Below are positions 1-64,000 of a stretch of 64,000 nt of DNA, piece after piece. A program made the translations under genes and the position numbers. The notes beneath the pieces were generated by a model. That model did no database searches. It was not told where the DNA came from and was given only the letters and a program-made list of their open reading frames with translations. Numbering within the stretch: the first letter of the stretch is position 1; every line of letters starts with the position of its first letter. Source of the stretch: Flavobacterium jumunjinense (GTDB lineage: Bacteria; Bacteroidota; Bacteroidia; Flavobacteriales; Flavobacteriaceae); the NCBI RefSeq assembly GCF_021650975.2, contig NZ_CP091285.1, forward strand, positions 3,224,001-3,288,000, read 5' to 3'.

Positions 1-18
1 GAGGTAAGGGGGACGTAT

Positions 19-894
19 TTATTCCTCTAACTTGGCATATAAATCTAGAATTAACTTCTTTTTTGATATATTATAAAGAAAAATTTTATCACTGAATATG
101 GTCTCTATGGTAATGTATTTTCGTCCTAATGATCTGATTTCATATGGTCTAAAACCATGTTCCCACTCTGACTGAAAGTCAAATTTCATTGTTTCCGATA
201 TTGTTTTATACTCAGTACCGTCATATTTATAATCCGCTTTTATGATGGTTAAGGAATTTATGTCTGTGAAAATAAAAAGCAAATTATAGATTGGAATTTC
301 AAATTGTAAAATCTTGTCTACTTGTGCAACTTCTGTCACGCTTCGATTTTGATGAGTTAAAATATGATAAATTCCATTTTCATAGAAGTAATCAAATGAA
401 TAATCAAAAGAACTAGGATATTCAATTTCTGGTACATCATTTGGCCTATACATCTTGTTCAAATGGATTGTTTTTACAATTTCTGAAGGATCTGAATTGT
501 ACCATGTTAAAAGCTTGTTTCTTTTTTTATCAAGTGATTTTTGATTTGTAATAATAGTTTCAACTAAACTCAAAGTTTTTGAAATATTAGTTTCAAATTC
601 AGGAATCCATATATTCAAAATTTTTTGTTGACTTTCTTCACTTCCAAAATAAGCTTTAAATTTCAGTTCTCTATTTGGCCAAAGATATAGATTAATAGAG
701 TCTTTGTGTCCAAGTTCATTGAGAAGTAATTCAACATATTTTGCAGTTATTATGTTTTTGTTTATGTCTTCTGTGTAATAAGGCGTAGAAGAAATGAGAT
801 TAACATTTCCATATGATTTTTGGAACATTACATTTTTATGTGCATAAATTAAACTGCAGGTAAAAAGTAGTAATATGTTTAGAAATTTCGTCAT
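19..894 (-). CDS. Unknown secreted protein
   Basis: I do not recognise the family. The 291-residue product begins with MTKFLNILLLFTCSLIYA, a good Sec signal peptide, so it is probably periplasmic or outer-membrane associated. The mature part is rich in Tyr, Phe, Ile and Asn and shows no catalytic motif, repeat or further membrane segment. The start is set by the signal peptide. The ATG lies about 30 bases downstream (minus strand) of the leader part of a 246-bp repeat that also precedes other genes to its right, so it looks like the cargo gene of a cassette. Function unknown; confident only that it is a real secreted protein. Confidence 0.7.
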   Translation of the reverse strand: MTKFLNILLLFTCSLIYAHKNVMFQKSYGNVNLISSTPYYTEDINKNIITAKYVELLLNELGHKDSINLYLWPNRELKFKAYFGSEESQQKILNIWIPEFETNISKTLSLVETIITNQKSLDKKRNKLLTWYNSDPSEIVKTIHLNKMYRPNDVPEIEYPSSFDYSFDYFYENGIYHILTHQNRSVTEVAQVDKILQFEIPIYNLLFIFTDINSLTIIKADYKYDGTEYKTISETMKFDFQSEWEHGFRPYEIRSLGRKYITIETIFSDKIFLYNISKKKLILDLYAKLEE

Positions 895-922
895 TTTTTA
901 CGGTTTGGATATTATGTTGCAC

Positions 923-1168
923 AACTCGTTTATATGTATGACTCTGTCATGCATATATGTACAAAAATGGTTGTATATGTATGATAAATGTCCTATTTTA
1001 TTTTTTTCAAATATATTATTTTTCTCCTTACAAATCATCTAAAGGACTTTAACCTGTTGTAAGTTTTTAGTTCTTATGCGTGTATAAATTTCTATAGTTT
1101 TACTACTGCTCTGTCCTAATAATTCTTATATATCCTAGAAAATGTATTGAACCAATTTGAAGAGCAAA
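923..1168 (-). repeat. Long direct repeat, copy 1 (leader plus integrase tail)
   Basis: This stretch is closely similar over its whole length to 2645-2891. It includes an imperfect hairpin around ATGTATGACtctGTCAT, an AT-rich middle, and the 3' end of a tyrosine-recombinase reading frame. In minus-strand order the recombinase tail comes first, then the hairpin leader, then the start of the next gene. It fills most of the gap between the genes at 19-894 and 1216-2100. The copies differ by scattered substitutions, so this is an old duplication. Confidence 0.8.
1039..1125 (-). pseudogene. Tyrosine recombinase 3'-end remnant, copy 1
   Basis: Read on the minus strand this gives ELLGQSSSKTIEIYTRIRTKN and a few more residues before a stop. 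That matches the C-terminal end of phage-type integrases (typically LLGHSSxKTTExYTHVS), including the catalytic Tyr in EIYT. The His of LLGH is Gln here. A stop codon immediately precedes the Glu of ELLG, so nothing upstream remains open. It is a remnant, not a working enzyme. Confidence 0.7.
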
Positions 1169-1215
1169 GACTGTTAGTTACAGAAAGAGTTGTCTACTCG
1201 ACTGGCAAATTGTTT

Positions 1216-2100
1216 TCATTCTTTCAATTGGTTATAAATTTCTTTTAAACCCTTTTCCATAACTCCTGAGTACTCGAAATATTTAGGAATGAATAGAATT
1301 GATTTGAAGTAAATTTCACCCATTTTTGCAGTTTCTTTTTTTTCCACAAATACAGATAAGTAAGCATTAACTGATTGGAAAACATTTCCAATATTTATTT
1401 GTTTATAGGATTCTGTTTTGTCATAACCAATCCAATCAAAGTCCTTAAAATCAAACGATGTGTATTCGTAATATGGTTTTCCATTAAAGGTTGGTAATTT
1501 ATCTGCAAATTCTAATAGTTTATCATAATTTTTAAGCATTTGTAAAACCTTAAATCTTTGTGTCATAGCATCTGTTAAAGCAAAGTAGAGTATTGCCCTT
1601 TCAGTTTCATTTTTTAATCCATAATCATTAACGTCAAAGTTATATTTACTTAAATCAGCAGCATTGAATATTTTTACAATTCCACCTCGAATGTGATAAT
1701 AATAATTATTTAATAGCCATCTTTCGTCAATTTCTCTTTTGAGTACTTCTTTTGCAACAATATTGTTAGGTCTAGGTTCGTGTTCACTTGATACGTTATT
1801 GTAATGAATTTCTCGGATAACATACCAATATTTTAATTCAAGTTCATTTGGTCTTGAAAGAAACTCCTTTGTCAAAAGTTTCTTGTCTTGTTTTTCAACT
1901 GCAATCATACAGTCAATTATATGGTCAAGATTTGATGTTCTTAATTTTTCAACCGAATTTTTAAATTCATCACCAGTTGCGTTGAAACTTTTTGAATAAA
2001 TTTCTCCAAGTTTCACAAGATTTTCAAAGTCTTGATTTTCTTCTTGTGCATAAATGAAAATAGAAAATAGTAAAAGTGTTAATGTTAGGGTTTTGTTCAT
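1216..2100 (-). CDS. Unknown secreted protein
   Basis: The 294-residue product has an N-terminal signal peptide (MNKTLTLTLLLFSIFIYAQ) with an ALA/AQ-type cleavage region common in Flavobacteria, and a helical-looking mature domain with many Glu/Lys and aromatic residues. I recognise no domain or active-site motif. It lies between two copies of the 246-bp repeat, and a short piece of the same leader (AACAACTCACTTATAT, about 2125-2140) precedes its ATG. Like its neighbours it is on the minus strand and could be cargo of a cassette. No function can be given. Confidence 0.7.
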   Translation of the reverse strand: MNKTLTLTLLLFSIFIYAQEENQDFENLVKLGEIYSKSFNATGDEFKNSVEKLRTSNLDHIIDCMIAVEKQDKKLLTKEFLSRPNELELKYWYVIREIHYNNVSSEHEPRPNNIVAKEVLKREIDERWLLNNYYYHIRGGIVKIFNAADLSKYNFDVNDYGLKNETERAILYFALTDAMTQRFKVLQMLKNYDKLLEFADKLPTFNGKPYYEYTSFDFKDFDWIGYDKTESYKQINIGNVFQSVNAYLSVFVEKKETAKMGEIYFKSILFIPKYFEYSGVMEKGLKEIYNQLKE

Positions 2101-2334
2101 TAGTTTCGTTTTCTTAAATGTTTAACAACTCACTTATATTTATGATGATAGTTCTATTTTATCTTTTCTTCAAATTCTATTTAAGAAATAATCCTTTTTT
2201 TAAGTTCTTAAGCTCTGAACTTAATTATTTTGATTCCTTTTCTTTATTATTTAAGATTTTTTTTGTCTTAATAATTTTTTGGTCAAACTCATTATTTGAA
2301 ATAATTGATTTATTTTTAAAGTTTTCAAGATTAT

Positions 2335-2601
2335 TTATTGGATTTTTTTTTCAGAACTTTTAAAAAAATAATATGCTGCTGAAAAAATTATAAGTATTCC
2401 TCCACCAATTTGGAGTATTTTTTTTTGTTCTTGATTTTTTCTGTACTCAACATCATTATTTATAGAGTTTATATCCGTGAAGTAACCAACATTATTTCCA
2501 TACATTTCATTAATAGATTTAGTTCTATTATCAACAACTTTAAATATAATTATACATAAAGTAAATACTATTAAAATTAAAACCCCATTGCTTGACTTCA
2601 T
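2335..2601 (-). CDS. Small membrane protein, possibly frameshifted
   Basis: An 88-residue protein with an N-terminal hydrophobic segment (GVLILIVFTLCIIIFKVV) and a second one near residues 66-80 (IGGGILIIFSAAYYFF), joined by a polar loop, so probably two membrane passes. The frame ends in SSEKKIQ directly after a run of nine A in the coding strand. A one-base shift in that run would extend the frame to a stop at 2225-2227, adding about 37 charged residues (beginning NPINNLENFKNKSII). Either the short form is real or the run is a frameshift or phase-variable tract. Function unknown. Confidence 0.55.
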   Translation of the reverse strand: MKSSNGVLILIVFTLCIIIFKVVDNRTKSINEMYGNNVGYFTDINSINNDVEYRKNQEQKKILQIGGGILIIFSAAYYFFKSSEKKIQ

Positions 2602-2644
2602 TTTGTTTTTTTGTTTCTTTAACGTGTTTTAAACTATAGCAGCT

Positions 2645-2891
2645 AACTCGTTTATATGTATGACTCTGTCATACCTATACGCACAAAAATGGTTGTATAT
2701 GTATGATAAATGTCTTATTTTATTTTTCTTAAATATTTTATTTTTCTCCTTACAAATCATCTAAAGGACTTTAACCTGTTGTAAGTTTTTAGTTCTTACG
2801 CGTGTATAGATCTCTGTAGTTTTACTACTGCTCTGTCCTAATAATTCTTTGCATACCCTAGAAAATAAATTGAACCAATTTGAAGAGCAAA
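2645..2891 (-). repeat. Long direct repeat, copy 2 (leader plus integrase tail)
   Basis: Second copy of the repeat at 923-1168, nearly the same length. It holds the AACTCGTTTATATGTATGAC leader with its hairpin, the block CCTTACAAATCATCTAAAGG and the integrase tail. It lies between the small membrane protein and the gene at 2959-3369, and fills the gap of over 300 bases there; I see no other gene in it. The matching ends (AACTCGTT to AGAGCAAA) suggest that a defined unit was duplicated. Confidence 0.8.
2761..2865 (-). pseudogene. Tyrosine recombinase 3'-end remnant, copy 2
   Basis: Minus-strand translation reads FSRVCKELLGQ, then SSSKTTEIYTRVRTKN, then LQQVKVL and stop (34 residues). This is a recognisable integrase C terminus with the catalytic Tyr in EIYT and Gln in place of the last active-site His. 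It ends at the same relative position as copy 1 but lacks the stop codon seen there. No upstream catalytic domain is present, so it is a fragment. Confidence 0.7.
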
Positions 2892-2958
2892 CGCTATTAG
2901 TTTATGGCAGGACTATAATACTCTATTGTGAGCCGTTTACTATTTAATTAGTATCTTT

Positions 2959-3369
2959 TTAGTCATCCATTAAACCAAATCCTTCTGGTACTTTTTTAGA
3001 ATTTACCCTGTTATACGGCCAAATATAAATTGTTTTAACAATATTAAAATCAGTATCTAATAAATTGTATTCATCTATTGGTGCGCTAACAATATTATTT
3101 TGCATTGAACCAGTCCTTCTCCATGTATATTGAGATGATCCTGGTTTAATATAAATTAATCTATCTAAATATTTCCTCGATTCTGAAACACTTGTTAAAA
3201 GTATCGGATTGTCTTTAGAGAATCCAAATTCACCTTTATGATTGGGTAATTCGTTTTGGTCTGTACCTTCTTCTTCTTTAATTTTTTTTACCATGGCTTC
3301 CATTTTTGCCATAAAATCGTCTTCCGATGCTACATTTTTCTTTTTTCTAAATAAATTAAATAGTCCCAT
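2959..3369 (-). CDS. Unknown small cytoplasmic protein
   Basis: A 136-residue protein starting MGLFNLFRKKKN, with no signal peptide. The first 40 residues are highly charged with Met/Lys/Glu-rich helix character (DDFMAKMEAMVKKIKEEEG). The rest contains Gly/Pro/Tyr-rich sequence that may be a small beta domain. The 'MGLF.LFRKKK' start is common among small proteins near polymorphic-toxin or immunity loci, but that is only a resemblance. A broken third copy of the leader repeat lies just upstream of its ATG. Function unknown. Confidence 0.6.
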   Translation of the reverse strand: MGLFNLFRKKKNVASEDDFMAKMEAMVKKIKEEEGTDQNELPNHKGEFGFSKDNPILLTSVSESRKYLDRLIYIKPGSSQYTWRRTGSMQNNIVSAPIDEYNLLDTDFNIVKTIYIWPYNRVNSKKVPEGFGLMDD

Positions 3370-3400
3370 TATATTTTGTTTTTTGGTTATGAAATGGATT

Positions 3401-3530
3401 ACAACTTGTTAATAGCTATGACAAAAGAACACAAAGCTATCGTTTTTCAGGTAGCTATTTTTGATATATGCCTCATTCGTTTTCAAATATATAAATATTC
3501 ATTTACAAATTGTCTAAAGAATTTTTACCT
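3401..3530 (-). repeat. Degenerate third copy of the leader repeat
   Basis: From ACAACTTGTTAATAGC to TCTAAAGAATTTTTACCT this aligns with the leader half of the repeats at 923 and 2645 (for example TTTTCAAATATAT and TTACAAATtgTCTAAAG). It is shorter and more diverged, and it stops where the other copies continue into the integrase tail. At that point the 41-bp tandem array begins, so the array appears to have replaced or interrupted the tail. Confidence 0.55.
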
Positions 3531-4170
3531 CAGACGCAATGCGTTTAGCGTCAAAAGTATTTTTTTTACCTCAGACGCAATGCGTTTAGGGTCAAAAGCA
3601 TTTTTTCTATCTCAGACGCAATGCGTTTAGTGTCTAAAGAATTTTTATCTCAGACGCAGTGCGTTTAGCGTCAAAAGTATTTTTTTCATCTCAGACGCAA
3701 TGCGTTTAGCGTCAAAAGTATTTTTTTCATCTCAGACGCAGTGCGTTTGGCGTCAAAAGTATTTTTTTTACCTCAGACGCAATGCGTTTGGCGTCAAAAG
3801 TATTTTTTTTACCTCAGACGCAGTGCGTTTAGCGTCAAAAGTATTTTTTTTACCTCAGACGCAATGCGTTTAGGGTCAAAAGCATTTTTTTACCTCAGAC
3901 GCAATGCGTTTAGCGTCAAAAGTATTTTTTTTACCTCAGACGCAGTGCTTTTAGCACCAAAAAAATATTTTTCATCTCAGATACTGAGTATCTAGCGTCA
4001 AAAGAATGTTTTTCATCTTAGATACTGAGTATCCAGCATCAAAAGAATGTTTCTCATCTTAGATACTGAGTATCTAGCGTCAAAAGAATGTTTTTTATCT
4101 TAGATACTGAGTATCCAGCATCAAATGTGTACTTTTTACCTCAGATACTGAGTTTCTAACCTTAAAAAAA
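3531..4170. repeat. Tandem array of ~16 palindromic 41-bp units
   Basis: About 16 head-to-tail units of 40-42 bases fill the gap between the genes at 2959-3369 and 4390-4896. Each unit is CTCAGACGCAATGCGTTTAG, a GCGTCAAAAG block and a run of T. Units 1-11 hold ACGCA-a-TGCGT (or -g-). Units 12-15 (about 3975-4140) instead hold GATACT-g-AGTATC. The palindrome is therefore kept although its bases changed on both arms. Open frames through the array only reflect the repeat and I do not call them genes. The following ~220 bases hold nothing I recognise. Confidence 0.9.
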
Positions 4171-4389
4171 ATGATTTTCTGTAAATAGTTGTAAGTATGT
4201 ATAAACCGACGTGCTTTTTTTGAAAATGTGTTTGGAAATATAGAAGTGGTTGATAGTAGCGGTAGCCTGTTATTGCGAGGGACGATGCAATGAACAGCTA
4301 TAACGAATAGCGGGAGGAGTGTGCTGTGTGGCACTTTGGTGGTGCTCCTTAAAATAGGAGGGGAATACTAGTCTTGTAGATACAACCAA

Positions 4390-4896
4390 TTATTCTTCGG
4401 ATATCATTTTTTTATAAATGGCTTCTCTCCATTTTTCTATTTCTGTATGTAGTTGAAAAAATAGTGTTTCTGATTTATTAATTGGTTGCTTTTTTTTTAG
4501 TTGAATCCCGATTCCAACATTATGAGAAATAGTTGAATGGTTGATGACAAAGTCTTCGGTTTGAGAATCTTCCATGAAGGTATCTGCATAGCATCTTTCT
4601 AATTGCAGTTTGTCTACTTTTAATAGAAGTGTAATTGTGTTTTTTATTTCAATGGGTGTTTTTATTTCAATTTGCTTTTCAACTCTTTTAGTATATGTTT
4701 TTTTGTTTTTTCTATAATTGGGGATAAAATAACTACTATTAATTTTGCAATTGAAATAGATATCGATATAAAATGCTACTCTTAATGCTCTTTCTGTCCA
4801 CCCATCTGTATAGGTATATGATAATAAATAGAGTTCATTTAGATGGTAGTTACCTGTTTGATCTATTTTTTGTATATCAATTGCGTTAAAATTCAT
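4390..4896 (-). CDS. Unknown protein, last gene of the 7370-4390 cluster
   Basis: A 168-residue protein without signal peptide or membrane segment. The sequence is polar, with many Lys/Glu/Ile and few Gly/Pro. I recognise no domain. It follows the methyltransferase gene by three bases, which suggests co-transcription and perhaps translational coupling. It is the last gene of a six-gene minus-strand run; the array at 3531-4170 lies beyond its stop codon. Function cannot be given from sequence. Confidence 0.65.
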   Translation of the reverse strand: MNFNAIDIQKIDQTGNYHLNELYLLSYTYTDGWTERALRVAFYIDIYFNCKINSSYFIPNYRKNKKTYTKRVEKQIEIKTPIEIKNTITLLLKVDKLQLERCYADTFMEDSQTEDFVINHSTISHNVGIGIQLKKKQPINKSETLFFQLHTEIEKWREAIYKKMISEE

Positions 4897-4899
4897 TTG

Positions 4900-5613
4900 T
4901 TATGCTATTTTTCGTCCTTTAATACCTGTTGCACAACCATAAAAATAGCTTACATATTCTACTTCGAAATGTGGAATAGTAAACAGTTGGTGCACTTTTT
5001 TTGAGTTTTGGAATTCTTCTGTATAGATACCTAACATTTTATAGGTTTCATTATTCCCAAGGCATATTTTTCCGATAAGGGGGATTATTATTTTTAAATA
5101 GAACATAAAGAATACTTTTAAGATGCCATTTTTTGGAACAGAAACATCTATTAATGAAAATTTTCCATTTGGTTTTAATATTCTATTAATTTCATGGGCC
5201 AATTTTTGAAGTTGTTGGTCATTAAATGTTTTTAAACCAAACCCTGAAATTACATAATCGGCTGTTTCATTAGGGATTGAATTTTGAAAGACGTTTTCTT
5301 TTAAGATTTCAATTTTAGAATTTTTAAACTTAGTTTTGTTTTTCTTTGCTTTGTTTATCATTTCTGTAGAAAAATCGAGTGCAATTAGCATACTGTTTTG
5401 GTTACTTTTTTTTAGAATATGTTGCCAGCATTCTCCCATTCCTGTCATTAAATCAACCACAGTTTTTCCTTCTTGAATTTCAATTTCTTCTACGCATTCG
5501 CGTCTCCATTTTTCGCTAAAACCAAATGAAGTGATGTAATTCATTTTGGAATAGGAACCGCTCATTCTATCGAAGAGGTTCTCTACAAATTGAATATCAT
5601 ATATTTCTTTCAT
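4900..5613 (-). CDS. UbiE/MenG-like SAM-dependent methyltransferase
   Basis: A 237-residue class I methyltransferase. The N terminus (VENLFDRMSGSYSKMNYITSFG) matches the FDxxAxxYDxxN opening of the UbiE/MenG family. Motif I is VVDLMTGMGE (around residues 52-61), an acidic motif II follows (LIALDFSTEMI), and DYVISGFGLKTFND corresponds to the family's post-II region. The second Gly-rich position of motif I is altered (TGMGECW) but should still bind SAM. UbiE/MenG act in quinone synthesis. This copy sits among unknown genes rather than with men/ubi genes, so its substrate is open. Confidence 0.75.
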   Translation of the reverse strand: MKEIYDIQFVENLFDRMSGSYSKMNYITSFGFSEKWRRECVEEIEIQEGKTVVDLMTGMGECWQHILKKSNQNSMLIALDFSTEMINKAKKNKTKFKNSKIEILKENVFQNSIPNETADYVISGFGLKTFNDQQLQKLAHEINRILKPNGKFSLIDVSVPKNGILKVFFMFYLKIIIPLIGKICLGNNETYKMLGIYTEEFQNSKKVHQLFTIPHFEVEYVSYFYGCATGIKGRKIA

Positions 5614-5616
5614 GGT

Positions 5617-5865
5617 TTATTTTCTTGTGGTTGAGTTCATTATTTTATTGATAACAGAATCTCGTTGGTTAATTTGGGTTAGGATAGTATCCATCATTTT
5701 TAGTTTTTCTTCTAATTTGTGATAACTACTTTCATTAATAGTTTCTTTTAATTTTATGTTTTCTGCTTTTACTTTTTCAAGTTCTGTAATGCAGGCTGAA
5801 CATTGGTCGTTTTCTTTGCAACTGTTTGCAGCAAGAAGGATTAGTATGCTAATTAAATATTTCAT
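5617..5865 (-). CDS. Small coiled-coil lipoprotein
   Basis: An 82-residue protein with a lipoprotein signal (MKYLISILILLAANSC, lipobox LAANSC) followed by CxxC (CSAC) and a Lys/Glu/Leu-rich helix of about 50 residues that should form a coiled coil. It overlaps the upstream gene's end by four bases (ATGA type) and precedes the methyltransferase by three bases, so it is inside the operon. Probably a small envelope-anchored helper of its neighbours. The specific role is unknown. Confidence 0.7.
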   Translation of the reverse strand: MKYLISILILLAANSCKENDQCSACITELEKVKAENIKLKETINESSYHKLEEKLKMMDTILTQINQRDSVINKIMNSTTRK

Positions 5866-6446
5866 GGTTTGTTTATGCGGATTATTTCTTTGATTCGTTT
5901 TTTAATTAATTCCGGACGTCTTTTCGGATTGTATAAACTTGGATTGTTTGTCATTATGATGAGTGTTGCCATTTGTTCAAAGTTTAATTCGGATAGTTCT
6001 TTTTGGAAGTAATAGTTTGAGGCTTCATAAACCCCTTTGTTATTATAAACAAAATCTACGTTTTGAAGATAATAGTTGAGACACTGTTCTTGTGTGACTT
6101 GTTTTTCTAGTTTCCAAGACAATACATAATTATTGCTGGTACTATTATTTTTGTAGAAAGAGTGAAGCATTAGACTAATTTCATTACAGGGACATTTCGT
6201 GTCGTATTGCTCTGTGAAACGATTGTATATTATACCATTAGTTGTGGTAATTGGATAGATGGATTTGTATACTTTTAGAAACTCAGGAGGCAAGGGTTTT
6301 GCATTTGCAATTGCTGTTTTTAAGTTGTTTAAATCACCTTCATCTATGGCTTTGTTCCAATCGCTTTTTAAATACTGAATGAATACAACTCCAAGAAATA
6401 CAATTAGGAATAGGGCTTTTAAGGTGAATTTTATTATTTTTTTCAT
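5862..6446 (-). CDS. Degenerate GT51 (transglycosylase)-like membrane protein
   Basis: A 194-residue protein with an N-terminal membrane anchor (FTLKALFLIVFLGVVFIQYL). Its second half resembles the peptidoglycan glycosyltransferase (GT51) domain: WKLEKQVTQEQCLNYYLQNV, GVYEASNYYFQKELSELNFEQ, then MATLIIMTNNPSLYNPKRRPE. These match the family's K(K/E)xILExYLNxxxfG, GxxxAAxxYFgk and LAxLPxaPsxYNP blocks. Around 'PLPPEFLKVYKSIYP', where active enzymes have the catalytic ED(x)xF, no Glu-Asp pair is present. So it is probably a catalytically dead relative, possibly a binding or regulatory protein. Confidence 0.6.
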   Translation of the reverse strand: MKKIIKFTLKALFLIVFLGVVFIQYLKSDWNKAIDEGDLNNLKTAIANAKPLPPEFLKVYKSIYPITTTNGIIYNRFTEQYDTKCPCNEISLMLHSFYKNNSTSNNYVLSWKLEKQVTQEQCLNYYLQNVDFVYNNKGVYEASNYYFQKELSELNFEQMATLIIMTNNPSLYNPKRRPELIKKRIKEIIRINKP

Positions 6447-6488
6447 GGGTTTAGTCGTTCAAATTATAAATAGGTATTGGCTTTTAGT

Positions 6489-7031
6489 TTACATAAAATA
6501 CTCGAAAAAGGAAAGAATGTAAGACGCGTCTTTTTCGGGAGGATTATTGCTAATCGTGTAGTCTAGTTTGTTTTTAAGCATGGGTTTGTTTAAAAAGGAA
6601 TGCATTGTTTTAAATTCTCTAATACCAATTGAAAGTTGTATGCTTTGTTTGTTTTCGAAAATTTCTAATGTTGCTCGATGTACTATTTTTGTGGTATAGA
6701 ACCCGAATTTTTTGACTCTAATTTCAACTTTATATGCAGTTAGTTGTAGTGCTGTTACTTCGTCTATTTTTATTCCAAAACAGTATATTTCCTGATTCAA
6801 ATTGGCTCTTAGTAACAAACCGTTTTTTAAAACTTCCAAATTAATGAATATCGGATAGTTCCCTTTTGCAAGTATTGAATTATCGAGTTCCGAAATGCCA
6901 CTTTTATAGATAAGTTTTGATGAACCAACGCCTTGCAATTGTAGTTTTTCTTTATAACTAAACGATCCTCCATAATGGTTTAGGTCTTTAGAAAATAAGT
7001 CGTTGCTGTTGTTAAGTGTAAGCTTTTGCAT
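6489..7031 (-). CDS. Unknown protein
   Basis: A 180-residue protein without signal peptide. It starts MQKLTLNNSNDLFSKDLNHYGG and looks like a small mixed alpha/beta protein with several beta-strand-like stretches (KLIYKSGISELD, GLLLRANLNQEIYCFGIKID). I recognise no family. It is the second gene of the run starting at 7370, about 20 bases after the membrane-protein gene and 40 bases before the GT51-like gene. Function unknown. Confidence 0.65.
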   Translation of the reverse strand: MQKLTLNNSNDLFSKDLNHYGGSFSYKEKLQLQGVGSSKLIYKSGISELDNSILAKGNYPIFINLEVLKNGLLLRANLNQEIYCFGIKIDEVTALQLTAYKVEIRVKKFGFYTTKIVHRATLEIFENKQSIQLSIGIREFKTMHSFLNKPMLKNKLDYTISNNPPEKDASYILSFFEYFM

Positions 7032-7052
7032 AGTATGAAATAATAGCGTCGA

Positions 7053-7370
7053 TTAGAATCCGAATCGGTTTGTATATAATTGCGCTCCAATTTTTAAGAA
7101 AATAAAAGCAATAGGAAGGTTTGCTAGAACAAGAAAAATAGTATTTCGAATAGCAATTCTATTTTCTTTTTGATGGACCCATAAATAAATTAGTTGAAAG
7201 AGTATGATTCCGTTTGCCATTATTGCTAAAAGAACAAACAGTACGCCCATATAGGCTAAATTTTCGATGCTAAACAATACAAAAGAGACGAAAATAAGAG
7301 TGCCAATTAGGAAAGAACCAATGGCCATATTTTTTGCGTAATCGAGTATGTTCTTCTCAAATTCTTCCAT
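7053..7370 (-). CDS. Small integral membrane protein
   Basis: A 105-residue protein with three clear hydrophobic segments (around residues 17-37, 40-62 and 75-97), so probably three membrane passes. No motif is recognisable. It is the first gene of the six-gene minus-strand cluster. A TATATTTG box about 50 bases upstream matches the Bacteroidota -7 element, so transcription of the cluster probably starts here. Confidence 0.65.
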   Translation of the reverse strand: MEEFEKNILDYAKNMAIGSFLIGTLIFVSFVLFSIENLAYMGVLFVLLAIMANGIILFQLIYLWVHQKENRIAIRNTIFLVLANLPIAFIFLKIGAQLYTNRFGF

Positions 7371-7417
7371 TATTAACTTTGTGTTGTTTGTTTATGATGA
7401 ATTTTGTCTATCCTAGC

Positions 7418-7425
7418 CAAATATA
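7418..7425 (-). promoter_or_regulatory. Probable -7 element for the 7370-4390 cluster
   Basis: Minus-strand TATATTTG is an exact match to the Bacteroidota consensus TAnnTTTG, about 48 bases before the ATG. I see no convincing TTG -33 element at 19-21 bases, so the call rests on the -7 box and the position. Confidence 0.4.
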
Positions 7426-7551
7426 AAACAAACTTTTAATTGAGTAAACAGCAGCAAGACAAATTGTAAAAAAAGGAAGGCAGCACTTCTAAAAATAAAT
7501 CCATAATTTTACAGCATCAATTTCAATAGATTTAAAACTCAGTACTACATC

Positions 7552-8331
7552 ATGAACAATCGCAAAAATCAACTCGAAGCCTTCAATAGACTATTAGACA
7601 TCATGGACGACCTACGTGAAAAATGTCCGTGGGATAAAAAACAAACCTTGGAAAGTTTACGCCATCTAACCATTGAAGAAACCTATGAATTGGGCGATGC
7701 AATATTGGATAATGACTTGCAAGAAATTAAAAAAGAACTGGGCGATTTATTATTGCACATTGTTTTCTATGCCAAAATTGGTAGCGAAACCAATGATTTT
7801 GATATCGCAGATGTTGCCAATAGTATTTGCGATAAATTAATAGACCGTCATCCGCATATTTATGGCGATGTGGTTGTGGAAGATGAAGAAGAAGTGAAAC
7901 GCAATTGGGAAAAACTGAAATTAAAAGAAGGAAAAAAGTCGGTTTTAGAAGGTGTTCCGAAAAGTTTGCCAGCACTAGTGAAAGCCAGTCGCATTCAAGA
8001 TAAAGTGAAAGGAGTAGGTTTTGATTGGGAAGAGTCGCACCAAGTTTGGGACAAAGTACAAGAAGAGCTAGACGAATTACAAGTTGAAGTAAAAGCAGGC
8101 GATCAAGACAAAATAGAAGCCGAGTTTGGAGATGTTTTATTTTCGATGATTAATTATGCACGTTTTTTGAAGGTGAATCCTGAAGATGCTTTGGAACGCA
8201 CGAATAAGAAATTCATGAAACGCTTCATGTATTTAGAAAGCAAAGCAGGACAACTTGGTAAACCATTATCTGACATGTCTTTAGATGAAATGGATGTTTT
8301 TTGGGAAGAAGCGAAGCGCTTACCAAAATAA
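7552..8331 (+). CDS. mazG: MazG nucleoside triphosphate pyrophosphohydrolase
   Basis: A 259-residue two-domain MazG that hydrolyses (d)NTPs to monophosphates and pyrophosphate, a house-cleaning and stress-response role. The N-terminal domain has LLDIMDDLREKCPWDKKQTL, a family signature, and EETYELGDAI followed by ELGDLLLHIVFYAKI (metal-binding ExxE and ExxD). The second copy has EELDELQVEV and EFGDVLFSMINYARFL. The C terminus, WEEAKRLPK, comes from an inserted repeat: the apparent original end (WEEAKKL, stop) is found again after three repeat units at about 8512-8536. The enzyme core is intact. Confidence 0.93.
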   Translation: MNNRKNQLEAFNRLLDIMDDLREKCPWDKKQTLESLRHLTIEETYELGDAILDNDLQEIKKELGDLLLHIVFYAKIGSETNDFDIADVANSICDKLIDRHPHIYGDVVVEDEEEVKRNWEKLKLKEGKKSVLEGVPKSLPALVKASRIQDKVKGVGFDWEESHQVWDKVQEELDELQVEVKAGDQDKIEAEFGDVLFSMINYARFLKVNPEDALERTNKKFMKRFMYLESKAGQLGKPLSDMSLDEMDVFWEEAKRLPK

Positions 8332-8525
8332 AGGAATTGGAAAATCTCTGATTTTCAAATCGCACTACTTTTTGGGAAGAAGCGAAGCGCTTACCAAAAT
8401 AAAGGAATTGGAAATCTCTGATTTTCAAATCGCACTAACTTCGGGAAGAAGCGAAGCGCTTACCAAAATAAAGGAATTGGAAAATCTCTGATTTTCAAAT
8501 CGCACTACTTTTGGGAAGAAGCGAA
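8301..8525 (+). repeat. Three ~70-bp tandem units at the mazG 3' end
   Basis: Units start at 8301, 8372 and 8441, with a partial fourth at 8511. Each holds TTGGGAAGAAGCGAA (mazG coding sequence), GCGCTTACCAAAATAAAGG, a hairpin GAAAATC-tct-GATTTTC and CAAATCGCACTAC. Periods are 71, 69 and 70, so reading frame is not kept; the second unit also lacks one A of the hairpin arm. The layout fits insertion of a ~55-bp palindromic element that duplicated a few mazG bases and was then amplified. Confidence 0.85.
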
Positions 8526-8655
8526 AAAATTGTAGAAGTTATTAAACAATAAACAGTTGAGTATAATAAGTTTTAGAATCAGCGCTTATCTGTTGAATTA
8601 GCGTGCTTTTTTTATTTTCACGCAGATTTTACTGATTTTCACTGATGAAATTAGT

Positions 8656-8701
8656 TTCTCTATACGACCTTGATAACTATCAGGTCGTATAGAGAATTTT
8701 T
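8656..8701 (+). terminator. Strong hairpin after mazG
   Basis: A 15-bp perfect stem (TTCTCTATACGACCT and its complement) with an 11-base loop, followed by TTTTTG. It is a likely intrinsic terminator for mazG. Its length and perfect pairing also fit a mobile palindrome. Confidence 0.6.
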
Positions 8702-8770
8702 GTTTCTTTTTACTGCACAAAAAACACTCCAACTGAGGGTTTTAATAATTGCACACTACGGGTAAAAAAT

Positions 8771-8816
8771 AAAAAACCACATAGCAATTTTTACATTTTG
8801 CTATGTGGTTTTTTTA
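8771..8816. terminator. Bidirectional terminator between mazG and norB
   Basis: AAAAAACCACATAGCAA pairs with TTGCTATGTGGTTTTTT across a short loop, giving a stem of about 17 bp with T runs on both strands. It lies 32 bases beyond the norB stop codon and would end that minus-strand transcript. Confidence 0.8.
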
Positions 8817-8847
8817 AACTCTTACATTGAACTAACGCAAGTTCCTA

Positions 8848-11070
8848 TTATTTGAATTTTCTCTTAAAGTTATAAATAGTTTCACTCACTGTAAACCAAC
8901 AGAAATAGAAAATACCCACAGAGAAAATAATATCACCAATCATACGTAACCATTTTAAGGTTTGCACGGTTGGAGAATATAACAATTCGGAATCTCTTGC
9001 AAAAGAATAACCTTTTGTAATAGAAGTATAGGCTTGAATAATTCCAATAGGTAACAAACTAAAAATCACCATGGCTACAAGTCCAATGTTTAAACACCAA
9101 AATGCTCTTTTTAGTTTTGTACTTTCCCAAGCACGATCAGAATAGAAACGCAAGCAAATGAGAATGAATCCCATACCCAACATTCCGTAAACTCCAAACA
9201 AAGCGGTGTGTGCATGAACAGCAGTCGTGTTTAATCCTTGAATGTAATACAACGCAATTGGTGGATTAATTAAGAAACCAAAAACGCCAGCTCCTACAAA
9301 ATTCCAAAATGCAACAGCGATAAAGAAAAAGATAGGCCATTTGTATTTTTGCATCCAAGCTTTACTTTTTAATAGATTCCAGTTTTCTCTAATTTCAAAC
9401 CCCATTAAAGTAAGTGGCACAACTTCTAAAGCACTGAATGTAGCCCCTAATGCAATAGCTTGAACAGGTGTTCCAGAAAAGTATAAATGATGCAGTGTCC
9501 CGATAATTCCACCAGCTAAAAAGATAGTAGCCGAAGCTATAGAAACTCTTCCCGCGGTTTTAGTTGCAATAATTTTCATACGAGAGAAAATAAAAGCAAT
9601 CACTACAGTAGCAAATACTTCAAAGAAACCTTCAACCCATAAATGCACCAACCACCATCTCCAGTAATTAATAACGGGTAGACTACTGTTTTCGCCATAC
9701 ATTAAACCAGAAAAGAAGAACATACCAATTGCCATTACCGAAACCAATAGGATAATCAATAAATCTTTCGATTCGTCGTTTTTACGAATACCATAAAGAA
9801 TATGACGACTCACCATTACTACCCAAAGTACTAAACCAACGGCTAGAAATAGTTGCCAAAAACGACCTAAATCCATATATTCATACCCTTGGTGACCAAA
9901 GAAGAAATTGGTAGTTAAATCTAAAAATTGGTGTACACCCAGCCATTCTCCTAGCATAGAGCCTAAAACAATAATCAAAAGGGCAACGAATAGGAAATTG
10001 ATTCCAAAAACTTGGTATTTCATTTCTTTACCCGAAATCATAGGAGCTAAGAACAAACCAGTTGCTAACCAAGTAGCAGCAATCCAAAATACTGCTAATT
10101 GTGTGTGCCAAGTACGCGTAATAGAGTAAGGAAGGAAGTTTGCCAAATCAAAGCCAAAGAATGCCTGACCTTCTACGGTGTAATGTACCGTGATGATTCC
10201 TAAAATGACTTGCAGACCAATTAGTAATGAAATTACAATGAAGTATTTCAAAATGGCTTTTTGAGAAGGGAATAACTTCAGATTCGTTAACGGATCACTT
10301 TCTGGTTTATCGATTAATTCTCCTTTTTCATGATTTAATAAATAATAATAAGTAAGTATTCCGATGAACAGTAATAATAAAACGATTGATAAACCCGACC
10401 AAATTATCGAATCATCTGTAATATTATTATCAATCAAAGGTTCATGAGGCCAATTGGAAGTATAGGTATACTTATGATTAGGTCTATTAGTACTTGCTGC
10501 CCAAGAAGTCCAAAACAAGAAAGCATTTAGCTGTGCTAATTTCTCTTTGTCCATTAAAGCTCCTTTCGGAATTGCATATTCTGCTTTACCTTCTGAGAAT
10601 ATTTTGGTGTAATGTTTTATATTGCTCTGAATGGCATCATAACGTTCTTGCGAAATAGTAATAGCCTTAGAGGAAGCATCAAAAGTATTCGTTTTAATAT
10701 GCTGAATTAAACGTGCTTTTAAAGCCGCTTTCTTTTCAGTATCTAAGGCATCATAAGACAAGTTAAAATCTTTTTTCGCCCACGCTTCTAGCATGAACAT
10801 CGCTTCTTTGTGAATCCAATCGGCTGTCCAATCAGGAGCCACATAACTACCGTGTCCCCAAATAGAACCTACTTCCATTCCTCCAATAGATTCCCAAACA
10901 TTCTGACCTATTTGAATATCTTCTTTAGTATAGACTGTTTCATTAGTGTTTTTTACGATTACCTTTTCAGGAATAGGAGGTTGGGTTTGATAGATTTCTG
11001 TTCCCACCCAAATTAGTGCGACGAAGGATAGTACCACAACACTAATAAATGCAAACCATATTTTTTTCAT
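8848..11070 (-). CDS. norB: Quinol-type nitric oxide reductase, single subunit
   Basis: A 740-residue integral membrane protein that reduces 2 NO to N2O at a haem b3/non-haem iron site. The length and the N-terminal fused periplasmic domain (VKNTNETVYTKEDIQIGQ; GGMEVGSIWGHGSYVAPDW) are those of the one-subunit quinol-dependent form (qNOR/NorZ). About 14 hydrophobic segments follow. The family's catalytic region is visible at about residues 465-480 (WRWWLVHLWVEGFFE), with further conserved His in TRTWHTQLAVFW and TTAVHAHTALFGVYG. It is preceded by the cupin gene at a 20-base gap and followed by a strong terminator. The Rrf2 regulator next door suggests NO-responsive control. Confidence 0.95.
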   Translation of the reverse strand: MKKIWFAFISVVVLSFVALIWVGTEIYQTQPPIPEKVIVKNTNETVYTKEDIQIGQNVWESIGGMEVGSIWGHGSYVAPDWTADWIHKEAMFMLEAWAKKDFNLSYDALDTEKKAALKARLIQHIKTNTFDASSKAITISQERYDAIQSNIKHYTKIFSEGKAEYAIPKGALMDKEKLAQLNAFLFWTSWAASTNRPNHKYTYTSNWPHEPLIDNNITDDSIIWSGLSIVLLLLFIGILTYYYLLNHEKGELIDKPESDPLTNLKLFPSQKAILKYFIVISLLIGLQVILGIITVHYTVEGQAFFGFDLANFLPYSITRTWHTQLAVFWIAATWLATGLFLAPMISGKEMKYQVFGINFLFVALLIIVLGSMLGEWLGVHQFLDLTTNFFFGHQGYEYMDLGRFWQLFLAVGLVLWVVMVSRHILYGIRKNDESKDLLIILLVSVMAIGMFFFSGLMYGENSSLPVINYWRWWLVHLWVEGFFEVFATVVIAFIFSRMKIIATKTAGRVSIASATIFLAGGIIGTLHHLYFSGTPVQAIALGATFSALEVVPLTLMGFEIRENWNLLKSKAWMQKYKWPIFFFIAVAFWNFVGAGVFGFLINPPIALYYIQGLNTTAVHAHTALFGVYGMLGMGFILICLRFYSDRAWESTKLKRAFWCLNIGLVAMVIFSLLPIGIIQAYTSITKGYSFARDSELLYSPTVQTLKWLRMIGDIIFSVGIFYFCWFTVSETIYNFKRKFK

Positions 11071-11090
11071 TTTCTTCTTTTTTTTAGTTT

Positions 11091-11426
11091 TTAAAGTACG
11101 TTGTTAACACGTTCTACAGTGTCTTTTTTGTGCAATGTTAATCGGATAATTGAATCTTCAATACCTGTTAAATCATGAACTACATTCGCTTCAAGCGAAA
11201 TAAGGTCTCCTTTTTTTAATTGGTATTTTGTTGTATCTACACCAAATTGAATAGCACCTTCAAAGAGTTCAATAACTATAGGAAATGGAGCTTTATGTGC
11301 TTTCATTACTTGATCTTTTTGAAGCAAAATTCGAATCTCTTTTGAAGATTCTGTCTCTAATAGTACCGATATTGCAGGCTTTGTTTCGTTATAGACACAG
11401 TTCTCTGTAAGTGACGTTTTTTTCAT
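11091..11426 (-). CDS. Small cupin-fold protein of the NO reductase operon
   Basis: A 111-residue single-domain protein of cupin character: [57 protein letters not shown]. The metal ligands are partly retained (HKAP near the usual HxH position and VVHD for the second motif), so metal binding is possible but uncertain. It starts at the last base of the preceding gene and lies 20 bases before norB, so it is almost certainly co-transcribed with the reductase. A role in NO or metal sensing, or in protecting the reductase, is inference from context. Confidence 0.75.
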
Positions 11427-11860
11427 TATTGTAATTGTTTTAATTGATTTTTACCAAAAAGAAAAAGACTTATCACTTTGATGATTTCTAGCGCTACGAA
11501 AACAAAGTGAAGTTGACTTTTTGATGTGGTAATTCCTTGTATAATTTTGATGGCTCTTTCATTCAGTGCAGGTAATAACCAAAAGGTTTGCAACAGGAGA
11601 ATGACAAAAGCGATAATAAAATATAGATTGATGTTTTTAGTTTTTTTAATTTGCAATAACAATAAGACAATGATGCTGGTACTCAAGAATAATTCTACTT
11701 TGTTGAGTGCACCAAACACGAGCTGACCAATTCCTAAACCAAGAGCTGTTGTAATATTGGGTGCTTGAAACTTTAACCAAGCTTCCATAAAACTAATCGC
11801 ACAAACAAACCCTATCCATATAAAGGCAATTGCAGTGGTTATTTTTAGTGTTGTTTTCAT
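11426..11860 (-). CDS. Small membrane protein of the NO reductase operon
   Basis: A 144-residue protein with four hydrophobic segments (around residues 8-28, 50-70, 79-98 and 120-137). I do not recognise a named family. It is the first gene of the operon leading to the cupin and norB genes, and a palindrome (11868-11885) lies just before its ATG. Its position suggests a part in NO handling, for example in assembly of the reductase or in membrane sensing, but nothing in the sequence proves this. Confidence 0.65.
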
Positions 11861-11867
11861 AATAAGT

Positions 11868-11885
11868 ATAAAAAGACCTTTTTAT
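11868..11885. promoter_or_regulatory. Candidate operator before the norB operon
   Basis: Palindrome ATAAAAAG-AC-CTTTTTAT: two 8-bp arms and a 2-base spacer, 8 bases upstream of the first gene of the operon and between it and the Rrf2 regulator gene. Rrf2/NsrR-type repressors bind AT-rich inverted repeats of about this size, so this is the most likely operator. It could otherwise be a short terminator of the regulator gene. Confidence 0.4.
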
Positions 11886-11911
11886 CTTTTATTTAGAGTT
11901 TAAAAAATAAG

Positions 11912-12346
11912 TTATCGCTTTAAACAAAAATTTTGAGTACTCATATCAGTAACAAGCATTTCTAAAGAAGTGTTTTCTAACATTTCTTTAAGTTGTTCTC
12001 TAATAGCTATAAATTTAAAATGGAGTGGGCAAGGATTGGCTTCATTACACTGACTTAAACCTAATCCGCAACCCGTATAGATAGAGTCGCCATCTAAAAT
12101 TTTTACTACTTCACTTAGTGTAACTGTTTTCATTTTGTCATTTTCAATAACAAAGCCACCATAAGGACCTTTTATAGAGGTAACTACATTATTTTTGGTA
12201 AGTTGTTGTAAAATTTTAGCAGTGAATGCTTGTGGAGAATCAATAGCTTCAGATATAGTTGTTAAGCTTACCTTATTGTTATGTTCGGTTTGTTGAGCGA
12301 TATATATTATAGCTCTTAATCCATACTCACACGATTTTGAAAACAT
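11912..12346 (-). CDS. Rrf2-family Fe-S transcriptional regulator (NsrR-like)
   Basis: A 144-residue winged-helix regulator beginning MFSKSCEYGLRAIIYIAQQ, the typical Rrf2 start. It carries the family's recognition helix (SLTTISEAIDSPQAFTAKILQQL) and wing (IKGPYGGFVI). Three Cys at about residues 92-106 (CGLGLSQCNEANPCPLH) are in the [2Fe-2S]-binding arrangement of NsrR/IscR. With the NO reductase operon directly downstream, it is most likely an NO-responsive repressor whose cluster is destroyed by NO. Direct evidence for the ligand is lacking. Confidence 0.88.
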   Translation of the reverse strand: MFSKSCEYGLRAIIYIAQQTEHNNKVSLTTISEAIDSPQAFTAKILQQLTKNNVVTSIKGPYGGFVIENDKMKTVTLSEVVKILDGDSIYTGCGLGLSQCNEANPCPLHFKFIAIREQLKEMLENTSLEMLVTDMSTQNFCLKR

Positions 12347-12366
12347 AGCCTATTGATTTAATACTG

Positions 12367-12404
12367 CAAAGATATAGTATTTTTTATAAAGGATAAAAAT
12401 ATCC
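12367..12404 (-). promoter_or_regulatory. Possible promoter/operator of the Rrf2 gene
   Basis: Minus-strand TATCTTTG (12367-12374) matches TAnnTTTG about 20 bases before the ATG. A palindrome GGATA-AAAA-TATCC (12391-12404) lies where the -33 region would be, which is a suitable place for autorepression. The -33 TTG itself is not evident. Confidence 0.35.
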
Positions 12405-12446
12405 GCTATGTTTTTTTATGTTGTTATTTTAAAGTTAGGGGTATAT

Positions 12447-12496
12447 AAAAAAAGAATATGCTAAAACGAAGTGGGAATCAACTTTTTAGCATATTC
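12447..12496 (-). terminator. Terminator after the CxxCH lipoprotein gene
   Basis: A 13-bp perfect stem GAATATGCTAAAA / TTTTAGCATATTC. On the minus strand it is followed by a run of seven T. It lies about 40 bases beyond the stop codon of the 12536-14083 gene. Confidence 0.75.
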
Positions 12497-12535
12497 AAAA
12501 CAATCAAAACTTAAATTTATATAAATAAAAACACT

Positions 12536-14083
12536 CTATTTAGATGTAACTACTTTTGCATTCTTCCATCGTACTATATCTGCATAAACATGACTCAATT
12601 TACTAGGTAATAAAGTTGGGCCTGTTTTTGCAAAATCATGATGACAATAAAAACAAGATCCATTTTCGTTATATGTAGTTCCATTTTGGATATACGTCTC
12701 CATAGTAGAATTAGCCAATTGACTTGTTCCAATAGCAACACCGCTACCCGTATTAGTTGCTGAGTAGCTACTACCGTTTGGTGCTTTTCCACTATCTGTC
12801 CAAGTTGATCCAATGAATAAATAATTTCTACGTACATCTGTACCTATTAATTGAGAAAATACAGAGTTGTTTATTGACAACACTTGACTATTGGAAGCAG
12901 CAACACTTGCATTTTCCGGATTGGGTACTCCTGCATTTGCAACACCCCAAGGTTTTGTTCTTGAAGTATTACTTGGACTTATAGTATTATTTGTTGTAGC
13001 AATGATACTACTTGTTTCTTGACTAAATGTCATGTGAGAAATATTAATATTTGTAGTATCTGTTGGTTTAGAATTCAATACCCAAGAACCACTAGTATCA
13101 GCAGAAACTGTTTTTGTTTTATTATTTTTATCTAGATAGCTATAACTTAGATTAGGAGTAGTTTCTTGATGTTCAAAAGTAGACCAAACCATTTCTGGAT
13201 GTCCTGCTGTACTACCCACAATATGTACGCCTAAAAGTGCTAGTTTTACTTGTTGCGTCTTTTCAAGAATAGTCCATTTTGTAGGTGTTTTATCGTAAGT
13301 TGGTACTAAAGCATCAATAACTACATAGCGATCTAAATCTTTTGGATCAATTGTACTTGCATCTACCCAAGAAGTTTTAATTTCCATTGCTAGCGCTGTA
13401 GCGTCCGGTAATGGCATATTATTCGCTTTTGCATAAGCAATAATAGCATCTAATTCAGCTTGTGTTGTTGGAAATTGATCTCCTTTCATTTTTCCTGCAT
13501 TAACTGCAGATAAAAACTGAGCATAAACATCATTAACCATTGTTATATAATATATTAATGCACCATTTTTAGACATTAAAGCATCTCCTGTTGCTTGTCC
13601 TTCTTCACTATCAACACCCACACTTTTTTCTAAACTAGGTAATGCACTTAATAATATTCCTGGTGCATGCGGAATTAATTTTCTTTCATTATTACCAAAC
13701 TCTGGAGAAACGGTATAAAATACAGGAGATTCAAAAACACGTCCACTGGTACCGTAAACACCTGTATTAGGTGATGTAATCCATAGAAACATTTGCTCCG
13801 ACCATTTGTAAAAATCACAATTGTCTTTGTGTCCAAAAGTAACACTATTGGCAGCTTTAACAGCTCCATTTTCTGTCGCTGTTCCGCTTTCGAACCAAGA
13901 ATTAAAATCAGTAGAGCTAACTACGCAAGATTGTAAAACATCATTGGGTAGATAATCTGTAGGTGTAATTTCTAATTTAGCAACTTCTGTTTCTACTTTT
14001 TCTTCTTCTTTCGGCTTACATGCTACTACTAGCGTAAGAGTAAGCAGAAATAATCCACTTAATTTTAATACATTTTTTTTCAT
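12536..14083 (-). CDS. Lipoprotein with one C-terminal haem c motif
   Basis: A 515-residue lipoprotein: signal KNVLKLSGLFLLTLTLVVAC with a clear lipobox, followed by a Glu/Lys-rich linker. Most of the protein is a large domain I do not recognise, with many Thr, Ser and Asn. Near residues 475-480 it has CFYCHH, a CxxCH haem c attachment motif, followed by a Met-free tail (LLPSKLSHVYADIVRW) in which His could be a distal ligand. The product is probably an outer-membrane or periplasmic mono-haem protein. It lies beside the NO reductase genes and the Rrf2 regulator on the same strand, but with its own terminator. Function unknown; an electron-transfer or redox enzyme role is inferred. Confidence 0.7.
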   Translation of the reverse strand: MKKNVLKLSGLFLLTLTLVVACKPKEEEKVETEVAKLEITPTDYLPNDVLQSCVVSSTDFNSWFESGTATENGAVKAANSVTFGHKDNCDFYKWSEQMFLWITSPNTGVYGTSGRVFESPVFYTVSPEFGNNERKLIPHAPGILLSALPSLEKSVGVDSEEGQATGDALMSKNGALIYYITMVNDVYAQFLSAVNAGKMKGDQFPTTQAELDAIIAYAKANNMPLPDATALAMEIKTSWVDASTIDPKDLDRYVVIDALVPTYDKTPTKWTILEKTQQVKLALLGVHIVGSTAGHPEMVWSTFEHQETTPNLSYSYLDKNNKTKTVSADTSGSWVLNSKPTDTTNINISHMTFSQETSSIIATTNNTISPSNTSRTKPWGVANAGVPNPENASVAASNSQVLSINNSVFSQLIGTDVRRNYLFIGSTWTDSGKAPNGSSYSATNTGSGVAIGTSQLANSTMETYIQNGTTYNENGSCFYCHHDFAKTGPTLLPSKLSHVYADIVRWKNAKVVTSK

Positions 14084-14363
14084 CTTCTTTGTTTATTTGT
14101 TATGTTGGTTTTAGTTATTGTAAAATTAATGTTTGTAGAATGAATGGGTATAGGTATAAATACCTGTTTTTTTTTAAGTAAAAATATAAAAATTAATATG
14201 TAATTTACTGAAATACAGTTATTAATATTAAAAAATAATCTTTTTTTAATATTTGGTTTTATTAAAAAAGGGTGATTCTATCCTTGTTGAAGAGATTGGT
14301 TAACTAATTATTTTGGATGGTGATGAAAGTAGATTTCTATCATAAATTTTTAAAAAAAATAGT

Positions 14364-14687
14364 ATGATTAACAACAATTGGATTTTTGGTGGTAATGCTG
14401 GACTAGATTTTTCTACTTCGGTACCAACACAAGGAAACTCAATAGATGCAAAAGAAGGTTGTGCTTCAATTTCAGATACAAATGGCACACTCTTGTTTTA
14501 TACTGATGGTAGTAAACTTTGGGACGGAAATCATGTACAAAGAGCTATTGGAGCTTCTGGACTAAAGGGAAATAATTCATCTATACAATCAGCTATTATT
14601 GTTCCATATCCAGGAAATGACAAACAATATTATGTATTTACTGCAGATGGATCGAGTGGTTCAAATAATCATTTTAATACTTTTTGA
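14364..14687 (+). pseudogene. Fragment of a T9SS-type 'NNWYFG' surface protein
   Basis: The 107-residue frame starts INNNWIFGGNAGLDFST and continues with EGCASISDTNGTLLFYTDG, SLWDGN-like sequence, QSAIIVPYPGN and YYVFTAD. These match the start of large Flavobacterium secreted proteins of the NNWYFGxxAGLxF type, which normally have a signal peptide before this block and hundreds of residues plus a sorting domain after it. Both are missing here: no signal peptide is found upstream and the frame stops at NHFNTF. I read it as the remnant of a larger gene. Confidence 0.6.
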
Positions 14688-14728
14688 TTACTAAAAAAAC
14701 TCTAACAGCTTACTATTGATAGATTATT

Positions 14729-15289
14729 TTATTGTAGATAATAACCAAAGAATTCTCTAATAAGCGAATAAACATCCCTAAATTCAAAATAATAAGGACT
14801 AGCACTATAGATTGAAATAGTAGTATTTTTTCGAAATAACATTTTAGTTCTCGTAATATGAAAATATTGAGAAACGACAGTAATACTTTTAAAATTGTAC
14901 TTTTCTTGAAGCTTTATAACATTTTGTACTGTAGCTCTTGTGTTGTTTCCCTCGTTATCCACAATAATATCTTCATTTGGAACGCCACAATGTATAAGAT
15001 AGTTTTTCATTGCATCGCCTTCATAATGTCCTTCTTTTCCTAGACCACCACTTACTATTATAGTTTCTATTTGATTGTTCTTATATAATGCTAAACCACA
15101 ATCCAAGCGTTTTTTTAAACGATTAGACAGCGTACCATCTTCATGAACAGTTGTTCCTAAAACTACAGCAACATCTGCTTTGTGTATATCATCATTTAAT
15201 CCGTCATAAGTAATATAGATAGTATGAATAATGAACCAGCATAGCCCAATAAATAGTAAAAACTTAATTTTAGGCAATTTGTTTTTCAT
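14729..15289 (-). CDS. YdcF/SanA-like (DUF218) membrane-anchored protein
   Basis: A 186-residue protein with an N-terminal membrane anchor (FLLFIGLCWFIIHTIYI). The DUF218 core follows: ADVAVVLGTTVHEDGTLSNR, RLDCGLALYKNN, IIVSGGLGKEGHYEGDAMK, then YLIHCGVPNEDIIVDNEGNNTRATVQN, and ITVVSQYFHITRTKMLFRK. These are the usual conserved positions, with the Gly-rich SGG and the nucleotide-binding-like E..S/NTRxE region. Members act in the envelope (SanA in vancomycin sensitivity). The exact substrate is unknown. It stands alone, with no operon partner. Confidence 0.85.
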   Translation of the reverse strand: MKNKLPKIKFLLFIGLCWFIIHTIYITYDGLNDDIHKADVAVVLGTTVHEDGTLSNRLKKRLDCGLALYKNNQIETIIVSGGLGKEGHYEGDAMKNYLIHCGVPNEDIIVDNEGNNTRATVQNVIKLQEKYNFKSITVVSQYFHITRTKMLFRKNTTISIYSASPYYFEFRDVYSLIREFFGYYLQ

Positions 15290-15480
15290 AGATGATTAGT
15301 ATAGTAAAGGCAAAGATATTGTTTTAAGCCAGTTCTATTTTCTTAAAACAAAGGAACTTTTGTCCTTTAACGAAATATTAATAAACGTTATTTTAATTGC
15401 TATATAAGAAAGAGTACCTTTATGCTAATGAAATCGCTATAAAAATAGAATTATATAGTGAAATAAATACCAATTATTAT

Positions 15481-15524
15481 AAAGCGATACCCTATGTTAC
15501 CGCTTAAAAATAATTTTTAAACCT
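15481..15524 (+). repeat. Leader motif shared with 44780-44826
   Basis: The block AAGCGATACCCTATGTTACC, then GCTTAAAAA and TTTAAACCTAT, recurs almost unchanged at 44780-44826. Here it occupies the 44 bases before the VWA gene's ATG and would be its 5' untranslated region. Its role is unknown: it could be a regulatory leader or a small dispersed repeat. Confidence 0.5.
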
Positions 15525-16646
15525 ATGAAAAAGAACGACTATAAAACAGGGTTTCAGTTTACCAAATACGAAGCTCCTTTTCAAACCCCCTTCGAAAAAT
15601 TATTCCCGATTTTTAAGGAATTAATCACACACACATCGGGCGATTTTGATGAAGCTATTGATTGGTTACGTCAGTTAGATGTAGAGTACCAATTAACCAC
15701 ACCTGACTATACCATTGATGATTTTGTAGAAGATTTGAAGAAAAAAGGCTACATCAAAGATGAGGTAAAGCCAGACGGTTCAGGAGGAATGGCAATTACA
15801 GCAAAAACTGAACGAGCCATTCGTCAGCACGCTTTAGAACAAATATTTGGCAATTTAAACAAAGCAGGTTCAGGAAATCATAAAACTAAACAATCAGGAA
15901 AAGGAGACGAGCAGACGGGCGATTTGAGAGCCTTTCAGTTCGGAGATACTGTAGAACAAATTTCGTTAACCGAAAGTCTAAAAAATGCTCAAATTAATAA
16001 TGGAGTAGGTGAGTTTATCCTTACTGAGAATGATTTAGTAGTAGAAGACAATCATCACAAATCACAAATGAGTACCGTACTGATGATTGATATTTCGCAC
16101 AGTATGATTTTGTATGGTGAAGACCGAATTACTCCAGCCAAAAAAGTAGCCATGGCATTAGCCGAACTCATCACCACGCGCTATCCAAAAGATACTCTAG
16201 ATATTTTAGTATTTGGTAATGATGCTTGGACTATTAAAATTAAAGATTTACCCTATCTACAAGTCGGACCTTATCATACAAACACTGTTGCAGGATTGCA
16301 ATTGGCAATGGATATTCTACGAAGAAAAAGAAATACCAACAAGCAAATCTTTATGATAACGGACGGAAAACCAAGTTGCGTGCGCGAGAAAAATGGAGAA
16401 TATTACATGAACAGTAACGGTTTAGACCAATATATTGTAGATAAATGCTATAACCAAGCAGCACAAGCTAGAAAATTACACATTCCAATTACGACTTTCA
16501 TGATTGCAAAAGATCCTTATTTGCAACAATTTGTCAATTATTTTACCGAAGCCAATCAAGGGAAAGCATTTTACACTGGTTTAAAAGGTCTTGGTGAAAT
16601 GATTTTTGAAGATTATGAGAGTAATAGGAAGAAGAAGATTAGATAA
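15525..16646 (+). CDS. VWA-domain protein, partner of the MoxR-type ATPase
   Basis: A 373-residue cytoplasmic protein. The N-terminal ~170 residues are helical and charged. A von Willebrand factor A domain starts near residue 185 (VLMIDISHSM, the metal-binding DxSxS site) and continues with the conserved Thr/Asp region (VFGNDAWTI; TNTVAGLQLAMDIL; MITDGKPSC). This resembles the ChlD/CoxE half of MoxR-VWA chaperone-like pairs, which remodel other proteins or insert metals. The ATPase partner follows after one intervening gene. The client is unknown. Confidence 0.82.
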   Translation: MKKNDYKTGFQFTKYEAPFQTPFEKLFPIFKELITHTSGDFDEAIDWLRQLDVEYQLTTPDYTIDDFVEDLKKKGYIKDEVKPDGSGGMAITAKTERAIRQHALEQIFGNLNKAGSGNHKTKQSGKGDEQTGDLRAFQFGDTVEQISLTESLKNAQINNGVGEFILTENDLVVEDNHHKSQMSTVLMIDISHSMILYGEDRITPAKKVAMALAELITTRYPKDTLDILVFGNDAWTIKIKDLPYLQVGPYHTNTVAGLQLAMDILRRKRNTNKQIFMITDGKPSCVREKNGEYYMNSNGLDQYIVDKCYNQAAQARKLHIPITTFMIAKDPYLQQFVNYFTEANQGKAFYTGLKGLGEMIFEDYESNRKKKIR

Positions 16647-16724
16647 TTTTCAGTTTCCAGTTTGTCTCGAAAATTCGGGAGAGTCAAAACCCTTTTTTTT
16701 AATTCAATATTTATTAGATATTAA

Positions 16725-17222
16725 ATGAAGCAAATAATTCTTGTTTTTACAATTTTAATTTCCAATTGGACTTTTAGTCAAAATGATTCTATTTCATTAG
16801 TAAACCAAATTTATGCTAGGGAGTTTGAGTTATCAAAACCATTAGATTTACCAAATTATGATTCCTTCAAAGATTTAAAAATTAATTCAATATTTAATTC
16901 ATTGATGTTTATTGAGTATGTCAACAGGTTTAAAAGCAATAATGAATTTGCAAACTTAAAATTACAAGTATTTGATAGATTGAAAGAAATGTCCTTACTA
17001 TTATCAGAAGAAGGAATATTTGTCCACCTAACAAACGGTTTGGATTGTTCTTATAATTCTGAGGAAAGGAATGAAAAGTTCAATGATACTAAAGAACTAT
17101 ATGTTTGCGTTGGTGATTGTATCATAACTTCGGGCGAAAGAGAAGGAATGGAAGTATTCAATAAATCCACAAGAGAAATCCAAAATAAATTAGCATATCA
17201 AAGAACAAAAAAAGAAAAATAA
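16725..17222 (+). CDS. Unknown secreted protein between the VWA and ATPase genes
   Basis: A 165-residue protein with a signal peptide (MKQIILVFTILISNWTFSQ) and two Cys pairs in the second half (GLDCSYNS, CVGDCIITSGE). No family is recognisable. It lies between two genes whose products work as a pair in other bacteria, preceded by about 80 bases of unrelated sequence, so it was probably inserted into the operon. Its periplasmic location contrasts with its cytoplasmic neighbours, so a shared function is doubtful. Confidence 0.65.
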   Translation: MKQIILVFTILISNWTFSQNDSISLVNQIYAREFELSKPLDLPNYDSFKDLKINSIFNSLMFIEYVNRFKSNNEFANLKLQVFDRLKEMSLLLSEEGIFVHLTNGLDCSYNSEERNEKFNDTKELYVCVGDCIITSGEREGMEVFNKSTREIQNKLAYQRTKKEK

Positions 17223-17240
17223 TACAATATAAAATTACAT

Positions 17241-18698
17241 ATGAAAAACATAAAAACATTAGGTGAATTAAAAAAATCAGGATACCAACCTAAAAACATA
17301 AAAGACGAATTACGAATTAATCTACGCAACAAAATAAAAGCAGGAGAAACTACTTTTGATGGTGTTCATGGTTTTGAAAACACCGTAATTCCAGAATTAG
17401 AAAGAGCCATTTTATCGCGTCACAATATCAATTTATTAGGACTTCGAGGTCAAGCCAAAACCAGATTAGCGCGTAAAATGATTGAATTATTAGACGAATA
17501 CATTCCAGTTGTACAAGGATCAGAAATAAATGATGATCCTTTAGATCCTATTTCTCGTTTTGCAAAAGAATTAATTGCAGAAAAAGGAGACGAAACTCCA
17601 ATAACTTGGTTACACCGTAGCGAACGTTTCTATGAGAAATTAGCGACTCCAGATGTAACTGTTGCCGATTTAATTGGTGATGTAGATCCTATTAAAGCAG
17701 CCAATTTAAAACTAAATTATGCAGATGAAAGAGTAATTCACTTTGGAATGATTCCGCGTGCAAATCGATGTATTTTTGTCATTAATGAATTACCCGATTT
17801 ACAAGCCCGTATTCAGGTAGCTTTGTTTAATATTCTACAAGAAGGAGATATTCAAATTAGAGGATTCAAATTGCGTTTACCCATAGATGTTCAATTTATT
17901 TTTACAGCAAATCCTGAAGATTATACCAATAGAGGAAGTATCGTTACACCTTTAAAAGATAGAATTGGTTCCCAAATATTAACCCATTACCCAGAAACCA
18001 TTCAAATTGCAAGAACCATTACAGAACAAGAAGCTAAGTTTGACAAAGACCAACAAGAAACAGTTTATGTGCCTAGTCTAGCGAAAGATCTATTAGAGCA
18101 AATTGTTTTTGAAGCTAGAGAAAGCGAATACGTTGATGTGAAAAGTGGTGTTTCTGCTCGTTTGAGTATTACTGCTTATGAAAACTTAATTTCAGCAGCA
18201 GAAAGAAGAGCTTTATTGGCAGGTGAAGACAAAACAACAGTAAGATTATCCGACTTTATGGGTATTATTCCAGCCATTACTGGAAAAGTAGAATTGGTTT
18301 ATGAAGGCGAACAAGAAGGTGCAGCAACGGTGGCACAATATTTAATAGGAGATGCAATTAAGACATTATTTCCAAACTACTTCCCAAAGATTGAAAAATT
18401 AGAACGTGAAAATGAAAAAACAGCTTATACAGAACTGTTAGAATGGTTCTTCGCAGAAAGTGGTTTTGAATTAACCGATGATGCAACAAACGAAACGTAT
18501 CAGAAAATATTAGATGAGGTGCTACCTTTAGAAAGTATCCTACAAAAATACCAACCTGAATTTGCAAAAGAAGATAAAAACTTCTTAAAAGAATTCCTGT
18601 TATGGGGATTAGTAGAACATGAAAAATTATCTAAAAACCGATTCAAAAAAGGCTATCAATACAAAGATCTATACAGCAATTTTTTGAGTAAATTGTAA
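17241..18698 (+). CDS. MoxR/magnesium-chelatase-like AAA+ ATPase
   Basis: A 485-residue AAA+ protein of the MoxR/ChlI type. The P-loop is LLGLRGQAKTRLARKM (about residues 64-79), in which the usual GKT is AKT, a form I know in this subfamily. Walker B and the sensor region are seen in RCIFVINELPDLQARIQVALFN, and the lid sequence in FIFTANPEDYTNRGSIVTPLKDR (sensor 1 Asn). A long C-terminal helical part follows. With the VWA protein upstream it should form an ATP-driven remodelling complex. A strong terminator lies 25 bases after the stop codon. Confidence 0.85.
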   Translation: MKNIKTLGELKKSGYQPKNIKDELRINLRNKIKAGETTFDGVHGFENTVIPELERAILSRHNINLLGLRGQAKTRLARKMIELLDEYIPVVQGSEINDDPLDPISRFAKELIAEKGDETPITWLHRSERFYEKLATPDVTVADLIGDVDPIKAANLKLNYADERVIHFGMIPRANRCIFVINELPDLQARIQVALFNILQEGDIQIRGFKLRLPIDVQFIFTANPEDYTNRGSIVTPLKDRIGSQILTHYPETIQIARTITEQEAKFDKDQQETVYVPSLAKDLLEQIVFEARESEYVDVKSGVSARLSITAYENLISAAERRALLAGEDKTTVRLSDFMGIIPAITGKVELVYEGEQEGAATVAQYLIGDAIKTLFPNYFPKIEKLERENEKTAYTELLEWFFAESGFELTDDATNETYQKILDEVLPLESILQKYQPEFAKEDKNFLKEFLLWGLVEHEKLSKNRFKKGYQYKDLYSNFLSKL

Positions 18699-18722
18699 TT
18701 TTTTAATACGATAATTATAACA

Positions 18723-18754
18723 TAAAGGGTAGCAATAACGCTACCCTTTATTAT
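18723..18754. terminator. Bidirectional terminator
   Basis: TAAAGGGTAGC-aataac-GCTACCCTTTA, an 11-bp stem followed by TTATTTT. It separates the convergent ATPase gene and the pore-former-like lipoprotein gene. Confidence 0.85.
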
Positions 18755-18768
18755 TTTAATTTGTACTA

Positions 18769-19695
18769 TTAATTTAATCGATAGGCAGCTACTCTAATTT
18801 CGTGTGCATATTTTTCAACGATATTAACCGTATACTTTTGACTTCCATTTTGAAAATCCCAAAAATAAGAAGAAGCTGGTATAGCCCAAAAATAATGACC
18901 ATTTACTCTTTTACCATAATCTGCACCAACATAACCTCTAAACTTTACAGGCACTGTCCATAAACTATTAATAGGTCTCCATCTCTCTTCTAAAACAAAG
19001 CGTACTCTTTTACCTGGATCAACATCAATATGCGGTGTTCTATAATTTTCTGTAAACGTTGTACTCTTTGAACCACCACCACCAGCAGTTGCAGACAAAC
19101 TTACTTCTACACTTCCTTCAGTTACAAAAGGAATACCAATTTTCCCACCAATTTTTAACCCAGTTGTAACTGATACATTCCAATTCGAAGTATTAGTGGT
19201 TGCTCTATTGTATAAAACAAACCCACCAAGGTCTTTCGTAGCATTAGAATAATTTTCTTCAACCCTAGCAGAATAACCGCTTACAGGTCTCCAGCTTACA
19301 TATGGTCCAGCAGCAGTTGAAGAGCCAGAACCTTCAAACCTACGTTCTGTAACCCAATTTTGTCCAGAATTAGGATTGGTACCACTTCCTAATTTCACAT
19401 CGTTTACACTAACATTTCTAGGAACATCATTAATGCTAATACGATCGTTAAACCTTGTTTTAGCAAAGTTTTCATTAAGAAATTGACCTAAATTTCCTAA
19501 ATCGGTTCGAGTGACTTTTGTCCAACCAGTTTCTGTGCTTTTAGAAGCAGTCGCAGTTATTGTAGGCCTTTTTGAAACATAAGTTTCACTTGTTGCAGAA
19601 GGACTAGTTTGTACATTTTCTAAATCCTCATTTTTTTCACAACCTATCATAACGATAGTAGTAACTCCTAAGAGTAATAATTTAATTTTTTTCAT
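18769..19695 (-). CDS. Lipoprotein resembling ETX/MTX2 (aerolysin-type) pore formers
   Basis: A 308-residue lipoprotein: signal MKKIKLLLLGVTTIVMIGC with lipobox. From about residue 165 it reads NWNVSVTTGLKIGGKIGIPF, VTEGSVEVSLSATAGGGGSK, STTFTENYRTPHIDVDPGKR, VRFVLEERWRP. This is an alternating Ser/Thr/Val strand pair with a Gly-rich turn, closely like the insertion and swivel region of ETX/MTX2-family beta-pore-forming toxins (…vsasas…g.s.s.t…t….t..vpp.kkv). The N-terminal ~150 residues would be the receptor-binding part. Being lipid-anchored is unusual for a toxin. It stands as a single gene. The family assignment rests on pattern and not on a database match. Confidence 0.5.
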   Translation of the reverse strand: MKKIKLLLLGVTTIVMIGCEKNEDLENVQTSPSATSETYVSKRPTITATASKSTETGWTKVTRTDLGNLGQFLNENFAKTRFNDRISINDVPRNVSVNDVKLGSGTNPNSGQNWVTERRFEGSGSSTAAGPYVSWRPVSGYSARVEENYSNATKDLGGFVLYNRATTNTSNWNVSVTTGLKIGGKIGIPFVTEGSVEVSLSATAGGGGSKSTTFTENYRTPHIDVDPGKRVRFVLEERWRPINSLWTVPVKFRGYVGADYGKRVNGHYFWAIPASSYFWDFQNGSQKYTVNIVEKYAHEIRVAAYRLN

Positions 19696-20042
19696 AATTT
19701 GTTTGTAATTATTTGTTTTTAAAAGCTTTAAATTAATAATAAAAGGAGATTAAATAGATGGTTGTTGATATTCAATGAAAAAAGTATAGTTTTACTGTAA
19801 TCAACTTAAAATCAAGTTTAAAATTTAGTACACTTCGGTTAAAAATGACTATCAATACAGCCATTTTTTGAGTAAATTGTGGCAGATTCATTTTCTGAAT
19901 ATTTTCAATTACTACAACCTATGTCAAAGTTCTAAAATTTGACATAGGTTATTTCTTTTAAAAAACGTAACGAATTAACTTAGAGATAAGTAAATTTATT
20001 AAGTTTGAGAATATAATTAAGTTGTGATTTTTTTAATATTTT
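19696..20042. other. Intergenic region left of the RAYT gene
   Basis: No gene is seen. The region holds the divergent 5' ends of the lipoprotein and RAYT genes, a displaced copy of the ATPase gene's last codons (TTTTTTGAGTAAATTGT at 19864-19880, matching 18682-18698) and a palindrome at 19916-19950. Confidence 0.5.
19916..19950. repeat. RAYT-type palindrome, left flank
   Basis: AACCTATGTCAAA and its complement with a 9-base loop (13-bp stem). It has the same core (TGTCAAAgtt) as the palindrome on the other side of the RAYT gene at 20043-20591. The arms differ by compensating changes (CTATG/CATAG here, CTCTG/CAGAG there). Confidence 0.8.
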
Positions 20043-20591
20043 ATGAATATAACTAACGAGCCATTAGAACCTCATTCATTTTATCATATTTACAATAGAG
20101 GGATAAACAGTGTGAATATATTTAACGAGGAAAAGAATTATCACTTTTTTCTAGAAAAATTTTCTAAATACTTAGATAATGTGTGTGATGTATATGCCTA
20201 TTGTTTAATGCCAAATCACTTTCATTTTTTGATAAGAATTAAAGCAGAAGATGAAATTACAAAGAAAGAAAATTTTACCTCTATTTTGAAAAATGAGTTT
20301 GGACTACATTCATCTTCAAACTATGTGAGTAAACAAATAGGGAAATGTATTAGTAGTTATACACAAGCTTTTAATAAATATGATAATAGACATGGACCTT
20401 TACTAGAGTCACCTTTTAAGAGGAAAAAGATAGTTTCTGAAGAATATCTAAAAAGACTAATTATTTATATACATCATAATCCAAAAGATCTAAATACAGA
20501 TTTTACAAACTATAAATTTTCTTCATACAAAGCAATGGTTTCTAAATCAAAAACAAAATTGCAAAGAGATGAAATAATGACACTTTTTTAA
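20043..20591 (+). CDS. REP-associated tyrosine transposase (RAYT), third type
   Basis: A 182-residue Y1/IS200-like protein. The start PHSFYHIYNRGINSVNIFNE and the metal-binding MPNHFHFLIRI (about residues 55-65) are typical. LESPFKRKKI and the helix EEYLKRLIIYIHHNPKD hold the likely catalytic Tyr and the conserved NP. Such single-copy transposases act on hairpin palindromes elsewhere in the genome. Palindromes of matching core sequence flank it on both sides. It is a different subgroup from the two at 38017 and 41601: no inserted palindromes inside, and a different C-terminal arrangement. Confidence 0.88.
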   Translation: MNITNEPLEPHSFYHIYNRGINSVNIFNEEKNYHFFLEKFSKYLDNVCDVYAYCLMPNHFHFLIRIKAEDEITKKENFTSILKNEFGLHSSSNYVSKQIGKCISSYTQAFNKYDNRHGPLLESPFKRKKIVSEEYLKRLIIYIHHNPKDLNTDFTNYKFSSYKAMVSKSKTKLQRDEIMTLF

Positions 20592-20672
20592 GGTTTAGAA
20601 AATTTTGTTTATTGCCATGAAATTAATTTAAAAGAAGAATTTACTTGTTTTTAAATTAAAGATAATCGCAGA

Positions 20673-20711
20673 TTTACCTCTGTCAAAGTTCCAAACTTTG
20701 ACAGAGGTAAA
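20673..20711. repeat. RAYT-type palindrome, right flank
   Basis: Perfect 18-bp arms TTTACCTCTGTCAAAGTT and complement around the 3-base loop CCA. A half copy without the left arm (AAAGTTCCAAACTTTGACAG, continuing AGG) follows at 20731-20756. This is the clearest candidate substrate of the adjacent RAYT. Confidence 0.88.
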
Positions 20712-20946
20712 TAGGTAAATAGTTAATTATAAAGTTCCAAACTTTGACAGAGGTTAATCATTGCTTTGTCTCCCTTGAAAAGTTATAAATAGCACAATTA
20801 ATTCGAATAAGTTGAAAAATCTAAATATTGAGTTAATTCTAGGCTAAAAAACTATAGTTTGAATAATACTATTTTTTTTTAATGTATTTTTACTTCTTAT
20901 TTTAGATTAAAAATAATAGTTAGCATAAAAATATACTATTATTGCT

Positions 20947-20954
20947 TAAATTTG
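20947..20954 (+). promoter_or_regulatory. Possible -7 element of the AprA-like methyltransferase gene
   Basis: TAAATTTG matches TAnnTTTG 20 bases before the ATG. The nearest -33-like TTAG (20920-20923) is 23 bases upstream, a little far, so the call is weak. Confidence 0.35.
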
Positions 20955-20973
20955 ATTACAAACAAACAATAAC

Positions 20974-22578
20974 ATGACAGAAAAGAAAGAATACCGTCAA
21001 AGAATATTCCAGCATCTTGACGGAATAGTAACAGCACCTTCTGCTTATATGCTATATAAAAAAGGTATAACAGCCTATATTTTAGAAAAAGAAGAAATTA
21101 CGCTGTCAGAATTAACAGAGAAATTTAAAGCCAACGAAGGATATTTAAATGTTTCCTTACGAACACTAGCTTCTCAAGGATTTTTAGAATACGATATTGA
21201 CACAACAACCGATACCATTACAGTAAAAGTAAATGAAAAAAGTAGTTATGCTTTTTCACTGTTTCCTTTATACGAAGATGTCGTTACTTTACTAAAAGAA
21301 ACCGAGCTATTCACCTCTGTTCGTATTGCTACAGATTCAATAACGCAATTAGATGTTATTTTCGATAAATGCAGAAATAATTTTGGTATTACCTTATCAG
21401 AAGACTTAGATAAAAAAGCCATTGAAGAACAAGTTCTACTTCATATTGAAGGGTATTTAGTGGCACCCATTATAGTAAGTCTTGGAATGTCGGGAATGTT
21501 TCATAAATACTTTATGGAAACCTCTTTCCGTCCAGAAGAGTTTCACAAACAACCCGAAGTTTTTAAATCGATTTTGAACTTCTTCACCTATTTAGGTTGG
21601 TTCAATGAAAAAAACGGAAATTATCAATTCACAGAAATAGGTTTGTTTTTTGCAAAAAGAGCTACAGCCTATGGTGTAACAGTGTCCTATTTGCCAATGT
21701 TTAAAAAACTAGAAACCTTATTGTTTGGTAACCCTAGTTTGTTAAGAGAAATTGCCCATAATGAAGACGAAATACACGTGAATAGAGAAATGAACGTTTG
21801 GGGAAGTGGTGGTGCACATGCTACCTATTTTAAAGTCATTGATGAAATTATTATAGAAGTATTTAACAAACCAATTCACGAGCAGCCTAAAGGTATTTTA
21901 GACATGGGTTGTGGAAACGGAGCTTTTTTACAACATATTTTTGAAGTAATTGAACGACAAACATTGCGTGGAAAAATGCTAGAAGAACATCCGTTATTCT
22001 TAGTTGGAGCCGATTATAACCAAGCCGCTTTGAAAGTAACTAGAGCCAATCTTATTAAAGCCGATATTTGGGCAAAAGTAATTTGGGGCGATATTGGAAG
22101 ACCCGATTTGTTAGCAAAAGATTTATTAGAGAATTACACTATCGATTTGAAAGACCTATTAAACGTGAGAACCTTTTTAGATCATAACCGTATTTGGGAA
22201 GAACCATTGATTAAAAAAGAAGATAGAGTAAGCATTTCAACGGGAGCTTTTGCACATAGAGGAGAACGCATTGCGAACAATGCGGTAGAAGATAATTTGT
22301 TGCAACACTTGAAAAAATGGTCGCCTTATGTTCAAAAATACGGATTGTTAATAATTGAATTACACACAGTTTCTTCAAAATTAACTGCTCAAAATATTGG
22401 TAAAACGGCCGCCACTGCCTATGATGCTACACATGGCTTTTCAGATCAGTTTATTGTTGAAATAGATGTGCTACACAATATCGCTGCAGAAGCAGGATTG
22501 TTTCCTGATCCAATGTATTTTAAAAAGTTTCCAAATACAGACTATGCTACAGTAAGTATCAATTTACTAAAAGGATAA
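20974..22578 (+). CDS. AprA-type class I methyltransferase
   Basis: A 534-residue two-part protein. Residues 1-310 contain two winged-helix-like segments (SELTEKFKANEGYLNVSLRT; FKSILNFFTYLGWFNEKNG). The SAM-binding domain starts at about 310 (GILDMGCGNGAFLQHIFEVI, motif I; LVGADYNQAALKVTRANL, motif II). Later YDATHGFSDQFIVEIDVLHN is characteristic of the family I know from AprA-related methyltransferases in polyketide starter-unit synthesis. No polyketide synthase or other biosynthetic gene is near, so the substrate is unknown. A long terminator hairpin follows. Confidence 0.75.
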   Translation: MTEKKEYRQRIFQHLDGIVTAPSAYMLYKKGITAYILEKEEITLSELTEKFKANEGYLNVSLRTLASQGFLEYDIDTTTDTITVKVNEKSSYAFSLFPLYEDVVTLLKETELFTSVRIATDSITQLDVIFDKCRNNFGITLSEDLDKKAIEEQVLLHIEGYLVAPIIVSLGMSGMFHKYFMETSFRPEEFHKQPEVFKSILNFFTYLGWFNEKNGNYQFTEIGLFFAKRATAYGVTVSYLPMFKKLETLLFGNPSLLREIAHNEDEIHVNREMNVWGSGGAHATYFKVIDEIIIEVFNKPIHEQPKGILDMGCGNGAFLQHIFEVIERQTLRGKMLEEHPLFLVGADYNQAALKVTRANLIKADIWAKVIWGDIGRPDLLAKDLLENYTIDLKDLLNVRTFLDHNRIWEEPLIKKEDRVSISTGAFAHRGERIANNAVEDNLLQHLKKWSPYVQKYGLLIIELHTVSSKLTAQNIGKTAATAYDATHGFSDQFIVEIDVLHNIAAEAGLFPDPMYFKKFPNTDYATVSINLLKG

Positions 22579-22621
22579 TTGAAAAAAATCTTGCGTAATT
22601 TGGGTTAAAAAATAGATTGCG

Positions 22622-22674
22622 GACACTAATTTCATAAATAGAATTGTAAAATTTATGGAATTAGTGTTCTTTTT
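22622..22674 (+). terminator. Terminator after the methyltransferase gene
   Basis: ACACTAATTtcATAAAT pairs with ATTTATggAATTAGTGT, followed by TCTTTTTAT. The stem is about 15 bp with an internal two-base mismatch. Confidence 0.7.
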
Positions 22675-22711
22675 ATAATGATTTAAATATTTTTGCCCAA
22701 ACTTTTAAAAA

Positions 22712-23083
22712 ATGAAATGCTATTGTAAATCAGAGTTAGAATTTGAAAACTGCTGTAAACCCTATATTTACACCTTAAAAAATCCAACAACACCAGAACA
22801 GTTAATGCGCTCTCGATATACAGCCTATGCATTGCAAGAAGCCGATTATTTAATACAAACCACACACATTTCACAACGACGACATTATAAAAAGAAAGAC
22901 GTTTTGGAATGGTCAAAAACAAATACTTGGTTAAAGTTAGAGGTTGTACAAGCTGAAGGTGCTATAGTAGAATTTAAAGCCTATTATATAGATGAAACAC
23001 TGCAAGCACAAGTGCATCATGAAAAATCTACTTTCAAACAAGAAAAAGGAATTTGGTATTATGTAGATGGTAAATTCTATTAA
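22712..23083 (+). CDS. YchJ-family protein with SEC-C motif
   Basis: A 123-residue protein of the YchJ (UPF0225) family. It has the zinc-binding SEC-C motif MKCYCKSELEFENCCKPYI, then PEQLMRSRYTAYALQEADYLIQT, which is the family's hallmark, and the end FKQEKGIWYYVDGKFY. The fold of the second part is NTF2-like. Cytoplasmic, function not established. It is short by normal family length because only one SEC-C motif is present. It is convergent with the LigT-like gene. Confidence 0.9.
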   Translation: MKCYCKSELEFENCCKPYIYTLKNPTTPEQLMRSRYTAYALQEADYLIQTTHISQRRHYKKKDVLEWSKTNTWLKLEVVQAEGAIVEFKAYYIDETLQAQVHHEKSTFKQEKGIWYYVDGKFY

Positions 23084-23132
23084 TACCATTTATTATTTGA
23101 ATTTACTGGTATAATAAACCTAGTTTGGCCCA

Positions 23133-23690
23133 TTAAAACAAAACACCTTGAACAGGTTTCAAATGAGAATTGCCTTCAAAAGGAAAATAATCAATGGCTT
23201 CAAACTGTTTTTTTGTAGTGTCTAGCTTTCGTAAAACCAATCCTTTAGCAATAAACGTCAAATGTATAGTTGTAAAAAGCTGATTAGCCATTTGTAGTTG
23301 TTCTTCCGATAATTTTCGACCAATAGAAAGGTGAGGAGCATTGCTTTTATAGCTGTTTTTCAAACCCAATTCGGTAGTCACTTCCTTCATAATAGTTTTC
23401 AACGATAGCGTAGAAGTAGCATCTGGAGCAATAAAAAAAGCACCATTAGGATAGGAATTAAAATTATTCAATACTACATCAACAGCATCAATTGTAGCAC
23501 AAATTCGCTTTAGTTTTCTCTTAATAATAACCAAGGGCTCTTCAGTAGTTTCAAACTCACAAATTGTAATATGTCCTAAAGAATTTTTACTGTGATACCA
23601 ACCAATTTTTTCAGCTAATACTGCCTTCATCGCCTTTATTTCGTTAAGTACTAATTCTGGTGGTTGAAACACAATAGAGTAGCGGTCCAT
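23133..23690 (-). CDS. 2'-5' RNA ligase/phosphoesterase-like (2H family) protein
   Basis: A 185-residue protein with two HxTx-type motifs of the 2H phosphoesterase superfamily: HITI (about residue 41) and HLSI (about residue 120). In the family these act on 2'-5' or cyclic phosphates of RNA or nucleotides. The N terminus YSIVFQPPELVLNEIKAMK is the usual start. The gene is 4 bases downstream of the SseB-like gene, suggesting one operon. Natural substrate unknown. Confidence 0.82.
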   Translation of the reverse strand: MDRYSIVFQPPELVLNEIKAMKAVLAEKIGWYHSKNSLGHITICEFETTEEPLVIIKRKLKRICATIDAVDVVLNNFNSYPNGAFFIAPDATSTLSLKTIMKEVTTELGLKNSYKSNAPHLSIGRKLSEEQLQMANQLFTTIHLTFIAKGLVLRKLDTTKKQFEAIDYFPFEGNSHLKPVQGVLF

Positions 23691-23694
23691 TCGG

Positions 23695-24438
23695 TTATTT
23701 TTTGTAGAAAGGAATCATTTTTTGTGCAGTTGCATACCAATCCTCTTCAGTAGTCAAATACATCACTTCTAAAGGAAAATCCAAAGTGTGCCCTTGCATT
23801 CCTTCATTAATAGCATTAATAACCGCTTTTCTGCTGTTCTCGGTATGGTTTTTAATAACAAAAGCCAAAGTAAAAACCCTTTCGTCATTTTTTGTCATAC
23901 CAAAATGAAATACCTCATCTATAGCAGAAATCTTTTTGAAAGCAGTTTGCAATTGCAATTTGTTTGCTCCATCAATAGGTGCTTCTGGATGCCAAACCAA
24001 TACTTCTGTAGCCTCTTCAATAACTTCCGTTTTTATATTGGGAGCCGCTTTTTCTAATACAAACATAGTATCTTGGTCACTATCAATAACAATACGACCA
24101 AAACCTTGTTCCTGTGCAATTTCGAGTACCGCTTTTGCTGGAATCATTTTATAAGGCTTCATATCGCTAGCCCAAGCCATTAACTTCTCTGGAGAAGTAA
24201 ATACCCCAAAAACTTTCAAACCATCCATGTCGAAAACGGTCGAAAAAGTAATAGTGTCCCCCTTTTCAAGCGTAGACCAACTATTAGATTTTACTTTGTC
24301 ATCTATAGTTGTTGGCACAACCAAAAAAGTTTCCTCTTTTTGTAGTGCATTAAAAACAGCCATAAAATGTTCGTTGTCTCTATTGTTTTGAAAGGCTTTA
24401 AGCGATTGAATTAATTCCGAATTGTCTGGTGAAAGCAT
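23695..24438 (-). CDS. SseB-family protein
   Basis: A 247-residue cytoplasmic protein. The first half shows the SseB N-terminal domain: ALQKEETFLVVPTT, DGLKVFGVFTSPEKLMAWA and MIPAKAVLEIAQEQGFGRIVID. The second half (VLVWHPEAPIDGANKLQLQ... AIDEVFHFGMT) is the matching C-terminal part. E. coli SseB enhances serine sensitivity; the molecular role is unclear. It leads a two-gene operon with the LigT-like gene. Confidence 0.85.
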   Translation of the reverse strand: MLSPDNSELIQSLKAFQNNRDNEHFMAVFNALQKEETFLVVPTTIDDKVKSNSWSTLEKGDTITFSTVFDMDGLKVFGVFTSPEKLMAWASDMKPYKMIPAKAVLEIAQEQGFGRIVIDSDQDTMFVLEKAAPNIKTEVIEEATEVLVWHPEAPIDGANKLQLQTAFKKISAIDEVFHFGMTKNDERVFTLAFVIKNHTENSRKAVINAINEGMQGHTLDFPLEVMYLTTEEDWYATAQKMIPFYKK

Positions 24439-24587
24439 GGTGATATAAAATAGTGTAATAAAGAAGCAAAGATAGAAAAAAGGAGGGAGTTATTGATGAT
24501 TAGTTACAACTTAAAAAGTACAAGGTCGAAAGAAGTGTTACCATGTAAATGTGTTTGTATTTGTAAATAGATTTGTAAGTGTGTGTA

Positions 24588-24664
24588 GTGTTCAACCATC
24601 AACTATTACCATTAATAATTGAAAATTAACCATCAACCATCAACTAGTAACCATCAATAATTAC
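24588..24664. repeat. Short ACCATCAA-type low-complexity repeats
   Basis: Repeated ACCATCAA, ACCATTAATAATT and ACCATCAATAATT phrases occupy the gap upstream of the 24688 gene. The same phrases occur at 29100-29470. They look like a dispersed simple repeat of this genome; I see no gene here. Confidence 0.65.
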
Positions 24665-24687
24665 TAATATTGCAGAAAGATTAAAAA

Positions 24688-25245
24688 ATGTATCCAGACA
24701 AATATATTTACTGCCTAGAAGGTGTAGCCGATGTAACTGAAAACAATAAAAGCCAAATACTCCCTTCGTTAGAAAACCTAGCGCTACATTTCGGAATAAC
24801 CAATGTTTACAAAACCTGCGATTGTATTGAAGGTTTAGAAGAAAGCCTAAGTACGTTACTCTATGAAGACAAAAGCTTTAAAGACTATGCCATACTATAC
24901 TTAGTTTTTGAAGGAGAAGGAAATAAAATAGAATTAGACGATTACTATTATACCTTAGAAGAAATTGCTGAGTTTTTTGAAGGCAAACTAACCGATAAAA
25001 TTATTCACTTTACCAATACCATGCGTTTGGATTTAGACGAAGAAGGAGCACAGTACTTTCTTGACGTTACAGGAGCAAAAGCCGTTTCAGGATATAATAA
25101 ACCAGTACCCATATTAAGTACCGTCTTAGATAATCCTTACTTTTCCCTTTGTCAGGAATATGACGATGTTGTAGCTCTTGTAGAAGAACTCTACGAAAGA
25201 CACTATGCATTGTGCAACACAATGGGGTTTGTCTTGTATTATTAA
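24688..25245 (+). CDS. Caspase-like fold protein lacking catalytic residues (DUF6642-like)
   Basis: A 185-residue protein. YIYCLEGVADVTEN, ILYLVFEGEGNKIELDDYYYT, LEEIAEFFEGKLTDKIIHFT, NTMRLDLD and FLDVTGAKAVSGYNKPV follow the strand-helix order of small caspase/CHAT-like proteins known as DUF6642. In those, the phrases read GFHG...I.LG, ..II.FASCSTL.., AVCGY. Here the His position is Glu (FEGEG) and the Cys position is Thr (HFTNTM), so both catalytic residues are lost. The product would be a pseudo-enzyme. The next genes downstream encode a trypsin-like protease and a secreted partner. Confidence 0.55.
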   Translation: MYPDKYIYCLEGVADVTENNKSQILPSLENLALHFGITNVYKTCDCIEGLEESLSTLLYEDKSFKDYAILYLVFEGEGNKIELDDYYYTLEEIAEFFEGKLTDKIIHFTNTMRLDLDEEGAQYFLDVTGAKAVSGYNKPVPILSTVLDNPYFSLCQEYDDVVALVEELYERHYALCNTMGFVLYY

Positions 25246-25753
25246 GTCAAAAGGCGAAAGGCAAAAGTTGAAAGTTGAAAGTTGAAAATGATTTGATTAC
25301 GGAATACAATTGCAATAACTTGTTTTTATTTTTGAAAGATATTTGTATTTATGTAATTATCTTATTAATATAGTGTAAAGTAATTAAAATCAAAAGAATA
25401 AATGATTAAAAAGTTAAAAGTAATTTGATTATGGAATACAATTATAATAACTTGTTTTTATTTTTAAAACTTGTTTGTATTTAATTATCTTGTCAAAGTA
25501 TTTCATTAGAAACGCTACAAAATAGGAGTAAATTCTAAATTGATTAATTTGGTTGATTAATTATTATCACGCAGATTCTTTTGATTTTAGCAGATTTTAT
25601 ATACTCACAATCTTTATCCGCAAACATTAAAGACTGTAAACCGTAAACTGAATACTGAACATCTATAACAGAGCACTTAAAACTTAAAACAAATTGCATA
25701 TTGGTAATTAACTGCTTATCTTTACTTACAATTAAGCCATAAAAAATATATAG
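25246..25753. repeat. Intergenic region with an ~85-bp imperfect direct repeat
   Basis: No gene is seen. Blocks at about 25279-25374 and 25411-25491 share AAGTTgAAAaTgATTTGATT, then GGAATACAATT, AATAACTTGTTTTTATTTTT and TAATTATCTT. Dispersed phrases (CACGCAGATTCTTTTGATTT; GAATACTGAACATC) follow, and the promoter of the protease gene ends the region. Confidence 0.6.
25694..25724 (+). promoter_or_regulatory. Promoter of the protease operon
   Basis: TTG at 25694-25696, 20 bases, then TATCTTTA at 25717-25724, which is one base off TAnnTTTG. The spacing fits the Bacteroidota sigma factor. The ATG follows 29 bases later. Confidence 0.5.
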
Positions 25754-27457
25754 ATGAGTTCTACAGAGTTTTTAATTTCTTTTAGCACAATAATGATGAT
25801 GTTAAGCCTCATCTCTGAAAGAGCCTCAAATTTTGCAAAACTCTATTTTCAAGGGAAAATACTCTACATTCCTTTTCTATATAGATACGATAAAAAATGG
25901 ATTACCCACCTAAAAGTCAAACTCGATATTTTATCCTACAGGCAACCCACTTTAGCAGGAGAAAAAGAGCGAGAATATCGGTTAATGGTTATTAATATAC
26001 TTATTGGTGTTATTATTGCCACTTTAGCAAATGCGAATTTATTTGAAATTATTCGAGCCATAAAAACCAACATCAAAACAGTACCCATAAGCGGTCATAA
26101 CATAGAAACAATAGATTCCTACCAAGTTGTAGGCTTTTTATATATGTTCTTCTTTATTTGGTCTGTCAGTATCATATTATTCACAAGATTACCCGAATAT
26201 CATTTAAAAATAAAACAAAAAGTATACAAATACCCATTTCTGCTTTGGGCACTAGCCACAATTGTATTTGTATACCTAGGTTTAAAACATGAAGTAGCAT
26301 GGTGCTTACCCGTTGTTACACACACAATAGGATATGTATTGGTTGGACTTTTTATTAGTCTAGGTTCAAAATTTTGGCATGATATTCTTGATATTCTGTT
26401 TAAATTAAAAAATACCCAACAAGTTCTAGCCGACGAAAAAACCTATACCAATTATGATACTGCCGATGAACTAATGGCACTGTCTGAAACTTCTCAATAT
26501 GAAATTGCAGAACAACTTTTTGAACTGTATAAAGACGACATTGCGGCAATAGACGGAGTGGTTTCTTATGGTTTAAACACCATTTTAGACGAAAAGACAA
26601 AACTGTATAAAAAAATAATAGAAGTAGAGTTTATGAGCGATACTGCACAAGGAAAATTGCAACGCGTTACCTTTAGTGGTTCTATTACAATAAACTACAA
26701 TACCTTCTATTTGAAGAACTATTTAGAGTATCGCTATACCTCACAACTAACGGCAATATCGGCTATAGAAACACACCCAATTTGCTACGCCTATAATGCA
26801 AACCCATTAAATAGTAACCCTTCTAAAGGTTCGTTTTCTGTTTATAAAGATGGCGATAATTATTTTGCAGTTGGAAACCTGCATGTTTTTGCCGATGATG
26901 TAGAGTTTAAACAATTCGAGAACAACCCTTCCTATGCTTTAGTTAATAGAACCGTTCAATTTGTTATTAACGGAGATACTACCCAGACAGGAACCATTAT
27001 AGACTATACTTTTGGAACATTTGAAGGCTATGGTATCGACCGTTGTGTTTGTAAGGTAGATAAAAAACTATACGATTTGTTTTTGGAGCACATCGATATT
27101 GATAACCTTATAAGCATTGACGAAAGTACTATGAAAATGTTTGGAGCCTATACCAAATATGCTCATTTTCATCCTTATAGAAAACCAACCACGTGCTATG
27201 TTGAGTATAACGGCTTTAGAAAAAGGAAAGAAATGTATTTGTTTAAGATAGCCATTTCATCAATAGGAATAAAAAACATTAGTAAAGGAGATAGCGGAGC
27301 CACGCTATATTATAAAATTAAAAGCAATGACAATATTGAACTTTTGGCAACAGGGATTTTAGTAGCCAAGAGCGATAACTATGCTTATATCTTTAGAGGA
27401 AAATTATTTACAAACACCAATACACTCGAATTATGGAAAAATGGATCACAAGTTTAG
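25754..27457 (+). CDS. Membrane-anchored trypsin-like serine protease
   Basis: A 567-residue protein with four hydrophobic segments in the first ~220 residues (for example LMVINILIGVIIATLANANLF, VVGFLYMFFFIWSVSIILF, FLLWALATIVFVYLGL), a linker, and a C-terminal trypsin-like domain from about residue 350. His is in GNLHVFADD (about 376), Asp probably in GYGIDRCVCKVD (about 427) and Ser in KGDSGATLYY (about 512). All three positions fit a chymotrypsin fold. The soluble domain follows the last membrane pass, so its side of the membrane depends on the number of passes. The next gene begins 25 bases before its stop. Substrate unknown. Confidence 0.68.
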   Translation: MSSTEFLISFSTIMMMLSLISERASNFAKLYFQGKILYIPFLYRYDKKWITHLKVKLDILSYRQPTLAGEKEREYRLMVINILIGVIIATLANANLFEIIRAIKTNIKTVPISGHNIETIDSYQVVGFLYMFFFIWSVSIILFTRLPEYHLKIKQKVYKYPFLLWALATIVFVYLGLKHEVAWCLPVVTHTIGYVLVGLFISLGSKFWHDILDILFKLKNTQQVLADEKTYTNYDTADELMALSETSQYEIAEQLFELYKDDIAAIDGVVSYGLNTILDEKTKLYKKIIEVEFMSDTAQGKLQRVTFSGSITINYNTFYLKNYLEYRYTSQLTAISAIETHPICYAYNANPLNSNPSKGSFSVYKDGDNYFAVGNLHVFADDVEFKQFENNPSYALVNRTVQFVINGDTTQTGTIIDYTFGTFEGYGIDRCVCKVDKKLYDLFLEHIDIDNLISIDESTMKMFGAYTKYAHFHPYRKPTTCYVEYNGFRKRKEMYLFKIAISSIGIKNISKGDSGATLYYKIKSNDNIELLATGILVAKSDNYAYIFRGKLFTNTNTLELWKNGSQV

Positions 27458-28974
27458 CACTTTTGTTTACGTTCAATTGTATGAACGCACAAATAAAAGT
27501 AGAAATAAAAGACCAAGTATTAAATGTTAATGATGGTAATGAGAATAAAAAAGAGTTTCATTTAATTCATGGAACAGATATAAACAAGAATAAAACAATT
27601 AATTATGGAGTCTATGATTTAATGACAGACGGAGCAGAAGCAACGTTTGAAGGAATAATTAACTATAAAAAAGTAGCTGCAGAAAACAAAATTATGTTTT
27701 GGAAGAAGGGAGATTTGGAAGGAAATGCATATATATATTACTACTGTGCAACAGATTCAATATTTGTAAAAGACATTTCAAAATGTACAAAAGAAAGCAC
27801 TTCCAAAACAATTTCCTATGAGCATGCGAATCAGATACCATTTCCTTCTTTTCAAGAACCAGATGATACGAAGTTAATAGCCAATAAAACCAATAGATAT
27901 TTAATTATTGATGCTAGTGCTAATCATAACAAAAAAATAAACAATAGTCTTTTTAAAGCAAAAGATGTAGATACTTTTGGAGAAGCAGATGAGTTTGATA
28001 AGAATTTTACAAAAGCCGATGCATTGCCGGTTAATGGTAGCGTTACCATTTTCATTAGAAACTATAATTTTCACGATTTAGAGAAAATAGCAGTCGAAAT
28101 GAGTGGTGCCGATTTCTCCTACAGTTACAGCATTAAAGACATACTAGCACAATTAAAAGACAAAATAGACGATCCAAAAAAAGAAGTAACAGCAGCTACA
28201 GCATATAAAGAAAAGGAAAAATTAAACAACGATCTAACCAATATATTAGCAAAGTTTAAAGAATACACCTATTTAAACCTAAACGATTTGTATAAAATTG
28301 AAGAATACAAAAGACAACTGTATCAATTCTATGAAAAAAACTATGCCACTTTCGGAGAAGAAGAAATAGCCATTTTTAGCGAAATAATACATTGGTATCC
28401 AGCTTATTTATCCATTACACCCATTGCGATAACCGTTCCAGAAAATGATGAAGTGGCAATAAATGTTACCCTTAAAAACAAAAACGACGATACACCCTAC
28501 CAAACCAAAGTAGGACAATTTAAAACCACAGGAGGAATAGGTTTCAATTTAGGAGGAATGTTCTATATTACCAATTTAAAAAATAACTCGGTCTATACCA
28601 AAGCATCCGAAACCACAGGACAAGTGAGAGCCTTTATGAATTCAGACAATCAAAGTTCAGTAGGGATAGGGTTAAACTCCGAAATCTATTTTAGAACAGG
28701 CTATCTAGTGCGACCTACTTTAAACATGGGCTTTTTTCTGCCATTCGATGAAGACTTAACGCCCTTTGGAGCTATTGGTCCAGGAATAAGCATAGCCTCT
28801 AAAAAAGTAAAGTTTAGTATCTCTTGGGGATTAGCAGTAGGTAAAATAAACACCATTAGAGAACAATACAAAGACGTAGAAATAGACCCAACCGATTTAA
28901 CCAATGACCAACTAGGCGAAAAAGTATGGAAATTTGGTAACTATTTCGGATTTGGTCTCACTTACAATTTATAA
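27433..28974 (+). CDS. Secreted protein with beta-barrel-like C terminus
   Basis: A 513-residue protein with signal peptide MEKWITSLALLFTFNCMNAQ. The middle has a helical stretch (DILAQLKDKIDDPKKEVT...). The last ~160 residues contain alternating strands and Gly/aromatic endings (GGIGFNLGGMFYITNL, SVGIGLNSEIYFRTGYLVRPT, FGAIGPGISIASKKVKFSIS, FGNYFGFGLTYNL) as in outer-membrane barrels; the final residues end in a hydrophobic residue as barrels do. It overlaps the protease gene by 25 bases, so translation is coupled and the products probably work together. A terminator follows within 30 bases. Confidence 0.62.
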   Translation: MEKWITSLALLFTFNCMNAQIKVEIKDQVLNVNDGNENKKEFHLIHGTDINKNKTINYGVYDLMTDGAEATFEGIINYKKVAAENKIMFWKKGDLEGNAYIYYYCATDSIFVKDISKCTKESTSKTISYEHANQIPFPSFQEPDDTKLIANKTNRYLIIDASANHNKKINNSLFKAKDVDTFGEADEFDKNFTKADALPVNGSVTIFIRNYNFHDLEKIAVEMSGADFSYSYSIKDILAQLKDKIDDPKKEVTAATAYKEKEKLNNDLTNILAKFKEYTYLNLNDLYKIEEYKRQLYQFYEKNYATFGEEEIAIFSEIIHWYPAYLSITPIAITVPENDEVAINVTLKNKNDDTPYQTKVGQFKTTGGIGFNLGGMFYITNLKNNSVYTKASETTGQVRAFMNSDNQSSVGIGLNSEIYFRTGYLVRPTLNMGFFLPFDEDLTPFGAIGPGISIASKKVKFSISWGLAVGKINTIREQYKDVEIDPTDLTNDQLGEKVWKFGNYFGFGLTYNL

Positions 28975-29002
28975 TCCTTCAATAGCACAGCATACCATAA
29001 AG

Positions 29003-29036
29003 AAACCCGTAAAACAATCTGTTTTGCGGGTTTTTT
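29003..29036 (+). terminator. Terminator of the protease operon
   Basis: AAACCCGTAAAAC-aatct-GTTTTGCGGGTTT then TTT; a 13-bp stem with one G-T pair and a T run. Confidence 0.85.
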
Positions 29037-29476
29037 CTATTAATTATAAGTTGAAAGCTTACAGATGAAAGTTGTTTCAAATTGTAGGTTTCAAGTTGAA
29101 TATTTCCACAAACAAGACCATTAACAATCAATCATGATCCACAAACTTGTCATCCTGAAAGGATCCCATTAGCAACTCCTCAAACAAGACCATTAACAAT
29201 CAACCATCAATAATTCACCATCAATTTCAGAGCCATCGGCTCGATATATTTGTAAGGCAGGGTTTCAACCCTGTCATTACAACGTACCACGAGGAAAAAG
29301 AGCCGTAGGTTCGGTATATTTAACCACAAACCAAATCCCCAATCTTGTCATGCCAAAAGCATCGCATCAGCAACTCCACAAACAACATCATTAACCATCA
29401 ATCATCAACAATTTACCATTAATAATCAACCATCAATAATTCACCATCAATTTCAAAGCCGTAGGTTCAACACATT
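29037..29476. repeat. Intergenic dispersed repeats between the two operons
   Basis: No gene is seen. The region holds repeated CCATCAATAATTCACCATCA-type phrases (about 29200-29222 and 29430-29452), small palindromes GAGCC-atc-GGCTC (29230-29242) and GCAGGGTT-tc-AACCCTG (about 29257-29273), and the related GAGCCGTAGGTTC (29301-29313) and AAAGCCGTAGGTTC (29455-29468). These resemble RAYT/REP-type and other Flavobacterium intergenic repeats. Confidence 0.7.
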
Positions 29477-32400
29477 TTACATATTCACCCCAACCATTCG
29501 TTTCATGGTGTCAAAGAAAGCCTGATAGAAAGCATCATCTTTAGCATAGAGCTTATACAAATTCAATTCGTTTTTTCTTTGTTGCGACATGATTTCATCA
29601 AGTATCTTTTTAAAAGCCAAATCCCTATTGGCAATATCTTTATTTTCAGCCACCTTAGATAAATAATCAGGATGCGCTTGTATCTGTTTTGTTAATGTAA
29701 CAAATTTAACCCTTTGATCTTCTGGAGTAACATCCCAACCTTGAAACCATTTCTCATTAAAACTATTAATAATTAAATCTAAAGGATCTAAATCCTCATC
29801 ATTACCATGTGCACCTCTAGGATTTGGGTTTTGGGGGTCTAATTCAGTTTCCGAATCATCCAAGCCAATACTTTCATTTAGTTTAACACGTTCCAATCCA
29901 TAGGTAGATAAATCAACAGATTCTAATAGTTCGTCAATAGGATCAATAGTGTCATTAATAATTAATTTAGGAATTAAAAACTTCAAAAACCAAAATAACT
30001 TTTCCCAATTTAGTACTTCATATTTTAAAATAGCAGCCATTTGACCGTAGATTTTAACAAACTGTTTCGCCTTAATTTTAAAATCCGCTTTATCGGCATC
30101 TTCTAACTCTAATTCAGTATTAAAACGTTCAGCTGCTATATCAATAATCGGACTTAACAATTGCGCATCTACTTTATTAAAATACTTAGTAACAAAATCT
30201 TCTACTTCATGCCATTCATAAACGCCCACATCATCTAAAATCCCTTTAATTTCATGCAATACATTTACATCTGTTGCACCACTTAATGTTGTAGCGGTAT
30301 AAAAAGGGTCAAAAGCTTCTTTGATATCTTCTACCGAATTAAAGAAATCCAATACAAACAAATCTTCTGTTTTCTTACCTAATTTATCAGCAGCTCTGTT
30401 TAGTCGAGATAAAGCCTGTACAGCCAAAACCCCTTGTAGTTTTTTATCCACATACATCGAAGACAATTTAGGCTGATCAAAACCAGTTAGGTATTTATTC
30501 GCAACCACTAAAATGCGATAATTATCCTCATCAAATTTGTCTTTAGTGTCTTTTTCTGGGAAGTTATTCAAACCATCTTCACTATATTCAATACCATCCA
30601 CCATTTTCTTACCCGAAAAAGCAATGACTATCTCAAAAGGATTGCCTTTGTCTTTTACTATATTTTTTATGGCAAAATAATAACGAATAGCCGATTCAAT
30701 ACTTTGAGTAATCACCATTCCTTTGGCTTTTCCTTTTAGTTTTTTAGTATTGACTACTTTATGAATAAAATGATCCATCATTATTTCCGCTTTAGAAGCG
30801 ATAGTTTCTTTGTGTCGTTCCACATAAGCGCGTAATTTTTTCTGAGCTTTTGTAGTATCAAATAACGGATTATCTTCAATCGATTTTTCTATTTCGTAAT
30901 AACTTTTAAACGTAGTATAGTTTGCCAATACATCTAAAATAAAACCTTCCTCAATAGCTTGTTTCATAGAATACAAGTGAAAAGGCTTAAATGTTCCATC
31001 TTCTTGTTGTACCCCAAATTTTTCTAAAGTAATACTTTTGGGAGTAGCTGTAAAAGCCAAATAAGAAGCGTTGTCTTTCATTTTTCGAGAACGCATTATT
31101 TGATTAACTTTATCTTGTGTATCATAGCTATCCTCATCTTCAGATTCAATATTAGCAACACCCATAGCTCGATTCATATTATCCGAAGCAGTACCACTTT
31201 GACTACTGTGTGCTTCATCAATAATAACAGCAAAGCGTCTGTCGCTCAAATCGGCAATACCGTCTATAATGAAAGGGAATTTTTGAATAGTGGTAATAAT
31301 AATCCGTTTGCCACTTTCCAAACTTTCTTTTAGTTCTTTAGAAGAATAAGCAGGAGCCACTATGTTTTTTACTTCAGAAAACTCTTTAATGTTGTCCCTA
31401 AGTTGTTTGTCTAATAACCGTCTATCCGTAACTACAATAACCGAATCAAATAAAGGATTGGAAGTGCCTTTACTTCCTGGTAATGTATCACTTTCTGGAT
31501 AAGTTTCTATCAATTGATAAGCAGCCCAAGTAATGGAATTTGATTTTCCTGAACCAGCTGAATGTTGAATTAAATAATTCTGTCCAACCCCTTTTTTACT
31601 GGCATCGGCAATAATTCTTCTAACTACATTTAATTGATGGTAACGTGGAAAAAACAAAGTTCTTTTATTCAAACCATCTTTCTCCGAACCATCAAAACGT
31701 ACAAAATGCTGAATGATATTAGCAACACTTTCTCTGGTCAACACTTCATCCCACAAATACGATGTTTTGTGTCCAAACGGATTGGGTGGATTTCCTTTTC
31801 CGTGTTTGTTTCCTAAATTGAAAGGCAAAAAGAAAGTACCTGCACCATTTAATTTGGTAGTCATATAAACTTCATCAGTATCCAGTGTAAAATGGACAAT
31901 ACAGCGCCCAAATTGCAATAAAGGTTGGCTGATATCTCTTTTAAATTTATATTGATTTTGACCATGTACTTTTGCGTTTTGTCCTGTCCAATGGTTTTTG
32001 AGTTCCATAGTAGAGAAGGGCAGACCATTGATGAACAAAACCATGTCTATTTCTTCCGCTGGATTGGTTACCGAATAACGCAATTGTCGTGTAACACTAA
32101 ACTCATTGCTTTCAAAATTATCTTTTACGGTTTTGCTACTACTTGCCAAAGGCAATACATAAAACAAAGTAAAGTGTGCATCATCAACTTCTAAGCCTTT
32201 TCGGAGTAACTTTAAAACCCCATACTTTTTTATCAAACGATCCAAACGCTCTAGAATCTTTAATTTCCAATCGCTTTGTTTTTGAATTTTTGCTAATTCT
32301 TCGGCTTGGGTAGTTTCTAGAAAATGCCAAAAACGTACTTCATCAATAGCATATTTTGCATTGAAATCGTTAGCCTGACCAATGTAATAGCCATTGCCTA

Positions 32401-32521
32401 AACGATACAATGCTCTTGGGTCGTTTACATTACCGGCTTGTTTGTTTTCTTCTAAACAAGAACCTGTTAGTTTTTTTTCTATGGCTTGCTCTAAGGCTGC
32501 TTCGTTAGTTTGGCTTGGCAT
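29477..32521 (-). CDS. hsdR: Type I restriction enzyme R subunit
   Basis: A 1014-residue HsdR, the ATP-driven translocase and nuclease of a type I system. The N-terminal nuclease region contains VTNPAEEIDMVLFINGLPFSTMELK, matching the (D/E)xK part of the family. The helicase core follows, with Walker A HSAGSGKSNSIT (about residue 320), IIDEAHSSQSG (about 435), LAFTATPKSI and VVANKYLTGFDQPKLSSMYV. The C-terminal helical part binds HsdM/S. It is the last gene of the operon starting at 41063 and has no frame breaks. It is 6 bases after the second DUF262 gene. Confidence 0.95.
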   Translation of the reverse strand: MPSQTNEAALEQAIEKKLTGSCLEENKQAGNVNDPRALYRLGNGYYIGQANDFNAKYAIDEVRFWHFLETTQAEELAKIQKQSDWKLKILERLDRLIKKYGVLKLLRKGLEVDDAHFTLFYVLPLASSSKTVKDNFESNEFSVTRQLRYSVTNPAEEIDMVLFINGLPFSTMELKNHWTGQNAKVHGQNQYKFKRDISQPLLQFGRCIVHFTLDTDEVYMTTKLNGAGTFFLPFNLGNKHGKGNPPNPFGHKTSYLWDEVLTRESVANIIQHFVRFDGSEKDGLNKRTLFFPRYHQLNVVRRIIADASKKGVGQNYLIQHSAGSGKSNSITWAAYQLIETYPESDTLPGSKGTSNPLFDSVIVVTDRRLLDKQLRDNIKEFSEVKNIVAPAYSSKELKESLESGKRIIITTIQKFPFIIDGIADLSDRRFAVIIDEAHSSQSGTASDNMNRAMGVANIESEDEDSYDTQDKVNQIMRSRKMKDNASYLAFTATPKSITLEKFGVQQEDGTFKPFHLYSMKQAIEEGFILDVLANYTTFKSYYEIEKSIEDNPLFDTTKAQKKLRAYVERHKETIASKAEIMMDHFIHKVVNTKKLKGKAKGMVITQSIESAIRYYFAIKNIVKDKGNPFEIVIAFSGKKMVDGIEYSEDGLNNFPEKDTKDKFDEDNYRILVVANKYLTGFDQPKLSSMYVDKKLQGVLAVQALSRLNRAADKLGKKTEDLFVLDFFNSVEDIKEAFDPFYTATTLSGATDVNVLHEIKGILDDVGVYEWHEVEDFVTKYFNKVDAQLLSPIIDIAAERFNTELELEDADKADFKIKAKQFVKIYGQMAAILKYEVLNWEKLFWFLKFLIPKLIINDTIDPIDELLESVDLSTYGLERVKLNESIGLDDSETELDPQNPNPRGAHGNDEDLDPLDLIINSFNEKWFQGWDVTPEDQRVKFVTLTKQIQAHPDYLSKVAENKDIANRDLAFKKILDEIMSQQRKNELNLYKLYAKDDAFYQAFFDTMKRMVGVNM

Positions 32522-32527
32522 AATAAT

Positions 32528-34861
32528 TTATTTTATTGAATCAATGAATTCTTCAATTGTCTTGAATTCTAATAATTGCTTTTCTTTATGAATATAATAC
32601 TTTTTCGTGTTATGATTTCTTCTCAAATTTATCGTTAAGTCCCCTTTCTTAAAAACAATACCAGGTTCATTATCCTGTCCTTTCACATAGTCATATGAAA
32701 TTTCATATTTTGGAATAATAGAACAACCTTTTTCATTTTTCAAAAACCAAGCATATGTGTAAAGTTCAACAAAATATCCTGAAATTCTTGTTGAATTTAA
32801 TAAATAATAATTTTTATTATGTTGTCTGATAATGTTCTTTTTGGCGTAAAGAAATAATTTATAATTATTTACAAACTTGCCATGATATTTACCTTTTGAA
32901 TTTGGGAATTCAGTTTTAATAATAGAATTAAGAGACTGGATTATATTATTTGCATTAAAATCAGGTCTATTAATTATAGTTTCGATGAAATTTAGTTTTG
33001 AATCAAAAAACTTACGCCAATTTTCAGTTCTATTTCTGAGAGTTCCTCTTACATTTGAATTAAAAATTCGTTCGTTCCCATTTATATAAAAGCAATCACC
33101 TATTGCTAGTAAACTTCTTGTGAGTAAAAATGTTGTATCATTAAGTACTTCTTCAGAAAATAACGACGCTACTTTTGTATAATTAATGGTAAAAGTATTA
33201 ATATCAATCGGGCTATTACATAGTTTAAATATGAAGCCTATTTGTCCATAAAAATAAATATGATTTTCTGCTTCAATAAATAGTTTTTCCCATCTATTAT
33301 CTTGAACTATTAATTGTGCCTTAAAAATTTCTTCCGTTTTTTGTGATGGAGAAAAGAAGATCATTTCTTCTTCTCTTAAAGTATTTATTACTTGATATAT
33401 GTTTTTTGAGTCAACTCTATCAATTAATAAATCTATACTTCTTATTGCTTCAATAAATAATTTTGGAGTATCTATTTTGGTATTATAAATTAAGTTAGAA
33501 ATTACTCTCACCCATTCACTAAAATAAGTTGAATTATTCTCAACTTTTAATAAATATCTTGTTATAGCATAATGTAAAGTTGTATCCCACCAGGTCAATT
33601 TATTCAGTTTTTCACCAAAAAGGAGCTTAAACAAATCAGTATCAATATATTTTTTTAATAATTGATCTTGATTAATAAAAGCTACTGAAGATGCTAAATC
33701 TAGAATTTCGACATATTCATTAATTTTATCTTTGAATAAATCATAGTTTTGGAAAATCTCTAAAGGATTAGAATCTTTTTTTCTTAAAATTCCAATTACA
33801 GATTTAAAATCATCTAAATCTAAGGTTTCAGTATCATAATTTTCTAATTCAGCATCATCATTCATCCTTGAATCATTTGAATTTTGAGACTTCATATAAT
33901 CTCCTAAAAATAGAATTTTGAAATGTTGTAAAAACTCTGAATCAATTTTATAAATTGATTTTTCTTTAGCCTTCCAAAACAAATCATACCATTTAATGTC
34001 AAATTTCTTTTTCCAATCATCTTCCAAAATAACACCATCATAATCTTTAATTAACCAAGATTTGAATATTTCAAAATTCGTCAAATGTCTGCCTCTAGCA
34101 TTCATTTTGATATACAAATCGTCTGTTAATTCAAAATCATCTAAATCAAAAAAATCAAATGTGATTAAATTTTCATTAGTTAATTTATTCCAGCAATCTT
34201 TATAATCAACATCCTTAGATTTAAATAATTTATGTATTTCATCAATGACAATTAGCATACTATTTACTGTTGGATCTTTTTTCCATGAAGAAAAATATTC
34301 TTCACTATTTGAAATCAAATCTGAAACAGAATCAGTTTTAGAATCAAAATTGTATTGTTTAAAACATAATATTTTACAAAATTCTTTAGAACTAAGCCTT
34401 GTAGAATAACTAAACTTGTTTAATGAACTCAAAGCAATTACATCATTATTTCTTTGTGCTATATACCAATGAATTAAAAATAAAGTAGTCAATCTTTGCT
34501 GACCATCTAAAGGGATGAAATTTATTTTCCCTTCTAGCTTAGCATTACGACTTACAACTTCATCAGAAATTTCTATATTCAAATCAGAAGCATATAGTTT
34601 AATTGTTTTTAATAAAGATCTAATATTATTCTTATTTCGTTCTTGTGTTATATGGTTTTCTTTACCTAAAAGTTTACCATAAACGAAATCAAGATTGAGA
34701 GGGTTTGGAACAATTATACTATTTATTATATCAGCAACTAATTTTTCTCTAATTGTTGTTGCCGATTTTCTACCATAAGTATAATCCCTTTGAATTGTGG
34801 GAATTTCAATTTTATTATCATTTATGATACTCCAGAATGTATTATAATTCTCTATACTCAT
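32528..34861 (-). CDS. DUF262-domain protein (GmrSD-like), second of two
   Basis: A 777-residue protein. The N-terminal DUF262 domain shows IEIPTIQRDYTYGR and FIPLDGQQRLTTLFLIHW (about residues 113-130), the DGQQR nucleotide-binding motif shared with ParB/Srx-like folds and with the modification-dependent nuclease GmrS. The remaining ~600 residues are helical with no recognisable HNH signature. Start and stop of consecutive genes abut (0 bases from the gene before, 6 to hsdR). As part of an R-M operon it is most likely an accessory defence protein; its target is unknown. Confidence 0.8.
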   Translation of the reverse strand: MSIENYNTFWSIINDNKIEIPTIQRDYTYGRKSATTIREKLVADIINSIIVPNPLNLDFVYGKLLGKENHITQERNKNNIRSLLKTIKLYASDLNIEISDEVVSRNAKLEGKINFIPLDGQQRLTTLFLIHWYIAQRNNDVIALSSLNKFSYSTRLSSKEFCKILCFKQYNFDSKTDSVSDLISNSEEYFSSWKKDPTVNSMLIVIDEIHKLFKSKDVDYKDCWNKLTNENLITFDFFDLDDFELTDDLYIKMNARGRHLTNFEIFKSWLIKDYDGVILEDDWKKKFDIKWYDLFWKAKEKSIYKIDSEFLQHFKILFLGDYMKSQNSNDSRMNDDAELENYDTETLDLDDFKSVIGILRKKDSNPLEIFQNYDLFKDKINEYVEILDLASSVAFINQDQLLKKYIDTDLFKLLFGEKLNKLTWWDTTLHYAITRYLLKVENNSTYFSEWVRVISNLIYNTKIDTPKLFIEAIRSIDLLIDRVDSKNIYQVINTLREEEMIFFSPSQKTEEIFKAQLIVQDNRWEKLFIEAENHIYFYGQIGFIFKLCNSPIDINTFTINYTKVASLFSEEVLNDTTFLLTRSLLAIGDCFYINGNERIFNSNVRGTLRNRTENWRKFFDSKLNFIETIINRPDFNANNIIQSLNSIIKTEFPNSKGKYHGKFVNNYKLFLYAKKNIIRQHNKNYYLLNSTRISGYFVELYTYAWFLKNEKGCSIIPKYEISYDYVKGQDNEPGIVFKKGDLTINLRRNHNTKKYYIHKEKQLLEFKTIEEFIDSIK

Positions 34862-36715
34862 TTAAGCTCCTTTAAGATTAGGTAAAAATGATTTTAATTG
34901 ATTTTCAATAAATTCAAAATAAGAATCCATATCTGATTTTCCGAAAAATGAATTAGCTACACTATTTTTATCTGTGGTATATATTTTTGAAAAAACATTT
35001 TTAGTACAAATTGGAATGAAGACTTTCTTTTCATTATTCTTCGAGTCCATGTATTTCCCATCTTGATCAAGCTTTAATATTATTTCTCTTTTTTCTAAAA
35101 AAAGCTTATTTCCTAATTTACTGTTAGAATTTCTGTCCAATAGTGCTAAATTAGATATGCCATGAAGGTTCAATTCATTACTTATAGCTTCAATTAATTC
35201 TTCTAACTTTGTTGTCTTTGTTTTGTCAAATTTCAATTCAGAAAGTTTTCTTTTATCATTAATATCTATTTTATCAAAATAGATTAGTACTATTTCTATT
35301 TGCTTACTAATTGATAAGGATTTATTTTGTTTTGTAAAATATTCTTTGTTTGATAAAAGCCAGTTTTTTATTGAACCTACATTATCAAATTCACGCGGAT
35401 TTTGAGGATTGATATGTTCCACGCTCCATTTTTCTAATTTGTATAATTCGAATGGAAATTTATTGTCACTCAGATTATTGATGTAATAATTTATGTTTAA
35501 CAAAATCAATAAATTTTCACACTCCTTTCTTGAGTCACGATAATCTAAATTCTCTAACTGATATACATAATAATCGCTTCCGCTTTCTTGTTTACGAGTT
35601 TTTTCAAACTCTTTATCAATAGATTTAAGTAGCTTTTTCTTAAAATCACTTTTCGAGATACCTTTGCTCATTGTTATAATTGAAGAAAGAGACTTTATTT
35701 TGCTTACAATTAGAAAACCAACATAGTGATAAAGATCTTTGTCTTCATACCATTCTAACAATTTATTGAATGTATTCTTAACTTCTAACCAGTTTAAATC
35801 TTCTTTCAGCCTGAACCTTTTTTCATAAACGCAATAAGAATGTAAAACACCATCCTTGACACCCCTCTTATTTACTATATCAAAAATATAGTCAATTTTG
35901 GTTGAACTATCATTATAAAGGTCGTTATCACAAATAAAAAACCAAAAAGAATTATCATGAAGTTTATTTTCAATTTGATCCCACTCTAAAGCTAACTCTG
36001 TTGCTTTAAGTTTATAAATCTCTTTTGAATTATTATTTTTACATTCTAATATAAAAAGTGCCTTTATCAATTCAGAACTAGTCAATGCTATTTTACCAGC
36101 ATTAAGATTTAAAAAAACTTCTTCAGCAGAAACATCTATTGAAGTATTGTTTTGAGATTTATCGATATCATACCAAATCACATGTACTATGTTTAAAACC
36201 TTCTCTAGGAAATTTATTTTGAAATCTTCATCTTTTTCAATAAACCAGTCATGAATAGTTTTATAAACAGTATAAAAATGATAAATATCAACGTTGTCAT
36301 ATTTTTCAAATCCATCAATAGCAATAAATTCTTCCCACTTTAAACCAGTTTCAACATATTGATTAAGTTCAATTATCTTATGAAACAAAAACTCTTTACT
36401 TTCTGTTCTTGTTTCATAAGATATATAATATATGTCATTATTTGATTTTTTTAGAAAAACTAATAAAAGATAAAGACTTGTAATTCTTTGTTGTCCATCA
36501 ATCAATTCCAATGAGCCATCTTCATTTTCTCTAACAATTACTGGCTGTAAACAATATTTTCCATCATTCTCACTGTGTTCGTTGAAATCATTTAGTAACT
36601 CTAATATTTCTTTAGATTCCCATTTGTAGCCTCGCTGATAGTCTTTAACAATAAATGTTTTACCAATTAATGAGCTTACAGGTCTAAAAAAATTTATTTG
36701 TTCTTTTTCTTTCAT
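34862..36715 (-). CDS. DUF262 plus HNH (DUF1524) protein, first of two
   Basis: A 617-residue protein. The DUF262 domain begins with TFIVKDYQRGYKWESKEI and has LIDGQQRITSLYLLLVF (about residues 70-86). The C-terminal half carries WSVEHINPQNP (about residue 430), the first His-containing part of the DUF1524/HNH nuclease motif, in a context typical of GmrSD and SspE nucleases. Such proteins cut phage DNA with modified bases in an NTP-dependent way. It follows hsdS by 3 bases. Whether it recognises modified DNA here is inferred from the family. Confidence 0.85.
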   Translation of the reverse strand: MKEKEQINFFRPVSSLIGKTFIVKDYQRGYKWESKEILELLNDFNEHSENDGKYCLQPVIVRENEDGSLELIDGQQRITSLYLLLVFLKKSNNDIYYISYETRTESKEFLFHKIIELNQYVETGLKWEEFIAIDGFEKYDNVDIYHFYTVYKTIHDWFIEKDEDFKINFLEKVLNIVHVIWYDIDKSQNNTSIDVSAEEVFLNLNAGKIALTSSELIKALFILECKNNNSKEIYKLKATELALEWDQIENKLHDNSFWFFICDNDLYNDSSTKIDYIFDIVNKRGVKDGVLHSYCVYEKRFRLKEDLNWLEVKNTFNKLLEWYEDKDLYHYVGFLIVSKIKSLSSIITMSKGISKSDFKKKLLKSIDKEFEKTRKQESGSDYYVYQLENLDYRDSRKECENLLILLNINYYINNLSDNKFPFELYKLEKWSVEHINPQNPREFDNVGSIKNWLLSNKEYFTKQNKSLSISKQIEIVLIYFDKIDINDKRKLSELKFDKTKTTKLEELIEAISNELNLHGISNLALLDRNSNSKLGNKLFLEKREIILKLDQDGKYMDSKNNEKKVFIPICTKNVFSKIYTTDKNSVANSFFGKSDMDSYFEFIENQLKSFLPNLKGA

Positions 36716-36718
36716 ATT

Positions 36719-38020
36719 CTAACAAACTCTCACTTTCCCAGTAACAACCCCATCAATCAAACTCATTTTATACTCCTTCAACTTCTCAATCTCTTTCTGT
36801 TTTAAGGATATGGCTGTAGCGATTTTTGTAGTAGCTATTTCTATAAATTCTGCTATTTCTTTTTGTTCTTTAAGAGGAGGTGTGGCAGTATATATAGTCT
36901 TTAAATCATTAATGTTAAATCTAAAAACTTTAATTCCAGTAGCGTACTTTCTTAGTTCTTTAGAGAAAACTTTAGAAGAAAAATATAAATAATGACAATT
37001 TATTTTCTCATTATATGGTTTTAATATTAATTGTTCTCCTCCCAATAATCCCAAATCATTTCTATTATAAAATGCTGAATGACCCAAATCTTCGATTGTC
37101 TCAGATGTTGAGATAAAGATAGTATCACCATAATTTACTATTTGGGTTTCCTTGTAAAATTCATCATTGACATAAAAGTTATAATTTTTGTCAACTTCAT
37201 TTACTTTATAAGTTTTTCCATATTGCAAAGCGACATACTGACCATCATTCAATAATTCATCTTTACTAAAAGTTGAATTTCCTCTAACAAAACGACATAG
37301 ACCAATTAGCTTTTTCACCTCCCAGTGCTCCGGAATTTCCCCAATCCATTCCACACCGCTGTCTTTCAATTTAACGTTTTCATTTAAACCTCTGGTAACG
37401 GCTTTATGAATGAGTATTTGTCTGCGTTCTTTGAGCAGTTCTATTTGTTGTTGCTTGATGGCAATGGCTTGGTCTATTTTGGTGGTTTTGTCGTCTAGGA
37501 AATTCGCTATTGCGGTTTGTTCTTCTAATGGTGGAACAGGTAATTCTAATTTGCCAAAATCATTAAACCTAAAATCTGACGACCTTTCTCTAATTCCTTT
37601 CGCTAAAGATTCGATGAAACCTAATTTAGCTAAGTTTCTTAGGAAATAAGTATAAAAATATGAGTTTACTTTATTTTCAATCCGATGAGTACATACTGAA
37701 TATACTGGAGTTGATTTACCATCAGAATCAGAAATACCAATTGCTCCTGCAAAAGCATCCATATTATGGATAACTAAATCACCTTTTCTGATTCCTTGAT
37801 AACCATGTTCTTTTAGTGCATTTGTAAAACCATCAATTTTTCTATTTTTTCGTAGGGTAACCTCACCATCTCTAAAGCAAGTTACTATATCATCTTCCTT
37901 CCTTATAGGGCGTTCCATTTTTGTAAACAACCATTTTCCTTTAATTATTTCCCAATGCTCAGGAATTTCACCCAACCATGCTACACCGCTGTTTTTATAG
38001 TGTTGATATTTTTTCATCAT
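36719..38020 (-). CDS. hsdS: Type I restriction-modification specificity subunit
   Basis: A 433-residue HsdS with two target-recognition domains. Repeat 1 begins SGVAWLGEIPEHWEIIKG and repeat 2 SGVEWIGEIPEHWEVKKL (about residue 217). Each is closed by the conserved spacer helix: PPLEEQTAIANFLDDKTTKI (first) and PPLKEQKEIAEFIEIATTKI (second). The first overlaps the stop of the RAYT gene by 4 bases (ATGA), so translation is coupled. The recognition sequence cannot be read from the protein. Confidence 0.95.
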   Translation of the reverse strand: MMKKYQHYKNSGVAWLGEIPEHWEIIKGKWLFTKMERPIRKEDDIVTCFRDGEVTLRKNRKIDGFTNALKEHGYQGIRKGDLVIHNMDAFAGAIGISDSDGKSTPVYSVCTHRIENKVNSYFYTYFLRNLAKLGFIESLAKGIRERSSDFRFNDFGKLELPVPPLEEQTAIANFLDDKTTKIDQAIAIKQQQIELLKERRQILIHKAVTRGLNENVKLKDSGVEWIGEIPEHWEVKKLIGLCRFVRGNSTFSKDELLNDGQYVALQYGKTYKVNEVDKNYNFYVNDEFYKETQIVNYGDTIFISTSETIEDLGHSAFYNRNDLGLLGGEQLILKPYNEKINCHYLYFSSKVFSKELRKYATGIKVFRFNINDLKTIYTATPPLKEQKEIAEFIEIATTKIATAISLKQKEIEKLKEYKMSLIDGVVTGKVRVC

Positions 38021-38712
38021 GAGGCAAAGAATTTATCTTCCTGCCATTTTGCAGGATTGTTAATGATGTAATTAGAGATTCGGTTATAGACTGTTGCATT
38101 ACGTATAATATGGTCGTGAAATCGGGATTGCCATTCAAATGGAATATTATTTTTTCGTGCCCATGTGGTTACGGCAGATTTAAAACCACGAACGATGGAT
38201 GCCAAATTTTTGGTTTGTGGTCCAAATGTGTTTTCGGTATCGGTAGAGACGCCATGCATGGCGTCTCTTTGATGTGTATCGATTGCATCGCGCATGGTAT
38301 TTGTTTTTGAGACGCCATGCATGGCGTCTTTATGATGCGTGTCAATTGCATCGTGCATGGTATTTGAAATTATTTTGGAATCATCATTTGTTTTTGAGAC
38401 GCCATGCATGGCGTCTCTACGATTAAACGCATTATTTCCAATAAAAATAATCCCATGAAAATGATTGGGCATAACCACAAATTCGCCCAATTCTAAATGC
38501 ATATCAGGTCGAATTTCGATGGTTTTTATCCATTCTTGTGCTACAATGGTGCCCAAAACAGATAAATTCATTTTTCCATCTATTATTTCTCCAAAAAAAG
38601 GGTCACGGTTGGCAGTGCAAATAGTGATGAAATAGGATGCACAACTGCCATAATCCCAATTTTTTAATCTGGCTGTGCTAATGCTATATTTCTTTTGATA
38701 TTTTTCAGCCAT
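38017..38712 (-). CDS. RAYT inside the R-M operon, with palindromes in its own gene
   Basis: A 231-residue REP-associated tyrosine transposase. It shows YFITICTANRDPFFG, the metal-binding MPNHFHGIIFI (about residues 80-90), FKSAVTTWARKN, RFHDHIIRNATVYNRISNYI with a candidate catalytic Tyr, and NNPAKW. Between IGNNAFN (residue ~97) and FGPQTKNLAS (~173) it has an extra ~70 residues consisting of three RRDAMHGVS-type units translated from the palindrome GAGACGCC..GGCGTCTC. The ATG is 2 bases after the hsdM stop and the TGA overlaps hsdS. Function: hairpin mobilisation; a role in R-M is not evident. Confidence 0.88.
   Translation of the reverse strand: MAEKYQKKYSISTARLKNWDYGSCASYFITICTANRDPFFGEIIDGKMNLSVLGTIVAQEWIKTIEIRPDMHLELGEFVVMPNHFHGIIFIGNNAFNRRDAMHGVSKTNDDSKIISNTMHDAIDTHHKDAMHGVSKTNTMRDAIDTHQRDAMHGVSTDTENTFGPQTKNLASIVRGFKSAVTTWARKNNIPFEWQSRFHDHIIRNATVYNRISNYIINNPAKWQEDKFFAS
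38246..38417. repeat. Three palindromes inside the RAYT coding sequence
   Basis: Copies at 38246-38267, 38309-38330 (last base T for C) and 38396-38417. Each consists of arms GAGACGCCATG and CATGGCGTCTC, 22 bases. Spacing is 63 and 87 bases (21 and 29 codons), so the gene stays in frame. Segments between the copies also repeat (GATTGCATCGCGCATGGTAT and a near copy). The minus-strand translation is DAMHGVS in each. Confidence 0.92.
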
Positions 38713-38714
38713 CG

Positions 38715-41063
38715 TTAAAAATTTAAAATTTCAGCAATTAAACCGTCACTTTCTTTTTCTAAAGCTAAAATGTCAGCGGTTACTTCTTCGATTTCTCGCA
38801 AAGGTTTGTGTTGGTAAAAGTATTTGTTAAAGCTAATTTCATAACCAATTTTGGTAGCATCTAAGTTTATCCAAGCTTCTGCTACATGCGGTTGTACTTC
38901 TTTTAAAAAGTAACTATGTATGTTTTCTTTTAGGGGTATGTTTTCGGTATCCCGTAAATCGCTTTCGGTTTCGTATGTTAAATAGTCTCCTTTTTTAGTT
39001 GTTGAATAATACCCATAATCAGCTAGTTCACTTTCTTTGCAATTTAAATGTTCTAGTACTTTTTCTAGTTTGTCGCCAGTTAATTTTGCTGTGCCTTTAA
39101 TTACTTTTTCAGCATCAGCATCATACCAACTCACAGCGTTCAGTATGGCATTTTTTTCAGAAGCACCAAGTTTTAGTTTTTGGTCTTTAATTACTGTATC
39201 TACTTTTTGTTTGAAAAGGTTAAAGTCATTAAAAACTTCGTCACTAATAATTTTAGCCAAAATGCTTGCTTGTTCCAATAATAAAGCTTGTTTGTCCCAA
39301 GTTGCTTTGGCAACTAATTTCTTTTGGTTGGCAGCATTAAGATTAAGTTCGTTTTTCTCGCACCAGTCTAAAATTTCTTTTTTATGTTTTTCTATATCTT
39401 TATAAATAGCTTCACCGTAGGTTTCATAAGCATGTACCATAGCTTCTTTTAAACCTTTATCATAGCGCAAGGCTGAAATACGTTCGGCAGTGAATTGCGC
39501 TTTCAAACGTTTTGGTCGTTCAATAGTTACTTTGTGATACCCAAAATCGCTATTGTCAAATACTTTAGCAGCAATACCTTCATCCGTAGTGCGTTCAATC
39601 GCTTTTAAATCGGTATAAGTTTGTACAATTTCTGTAATATGTTCAGGAGCAAACTCACAGTTTTTGTTTCCAAGATTTTTGCGTAGTTTTCTATACAATT
39701 GTCCCGCGTCAATTAACTGTACTTTTCCTTTTCGGTTAGCCGTTTTGTTGTTGCTTAAAATCCAAATGTAAGTGGTAATTCCTGTATTGTAAAACAAGTT
39801 GTTGGGTAGTTGCACTATGGCTTCTAACCAATCGTTTTCAATAATATACCTACGAATGTTACTTTCACCACCACCAGCATCACCCGTAAACAAACTACTT
39901 CCATTATGCACAGAAGCAATACGTGTTCCTGTAGCACTTTGCGAAAGCGGTTTCATTTTGCTCACCATTTCCATCAAAAACAACAATTGTCCGTCAGAAG
40001 AACGAGGAATAGCATCTGCATCTTCTGCAATGCCCCAATAGTTTTTCAATTGAATTTGAAAACGAGGATCAATTACGTCTTTTCCATCTTTGATGTTTTT
40101 TTGCTCACTAGCCCAAGATTTCCCATAAGGAGGATTAGATAACATAAAATCAAAAGTAGTGCCTGCAAATTCATCGGTAGAAAGCGTAGAACCCACACGG
40201 ATATTCTCAGGGTTATTCCCTTTAATCATCATATCACTTTTACAAATGGCATAGGTTTCATCATTAATTTCCTTTCCATACAAATACACATCCGAATTAA
40301 CCGCTTTAATTTCCCCATCAGGATCTACAATAAAGTTTTGCGATTCGGTCAACATTCCACCACTACCACAAGCAGGATCATAAATCGTCATTACAGGTGG
40401 TAAGTTATTTTTTATAGGGTCAAAAATAATGTGTGTCATCAGGTCAATTACTTCACGAGGGGTAAAGTGTTCTCCGGCTTCTTCATTATTTTCTTCATTA
40501 AACTTTCTAATCAATTCTTCAAAAACATAACCCATTCCTAAGTTAGATAATTCAGGTAATTTTCTACCATTGCTATCTAGTTTTTCAAAAGGAGTCAAGT
40601 TGATATCGGGTGATGTAAATTTTTCTAAAACATCAAGCAATACATCTTTTGCAGCCATGTGTCTAATTTGGCTTTTCAGCTTAAACTTTTCAATGATTTC
40701 TTTTACGTTACCACTGAAACCGTTTAGGTAATCTTCAAAATCAGCCTGTAATCTTTGTTGGCTATTAGAAGCCGTATTGTGTAAACGTTGTAACGTCCAT
40801 TCACTTGTATTATAAAACACATAATTTGATGCTTCTCTTAATCCATTTTCATCCCATTCCGTAAAACCAGCCTCATCACGTTGAAAAGCCAGTTCTTCCA
40901 TCACAGCATCCTTTGTAGGTTCTAATAAAGCATCTAAGCGACGTAAAACCACCATGGGTAAAATAACATCACGGTATTTTCCACGAACGTAAACGTCTCG
41001 CAAACAGTCGTCTGCAATAGACCATATAAAAGAAACTAATTTATTATGTACCGATTGATTCAT
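38715..41063 (-). CDS. hsdM: Type I restriction-modification methyltransferase subunit
   Basis: A 782-residue HsdM, the N6-adenine methyltransferase subunit. HsdM_N is at residues 5-160 (SVHNKLVSFIWSIADDCLRD..). Motif I is YDPACGSGGMLTE (about residue 230) and motif IV NPPYGKSW (about 309); AcetyTransferase-like additions are absent. The C-terminal ~300 residues are an extended helical part seen in larger Bacteroidota HsdM. It is the first gene of the operon (minus strand). Together with hsdS and hsdR it forms a complete system. Confidence 0.95.
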   Translation of the reverse strand: MNQSVHNKLVSFIWSIADDCLRDVYVRGKYRDVILPMVVLRRLDALLEPTKDAVMEELAFQRDEAGFTEWDENGLREASNYVFYNTSEWTLQRLHNTASNSQQRLQADFEDYLNGFSGNVKEIIEKFKLKSQIRHMAAKDVLLDVLEKFTSPDINLTPFEKLDSNGRKLPELSNLGMGYVFEELIRKFNEENNEEAGEHFTPREVIDLMTHIIFDPIKNNLPPVMTIYDPACGSGGMLTESQNFIVDPDGEIKAVNSDVYLYGKEINDETYAICKSDMMIKGNNPENIRVGSTLSTDEFAGTTFDFMLSNPPYGKSWASEQKNIKDGKDVIDPRFQIQLKNYWGIAEDADAIPRSSDGQLLFLMEMVSKMKPLSQSATGTRIASVHNGSSLFTGDAGGGESNIRRYIIENDWLEAIVQLPNNLFYNTGITTYIWILSNNKTANRKGKVQLIDAGQLYRKLRKNLGNKNCEFAPEHITEIVQTYTDLKAIERTTDEGIAAKVFDNSDFGYHKVTIERPKRLKAQFTAERISALRYDKGLKEAMVHAYETYGEAIYKDIEKHKKEILDWCEKNELNLNAANQKKLVAKATWDKQALLLEQASILAKIISDEVFNDFNLFKQKVDTVIKDQKLKLGASEKNAILNAVSWYDADAEKVIKGTAKLTGDKLEKVLEHLNCKESELADYGYYSTTKKGDYLTYETESDLRDTENIPLKENIHSYFLKEVQPHVAEAWINLDATKIGYEISFNKYFYQHKPLREIEEVTADILALEKESDGLIAEILNF

Positions 41064-41153
41064 TCTTTATTTTTTCTTAAAAATCATTTTCCCAAACCTA
41101 CCAAAAATAAACCATTTCGGCAATAGGAGTATAGGTATTTCTACCTGTTTTTA

Positions 41154-41161
41154 CAAATATA
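41154..41161 (-). promoter_or_regulatory. Possible -7 element of the R-M operon
   Basis: Minus-strand TATATTTG, an exact TAnnTTTG match 90 bases before the hsdM ATG. No TTG -33 is evident in the inverted repeat just upstream. Confidence 0.4.
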
Positions 41162-41194
41162 AAACCCGTAAGTGGATTTATTTTACGGGTTTTC
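41161..41194. repeat. Inverted repeat upstream of hsdM
   Basis: AAAACCCGTAA pairs with TTTACGGGTTTT across ~10 bases. As a terminator it would end transcription coming from the right; as an operator it lies in the -33 region of the putative hsdM promoter. The same stem sequence type occurs in the terminator at 29003-29036. Confidence 0.6.
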
Positions 41195-41230
41195 GCATTG
41201 GTAATAAAAATATGTTTTTAAATCATTATC

Positions 41231-41592
41231 GGTAGAGACGCGATGCTTCGCGTCTCTCTTTTATCGTTAAACGCCATGTGTCTCTATTTATCGTTAAATG
41301 CCATGCGTCTCCTTTATCGTCCAAAACATTATGTTTTGATGATTCACACGCATTACGTTTTTATATGTATTGAAACGGATTGCGCTTTTACATGTATTGA
41401 GACGCATTGCAATGCGTCTCTACGTAATACAACCAAATACTCTATTTATCGTTAAATGCCATGCGTCTCTATTTATCGTTTAAAACATTGTGTTTTGATG
41501 ATTCACACGCATTGCGTTTTTATATATATTGAAACGCATTGCGTTTTTACATGTATTCACACACATTGCAATGCGTCTCTACGTAATACAAC
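41231..41592. repeat. Palindrome-rich array between hsdM and the second RAYT
   Basis: The array contains GAGACGCGA-tgc-TTCGCGTCTC near 41236-41257 and two tandem copies of a ~150-bp block (about 41283-41430 and 41443-41592), each ending in a palindrome with arms related to GAGACGCATTG/CAATGCGTCTC plus TACGTAATACAACC. Within the blocks there are many half-palindromes (CGTTAAATGCCATGCGTCTC, ACGCATTGCGTTTTTA). No gene is present. The core GACGCA/TGCGTC matches the 41-bp array at 3531. Confidence 0.88.
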
Positions 41593-41600
41593 CTAAAACA

Positions 41601-42236
41601 TCATTTATTAAAAACATCCAAATTCCATTTTTTCGGATTATCAATAATATATTGTGAAATATTCTCATACGCATTTGGATTCCGTATAATATGATCATGA
41701 AATCGTGCCTGCCAACCAAAATCAGGATTAATACGTCGTGCCCGAACCGTCACCGCAGATTTAAACCCACGAATAATCGATGCCAAATTTTTGGATTGGG
41801 GTCCAAATTGGTTTTTGTATACATTACCGTTACCATGCATCGCGTCACCATTACCATGTATTGTGGATACGCCATTTATGGCGTCTCTACCATTAAATTC
41901 ATTATTACCAATAAAAATAATCCCATGAAAATGATTAGGCATTACGATAAATTCCCCCAATTCCAAATGCATATCAGGTCTGATTTGTGGTGTTTTTATC
42001 CATTCTTCTGCCACGATTTTTCCAATTTCTGACGGCACCATCTGTAGAGACGCCATGCTTGGCGTCTCTACTACAACACATGGCATCTCTTCAATACATG
42101 GCGTCTCTTCAATGCTACCAAAAAAATGTTCCCTATTTGCAGTACAAATCGTTACAAAATACACCGCCTTTTGCCCATAATCCCAATGTTGCAATCGGGT
42201 GGATTCTATTCTATATTTGTTATTGAATTTTGTCAT
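41601..42236 (-). CDS. Second RAYT with inserted palindromes
   Basis: A 211-residue RAYT closely related to the one at 38017. Shared blocks are YFVTICTANREHFFG, MPNHFHGIIFIGNNEFN (HFH at about residue 100), FGPQSKNLASIIRGFKSAVT and NISQYIIDNPKKW. Extra residues occur at two places: after HFFGSIE (TPCIEEMPCVVVETPSMASL) and after GNNEFN (GRDAINGVSTIHGNGDAMHG). Both come from palindrome-related DNA (42044-42071 and 41869-41884). The second lies at the same place as the insertion in the operon copy. It is just upstream of, and in the same direction as, the R-M operon, separated from it by the palindrome array. Confidence 0.88.
   Translation of the reverse strand: MTKFNNKYRIESTRLQHWDYGQKAVYFVTICTANREHFFGSIEETPCIEEMPCVVVETPSMASLQMVPSEIGKIVAEEWIKTPQIRPDMHLELGEFIVMPNHFHGIIFIGNNEFNGRDAINGVSTIHGNGDAMHGNGNVYKNQFGPQSKNLASIIRGFKSAVTVRARRINPDFGWQARFHDHIIRNPNAYENISQYIIDNPKKWNLDVFNK
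41869..41884. repeat. Palindrome inside the second RAYT, site B
   Basis: ACGCCAT-tt-ATGGCGT, extended by imperfect GAT.. and ..CTC arms. It lies at the position where the other RAYT has its three copies. Confidence 0.75.
42044..42071. repeat. Palindrome inside the second RAYT, site A
   Basis: GTAGAGACGCCA-tgct-TGGCGTCTCTAC, 12-bp perfect arms. Half copies follow (ACATGGCATCTCTTC, ACATGGCGTCTCTTC). This region encodes the extra TPC/MPC/TPSMASL residues between HFFG and the conserved EIGKIVAEEW. Confidence 0.82.
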
Positions 42237-42302
42237 AAATATTGAAGAGGATGGCTTGTAGTAATGTTAGTAATATTAAGCAATTTTATACAGAAATTAA
42301 TT

Positions 42303-43409
42303 TTAATTTCCAGTTTCAAATACTAATATTAATGAGGCATTTTGATTATCTAGAAATGTTTTAGAAGAACTTCCTAAAGGCATATTTATAGCTACAGTAA
42401 ATTTCTTAGCTATCTTTAAACCAGTATTGAGTTGAAATAAACTAAATTTATTATCATTTATTTTATCTGAAAATTTGCTACCTCCATTATAATAGGACAA
42501 CTTTCCTGATACAAATAATGTGGCTAAATCAGCATCTTTCTTATTTTGTAGTAAATCAAAACTAACATAAATGGATGACGAAATTTCATTGTAAAAAAAA
42601 GTGTCCTGTAAGTTAGTATTGTTTTTAGCATCATCTAAATGAAATCTTGTTTCGAGAGGCATATATACAACTACCGAATTATTATCAAAGTATTTCCAGT
42701 TTGAATAGAATAGCGTATAAGTTAACCCAACATTAAATAAACCACCTCTAGGAATTTTATCGGCAATTGTTTTAGTGGCAATAGTATCATTGTTTTGAGT
42801 AATGGTAGAAGCTATATTAATTTTTAAAGGTAAATAGCTATTAAAAAAAGGAAAAACAGCAGTAAGTATTGAGGAATTTAATGTGTTTGAACCATTAAAA
42901 TTATTATGATAAGTAACATCTTTTATAAATGAAATTTTTTTTTCTCCTTCTACACTCTCTAAATAAAATCGTTGGGCTTGAGCTAAACTTCTTAACGGAA
43001 AAAATCTTCTTAAAAATTTTGGAGAACCATCTAATGAATTAATAGCTCCAAAATAATCTCTAGCTTTTTGATAATCTTTTATTTTCTTTGTTAGTTCTAT
43101 ACTATTTTTATTTATGGAATCTGCATTATTAGAGTTTTTTATTATAATGTTTCTTCTTTTTTGTAATTCTATAATAGAATCGATACATATTTTTTGAAAT
43201 CGATAAGCAGCATTAGGATCAACGATCGTATCAGTAATTTTTAATAGCTCATGATTTTCATTATTAAATACTATTGTATCTTCTATGAATATTGTTTTTT
43301 TTATGTTCTTATAATTGGCACTATAGTTTTTATTAATAGATTGAACCAGTTGCGCATTCATTTTTACACTTAAAAATAGTACTAGAAGTAGAAGTAATAA
43401 TTTTTTCAT
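42303..43409 (-). CDS. Unknown secreted protein, possible outer-membrane barrel
   Basis: A 368-residue protein with signal peptide KKLLLLLLVLFLSVKMNAQ. Residues 60-130 are helical. The C-terminal half has alternating beta patterns (GGLFNVGLTYTLFYSNWKYF; SIYVSFDLLQNKKDADLATLFVSGKLSYYNGG) consistent with a small barrel or beta sandwich. No name can be assigned. It is followed by an empty stretch of ~200 bases, then the next gene starts after a terminator. Confidence 0.65.
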   Translation of the reverse strand: MKKLLLLLLVLFLSVKMNAQLVQSINKNYSANYKNIKKTIFIEDTIVFNNENHELLKITDTIVDPNAAYRFQKICIDSIIELQKRRNIIIKNSNNADSINKNSIELTKKIKDYQKARDYFGAINSLDGSPKFLRRFFPLRSLAQAQRFYLESVEGEKKISFIKDVTYHNNFNGSNTLNSSILTAVFPFFNSYLPLKINIASTITQNNDTIATKTIADKIPRGGLFNVGLTYTLFYSNWKYFDNNSVVVYMPLETRFHLDDAKNNTNLQDTFFYNEISSSIYVSFDLLQNKKDADLATLFVSGKLSYYNGGSKFSDKINDNKFSLFQLNTGLKIAKKFTVAINMPLGSSSKTFLDNQNASLILVFETGN

Positions 43410-43565
43410 AATTGTTGTTTTTAATTTGTCATAAAATTAAGGGTTAAATAAAAGCCAGTCAATACGTATTTATACCTATTTTTGACCCTTTTTTACGTTT
43501 TTTTGTACGTATTTATACGTACATGAGGTGTTTTTTGATGAAAAATGAAATAATAAAACACAAAA

Positions 43566-43605
43566 AAAACTCCCTGCTGTAAAAAACAACAAGGAGTTTA
43601 AAAAA
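43566..43605 (-). terminator. Terminator of the 43620 gene
   Basis: AAACTCC pairs with GGAGTTT around an imperfectly paired loop (CTGCTGT against ACAACAA), with T runs on the minus strand. It is 15 bases beyond the stop codon. Confidence 0.65.
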
Positions 43606-43619
43606 AGACTCTCATAAGA

Positions 43620-44369
43620 TTATAAAACCTCCAAAACATGTAAAACATTATACGATTCATTTTTTAAAGAATACTGCACCCCATTAATCTCTTGATAAAA
43701 AGTAATACCAATTAAAAAAAGTTGCACACCCGTACCTGTTGGCACACTACTAGGCGTAAGAGTCGGAGAAACAGCCGTTAAATTAATCGGAAGATTAACC
43801 ACAGGACTATAAGCCAATTCAGAAACCTCCGTTTCAAAATCAATAGCCAAAACAGCACTCTGTAAACTCACATGCGTAGCCCCTTGAGGAAATTGCAACT
43901 GCTCAGCAGCAACAAAATCAGTAATACTAATACTTCCTGTTGCAGTGTCTAGCACATGAGGAGCAAAAAACACACTCTTAAAAGGACCATTCGCATTAAA
44001 ATCAAACCCCTTTAAAGCCAGTTTCCCTTCAGCACTCGTTAAACCAACACCCACTTTTCGCAAACCCCTAGCCGAAACCAAATCTAAATTTTTAATGCGC
44101 GACATCGTGCCCAACAAACGACTAGAAAGCTTACTATCCTTAGCCTTAAAAACCAAATTCCCTAAAGCCAAACGAAGCACTTTTCCACTCGTGCCACTAT
44201 GCCCAAACTCATTGTTGTTCTCACGAGTACGAACAAAATTCGCATCATTCTCAATACGCTCCTTAGAAATGCCCCCTTTTCTACGAACATAATTCTTCCC
44301 GTCTTTCTTGTAGAAGGTTAAGTCCTCAACCGTACCTTCAATCTTGATAATTCCATTAGCTTTTGCCAT
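43620..44369 (-). CDS. Unknown protein, conserved type in Flavobacteria
   Basis: A 249-residue protein without a signal peptide: MAKANGIIKIEGTVEDLTFY, KKDGKNYVRRKGGISKERI, ENDANFVRTRENNNEFGHSG. The N-terminal third looks like a strand-rich DNA- or filament-associated domain, the rest like a beta-sandwich with hydrophobic strands. I know proteins with this beginning from other Flavobacterium genomes as conserved hypotheticals, sometimes near small HTH proteins as here (44981). The beginning also resembles phage or contractile-injection structural proteins in style. The function is not known. Confidence 0.6.
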   Translation of the reverse strand: MAKANGIIKIEGTVEDLTFYKKDGKNYVRRKGGISKERIENDANFVRTRENNNEFGHSGTSGKVLRLALGNLVFKAKDSKLSSRLLGTMSRIKNLDLVSARGLRKVGVGLTSAEGKLALKGFDFNANGPFKSVFFAPHVLDTATGSISITDFVAAEQLQFPQGATHVSLQSAVLAIDFETEVSELAYSPVVNLPINLTAVSPTLTPSSVPTGTGVQLFLIGITFYQEINGVQYSLKNESYNVLHVLEVL

Positions 44370-44588
44370 GATATAATAAATTTAAAATGAAACAATAAGG
44401 TGATCTCAAAATCACTTGCTAAACCCAAATCAAGCACAATGCCAAAACCAAAAAAAAATAACCCACCAGTGCCGTAACTATCTAATAATGCCTTTTTTGC
44501 CGAAAAAGGCCAAAAGCGATCTTAAAAATATGTTAATAGATAATTCCTACAAATAAATGGAATGAAAATTGCATGATGAAAAATTACT

Positions 44589-44676
44589 AAGCCGTATCAA
44601 AGCCGTATCAAAGCCGTATCAAAGCCGTATTAAAGCCGTATCAAAGCCGAGGATAAGTGGAGGATAAGTGGAGGAT
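44589..44676. repeat. Eight 11-bp tandem units that change mid-array
   Basis: AAGCCGTATCA occurs five times (one unit TTA for TCA), then a hybrid AAGCCGAGGAT, then AAGTGGAGGAT twice: 88 bases in all. The last unit's final bases (AT) are shared with the left inverted repeat of the element that follows. Confidence 0.9.
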
Positions 44677-44929
44677 ACCATTTGTAACTTGAATTTACTG
44701 TAAAAGAAAATGATAATTTTTTTCTTGATATGAAATCCCCATAAACGAGTAGTTTGCGTATGCAAACACTCATGATTAAAAAAGGGATACCATATGTTAC
44801 CGCTAAAAAACAAAGTTTAAACATATAAAATATAAAACCAAAGCATAGCATCGCTACGTTTTTATTCTATATTAAAATAGCGAGGAAAAAAAGGTTTTTA
44901 TTGCAGTAAATTCAAGTTGCAAATGGTAT
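44675..44929. mobile_element. Candidate MITE with ~33-bp inverted ends
   Basis: ATACCATTTGTAACTTGAAT then TTACTGTAAAA (left) and the reverse complement of ATACCATTTGCAACTTGAAT then TTACTGCAATAAAA (right, 44896-44929). About 255 bases long with no coding capacity. A single-end copy (TTTTATTACAGTAAATTCAA, then GGTATAA) occurs at about 45374-45400. No clear target-site duplication is seen. Confidence 0.55.
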
Positions 44930-44980
44930 AAGACCCCATTAAGAAAAAAAGGAAGTAAAACAAACAAAAAACAGAACAAC

Positions 44981-45169
44981 ATGAACAGAATTTGCATTTA
45001 CCCAAAAGACATACAACGAATAACAGGAAAAAGCGAAAGACAATGCAGAAACATCATTGCCAAAATAAAAAACCAATTAAACAAACAAAAACACCAAGTA
45101 GTCACATTAGAAGAATTTTGCGAATACATGGGATTAGAAATGAATCAAATACTACAATTCATGAAATAG
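44981..45169 (+). CDS. Small HTH-like DNA-binding protein
   Basis: A 62-residue protein: MNRICIYPKDIQRITGKSER, QCRNIIAKIKNQLNKQKHQV, VTLEEFCEYMGLEMNQILQF. The pattern of ..IQRITGKSERQCRNII.. resembles a helix-turn-helix of the type found in small Flavobacteriaceae regulators, with a second helical part (EEFCEYMGLE). The ATG follows an A-rich purine stretch. It may control nearby genes (43620 or the mobile region); this is inference. Confidence 0.6.
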   Translation: MNRICIYPKDIQRITGKSERQCRNIIAKIKNQLNKQKHQVVTLEEFCEYMGLEMNQILQFMK

Positions 45170-45477
45170 CACAAACAGCTTGTTATAACACAAATAAGAA
45201 CTAAAAAAAGACAGACAATAATCACCGTAGACAGCAGTGTTCAGTCTCAGTATTCAGTTTTTCAAGTTTACGAGTAATCAATCTATTAAAATCAGTAGAA
45301 TCAGCGTGCCAAGATAAACAGTGTTCAGTCTCAGCATTTATTATATATCCAAATAACGAGGAATAAACAGCCTTTTTATTACAGTAAATTCAAGGTATAA
45401 ATGCTAATAGTTAGTAAAAATTATCAAAATAGTTCTAACTTTGTTTCCGAAAACAACGAAGTGAATTCTTATAAAAT
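45170..45477. other. Intergenic region with dispersed repeat phrases
   Basis: No gene. GTGTTCAGTCTCAGTATTCAG and GTGTTCAGTCTCAGCATTTA (about 45236 and 45320) enclose AAAATCAGTAGAATCAGCGTG. The same phrases return at 46667-46740 and 47761-47850. One MITE end lies at 45374-45400, then the promoter of the next gene. Confidence 0.55.
45411..45443 (+). promoter_or_regulatory. Promoter of the 45478 gene
   Basis: TTAG (45411-45414), 21 bases, then TAACTTTG (45436-45443), an exact TAnnTTTG. The ATG is 34 bases on. Confidence 0.5.
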
Positions 45478-46356
45478 ATGAAAAAATACTGCTTTTTATT
45501 ACTATCGCTACTTTCGGTAGCTGTATATTCTCAGGATACATTAACCTATTGCTTTAAATCGGATAAAATACCGTTTCCCTTTACTTTTAAAAAAGTAGCA
45601 ATGGGCAACAAAACGTATATGGCAAATACTTTAGAAACTCGATTTCATTTAGATATGGATGCAGAAATAGAAGATGAGAAAGACTTTAATGAACTATTGA
45701 GAAACGTTGAAAGCATTAGTTATACTTATAATGAAAGTATTTTAACATTTAATGAAAAACAGCCATTGCTAGACCATACTACTACATTAAAAGAATATGA
45801 TTTAGAATTGAACGGTTTAGAATCTAATGAAATAGAAAACATAAATTATTCTTATAAAAAAGATTCGGTTACTGTACAAATGAGTATCGTATCTTTTCTA
45901 CCAGAATATCAAAAAGAGGAGAGAATAAAAACCTATAAACAGGATCGCCTAGTAATTGACCATGATTTCAATACTTTATTCTTTTTTTGTCAAAATTTAC
46001 ATAAGTGGAACCATCAATATATCGAAGTAGAATTTAGACGTCAGTTTAGTGTTCGAAGCGGAATGAAGAAATTGTTGAAATTAGGAAAAAAGACTATTCG
46101 ACAATTTGAAAAAGATATAGAAGTAAACAGAATTGTATTAGTAAGAAATGAAAACATTGAAGATATTATAAAAGAAGAAGATGCAGAAGATTATCTAGAT
46201 ATTGAGTTTGAATTCAATGTTGATAATGATGGAAATATTGTAAGACTTACTGCTTTTGATGAATTTAGTGACACTATCGATTTTGATTGGTACAAAAATG
46301 AAAAATGTACTACCGATATAATTAAGCTTTTGCTAACTAAAATTAAAAAGAATTGA
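45478..46356 (+). CDS. Unknown secreted protein
   Basis: A 292-residue protein with signal peptide MKKYCFLLLSLLSVAVYSQ. The mature part is acidic and Tyr/Asn/Glu-rich, with a Lys/Arg-rich stretch in the middle (RSGMKKLLKLGKKTIRQFEK). No domain is recognisable. It has its own promoter and no close operon partner. Function unknown. Confidence 0.68.
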   Translation: MKKYCFLLLSLLSVAVYSQDTLTYCFKSDKIPFPFTFKKVAMGNKTYMANTLETRFHLDMDAEIEDEKDFNELLRNVESISYTYNESILTFNEKQPLLDHTTTLKEYDLELNGLESNEIENINYSYKKDSVTVQMSIVSFLPEYQKEERIKTYKQDRLVIDHDFNTLFFFCQNLHKWNHQYIEVEFRRQFSVRSGMKKLLKLGKKTIRQFEKDIEVNRIVLVRNENIEDIIKEEDAEDYLDIEFEFNVDNDGNIVRLTAFDEFSDTIDFDWYKNEKCTTDIIKLLLTKIKKN

Positions 46357-46478
46357 TTTTTTCATTGCAATTAAGAATGTTAAAATGAATTAATAGTAGA
46401 GTGGGTAGAGGTTGTTTTGTTAGTAGAACAAAGTTTGTAGGTAACTATTCAATATATAAATAGACAAATAAAATAACT

Positions 46479-46658
46479 ATGCGTTTTTTAAGAAATATAG
46501 GTGTTAGAATACTGTTAGGTCTAATGTTGTCAGGTATGGTATTTGACTTAGTAGAACCAAATTTAGAAACTACTGTTCCATTGATTCTTTTTAAAATTAT
46601 TGTAGCTTGTGTTTTCTATTATTTTCTTACTATATACGTTAATAGCAGAAAAAGCTAA
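46479..46658 (+). CDS. Small two-pass membrane protein (59 aa)
   Basis: A short ORF starting MRFLRNIGVRILLGLMLSGM, continuing through VFDLVEPNLETT, and ending LFKIIVACVFYYFLTIYVNS RKS. Two hydrophobic segments are joined by a short acidic loop, and the ends are basic. It uses the same codon style as its neighbours and lies alone in the gap between two real genes. The family is unknown. Confidence 0.55.
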   Translation: MRFLRNIGVRILLGLMLSGMVFDLVEPNLETTVPLILFKIIVACVFYYFLTIYVNSRKS

Positions 46659-46752
46659 AGTGTAGATGCAATGTTCAGTTTACAATTTTCCGAGTAGTTA
46701 GTCTACAAAATTCACTAAATTAGCATTCCAAAACACCAAGCAAAACAACCCC

Positions 46753-47751
46753 ATGGATTCTTTTACACAAATTGTTTTAGGTATTGCTACAGCAGAAGTA
46801 GTAGCAGGCAAAAAACTGCAAAACAAAACAGTGCTGTATGGAGCTATCTTAGGTACCATTCCCGATTTGGATATTCTTGTTGGTAAATTCATGAGCGATG
46901 TAGACGGTGTTGCAATTCACAGAGGACTAAGCCATTCATTGCTCTTTTTTTTAATTCTAGCACCGCTCTTAGGCAGATTGATTACAAAAATAGAAAAAGG
47001 AAAAATAGACTTTAAAACCGCATTTTGGATGTCTTTTTGGTGTTTAGCAACCCATGTTTTCTTGGATATGTTTACTTCTTGGGGCACTCAAATTTTGTGG
47101 CCATTACACTATAGATTTGCTTTAAAAACGATATTCGTAATCGACCCATTGTACACCATTCCCTTATTCATTTCACTAATATACGTTTGGAAAAATAAAG
47201 AACACAGTATTCGAAAAAAATACGTGTACAAAGGCATATGCATTAGTTCGGGTTATTTACTACTAACATGTATTTTAAAATTAGTAGCCGTACATCAGTT
47301 TGAAAAAGCATTGAAACAACAAAACATAAGCTACCAAGAACTCATAGTAAAACCGACCGCTTTTAATACCATTCTTTGGAATGCCAATATTGCAACCACA
47401 GAGGGCTATTTTTTAGGGGATTATTCTTTCTTTGACACCCAACCCATTTCTTTTACTTTCTATGCTAAGAATAGCGCTTTAGAAGAAAAACTGAAAGCGA
47501 CTCAAGACTTCCAAAAACTAAAACAAATTAGTGAAGGTTGGTATTTAGTTACAGAAAAGAAGGATAGTCTGTATTGTAACGATTTGCGCTTTGGTTTATT
47601 GAACGACAACCCCAAACAACCCCAATTTGCTTTTAGTTATGTATTCGTATCCGCTAATAATGGAAAATTGGAAGCCAAAGAAGTTCCTAAAGAAAAACGC
47701 GATGGAAAGGCATTATTAAAAAAGATTTTCACACGCATTAAAGGCAATTGA
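46753..47751 (+). CDS. YdjM-like (DUF457) metal-dependent hydrolase membrane protein
   Basis: A 332-residue protein. The N terminus MDSFTQIVLGIATAEVVAGK, GAILGTIPDLDILVGKFMS and HRGLSHSLLFFLILAPLLGR is the DUF457 signature (PDxD and HRGxTHS motifs), which binds metal. Several membrane passes follow, plus CLATHVFLDMFTSWGTQILW (a second HxxxD motif). The C-terminal ~140 residues are soluble. The family is annotated as inner-membrane metal-dependent hydrolases; the substrate is unknown. Confidence 0.88.
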   Translation: MDSFTQIVLGIATAEVVAGKKLQNKTVLYGAILGTIPDLDILVGKFMSDVDGVAIHRGLSHSLLFFLILAPLLGRLITKIEKGKIDFKTAFWMSFWCLATHVFLDMFTSWGTQILWPLHYRFALKTIFVIDPLYTIPLFISLIYVWKNKEHSIRKKYVYKGICISSGYLLLTCILKLVAVHQFEKALKQQNISYQELIVKPTAFNTILWNANIATTEGYFLGDYSFFDTQPISFTFYAKNSALEEKLKATQDFQKLKQISEGWYLVTEKKDSLYCNDLRFGLLNDNPKQPQFAFSYVFVSANNGKLEAKEVPKEKRDGKALLKKIFTRIKGN

Positions 47752-47963
47752 TATTTTATAGTGTTCAGTTTGGGTGTTCAGTTTTTAAGTAATCTGCTAA
47801 AATCAGTAGAATCTGAGTGCTATAATAAATCAGTGCTTAATATCATTTTACTGTATTCAGCACGACAAGCTAATAGATAAATGATTCGTTACATTCATAA
47901 TTTTTGTATAACTATATAGTAATGAGTATTTTCATTTTAAATATGTTTTAGAATTATTTCAGC

Positions 47964-47971
47964 TATATTTG
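47964..47971 (+). promoter_or_regulatory. -7 element of the 47999 lipoprotein gene
   Basis: TATATTTG, exact TAnnTTTG, 27 bases before the ATG. The -33 TTG is not clearly present. Confidence 0.4.
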
Positions 47972-47998
47972 TAGCTAATTATTTATACTTGTTTTTAG

Positions 47999-48799
47999 AT
48001 GAAAAAACTACTTTATGTTCTTATTATTTTGAACGTTCTAATGGTCTCTTGTAATATTAATGATGAAAACGCAGACGCTTCAGAAGTTCCTCCTCCAAGG
48101 TCATACACTACTTATATTTCTCAAAATTCTGTAACACTGAATGGTCTTATCGATAATTCGAATAATTATTATCAAGGTGAAGGAACATATAAAGTTGGGT
48201 TCATTTTTAGAACAGGAGATATAAATGATTCAAGTAACGACCAAGTTATTTTAGTAAATGAGAATGTAGAATATACACATGATAAAAAGTATTTTAGTAC
48301 TATTATTGACGAATTAGAACCAAGCACAAAATATTTCTATACTTGTTTTACAAAAAACGGAAATTATCAAGAGTACGATTGGGAAGAATTTACTACATCA
48401 GCAACTCCTTGTAGCTATACACAAAATAATTATATTAGTATTTCAGGAGTTTGGCAAAGTACTTCTGTTCAAATATATGATCCTTCTTGTTGCGATGAAG
48501 GCAATTTTGGAATTAGATTTGGAGGTTGGCCAAATAATTATGAACTCAGCTTCAATGAATTAAACAACGGCTATCCAAAAACAGGTCAATATTTTGGTGT
48601 TAATAATGCATTCGATATTAGTGGTTATAATAGAGAAATTCTAAAATCGTCCAATCAACTATTAATTGAAAATAACTCAACACCAGAAACAGAATTATTT
48701 GTTGTGAATAATGGTACTACTTTAACATTCATTTTTTGTAATACAATCTTAAATAATGGTAAGATTTTGAACGGTAAAGTTTCAGTTGCTATTCCATAA
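47999..48799 (+). CDS. Lipoprotein with fibronectin-III-like domain
   Basis: A 266-residue lipoprotein (MKKLLYVLIILNVLMVSC, then NINDENAD). Residues 30-130 look like a fibronectin type III unit (SVTLNGLIDNSNNYYQGEGT, then YKVGFIFR and LEPSTKYFYTCFTKNG), common in Flavobacterium cell-surface lipoproteins. The rest is a second beta domain with Cys pairs (DPSCCDEGN). It is a single gene with a terminator right after it. Probably a surface-exposed binding protein; ligand unknown. Confidence 0.7.
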   Translation: MKKLLYVLIILNVLMVSCNINDENADASEVPPPRSYTTYISQNSVTLNGLIDNSNNYYQGEGTYKVGFIFRTGDINDSSNDQVILVNENVEYTHDKKYFSTIIDELEPSTKYFYTCFTKNGNYQEYDWEEFTTSATPCSYTQNNYISISGVWQSTSVQIYDPSCCDEGNFGIRFGGWPNNYELSFNELNNGYPKTGQYFGVNNAFDISGYNREILKSSNQLLIENNSTPETELFVVNNGTTLTFIFCNTILNNGKILNGKVSVAIP

Positions 48800-48822
48800 T
48801 TAAATTTTAAATAAAAAATCAT

Positions 48823-48856
48823 AACCGATTCAATTTTTTTTGAGTCGGTTTTTTTA
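48823..48856 (+). terminator. Terminator after the lipoprotein gene
   Basis: AACCGATTCAA pairs with TTGAGTCGGTT (one G-T pair) around a T-rich loop, followed by TTTTTTA. Confidence 0.8.
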
Positions 48857-48961
48857 TAGTCTTTCTTGAATAAAAATGAGATATTATTTCTCAAGATATA
48901 ATGTTCTTTCTCTTTATTTATAAGGAGAGAGCCATACAAAAGAGGCTATGCAATAATGAAA

Positions 48962-48992
48962 TTGTTTACAACAAAATAATATTATATTTTTG
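48962..48992 (+). promoter_or_regulatory. Promoter of the TPR-CHAT gene
   Basis: TTG (48962-48964), 20 bases, then TATTTTTG (48985-48992), an exact TAnnTTTG. The ATG follows 18 bases later. This is the best -33/-7 pair in the window. Confidence 0.6.
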
Positions 48993-49010
48993 TAACAACT
49001 AGCACCTATT

Positions 49011-51668
49011 ATGAATTTTAGATATATAATTGTTTTTTTTATTTTTTTTTATTCTTTCTCTCAACAACAAGATAAAAAAAATGATATAGATGATCTTTTT
49101 TTGGGTGACTCAACATTTAAGTTGAAACAACAAAAAAGTTTAAAATCTTTAGATAGTCTTTTGGTCATTTGGAGTAGAAAAAGTGAGAATGATAAACACA
49201 ATACCATTCAAAAATATTATTTATCTAAGGACATAGCTAAAAAATACCGTAATCTTAGTTTAAACTTAAAAGCAATAGAGTTTTATAGATACTCTGCTAC
49301 TTTATTAAATGAAATAAAGTCTTTTGGTAGTCAAGAAAAAGCAACATTCTATTATGAGCTTTGCGAATTTTATTATTCAATATCCAATAATAAGCTTTTT
49401 AAAAATAATTTAATTAAAGCTATAATATTATGGGAAAATGATTCGAATAAATATTCAAAAGAATTAGTAAAGGGTTATAGTAAACTAATAAATAATTATC
49501 TTGAATATGGCGATATAAATAATGCTAAGTTATATTTGAAAAAAAACAATAATCTCTCAGTAAAGAATGATTTTATCCAAGATGAATTAAGACATCAATT
49601 TAAACTTACAAGTTTTCTTTATAAATTGAGAATTTCATTAGCAGAGAAAAAAAATACTGCTTCAGAAAGCAGCTATAAAGAACTGACACAATATTTCATT
49701 AATTTAAAAAACAAAACTAATTATTTGACATATTATGCAGATGCTACTAATTTCTATGCGGAAGCGATTTTTAGCTTAGGAAGAACCAATGAAGCACTGG
49801 ATTTACTAAAGGCATCAATTATAGTGCATAAACAAATAGGTAATGATTTGTCTCTTATTACTGCTTATTCTTATTTGAGTTATTTTACAAGAGAATTAAA
49901 GGATTATAATAGAGCTCACCAGTCAATAGATGCAGCAATACATTTAATTTCACCCGATAATTTTTCTGATTTAGCAGGTTTATATACAAGTAAAGCAATT
50001 ATTTTTTTTGAAGAGAAGAATTATAAGGAGTCTGAGATTTATTTTGATAAAGCACATCAATTAATTAAAAGAATAGATAATTCCAATTTTTATTTACTGT
50101 CATATAATGTAGAAATATCAAAAAAATATTTTGAAATTTATGAAATGACAGGAAATGTAAAACTGCTCAACAAATCGTTTAAATCTTATAAATACTCTGT
50201 AAAACAATTTCAAGATTTCTATGAAAACGATTTTTTCAATCCGTTACTTTCTGAATATAAAAATTTAATTATAGATGGTTTACTAACTCTTGGATTAAAA
50301 TCTGAAAATAGTTTAGTAGCAATTATTGAAATGATCGAAAACATTCAATCTAAATTTTTATTAAAGAATTATCTGTTAAATAATAAAAACGGAAGCGTTC
50401 AAATTGTTAATGAACTATCGGAGATTAAAACATTAAAACTTAATTTAGCATCTATCTCTAGTGTACAAAAAAATAGAGACTCGTTAGTTTTAAAAAAAAC
50501 ACAGATTAAAAATAATATTGAGTTATTAGAAAACAAATTGATAACCAAATATCCTCACTTTAATTCTATATTAAATCCAACCTTTAATTTTAAAGACTTT
50601 ATTTTAAAAAATAAGGATGAAATAATGAGATTTTATGTTACTAATACAAGTGTATTTAGTATTTATATTAGTAGTCAAAATAAAATTTGTCTAAAAAGAA
50701 TTGATAATTTTTCAACTATTAAAGAGCACATTTCTTCTATTGTTTTAAATATTAAAAGTAAAAAACCGATAGAAAAACAATCTAAAGCATTATACAATAG
50801 TCTATTAAAACCCTTTGCACTTAAAAATGATGAAATAACAATAGTTTCAAACTCTTTTTTAAACGAGGTACCTTTTGAATTATTAATTGATGATGAAGGT
50901 AAATACATAGTTGAAAAATATAAAATAAACTATTCAAATTCTTTACTACTTTATGATATTCAAAGAAAGCATAAAAATTCAAAAGATTTTAAACTAGCAA
51001 TTTTTCAACCAAACTATAAAAATAAAAATCTAAACATTTTACCATTTGCAGAAAAAGAGGCTTTGTATTTACAAGAAACGTTTCATTCGATTCTTTTTTC
51101 AAATGAAAAAGCTACAAAGCAAAACTTTGTTAATGGGGTATCAAATTTTAATGCTTGCCATTTATCTATGCATGCCATTATTGATGAAAATAATGAAGAA
51201 GTTTCAAGATTAGTATTTAATGATGAAAATTTTTATTTTTCCGATTTCTATGCACAAAATTTACCCTTAGATTTAGTAGTATTAAGTGCTTGTGAAACAG
51301 GAATAGGAAAGCATATTGAAGGAGAGGGGTTAATGAGTCTATCTCGTGCTTTTACTTATAGTGGTGTTTCTGCTACTATTCATAGTTTATGGCAAACTCC
51401 AGACAAACAAGGTTATGAAATCATGCAGTATTTTTATGAATTTTTAAATGATGGATTGCCTAAAAATGAAGCTTTACAAAAAGCAAAAATTAAATTCCTT
51501 TCTACAGCAAAAGCTTCCGAACTGAAACATCCTTATTATTGGTCGGGTTTTGTTTTGAATGGTAATTCTGAAGCTTTAGTTTCAAAAACTAATTATTTCT
51601 ATTCTATTCTTTTAGGATTAGCAACAATAGGAATTTTATTGTTTTTCTTCTTAAAGTTTAGAAAGTAG
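49011..51668 (+). CDS. Secreted, membrane-anchored TPR-CHAT (caspase-like) protein
   Basis: An 885-residue protein. The signal peptide is NFRYIIVFFIFFYSFSQQ. Residues ~60-400 form TPR-like helical repeats (for example ALDLLKASIIVHKQIGNDLS). A linker follows, then a C-terminal CHAT domain. The catalytic His lies in HLSMHAIIDE (about 720) and Cys in VVLSACETG (about 760); SRAFTYSGVSATIHSLWQTP is the conserved end. A single membrane segment (YSILLGLATIGILLFFFLKF) closes the chain, so the body is periplasmic. The CHAT fold is caspase/separase-like. It is convergent with the sigma/anti-sigma genes, overlapping the anti-sigma stop by 18 bases. Confidence 0.88.
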   Translation: MNFRYIIVFFIFFYSFSQQQDKKNDIDDLFLGDSTFKLKQQKSLKSLDSLLVIWSRKSENDKHNTIQKYYLSKDIAKKYRNLSLNLKAIEFYRYSATLLNEIKSFGSQEKATFYYELCEFYYSISNNKLFKNNLIKAIILWENDSNKYSKELVKGYSKLINNYLEYGDINNAKLYLKKNNNLSVKNDFIQDELRHQFKLTSFLYKLRISLAEKKNTASESSYKELTQYFINLKNKTNYLTYYADATNFYAEAIFSLGRTNEALDLLKASIIVHKQIGNDLSLITAYSYLSYFTRELKDYNRAHQSIDAAIHLISPDNFSDLAGLYTSKAIIFFEEKNYKESEIYFDKAHQLIKRIDNSNFYLLSYNVEISKKYFEIYEMTGNVKLLNKSFKSYKYSVKQFQDFYENDFFNPLLSEYKNLIIDGLLTLGLKSENSLVAIIEMIENIQSKFLLKNYLLNNKNGSVQIVNELSEIKTLKLNLASISSVQKNRDSLVLKKTQIKNNIELLENKLITKYPHFNSILNPTFNFKDFILKNKDEIMRFYVTNTSVFSIYISSQNKICLKRIDNFSTIKEHISSIVLNIKSKKPIEKQSKALYNSLLKPFALKNDEITIVSNSFLNEVPFELLIDDEGKYIVEKYKINYSNSLLLYDIQRKHKNSKDFKLAIFQPNYKNKNLNILPFAEKEALYLQETFHSILFSNEKATKQNFVNGVSNFNACHLSMHAIIDENNEEVSRLVFNDENFYFSDFYAQNLPLDLVVLSACETGIGKHIEGEGLMSLSRAFTYSGVSATIHSLWQTPDKQGYEIMQYFYEFLNDGLPKNEALQKAKIKFLSTAKASELKHPYYWSGFVLNGNSEALVSKTNYFYSILLGLATIGILLFFFLKFRK

Positions 51669-52358
51669 GGCTATAGCTTCCGAATTTTTAAAAGTTCCTT
51701 TTTCTGTAAGTAGTGTTAATTCTTTTTTAGCTTCTTTTACTTGATTCAGTTTTACATAACAAAGGGATTTAAACCACATAGATTTCTCTTTGTATGCCTC
51801 TGACCAATTTACAGATTCAAATAAGTTTAAAGCTTCTTTATGTTGTTCTAATTCCATTAAAGAGATAGCTTTGTAAAATTGAATATAATCAGATGTAGAA
51901 ATTTTTAAGGCCAAATTAAACAACTCATTTGCTTTAGCATACTCTTCCAAATCATAAGCAATAAAAGCTTCTTCAATTACCGATTTGTCATTTACATCAC
52001 TTCTAGTATTTGAGACTTCTGTATTGGGATAGGCTTCAAAATAGCTGTTGTATAAGTCTGTATTATTGGGGTTGTTGCTAAAAAAAATAAACCATAATGA
52101 AAGCATTACTAATAAAATAGCAGCATATGGTAAATAACGTTTTAGATTAAAAATAGGCATATCATCACTATTTTCAAATTGTTGGATTTCCTTTTTAATT
52201 TTTTGTCTTTCTGAAACAACAACAGCATTTTTCAATTCGCTATAAAACTCAAATTCTTTTTTAAAATCGGAATCTTCAACTAGCAATTTATTGAAAAGTA
52301 GTTTTTCTTCTTCGGTTAAATTGTGTTCAAAATATTTTTCAATTAATTCATGCATCAT
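51651..52358 (-). CDS. Membrane TPR protein, probable anti-sigma factor
   Basis: A 235-residue protein if started at MMHELIEKYFEHNLTEEEKL. That ATG overlaps the sigma-factor stop in ATGA and gives a family-like beginning (ELIEKYFEG.LSEEE). An upstream ATG at 52397 would add 13 residues read over the sigma gene and is less likely. Residues 1-75 are a cytoplasmic helical domain, then one membrane segment (YLPYAAILLVMLSLWFIFFS), then a periplasmic part with TPR-like repeats (YAKANELFNLALKISTSDYI; EALNLFESVNWSEAYKE). This topology, next to an ECF sigma gene, fits an anti-sigma factor. Confidence 0.72.
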   Translation of the reverse strand: MMHELIEKYFEHNLTEEEKLLFNKLLVEDSDFKKEFEFYSELKNAVVVSERQKIKKEIQQFENSDDMPIFNLKRYLPYAAILLVMLSLWFIFFSNNPNNTDLYNSYFEAYPNTEVSNTRSDVNDKSVIEEAFIAYDLEEYAKANELFNLALKISTSDYIQFYKAISLMELEQHKEALNLFESVNWSEAYKEKSMWFKSLCYVKLNQVKEAKKELTLLTEKGTFKNSEAIALLSKL

Positions 52359-52894
52359 TTCTTTGGATTTAGGGATTTTTTTAAATGAGAAATGCATCTC
52401 GACTTCTGACTTTTTAAAACATCTTTATTCTCATAGTTTAAAATCGTTTGTATTTCTTCTAATTTTTTGTTTTCAAAATAAAATAAACTTAAAATTTTTT
52501 GACACTGCTCTCCTAATTGTTCATACGCCTTTTTAAGTGCTACTTCTCGCTCGTTTAAAGCTTCATCATCAATTGAAAATGATTCTGTTACTGCAGTATT
52601 TTCAAACTCACTTAAATCAACTGTTTTTTTAGCCTTCAGATAATTAAAAATCATAAATTTTCCGATACCAATGAAATACGTATTTATACTACTTTTTAAA
52701 TCATCAATGCTGTTTTTTCTAGCATTTTCTACAAGTGCAACAATACTATCTTGATAGATATCTAAGGCAACTTCATTAGGAATACTATAACGGTTTGCCA
52801 ACTTAAAAAAAGACAATTTATTCTCAAGATAAATCTTTTTTATAGTCGCTGTGTCATTTTGTTTTATTCTCTCAACTATGTTGTTTTCATTCAT
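52355..52894 (-). CDS. ECF-type RNA polymerase sigma factor
   Basis: A 179-residue sigma-70 family protein. Region 2 is FKLANRYSIPNEVALDIYQD, SIVALVENARKN and TYFIGIGKFMIFNYLKAKK. Region 4 is EREVALKKAYEQLGEQCQKI, LSLFYFENKKLEEIQTIL and NYENKDVLKSQKSRCISHLKK (HTH). Regions 1.1 and 3 are absent, as in ECF sigma factors. The gene is divergent from the 53005 run, with 110 bases between, and translationally coupled to the membrane TPR gene. Its targets are unknown. Confidence 0.88.
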   Translation of the reverse strand: MNENNIVERIKQNDTATIKKIYLENKLSFFKLANRYSIPNEVALDIYQDSIVALVENARKNSIDDLKSSINTYFIGIGKFMIFNYLKAKKTVDLSEFENTAVTESFSIDDEALNEREVALKKAYEQLGEQCQKILSLFYFENKKLEEIQTILNYENKDVLKSQKSRCISHLKKSLNPKK

Positions 52895-53004
52895 TAGTAG
52901 AAAATGTTTTGTAAAGTAAACTTTAAGGCAAAAATAATATTTATGGGTTTACCTTTTGGTTTTTTTTCTACAAATGAGCAATAAACATTTAAAATCTACA
53001 AATA

Positions 53005-53892
53005 ATGAAAAAAATCTATCTAATGTTAGTGATGACTTTTATTTTTAGTCATTCCATTAATGCTCAGTTTTTTAAAAGATTACAAGACAAAGCCCAACAG
53101 TCTATGGAACGTGCTTTGGAAAGAAAAACAGATGAGAAAATTGATCAAACTACAGAAGCGACTGTAGATACTATTTTTGAAGCCCCTAAAAAAATAACAA
53201 AGAAAAAACAAAGAAAACAGAAAAAAGCAAGTAAAGAATCAAATGTTGATACACAAGAAATGATTGCTCAAATGGGAAATGCTACTCATGAACCCAAATA
53301 TGTTTTTCCTGTAACAGCCATTATTGAAGTAGAAGATGTAAACGTAAATAGTAAAAAAACAACTATGAAACAAGGTTATGGCAAAGAGGCTTTGATCACA
53401 GAAATGGAAAAAAATGGAGGTCCTTTTATCATTGATATGAAAAATGAATCTGCGATTATGTTAAATATTTCTAGTGGAACAGCCCAAGTAATGTCTTTAG
53501 AATGGATGGAAAAGATAATGGGGAACCAAAGTATTTCTAGTCAAGAAGCGTCAGACGTTGTTCCCACAGTAAAGAAAACAGGAAAAACCAAAGTAATGAA
53601 CGGCTATACTTGTCATGAATATACTATTACTTATGAAGAAGGAAGAATAAACGCTTGGTATGCACCCGATGTAAAATTTGAGTACCAAGATTATTTAAGA
53701 GGGATGTCAAAATTATTTTCCAAGAAAAAAGAAGAAAATCCAATGCAACTTCTAAATACAGATTATGGTTATGTTATGGAAATGACTTTTTTCAATAAAC
53801 AATCTAAAAAGCAAAATACTATGAAAGTAGTCGCTTTAGACGAAAAAGTGAGAATGATAAATATGAGTTTGTTTAAAATCCAAAAATTATAA
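53005..53892 (+). CDS. Secreted protein, DUF4412-like
   Basis: A 295-residue protein with signal peptide MKKIYLMLVMTFIFSHSINAQ. A Lys/Glu-rich linker (residues ~25-80) is followed by a beta-rich part: VFPVTAIIEVEDVNVN.., SAIMLNISSGTAQVMSLEWM, TGKTKVMNGYTCHEYTITYE, INAWYAPDVKFEY. The phrase G.T.V..G..C..Y.....  ....WY....  resembles DUF4412, a periplasmic family of unknown role. It is the first gene of the run to 60231 and only one base before the next gene. Confidence 0.7.
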   Translation: MKKIYLMLVMTFIFSHSINAQFFKRLQDKAQQSMERALERKTDEKIDQTTEATVDTIFEAPKKITKKKQRKQKKASKESNVDTQEMIAQMGNATHEPKYVFPVTAIIEVEDVNVNSKKTTMKQGYGKEALITEMEKNGGPFIIDMKNESAIMLNISSGTAQVMSLEWMEKIMGNQSISSQEASDVVPTVKKTGKTKVMNGYTCHEYTITYEEGRINAWYAPDVKFEYQDYLRGMSKLFSKKKEENPMQLLNTDYGYVMEMTFFNKQSKKQNTMKVVALDEKVRMINMSLFKIQKL

Positions 53893-53893
53893 T

Positions 53894-54514
53894 ATGAAAA
53901 AGATCAATTTAATTCTAGTCACAATTCTAGTATTTATAAGCTGTCAAAATGCAAAAGACAAAGCAACAGAAAGTGTTACTAATTCAGTAATTGAGAAAAC
54001 CTTAGATCAAGTGGGAGTTGCTTCTGAGAATATAGAAAGAGCCAATCAAAATAAAGCTGAAATTGAAATTACTTATGACGGACAAAATCTATTTAGTAAA
54101 GATGAAAATTTTAAAACTATCATGAATACAGCAGGAAAACAGATGATGGTTTTCTCTATTGATAGTGAAGATGCAAAGATTAATATATCCTTCTCAGGAC
54201 TGAAAGATATGTTAGACGTCAAGCCTATTATTGGAAAAAATAAAGATGGAAAGTTAGCTCCTAAAGACGCTAATGGTACAGTAGTAACTATTGTAATTGC
54301 TAAGGAAAATGGGTTTGCGTATACTTTATTAGATGGAGAGGCTACACTATCAAAATTAAATCAAGATGAAGTGGTAATTGAATTTTCGGGAAAAGCAGGG
54401 ACTTTTTTAGATGCTAATAAACCCGAAAACTGGAAATCTATGCAAGGAAAGATTGTAAGTAAATATCCTGTAATGAATTTTATTCAAGTTAAAAAAGAAG
54501 AGTTATTCTATTAA
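53894..54514 (+). CDS. Lipoprotein of unknown function
   Basis: A 206-residue lipoprotein (MKKINLILVTILVFISC, then QNAKDKATES). Residues 20-55 are helical. The rest is beta-rich: AEIEITYDGQNLFSKDENFK, MMVFSIDSEDAKINISFSGL and AGTFLDANKPENWKSMQGK. It looks like a small periplasmic beta-sandwich. One base after the preceding gene, so transcribed with it; probable partner of the 53005 protein. Confidence 0.7.
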   Translation: MKKINLILVTILVFISCQNAKDKATESVTNSVIEKTLDQVGVASENIERANQNKAEIEITYDGQNLFSKDENFKTIMNTAGKQMMVFSIDSEDAKINISFSGLKDMLDVKPIIGKNKDGKLAPKDANGTVVTIVIAKENGFAYTLLDGEATLSKLNQDEVVIEFSGKAGTFLDANKPENWKSMQGKIVSKYPVMNFIQVKKEELFY

Positions 54515-54526
54515 AAATTTAAAAAA

Positions 54527-55264
54527 ATGAAAAAATATATTTTAAGTGTCATTATTGTATCAACCCTTTCTTTGGTATCCTGTTCTAAAGATGATGATGC
54601 TACTCCACAACAAGAAACATTAGGAAATGCTAAAAAAGTAATACTTAATACTTTTTCAGAACAAGGCAATTTGACAACAACTACTTTGTATGAATTTAGC
54701 TATAATGAAAATAGTTTACTATCGGCAATGAAGATTTCCAATGTTGATGGTGTTAAGAACAGAACAATCAATTATAATCCAGATAAAAAAGTTTCTCAAA
54801 TTACTCAAACATTCAATAATGTTGCTAAAATTCTTTCTGTAACTTATAGTGGAGAGAATGCTACAGTTTCAATATCTGGACAAAATGAACCCTATGGTTT
54901 AACTTATAATACTACTAATGGCACTTATAATTATTCCAATGGAACAGACTCAGGAACCCTCACCTATGGAGAAAATCAGAATTTGATAGGAATTTCTTCA
55001 AATAATATCTCTGTATTTTCTAAAACCATAGTACCAAGTATTAGAGGTATCTACGCAAATCAAGATAAATTATTCGCATTTATTTCATCTTTTTTATCTA
55101 ATGGAGATTTTTTATTTTTTGATAGAAATGCTGCATCAACATTGTTTTATAGTGGTGAAAATTATTCAATTACGAATGAATCAGAAAACGGTAGTTTAAC
55201 GTATTATGCTATGATAAACACTAATACTCAGGTAAAAATTGCCGATGTAATAATCATTTATTAA
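54527..55264 (+). CDS. Lipoprotein with YD-like strand repeats
   Basis: A 245-residue lipoprotein (YILSVIIVSTLSLVSC, then SKDDDATPQQ). The body has repeated short strands with Tyr/Asn (LLSAMKISNVDG, INYNPDKKVSQITQTFNN, VTYSGENATVSISGQ), as in the beta-ribbon YD family of Flavobacterium lipoproteins. A similar protein is encoded three genes downstream (58362). Surface or periplasmic; ligand unknown. Confidence 0.65.
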   Translation: MKKYILSVIIVSTLSLVSCSKDDDATPQQETLGNAKKVILNTFSEQGNLTTTTLYEFSYNENSLLSAMKISNVDGVKNRTINYNPDKKVSQITQTFNNVAKILSVTYSGENATVSISGQNEPYGLTYNTTNGTYNYSNGTDSGTLTYGENQNLIGISSNNISVFSKTIVPSIRGIYANQDKLFAFISSFLSNGDFLFFDRNAASTLFYSGENYSITNESENGSLTYYAMINTNTQVKIADVIIIY

Positions 55265-55285
55265 TTATTTCATACTGAAAACAAA

Positions 55286-56623
55286 ATGAAAAAAATCACA
55301 ACAATAATTACATTTTTGTTTGTAATACTACTACAAGCACAAAATTTTACAGGCACTTGGAATACTTCCTTTGGTGAAGTAAAACTTATACACGAAGGTC
55401 AAATTGTATACGGAGATTATTCTTCAATAGGTATAATTGATGCCATACAAACAGGATATACTATTAATGGGAAGTTTACCAATAATGGAAAAGTAGGAGA
55501 GTTCTATTTCAAATTAGCATCAGACAATAAATCATTTACTGGTGAATGGAAATGGCAAGGAGATACTAAAAATCAAGGCAATTGGACAGGAACTTTAAAA
55601 TCTGATGCATTTCCAAGTTTAAAAATGGACAAATGGACTGGACAATACGAGTTCAATGCTTATCCAGGAGTGTTTAATAAAAAACTAAACTTACAACAAA
55701 AAGGGTTACGATTGGTAGGTAAATTTGATGATGGAAAATCTTTTTTCGGAAAACTAGACAATGATTTGAAAACGGTAGCCTATGGTTCGTTTTATCATGA
55801 AAATACTCAGTATAGTCTTTACAAAAGTTATATAAAAACAGAAAACAGTGAAAATATAACAGCTTGGTATGGACAAATAGGAAAATTAAATACTAATGAA
55901 AAGGTTAAGTTTTATGCAAAATTTTTAAAACCGATGACTGTAGCTGAATTTACTTCTTTGACAGGAGGAAATAGTACATCGGCTACAAATTATACAAAAG
56001 CTACTGGAGGCTTAACAACAGTTTCACAAGAATTAAGTAATTCAACTAGTAGTATAAAAACGAAAAGAGATTATGAGGGAAGATATAGAGTAACACTCAC
56101 ACATATAAAAGCGGATATTGACACTTTTTTTTATGATTTAGATAATCCTTTAACATGGAATGTAGATATTTTTGGTACAGCGGGAATTCGGATGTATGGA
56201 AAGTCAACTTCAAGTAATGTTGAAATTAAAGCTATTGGAAATAAGAAACCAAGACTATGGGATATTTCTTCCTCAGACCCTGTTAAACTGAAACAAAATA
56301 GTGGTCTGAATAATCCAGATAGTAGTAACGAAAATTCTGAAAGCATATATGAATTAATAAAAGTTTCAGATTCTAACATGTATTATAATATCGATAGGAT
56401 TATCGAATTTGATATAAAAGGAGATTTAGCAAATGAAAATTTGGAAGTAAATGTTCAAATGGACGTTACACAAAAATTAACAGGAAGACCAGATTATAAA
56501 TTTGGTTGGAAACAAAGAAGTATAAAAATCAAAGACATCGAGTTTGGTAAGCAATATTATTTAGTAAATAAAAAAGACAAAGATAATTGGATAGCAATAG
56601 GTTTTAAAATTGAAAAAAACTAA
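55286..56623 (+). CDS. Secreted beta-repeat protein, paralog 1
   Basis: A 445-residue protein with signal peptide KKITTIITFLFVILLQAQ. The N-terminal half has repeated units of FTGTWNTSFGEVKLIHEGQI, VYGDYSSIGI then G.F..... FKL. . .. .F.G.W.W; they occur around residues 20-110 and 115-180. The C-terminal part (residues 265-440) holds YRVTLTHIKAD, then FGTAGIRMYGKS, then RLWDIS...VKLKQNSG. Both parts are shared with the next gene's product, so these are tandem duplicates. Fold and function are not known. Confidence 0.65.
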   Translation: MKKITTIITFLFVILLQAQNFTGTWNTSFGEVKLIHEGQIVYGDYSSIGIIDAIQTGYTINGKFTNNGKVGEFYFKLASDNKSFTGEWKWQGDTKNQGNWTGTLKSDAFPSLKMDKWTGQYEFNAYPGVFNKKLNLQQKGLRLVGKFDDGKSFFGKLDNDLKTVAYGSFYHENTQYSLYKSYIKTENSENITAWYGQIGKLNTNEKVKFYAKFLKPMTVAEFTSLTGGNSTSATNYTKATGGLTTVSQELSNSTSSIKTKRDYEGRYRVTLTHIKADIDTFFYDLDNPLTWNVDIFGTAGIRMYGKSTSSNVEIKAIGNKKPRLWDISSSDPVKLKQNSGLNNPDSSNENSESIYELIKVSDSNMYYNIDRIIEFDIKGDLANENLEVNVQMDVTQKLTGRPDYKFGWKQRSIKIKDIEFGKQYYLVNKKDKDNWIAIGFKIEKN

Positions 56624-56627
56624 TAAA

Positions 56628-57767
56628 ATGAAAAATCTAAAAATAGTTATTGTTCTCTTTTTAATTCAATTCTGTTATGCTCAAGTTGATGGTACTTACA
56701 GGACTGATTTTGGTATAGTAAAATTAATACAAGAAGATTCAATTGTATACGGAGATTATGGAGAAAGAGGAACCGTAGTGGGTAAATTTATAGTAGATAA
56801 ATTTAATGGACAGGGATATCTAGTGGGAACCTTTGCTCATGGTGATAATAAATGGGGTTCGTTCAAATGGAGTTTTGTATCCAATACATTTTCTGGAAAA
56901 TGGGGTTGGAATTCCTCATTATCAGGAGGAAATTGGAATGGAGAAATTATATATGATAAACCTTCTACTACAATGAAATCCGCTATTTGGAGTGGTATTT
57001 GGAATACTGATTTTGGTAAAATTGTTTTAGAGCAAACTGGAAATAAGGTTAAAGGGAAATATAGAAATCTTGGTTACATAGAAGCAACTGTTGTTGGTGA
57101 TAAACTTATAGGAACTTTTACAAATAATGGAAGTAAAGGAAATTTTGAATTCACCATGGAATGTAACGCTTTTAAGGGGAAATGGAGTTGGAACAATTCT
57201 CTAACAGATAAATGGAATGGTACCAAAGCTACAAAATCAAATTTGTGTGATGATTCTCCATATTCAGGGCTTTATAGAATTAAGGTGATTGATATGCAAA
57301 CTACATGCATTGGAAGATCGCAATTAGCTAGTACGATTCAACTTTATGGTGCGATAGGAGTTAGAATATATGGAAAGAGTAAATCAGGAACTATTGATAT
57401 ACCATCAATTAAAAATTACCCAGCTAGAATTTGGGATTATAGTGGTGGTTCTAATACGTTTGATGTGAAGCAAAATGCAGGAGCAAAGTATAACGATGTT
57501 TATGGTGATGCTATTTTTTATTTAGGTAAAAAAGCGATTAATAAGGAACGATTTTATTTAATAAAAGGAGAATTAGCCAATCAAGAGTTACAAGTAAATG
57601 TACAATGTAATTTGCAAGAAGAAAAAAACTTGCGACAAGATATCAACTTTGGTTTTCACCAAAGATCGATTCTTATTAAGGATGTGAAAATGGGTAAACC
57701 CAACTATTTTATAATTGTAAATGGAGACAACACCTTCAGAATTACATATATAGTTGATAAATTATAA
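56628..57767 (+). CDS. Secreted beta-repeat protein, paralog 2
   Basis: A 379-residue protein starting at MKNLKIVIVLFLIQFCYAQ, which gives a clean signal peptide; an upstream TTG start (56610) would precede this and is unlikely. Two repeat units (GTYRTDFGIVKLIQEDSIVY; GIWNTDFGKIVLEQTGNKVK) match paralog 1, and the C-terminal block (YRIKVIDMQ..., LYGAIGVRIYGKS, RIWDYSG) matches too. Identity is modest, so the duplication is old. The products are likely envelope proteins working together. Confidence 0.65.
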   Translation: MKNLKIVIVLFLIQFCYAQVDGTYRTDFGIVKLIQEDSIVYGDYGERGTVVGKFIVDKFNGQGYLVGTFAHGDNKWGSFKWSFVSNTFSGKWGWNSSLSGGNWNGEIIYDKPSTTMKSAIWSGIWNTDFGKIVLEQTGNKVKGKYRNLGYIEATVVGDKLIGTFTNNGSKGNFEFTMECNAFKGKWSWNNSLTDKWNGTKATKSNLCDDSPYSGLYRIKVIDMQTTCIGRSQLASTIQLYGAIGVRIYGKSKSGTIDIPSIKNYPARIWDYSGGSNTFDVKQNAGAKYNDVYGDAIFYLGKKAINKERFYLIKGELANQELQVNVQCNLQEEKNLRQDINFGFHQRSILIKDVKMGKPNYFIIVNGDNTFRITYIVDKL

Positions 57768-57771
57768 TGAA

Positions 57772-58362
57772 ATGAAAAATATAATAAATGTAATAGTAGT
57801 AGTATTGCTAATTAGCTGTACTACTAAAAAAGAAAATGTAAATAGTAATGAAGCGACAACAGAAAATGTAGTTTCGGAAAAAGTAGCTTTAATCAATCCA
57901 TGTGATTTAGTTTCTATGGATGATATTGCTTCAGCTTTTGGAATAGATATTTCAACAATCGAAAGTTATGCTAGAAACCCATATCCAGATACTAATAGAT
58001 GTGAATTTATATGGAATGATCCAAATGAGGTTACTAAAGCAAGTCAAATCATGATTACGATTTCTTCTAATTTAGAAATGGAGGATATGCCTCGTAAATT
58101 CTCCAATATGTTACGAATGGACATAGAAAAAGGAGTTATGGGAACTAAACAGCAAATCATAAAACCAACTCCAATTGACGGCTTTGGAGCAAATGCGTAT
58201 CATTGGAAGGAACCTGATTTTCAAAATGTTCAAAAAATTAAATTTCAGTCTAATGAAGCCTATTTAATTGAGATACTTTTTAATTCTTCAGAAACAGTAA
58301 ATTCAGAAGAGATAAAAGAAAAACTAATTCAAATTGGTAAAAACATAAAACAAAAAATATAA
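57772..58362 (+). CDS. Lipoprotein with a DUF3558-like pattern
   Basis: A 196-residue lipoprotein; the start at MKNIINVIVVVLLISC gives a clear lipobox (ISCTTKKE). The body begins LINPCDLVSMDDIASAFGID, which resembles the NPCxLLTxxEvaaalG start of DUF3558-type lipoproteins. It continues with a Tyr/Trp-rich part (TNRCEFIWNDPNEVTKASQI) and ends in a helix. Only 4 bases after the preceding gene and overlapping the next by one base. Confidence 0.65.
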   Translation: MKNIINVIVVVLLISCTTKKENVNSNEATTENVVSEKVALINPCDLVSMDDIASAFGIDISTIESYARNPYPDTNRCEFIWNDPNEVTKASQIMITISSNLEMEDMPRKFSNMLRMDIEKGVMGTKQQIIKPTPIDGFGANAYHWKEPDFQNVQKIKFQSNEAYLIEILFNSSETVNSEEIKEKLIQIGKNIKQKI

Positions 58363-59261
58363 TGACAAAAAGTATATTAAAAACAATAGCAATTTTATTC
58401 TTATTAACGATTGCATCATGTTCAAAAGATGATGATAGTGATCCTGTTGAAACACCAGAAAAAAAGCTTAAAAGCATCACTTCTTCTCAAGGAATAACAA
58501 CAAAAACAACTACTTTTAATTATGATACTTCTGGAAAATGGATATCTGGTGTAAATCGTTTTGGTAAAAATTACAGTGTAAATTATACTAGCAATGATAA
58601 AATTTCATCGTTTGATGTAGAGAATCAATCTAGTGGTGTAGAATACCTGTATTCTCCAGCTCCTGATTTTTCTTTAAATAAAATTAAAGTAGATACTTAT
58701 GAAACGGATTTAATATACAACAACTTTAGAATATCAGACTTTGAATTTTACGATCCTTCTTTGGAAAACACTGTCAATGTTACTTATGATGCTGTTGGTA
58801 GAATAGCAACAATAACGAATAATGATGAACAAACCCGTTTTTCTTATACTTACGATTCTTCGAATCGAATTATTCGAGTAGATCAATTAGGCACAGGAAG
58901 TCCTGCAGAGCCTTATGTTTTAACATCGTATGCTGAATATGAGTACGAATCGCATAAAAATCCGGTCTATAAATTCTTTAAGCAACAAATGGATTTTGGT
59001 CAATTTATATTTTCACCAATTGAAATTTATCCTTATTTCAGTCGTATTTTCAATTATACGGATTATAACAATATTTATATTTTACCAGAATATAACATTA
59101 AATCTGTTAAAGAGTATAGTGTAAATAATACTACTCAACCTATTTTTGACGTAACCATGAGCTATACTTTAGAAAATGAAAAAGTAATGTCTTTTACAAC
59201 AACAATTATCTATAATGGAACTACTTCTTCTGAACAAACAAGCTATACATATGAAAATTAA
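58362..59261 (+). CDS. Lipoprotein with YD-like strand repeats, second copy
   Basis: A 299-residue lipoprotein (ILKTIAILFLLTIASC, then SKDDDSDPVE). Units such as KTTTFNYDTSGKWISGVNRF, VNVTYDAVGRIATITNNDEQ and FSYTYDSSNRIIRVDQLGTG show the YD-repeat pattern (Y-D-x-x-G-R-I) found in RHS-like and other surface proteins. It is a paralog in style of the 54527 product. The next gene starts 11 bases before its stop. Confidence 0.68.
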   Translation: MTKSILKTIAILFLLTIASCSKDDDSDPVETPEKKLKSITSSQGITTKTTTFNYDTSGKWISGVNRFGKNYSVNYTSNDKISSFDVENQSSGVEYLYSPAPDFSLNKIKVDTYETDLIYNNFRISDFEFYDPSLENTVNVTYDAVGRIATITNNDEQTRFSYTYDSSNRIIRVDQLGTGSPAEPYVLTSYAEYEYESHKNPVYKFFKQQMDFGQFIFSPIEIYPYFSRIFNYTDYNNIYILPEYNIKSVKEYSVNNTTQPIFDVTMSYTLENEKVMSFTTTIIYNGTTSSEQTSYTYEN

Positions 59262-60231
59262 AATTTTATTTGTTACGTTGCTATCATGCTTGTCATTAGT
59301 AGCTCAAGATATTGATAAAGCAAAAGATCATGAATTATTGACTCGTTATCCTGGTTCTAAAATTATTTATTACTTCCAAAAAGACTATAATGAATTAAAA
59401 TTTGCTGTTAAAGCTGGAAAACCAGAAAAAGAGCCTCAAAAATGGTTAGATGTTTCAGGATACCAAACTTCAATTGTGTATGAAATTCCTTTGGGTAAAT
59501 CAACTGTTGAGGTAATGAAAAATTATCAGGATGCTTTTAAAGCCAATAATGCCGAAATTTTGTTCCAATGTAAAGGCGGTGAATGTGATGGAACAACGGC
59601 TTGGTATAGTGCTAAGTTTTTTGAAAAAGTCTACGGTAAAGACAACCGACAAAGTAATGGTGAAACAGGACATTATTATGATTTTGGAGCCTATCATGTT
59701 GCCCAACGCTATATGGTTGGTAAAATAATTACTTCTGATAAAATTTATTTCATTGAAATAGGAATGACTCCAACTTATGATGGGAAACCTGTAAAAGTAT
59801 GTGTGGAAGTAATCGAACAAGAAGCATTACAAAGTGGTTTAATTGCAATTAATGCAGACCTAATCAAGGAAAAATTAGAAAAAGAAGGAAAATTAATTTT
59901 AGATGGAATCTTATTTGACACAGGTAAAGCTACTTTAAAACAAAGCTCTTTTTCTGTACTGGAAATGGTGGGAGAATATTTGAATAAAAATCCAAAATCT
60001 AGAATTTATGTTGTGGGCCATACTGATGATGTAGGTTCGTTAGATGCAAATCTGCAATTATCTGAAGATAGAGCAGCAGCAGTTGTAAGTGCTTTAATGA
60101 ATAATTATGGTGATTTTGGAACCCAATTAACTCCATTAGGCGTTGGACCTGCTTGTCCAGTTGCTACCAATGAAACAGAGGAAGGAAGAATGAAAAATAG
60201 AAGAGTGGAAATTGTTTTAAAAAAGAAATAA
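59251..60231 (+). CDS. OmpA-family peptidoglycan-binding protein
   Basis: A 326-residue protein started at MKIKILFVTLLSCLSLVAQ, giving a clean signal peptide; the longer frame from 59215 has none. The N-terminal ~190 residues are unrecognised. The C-terminal OmpA domain is clear: ILFDTGKATLKQSSFSVLEM, VGEYLNKNPKSRIYVVGHTD, DVGSLDANLQLSEDRAAAVV and GRMKNRRVEIVLKK. It binds peptidoglycan and anchors an outer-membrane or periplasmic complex. It is the last gene of the run; a terminator follows within 25 bases. Confidence 0.85.
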   Translation: MKIKILFVTLLSCLSLVAQDIDKAKDHELLTRYPGSKIIYYFQKDYNELKFAVKAGKPEKEPQKWLDVSGYQTSIVYEIPLGKSTVEVMKNYQDAFKANNAEILFQCKGGECDGTTAWYSAKFFEKVYGKDNRQSNGETGHYYDFGAYHVAQRYMVGKIITSDKIYFIEIGMTPTYDGKPVKVCVEVIEQEALQSGLIAINADLIKEKLEKEGKLILDGILFDTGKATLKQSSFSVLEMVGEYLNKNPKSRIYVVGHTDDVGSLDANLQLSEDRAAAVVSALMNNYGDFGTQLTPLGVGPACPVATNETEEGRMKNRRVEIVLKKK

Positions 60232-60250
60232 GATAGATTTTTTTTGTTTT

Positions 60251-60304
60251 TGGGTTTACTTTTTAATTGGTTTTCTACCAATGAATAAAGTGAACCCATT
60301 TTTT
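60251..60304 (+). terminator. Terminator of the lipoprotein run
   Basis: GGGTTtACTTT pairs with AAAGTgAACCC at the base of a larger hairpin (inner TTGG..CCAA), followed by ATTTTTTATG. Confidence 0.75.
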
Positions 60305-60344
60305 ATGCTAAAAAGTGGATGAAAACAATTAAAAATCTTTACTT

Positions 60345-61973
60345 ATGAAAATTAAAAAAATTACTTTATTACATGTTTGTCTATTATTTTCCAGTTTTTT
60401 ATTACATGCTCAATATAATTTTGAGCTTATAAAAGACATTAATCCAAATGGTGATTCTAACCCAGGCAAATTTACTTACTTTAACAACAAACTCATTTTT
60501 ACAGCAGACGATGGAGTACATGGTAGAGAACCATGGATATCTGATGGTACTAACGCAGGAACTTTTATGCTTAAAGATTTTGTCTTAAATGGGAACTCAG
60601 ATATTACAGATTTTCAAGTTTATAACGATAAAGCTTATTTTAATGCTGATGATGGTGTAAATTCAGGTATTTGGGTCACCGATGGAACTACAGTTGGAAC
60701 ACAATTTTTAAAGAATGTTCAACTTAATACATATTCAGGTATTGTTTTCAATGGTTTATTATATTTTTCAGGTAATGATGGCACATCAGGAAGAGAACTT
60801 TGGGTAACAGATGGAACAACAAATGGAACAAATTTGGTTAAAGATATTAATTCTAATGGAGATTCAGACCCTCAACATTTTTTTGAGTTAAACGGAAATT
60901 TGTATTTTTTTGCTAGAAATCCTCAAAATTTTTTACGTAGAAATTTGTGGATAACTGACGGAACTACAACTGGTACGATAGTGGTTAACAACGATGTAGA
61001 TTTTGCAAATGAAATTAATTCTGATGTTGTTGTATACAATAATAAAGCCTATTTCCCATCATTTTCTTCTGCAAATGGTTCAGAGTTATGGTCAACAGAT
61101 GGTACAACTATTGGTACTCAATTATTAAAAGATATAAATCCTGGAGCAAATAGTTCATCAATTAGTTTTTTTAAAGTTTTCAATAATAAATTGTTTTTTA
61201 GTGCCAATGACGGTAGTGTAGGAAGAGAACTTTGGGTAACAGATGGCACAACAAATGGAACGGTCTTGTTTCATAATTTTCTTGCTCCAGGAGATGGAGA
61301 CCCTCTTGAATTAACAGTACTAGGAAATAGAATGTATATGAGAGCAAATGGACCTACTATAGGTTCGGAGTTATTTGCTACAACAGGCAATACAGGTATA
61401 AATAACACCTATCTTGTTAAAGATATTGCACTATTTGGGGCAAATAGTAGACCTTTTTATCTAAATACCTACAACAATGAATTGTTTTTTATAGCTAGTG
61501 ATGATCCTAGTGGTAGTGGTAGTATTTTTGATTTATGGGTGTCAAATGGAACACAACAAGGAACCATTAAAATTGCACCTCCTATTGCCCCAAATATAGG
61601 TCCCTTGAATGAAAATGAGAGAAACTTTACAGTAGTAAACAATTCTTTGTTTTTTACAGCAAGCTTTAATTCTAATGGAAATGAATTGTGGAAACTTACA
61701 GCAACTAATTTATCGGCCTCAGAATTCGATTGGTCTAACGAATTAAAAGTCTATCCAAATCCTTCTGATGATTTAGTTACTATCCAGTTTCAAAATGACT
61801 TTAAAGGAAGTTATTCTTTGTTTAATCATTTAGGAAAACAAATCCTAACTCATACGATTAATTCACTTGAAACTCAAATTTCATTAGAAAAGTATACCTC
61901 AGGAATGTATCTTTTAGTTTTAAGTAGTGATAATGGAGAACAAATTCAAACCTATAAAATTCTAAAAAAATAA
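60345..61973 (+). CDS. T9SS-secreted ELWxxDGT-repeat protein 1
   Basis: A 542-residue protein with signal peptide KITLLHVCLLFSSFLLHAQ. Beta-propeller-like repeats contain (E)LW(V/S)TDGTT.GT about seven times (for example RELWVTDGTTNGTNLVKDIN). The C-terminal ~70 residues are the type A T9SS sorting domain (LKVYPNPSDDLVTIQFQNDF ... YTSGMYLLVLSSDNG ... QTYKILKK). Exported by T9SS and surface-bound or released; such proteins are often adhesins or degradative-system partners. The gene is followed by a paralog 25 bases on. Confidence 0.9.
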   Translation: MKIKKITLLHVCLLFSSFLLHAQYNFELIKDINPNGDSNPGKFTYFNNKLIFTADDGVHGREPWISDGTNAGTFMLKDFVLNGNSDITDFQVYNDKAYFNADDGVNSGIWVTDGTTVGTQFLKNVQLNTYSGIVFNGLLYFSGNDGTSGRELWVTDGTTNGTNLVKDINSNGDSDPQHFFELNGNLYFFARNPQNFLRRNLWITDGTTTGTIVVNNDVDFANEINSDVVVYNNKAYFPSFSSANGSELWSTDGTTIGTQLLKDINPGANSSSISFFKVFNNKLFFSANDGSVGRELWVTDGTTNGTVLFHNFLAPGDGDPLELTVLGNRMYMRANGPTIGSELFATTGNTGINNTYLVKDIALFGANSRPFYLNTYNNELFFIASDDPSGSGSIFDLWVSNGTQQGTIKIAPPIAPNIGPLNENERNFTVVNNSLFFTASFNSNGNELWKLTATNLSASEFDWSNELKVYPNPSDDLVTIQFQNDFKGSYSLFNHLGKQILTHTINSLETQISLEKYTSGMYLLVLSSDNGEQIQTYKILKK

Positions 61974-61998
61974 ACAGTTACACAAAAACAAAAAAATC

Positions 61999-63675
61999 AT
62001 GAATAAAAAAATATACATATTAATTGCTTTTTTTTGGCTTAGTCAATTAAGTATAGCACAATACCAGTTTACACAAGTAGCCGAAATTAACGCTGGAAGT
62101 GATGGTAGTAATCCAAGGTATTTTATGGAATATAATGGAGAACTATATTTTAATGCATCCACTAGTTTTCAACAAAGACTTTATAAAACATCAGGTTCAG
62201 GAGCTACTTTAGTGGCTGATATAAATGGAAATGGTGTGGGTTATAACCCTAAACCTTTAAAAGTAATTAATAATAAATTACTTTTTCTCGCCTCTTCTCA
62301 AGCACATGGTGGAGAGCTTTTTATAACAGATGGTACCGCTTCTGGTACTGAAGTCTTATTGGATATTTATCCAGGTACAAATGGATCAAGTCTTAACTAT
62401 GATTATCTCGATTTCTATGGAGAATTAAATGGAGAATTGTATTTTTGGGCACGAGAAGTTTCAGGGCCTTATTCGCTTTGGAAAACAGATGGTACTTCTT
62501 CAGGAACAGTTAAGATTTTAGATCCTGCTTTTTCAGGAGGACCAAATTATATGACAACCTACAACGGGAAAATTTATTTCGCGGCTTATAGTGCACCAGG
62601 CGAAAATCCTGAATTGTATGTTACTGATGGAACTGCTAGTGGAACTGGATTGTTTTTAGAAATAAATCCTTCAACAGCATCAAATTTATCTTCTGGCTCA
62701 AATCCAAATGATTTATTTGTATATGATGGTTATTTGTTCTTTTCTGCTGACGATGGAACGAATGGTAGAGAACTTTGGAGAACCAATGGAACTGCTGTTG
62801 GAACAACTATGGTGGCAGACATTTTTCCAAATACTTTAAATCCTTCTTTTGGAAAAGGGAGTAATCCAGGTGATTTTATTGAATTTAACAATGAACTTTA
62901 TTTTACTGCAAGAGGTTATGATGCAGGGTTGAATCAAGTAACTGGGAATGAATTGTATAAATATTCAATTGCAGATGGTTGGAATAGAGTTAAGGATTTT
63001 TATCCTGGTAATTTAAATAATGGTATTGGTTCTAATAATCCTTTCTTTATTTTAAATAATGAATTATACGTTGCTGCTCAAGATGGAACAGCGGGTTCGA
63101 ATCAATATGAGATTTGGAAAACGGATGGTACTGAAAGCGGTACAATAAAAGTAGTTAATGCAAGTACTCTGAATAATGAATCGCCTAATTTTTCATTGCA
63201 AGACAAAAAATTTACAGTTTTAAATAATAAACTTATTTTTGAACATAATATCCAACAAATTTGGGTTACTGATGGAACTAATGCAGGTACACAAGAATTA
63301 ACCAATACTGGTGTTACCAACGTGCCTATTGGTGTTTCAGCATTTCAACCCATTGTTTTTAACGACGAAATATACTTTGGTGGAAATTACCCAACACAAG
63401 GCGTTGAACTTTGGAAATTAGCAGATACTACCTTATCTATTGAAGATTTTAGTACAAATGAAAAAATTAGTGTTTATCCAAATCCTACAAAAGATTATGT
63501 AAATATTGATATCAAGAATAAAGATTTTATTACAGAAATATATGATTTATCCGGAAAGTTATTAGTAACAACAAGCGATTCTAAAATTGACATGAATAAA
63601 TTTAATAATGGAATATACCTACTTAAAATTATCACTGTAAATGAAACAATGTTTCAAAAAATTATAAAGCACTAA
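61999..63675 (+). CDS. T9SS-secreted ELWxxDGT-repeat protein 2
   Basis: A 558-residue protein with signal peptide IYILIAFFWLSQLSIAQ. Repeat units such as RELWRTNGTAVGTTMVADIF, EIWKTDGTESGTIKVVNAST and IWVTDGTNAGTQELT are like those of protein 1, and the sorting domain closes it (ISVYPNPTKDYVNIDIKNKD ... YDLSGKLLVTTS ... MFQKIIKH). It is a tandem paralog, probably co-transcribed, and its transcript ends at a strong bidirectional terminator. Confidence 0.9.
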   Translation: MNKKIYILIAFFWLSQLSIAQYQFTQVAEINAGSDGSNPRYFMEYNGELYFNASTSFQQRLYKTSGSGATLVADINGNGVGYNPKPLKVINNKLLFLASSQAHGGELFITDGTASGTEVLLDIYPGTNGSSLNYDYLDFYGELNGELYFWAREVSGPYSLWKTDGTSSGTVKILDPAFSGGPNYMTTYNGKIYFAAYSAPGENPELYVTDGTASGTGLFLEINPSTASNLSSGSNPNDLFVYDGYLFFSADDGTNGRELWRTNGTAVGTTMVADIFPNTLNPSFGKGSNPGDFIEFNNELYFTARGYDAGLNQVTGNELYKYSIADGWNRVKDFYPGNLNNGIGSNNPFFILNNELYVAAQDGTAGSNQYEIWKTDGTESGTIKVVNASTLNNESPNFSLQDKKFTVLNNKLIFEHNIQQIWVTDGTNAGTQELTNTGVTNVPIGVSAFQPIVFNDEIYFGGNYPTQGVELWKLADTTLSIEDFSTNEKISVYPNPTKDYVNIDIKNKDFITEIYDLSGKLLVTTSDSKIDMNKFNNGIYLLKIITVNETMFQKIIKH

Positions 63676-63677
63676 AG

Positions 63678-63704
63678 AATCGGGTATTTTACCCGATTTT
63701 TTTT
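63678..63704. terminator. Bidirectional terminator
   Basis: AATCGGGT-atttt-ACCCGATT, then TTTTTT. It separates the ELWxxDGT gene and the mnmE gene, whose stop codon overlaps its right edge. Confidence 0.88.
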
Positions 63705-64000
63705 ATTTCCCAATACAGAAATTAGCAAAAATATTACCCAATAATTCATCATTAGTCACTTCACCAGTAATTTCACCGAAATAGAACAAAGCCTGACGAA
63801 TATCGATAGCCATTAAATCGGAAGAAATCCCAGAGTCTAATCCCCATTTCACTTTTTGTACCTCTTCCAACGCTTTTAATAACGAATCGTAATGACGTGT
63901 ATTGGTCACAATCGTTTCATTATTGCGTAAAGCCCCTGTGTTTACAAAAGAGAGTAGGGTTTCTTTTAGAGTATCGATACCTAATTTTTGTTTGGCGCTT
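63703..64000 (-). CDS. mnmE: tRNA modification GTPase MnmE, C-terminal part
   Basis: The frame runs off the right edge, so only the end is seen (about 98 residues). It reads KLGIDTLKETLLSFVNTGAL, NNETIVTNTRHYDSLLKALE and ends SSDLMAIDIRQALFYFGEIT, GEVTNDELLGNIFANFCIGK. This is the C-terminal helical domain of MnmE, including the family's final C(I/V)GK with the conserved Cys. MnmE with MnmG modifies U34 of certain tRNAs. The upstream part lies outside the window. Confidence 0.93.
   Translation of the reverse strand, partial: SAKQKLGIDTLKETLLSFVNTGALRNNETIVTNTRHYDSLLKALEEVQKVKWGLDSGISSDLMAIDIRQALFYFGEITGEVTNDELLGNIFANFCIGK

Follow-up and report, generated by a model that had tools for sequence, protein, structure and literature searches.

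The window analysed here, a 64-kb stretch of the Flavobacterium jumunjinense genome, carries two predicted genes for REP-associated tyrosine transposases, RAYT-1 and RAYT-2, both with palindromes inside the reading frame:

38017..38712, minus strand: RAYT-1 gene, 231 aa, REP-associated tyrosine transposase of the subclass 2.4 / group 4 type (profile matches)
38242..38425, minus strand: in-frame array of RAYT-1, spacings 63 and 87 nt (direct repeats, AlphaFold model)
38392..38421, minus strand: RAYT-1 internal palindrome 1 in gene order, core 38396-38417, coding strand keeps the 5' GTAG foot
38306..38333, minus strand: RAYT-1 internal palindrome 2, core 38309-38329, 21/22 bp, without feet
38242..38271, minus strand: RAYT-1 internal palindrome 3, core 38246-38267, coding strand keeps the 3' CTAC foot
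41232..41259, no strand assigned: related palindrome between hsdM and RAYT-2 (palindrome and genome search)
41396..41424, no strand assigned: related palindrome, core GCATTGCAATGC, between hsdM and RAYT-2 (palindrome and genome search)
41601..42236, minus strand: RAYT-2 gene, 211 aa, same type as RAYT-1 (NF047646, E 3.5e-14, below cut-off)
41863..41890, minus strand: decayed double-foot palindrome in the RAYT-2 loop, GTGG...CTAC, degenerate stem
42044..42071, minus strand: intact 28-nt double-foot palindrome GTAG...CTAC with 12-bp arms, N-terminal half of RAYT-2

RAYT-1 matches the family model NF047646 REP_Tyr_transpos in two stretches (E 4.4e-14, 52.6 bits), below its cut-off of 80 bits, and a Pfam search returned no family for RAYT-1 or RAYT-2. 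A profile built from both window proteins together with 25 relatives (27 sequences) matches the core of the Escherichia coli TnpA-REP (PDB 4er8, subclass 2.2) with an E-value of 2.5e-8 over 36 positions. The PDB profile search gave one further match, Atg17 (E 3.4e-4), presumably by chance. Placed by motifs and features and not in the published subclass tree, RAYT-1 and RAYT-2 are assigned to TnpA-REP subclass 2.4 (Quentin et al., 2018), or RAYT group 4 (Bertels et al., 2017), for which the motifs NH[IFV]H, WQ and YIxNNP are expected; NHFH and WQ occur in both proteins, together with YIINNP in RAYT-1 and YIIDNP, one residue off, in RAYT-2. The other features given for this subclass in the relevant passages of PMC6006769 are likewise found, namely Bacteroidetes hosts, a variable-length insertion between beta3 and alphaC (from the alignment and an AlphaFold model of RAYT-1), a double-foot REP (GT[AG]G ... 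C[TC]AC; both feet at 42044-42071, GTGG...CTAC at 41863-41890, and the ends of the RAYT-1 array), and in-frame REPs within the gene itself, seen in RAYT-1, RAYT-2 and their relatives. According to these passages the beta3-alphaC inserted domain occurs only in subclasses 2.3 and 2.4 and REPs in the gene only in 2.4, and the E. coli enzyme differs, as described there, in having neither. The preliminary description of this window had held such insertions to be undescribed, which they are not: in-frame REPs in their own TnpA-REP gene were briefly reported in 2018 (Quentin et al., PMC6006769), in a passage that ascribes to them little impact on protein activity. Unlike subclass 2.4 as presented there, this genome has exact copies only in or between RAYT genes and no dispersed REPs were found in it, RAYT-1 has a three-copy array, and RAYT-2 has a second site in its N-terminal half.

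The palindrome GAGACGCCATGCATGGCGTCTC had been read as lying three times in RAYT-1 at spacings of 63 and 87, and both the three in-frame sites and the spacings hold, with two complete copies and one that is 1 bp short (21/22). The copies are translated as DAMHGVS at residues 100, 129 and 150, and the array encodes most of the loop that joins strand 84-91 to helix 170-187 in the AlphaFold model, in which pLDDT block means of 43-50 for residues 101-160 predict disorder, in agreement with the tolerant loop that had been supposed. The direct repeat comprises palindrome and spacer and spans 58 nt with 90% identity, and the GTAG and CTAC feet remain, on the coding strand, at the outer ends of the array only. 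This agrees with the tandem duplication of a single insert, so that three copies need not mean three insertions. In RAYT-2, the loop copy lies at the claimed matching place, between GNNEFN and FGPQSKNLAS, and is read as DAINGVS at residue 118, and it is too decayed to pass the perfect-palindrome test (0/1). The closest row to RAYT-2 in the tree is not RAYT-1 but the L021 gene of Flavobacterium jejuense (78% core identity), which has a perfect palindrome where the RAYT-2 loop has the decayed one. A second place in RAYT-2 also exists as claimed, although the copy at 42044-42071 is read in a different frame, as ETPSMAS at residue 57 rather than as a DAMHGVS repeat.

Within the window, GAGACGCCATG occurs seven times, every time at 38246-42107, against 0.00 expected from 100 shuffles. 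Exact copies of the RAYT-1/RAYT-2-type palindrome lie at five places in the 4.68-Mb genome, all at 38.2-42.1 kb of the window and all in RAYT-1, in RAYT-2 or in one intergenic stretch between the two, and 42044-42071 is the sole match in the genome to the double-foot pattern. A third gene, RAYT-3, has a different palindrome, found at two places genome-wide, both within RAYT-3. The exact-copy search of this genome found no dispersed REP population in the strict sense of many copies between genes, and a spill of a genome-wide REP population into the RAYT genes is unsupported here, exact copies being confined to RAYT genes and the stretch between them. The five window copies, taken as single-stranded DNA, are predicted to form stable folds (z -4.5 to -8.7). 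A stable hairpin inside the gene could serve autoregulation, being bound by the enzyme in the gene or mRNA or stalling expression and so limiting the enzyme level, and transposases are often self-limiting. This explanation is nevertheless improbable, as the position of the palindrome relative to the HuH codons and its reading frame vary among genes, and as the TnpA-REP enzymes treated in the relevant passages of PMC8266576 act on single-stranded DNA.

Relatives were surveyed in 296 Bacteroidota genomes with a loop-blind query, 95 residues of RAYT-1, and the best 110 of more than 150 listed loci were taken in rank order, a set in which RAYT-1 and one IS200-type frame are counted but RAYT-2 of the window is not. 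From 83 of these loci 86 distinct full-length frames were obtained; the 27 left out, without a record of their own, are broken, truncated by a contig end, duplicates of another locus or missed by the motif pattern, and by eye count 20 of them have a palindrome within 480 nt after the HuH codon stretch and seven have none. Palindromes were required to be perfect over at least 8 bp, with a centre of at most 6 nt and at least 40% G+C. Among the 86 frames, from the best 110 of the more than 150 listed loci, 68 have one between HuH and Y with an arm of at least 8 and 57 with an arm of at least 10, counts that are not independent owing to shared descent, and synonymous shuffles of these genes gave 25/430 and 6/430. 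No such palindrome occurs in the IS200-type controls (30 loci, 23 distinct frames; 0/23). In a second set, 70 frames taken from 80 loci that span several phyla as judged by record titles, it occurs in 56/70; the query for this set contained the loop, which biases the set toward palindromes. Absent or out-of-frame palindromes in other RAYT genes had been named beforehand as a sign of chance, and this was not borne out: in relatives the palindromes recur, in frame and at the matching place. A chance origin of the window palindromes is ruled out by the window shuffles together with the synonymous shuffles of the relatives.

A total of 157 internal palindromes was recorded, of which 154 could be placed, 150 of these between the HuH strand and helix C. 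The 18 loop-blind genes without a perfect palindrome comprise nine with one mismatch, one of IS200 type and eight that are empty with an open frame, and hence the palindrome is inessential to an open gene. These decayed and empty genes, the predicted disorder of the loop and the insertions at other places (in RAYT-2, L021 and L030 in the N-terminal half; in L033 between helix C and the strand after it) speak for neutral tolerance, in which the element inserts near its own gene, a flexible loop accepts in-frame copies and the palindromes have no function there, a reading close to that of the preliminary description and of Quentin et al. (PMC6006769, in the passage on in-gene REPs). Neutral tolerance is possible but doubtful, because the presence in most loop-blind genes, with internal palindromes in 67/85 versus 40/85 with a palindrome in the 300-nt flanks, is more than tolerance alone predicts, because internal palindromes occur in a genome without an exact copy elsewhere, and because the arms still pair across large divergence.

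Both feet (GTRG...CYAC) are present in 72 of the 157 internal palindromes, the other 85 being without one or both by the pattern used. The 72 use two frames, 43 versus 29, and never the third, which a stop closes in 71/72. In DAMHxVS motifs, the silent base is complementary to the amino-acid-changing base in 31/31 motifs (28 loci), where 10.7 would be expected if they were independent, and residue 5 (Arg 11, Cys 10, Gly 8, other 2) follows this pairing. The two frames in use and the 31/31 pairing indicate that what is kept is the DNA rather than the peptide. DAMHxVS does recur in many genes, as would be expected if the loop peptide were conserved and the palindrome its by-product, but residue 5 tracks the silent-base pairing, the second frame yields the unrelated VETxCIASL and the peptides of further lineages differ again; with two frames in use, peptide conservation is refuted as a general account and retains next to no probability. 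A single ancient insertion in one fixed frame is likewise excluded by the variation of the frame between lineages. The frame differs in 0/16 pairs of relatives with more than 70% core identity. On a quickly built tree of the loci of this analysis only, with frame labels on 69/154 rows and 58/151 inner branches poorly supported, it switched no fewer than 13 times (shuffled labels: mean 21.4, least 16).

By sequence comparison, the palindrome arms diverge together with the enzyme. Mean arm differences over 10 positions are 0-0.25 at more than 80% core identity (6 pairs), 1.5-1.6 at 60-80% (95 pairs) and 5-6 at 30-50% (1858 pairs). Where flanking palindromes exist, the internal palindrome resembles those of its own gene with a mean similarity of 0.80 and 0.71, compared with 0.375 and 0.275 for permuted flanks of other genes (largest of 300, 0.489 and 0.37), and the own flank is clearly unlike the internal palindrome (similarity <0.8) in 9/30 and 12/28 genes with flanks. 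Across the 296 genomes, with RAYT genes taken from the matches listed for the loop-blind query, 86 have a RAYT gene and double-foot palindromes, 42 a RAYT gene only, 22 a palindrome only and 146 neither. Imperfect palindromes can be corrected by template switching, a process known in general, and such mutational maintenance at hairpins could keep an old insertion perfect through symmetric, functionless drift, accounting for the complementary arm changes and the gradual change with gene divergence. Alone it is rather unlikely, as it leaves unexplained the likeness to flanking palindromes, the GTRG...CYAC feet of the 72 double-foot palindromes and the co-occurrence with RAYT genes across genomes.

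The explanation favoured here, and with moderate confidence, is that the hairpin cognate to the enzyme is built into the part of its gene that encodes a disordered loop, and that gene and hairpin remain linked. Genes of subclass 2.4 would hold the enzyme's own double-foot REP hairpin (GTAG...CTAC) in the disordered loop that separates the HuH strand from the helix after it, where it would have arrived as an in-frame insertion, plausibly placed by the enzyme itself, and in RAYT-1 it would later have multiplied by in-frame tandem duplication. It would then have been carried with the gene for long, its two arms changing jointly and in step with the enzyme. As a recognition site, the hairpin would offer a GTAG guide at one end and the CT dinucleotide within CTAC at the other, identical on both strands, although passages of PMC8266576 indicate that the importance of the GTAG foot varies among the enzymes studied. 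From these sequence patterns we infer that the enzyme recognises the internal hairpin and that selection has caused its retention. If the hairpin is, as is likely, the recognition site, the gene is linked to its own substrate even without dispersed REPs, as in this genome. What is new beyond the 2018 description is that the palindrome changes with the enzyme and that exact copies in this genome occur only in or beside RAYT genes. If the explanation is true, a substrate inside the reading frame, with a protein loop that yields to the palindrome, physically ties the enzyme to its target in a simple way, enzyme-substrate pairs can be read from sequence alone, each gene showing the hairpin that its enzyme probably recognises, and recognition specificity becomes testable over many natural pairs. 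It bears on why RAYT enzymes and palindromes remain together over long times.

In Rickettsia, palindromic elements have been inserted in frame into various unrelated genes. They share with the present case the insertion of palindromes in protein genes (PMC3733652, in the part concerned), and differ, when compared by insertion targets, in that the only genes with an exact copy in this genome are RAYT genes. The GTAG-tagged REPs and REPtrons (Nunvar, 2010; Di Nocera, 2013) share the GTAG foot, the palindrome and the association with RAYT genes, and differ in being numerous and mostly intergenic; the passages concerned in PMC3733652 and PMC2817692 report in-frame intragenic REPs in other genes and make no mention of REPs within RAYT genes. 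For subclass 2.4 and four others, canonical REPs are given as lying less than 1000 nt from the large majority of genes (Quentin et al., PMC6006769, in the passage on REP distances), a figure not directly comparable with the perfect palindromes counted here within 300 nt. Genes with an internal palindrome and none in their 300-nt flanks number 39/85 in the loop-blind set and 25/63 in the second set. Flank palindromes occur in 12/18 genes without an internal one versus 28/67 with one (p 0.07; pooled with the second set, p 0.02), which is suggestive only of flanking palindromes substituting for internal ones.

A stronger version of the favoured explanation, put forward tentatively, is that the internal hairpin and not the dispersed REPs is the primary, selected copy, the gene being self-addressed and enzyme and hairpin co-evolving through in-frame compensatory changes, while dispersed REPs would be by-products that come and go. 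Counting against the favoured explanation, 61/76 of the listed double-foot palindromes lie away from RAYT genes, with 11 in them and four near them, RAYT genes being recognised here by distance from the matches listed for the loop-blind query; in genomes with a RAYT row, 32/47 of those listed lie away. Five of 40 palindromes away from RAYT genes, out of at least 61 listed, fall in an ORF of at least 120 aa, the 40 having been taken in listing order with two skipped, one because of a nearby contig end and one because it was no palindrome, and the five long frames being putative genes; most thus lie outside long frames. Double-foot matches among relatives reach 44 per genome, with a median of 3, three or fewer in 50/86 genomes and at least 10 in 14.

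Two genes for REP-associated tyrosine transposases (RAYT, or TnpA-REP), RAYT-1 and RAYT-2, contain palindromes whose ends can carry short feet, GTAG (GTRG) at one end and CTAC (CYAC) at the other; palindromes with both are termed double-foot. The features in the window are:

38017-38712, minus strand: RAYT-1, 231 aa; match to the NCBI family REP_Tyr_transpos below the family's cut-off
41601-42236, minus strand: RAYT-2, 211 aa; match to REP_Tyr_transpos likewise below the cut-off
41863-41890: decayed double-foot palindrome of RAYT-2, in the same loop as the RAYT-1 copies
42044-42071: second palindrome of RAYT-2, 28 nt with both feet, in the N-terminal half and in another reading frame

The palindrome GAGACGCCATGCATGGCGTCTC occurs three times in RAYT-1 (one copy is 1 bp short) at spacings of 63 and 87 nt, its half-site is found seven times in the window where 0.00 are expected, and a folding computation predicts a stable single-stranded DNA hairpin for all five copies in the two genes. 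DAMHGVS stretches start at residues 100, 129, and 150 of RAYT-1, and in the AlphaFold model (mean pLDDT 76.6, with 116 residues at 90 or above) residues 101-160 have block means of only 43-50. Between hsdM and RAYT-2 (window 41232-41600), several decayed relatives of the palindrome (ATTGCGT/ACGCAAT type), read by eye, look like former copies.

An in-frame REP inside the tnpAREP gene, generally between the HuH and Y motifs of the enzyme, was described by Quentin et al. (2018; PMC6006769), who report such insertion as unique to, and predominant in, subclass 2.4, place the loop at the periphery of their model and also describe double-foot REPs. REPs within genes other than RAYT are likewise known (Di Nocera, 2013; PMC3733652). 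In a group of 80 related loci that spans several phyla, a palindrome is present soon after the HuH codons in many genes, its sequence differing by lineage, and by a strict count it is present in 56 of 70 full-length frames of this second set, which leans towards palindromes since its query contained the loop. To avoid this bias, the loop was omitted and the N-terminal 95 residues of RAYT-1 were searched against 296 Bacteroidota genomes; the best 110 by rank of more than 150 listed loci gave 86 distinct full-length frames, RAYT-1 included. In this loop-blind set, a perfect palindrome lies between HuH and Y with an arm of at least 8 in 68/86 frames and of at least 10 in 57/86, compared with 25/430 and 6/430 synonymous shuffles. 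The other 18 comprise nine with a one-mismatch form, eight empty and one IS200-type; IS200-type relatives from the same phylum have no internal palindrome (0/23). The two sets together contain 157 palindromes; a position could be assigned to 154, and 150 of these are in the loop that joins the HuH strand to helix C. At one locus (L033) this loop is empty and the palindrome is in the following one. The internal palindrome is thus a general feature of this RAYT group.

What is kept is the palindrome DNA, not the peptide. Both feet are present in 72 of the 157 internal palindromes, which are read in two frames (43 versus 29) and never in the third, where 71/72 have a stop; the third frame is missing because only open genes were chosen, and the use of two frames is not forced in this way. 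In 31 motifs from 28 loci picked by protein pattern, the third, silent position of codon 2 can pair with the first position of codon 5 without exception (31/31), where 10.7 would be expected under independence (shared descent not being allowed for). Residue 5 is mostly Arg, Cys or Gly, matching the demands of base pairing, and the remaining pairs of the 18-nt core are intact in 25 to 31 of the 31 motifs. Between genes with double-foot palindromes, mean arm differences over 10 positions rise from 0-0.25 above 80% core identity (six pairs) to 1.5-1.6 at 60-80%, 3.2 at 50-60% and 5-6 at 30-50%. Both genes use the same reading frame in 16/16 pairs with more than 70% identity; over the entire quick tree, a minimum of 13 frame changes is needed, against a mean of 21.4 after shuffling. 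Hence the palindrome is for the most part passed down together with its gene, with a re-set from time to time. In the search listings and the passages of papers examined, no report was found of this arm co-divergence, of genomes with a RAYT-private palindrome or of an internal copy outnumbering flanking ones.

The internal copy is indeed commoner than the flanking copy. Both flanks were available for 85 genes, of which 39 contain an internal palindrome only, 28 both, 12 a flanking one only and 6 neither (25, 26, 9, and 3 among 63 genes of the second set), and 58 of 124 genes with an internal palindrome also have palindromes in their 300-nt flanks. On average the internal palindrome is far more like its own flanks than those of other genes, with a similarity of at least 0.8 in 21/30 (loop-blind) and 16/28 (second set) genes. 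Palindromes occur in 50/171 immediate flanks versus 9/164 windows at least 700 nt away. In the F. jumunjinense genome, exact GAGACGC...GCGTCTC palindromes are found at five places, each of which lies within RAYT-1 or RAYT-2 or in the stretch separating them, and a third RAYT gene outside the window (G000:C1:3472784-3473356, L088 and L089) has a different palindrome of its own, GGGCGAATTGCATTCGCCC, whose two exact copies in the genome are both in its loop. Across 296 genomes, RAYT genes and double-foot palindromes co-occur (both 86, RAYT only 42, palindrome only 22, neither 146), with a median of three copies in the 86. Among the matches listed, 76 double-foot places divide into 11 in RAYT genes, 4 near them and 61 elsewhere, and 5 of 40 taken from these 61 are within an ORF of at least 120 aa.

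The TnpA-REP enzymes studied recognize a single-stranded hairpin in a strand-specific manner and cut at CT, in one case also at CA, while the weight of the GTAG guide differs among them (PMC8266576). Either strand of a double-foot palindrome carries a GTAG end and a CTAC end, and each strand would therefore be a complete potential substrate. On the most economical reading, the RAYT gene would hold its own substrate and remain linked to it; the palindrome may be maintained by selection or by palindrome-correcting mutation.

The array in RAYT-1 fits a single double-foot insert followed by in-frame tandem duplication, because palindrome and spacer form a direct repeat (58 nt, 90% identity) and the coding strand has the GTAG foot at the first copy only and the CTAC foot at the last only. 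Comparable arrays are three copies at 54-nt spacing (L097) and five at 75-nt spacing (L194), and in all genes together the spacing is divisible by three in 27/33 neighboring pairs. Elsewhere, three RAYT genes or remnants about 550 nt apart form a row (L159 and L171, G007:C2:2299700-2303600), two with the same palindrome and one with a stop in its N-terminal half.

RAYT-1 is within a type I restriction-modification operon (window 36719-41063), between hsdM (38715-41063) and hsdS (36719-38020), which it overlaps by 4 nt. This order recurs at L028 and L073, and pieces of hsdM or hsdS flank 16 of 189 RAYT loci. A GmrSD-type restriction endonuclease gene (window 34862-36715) adjoins the type I system, which suggests a defence cluster.
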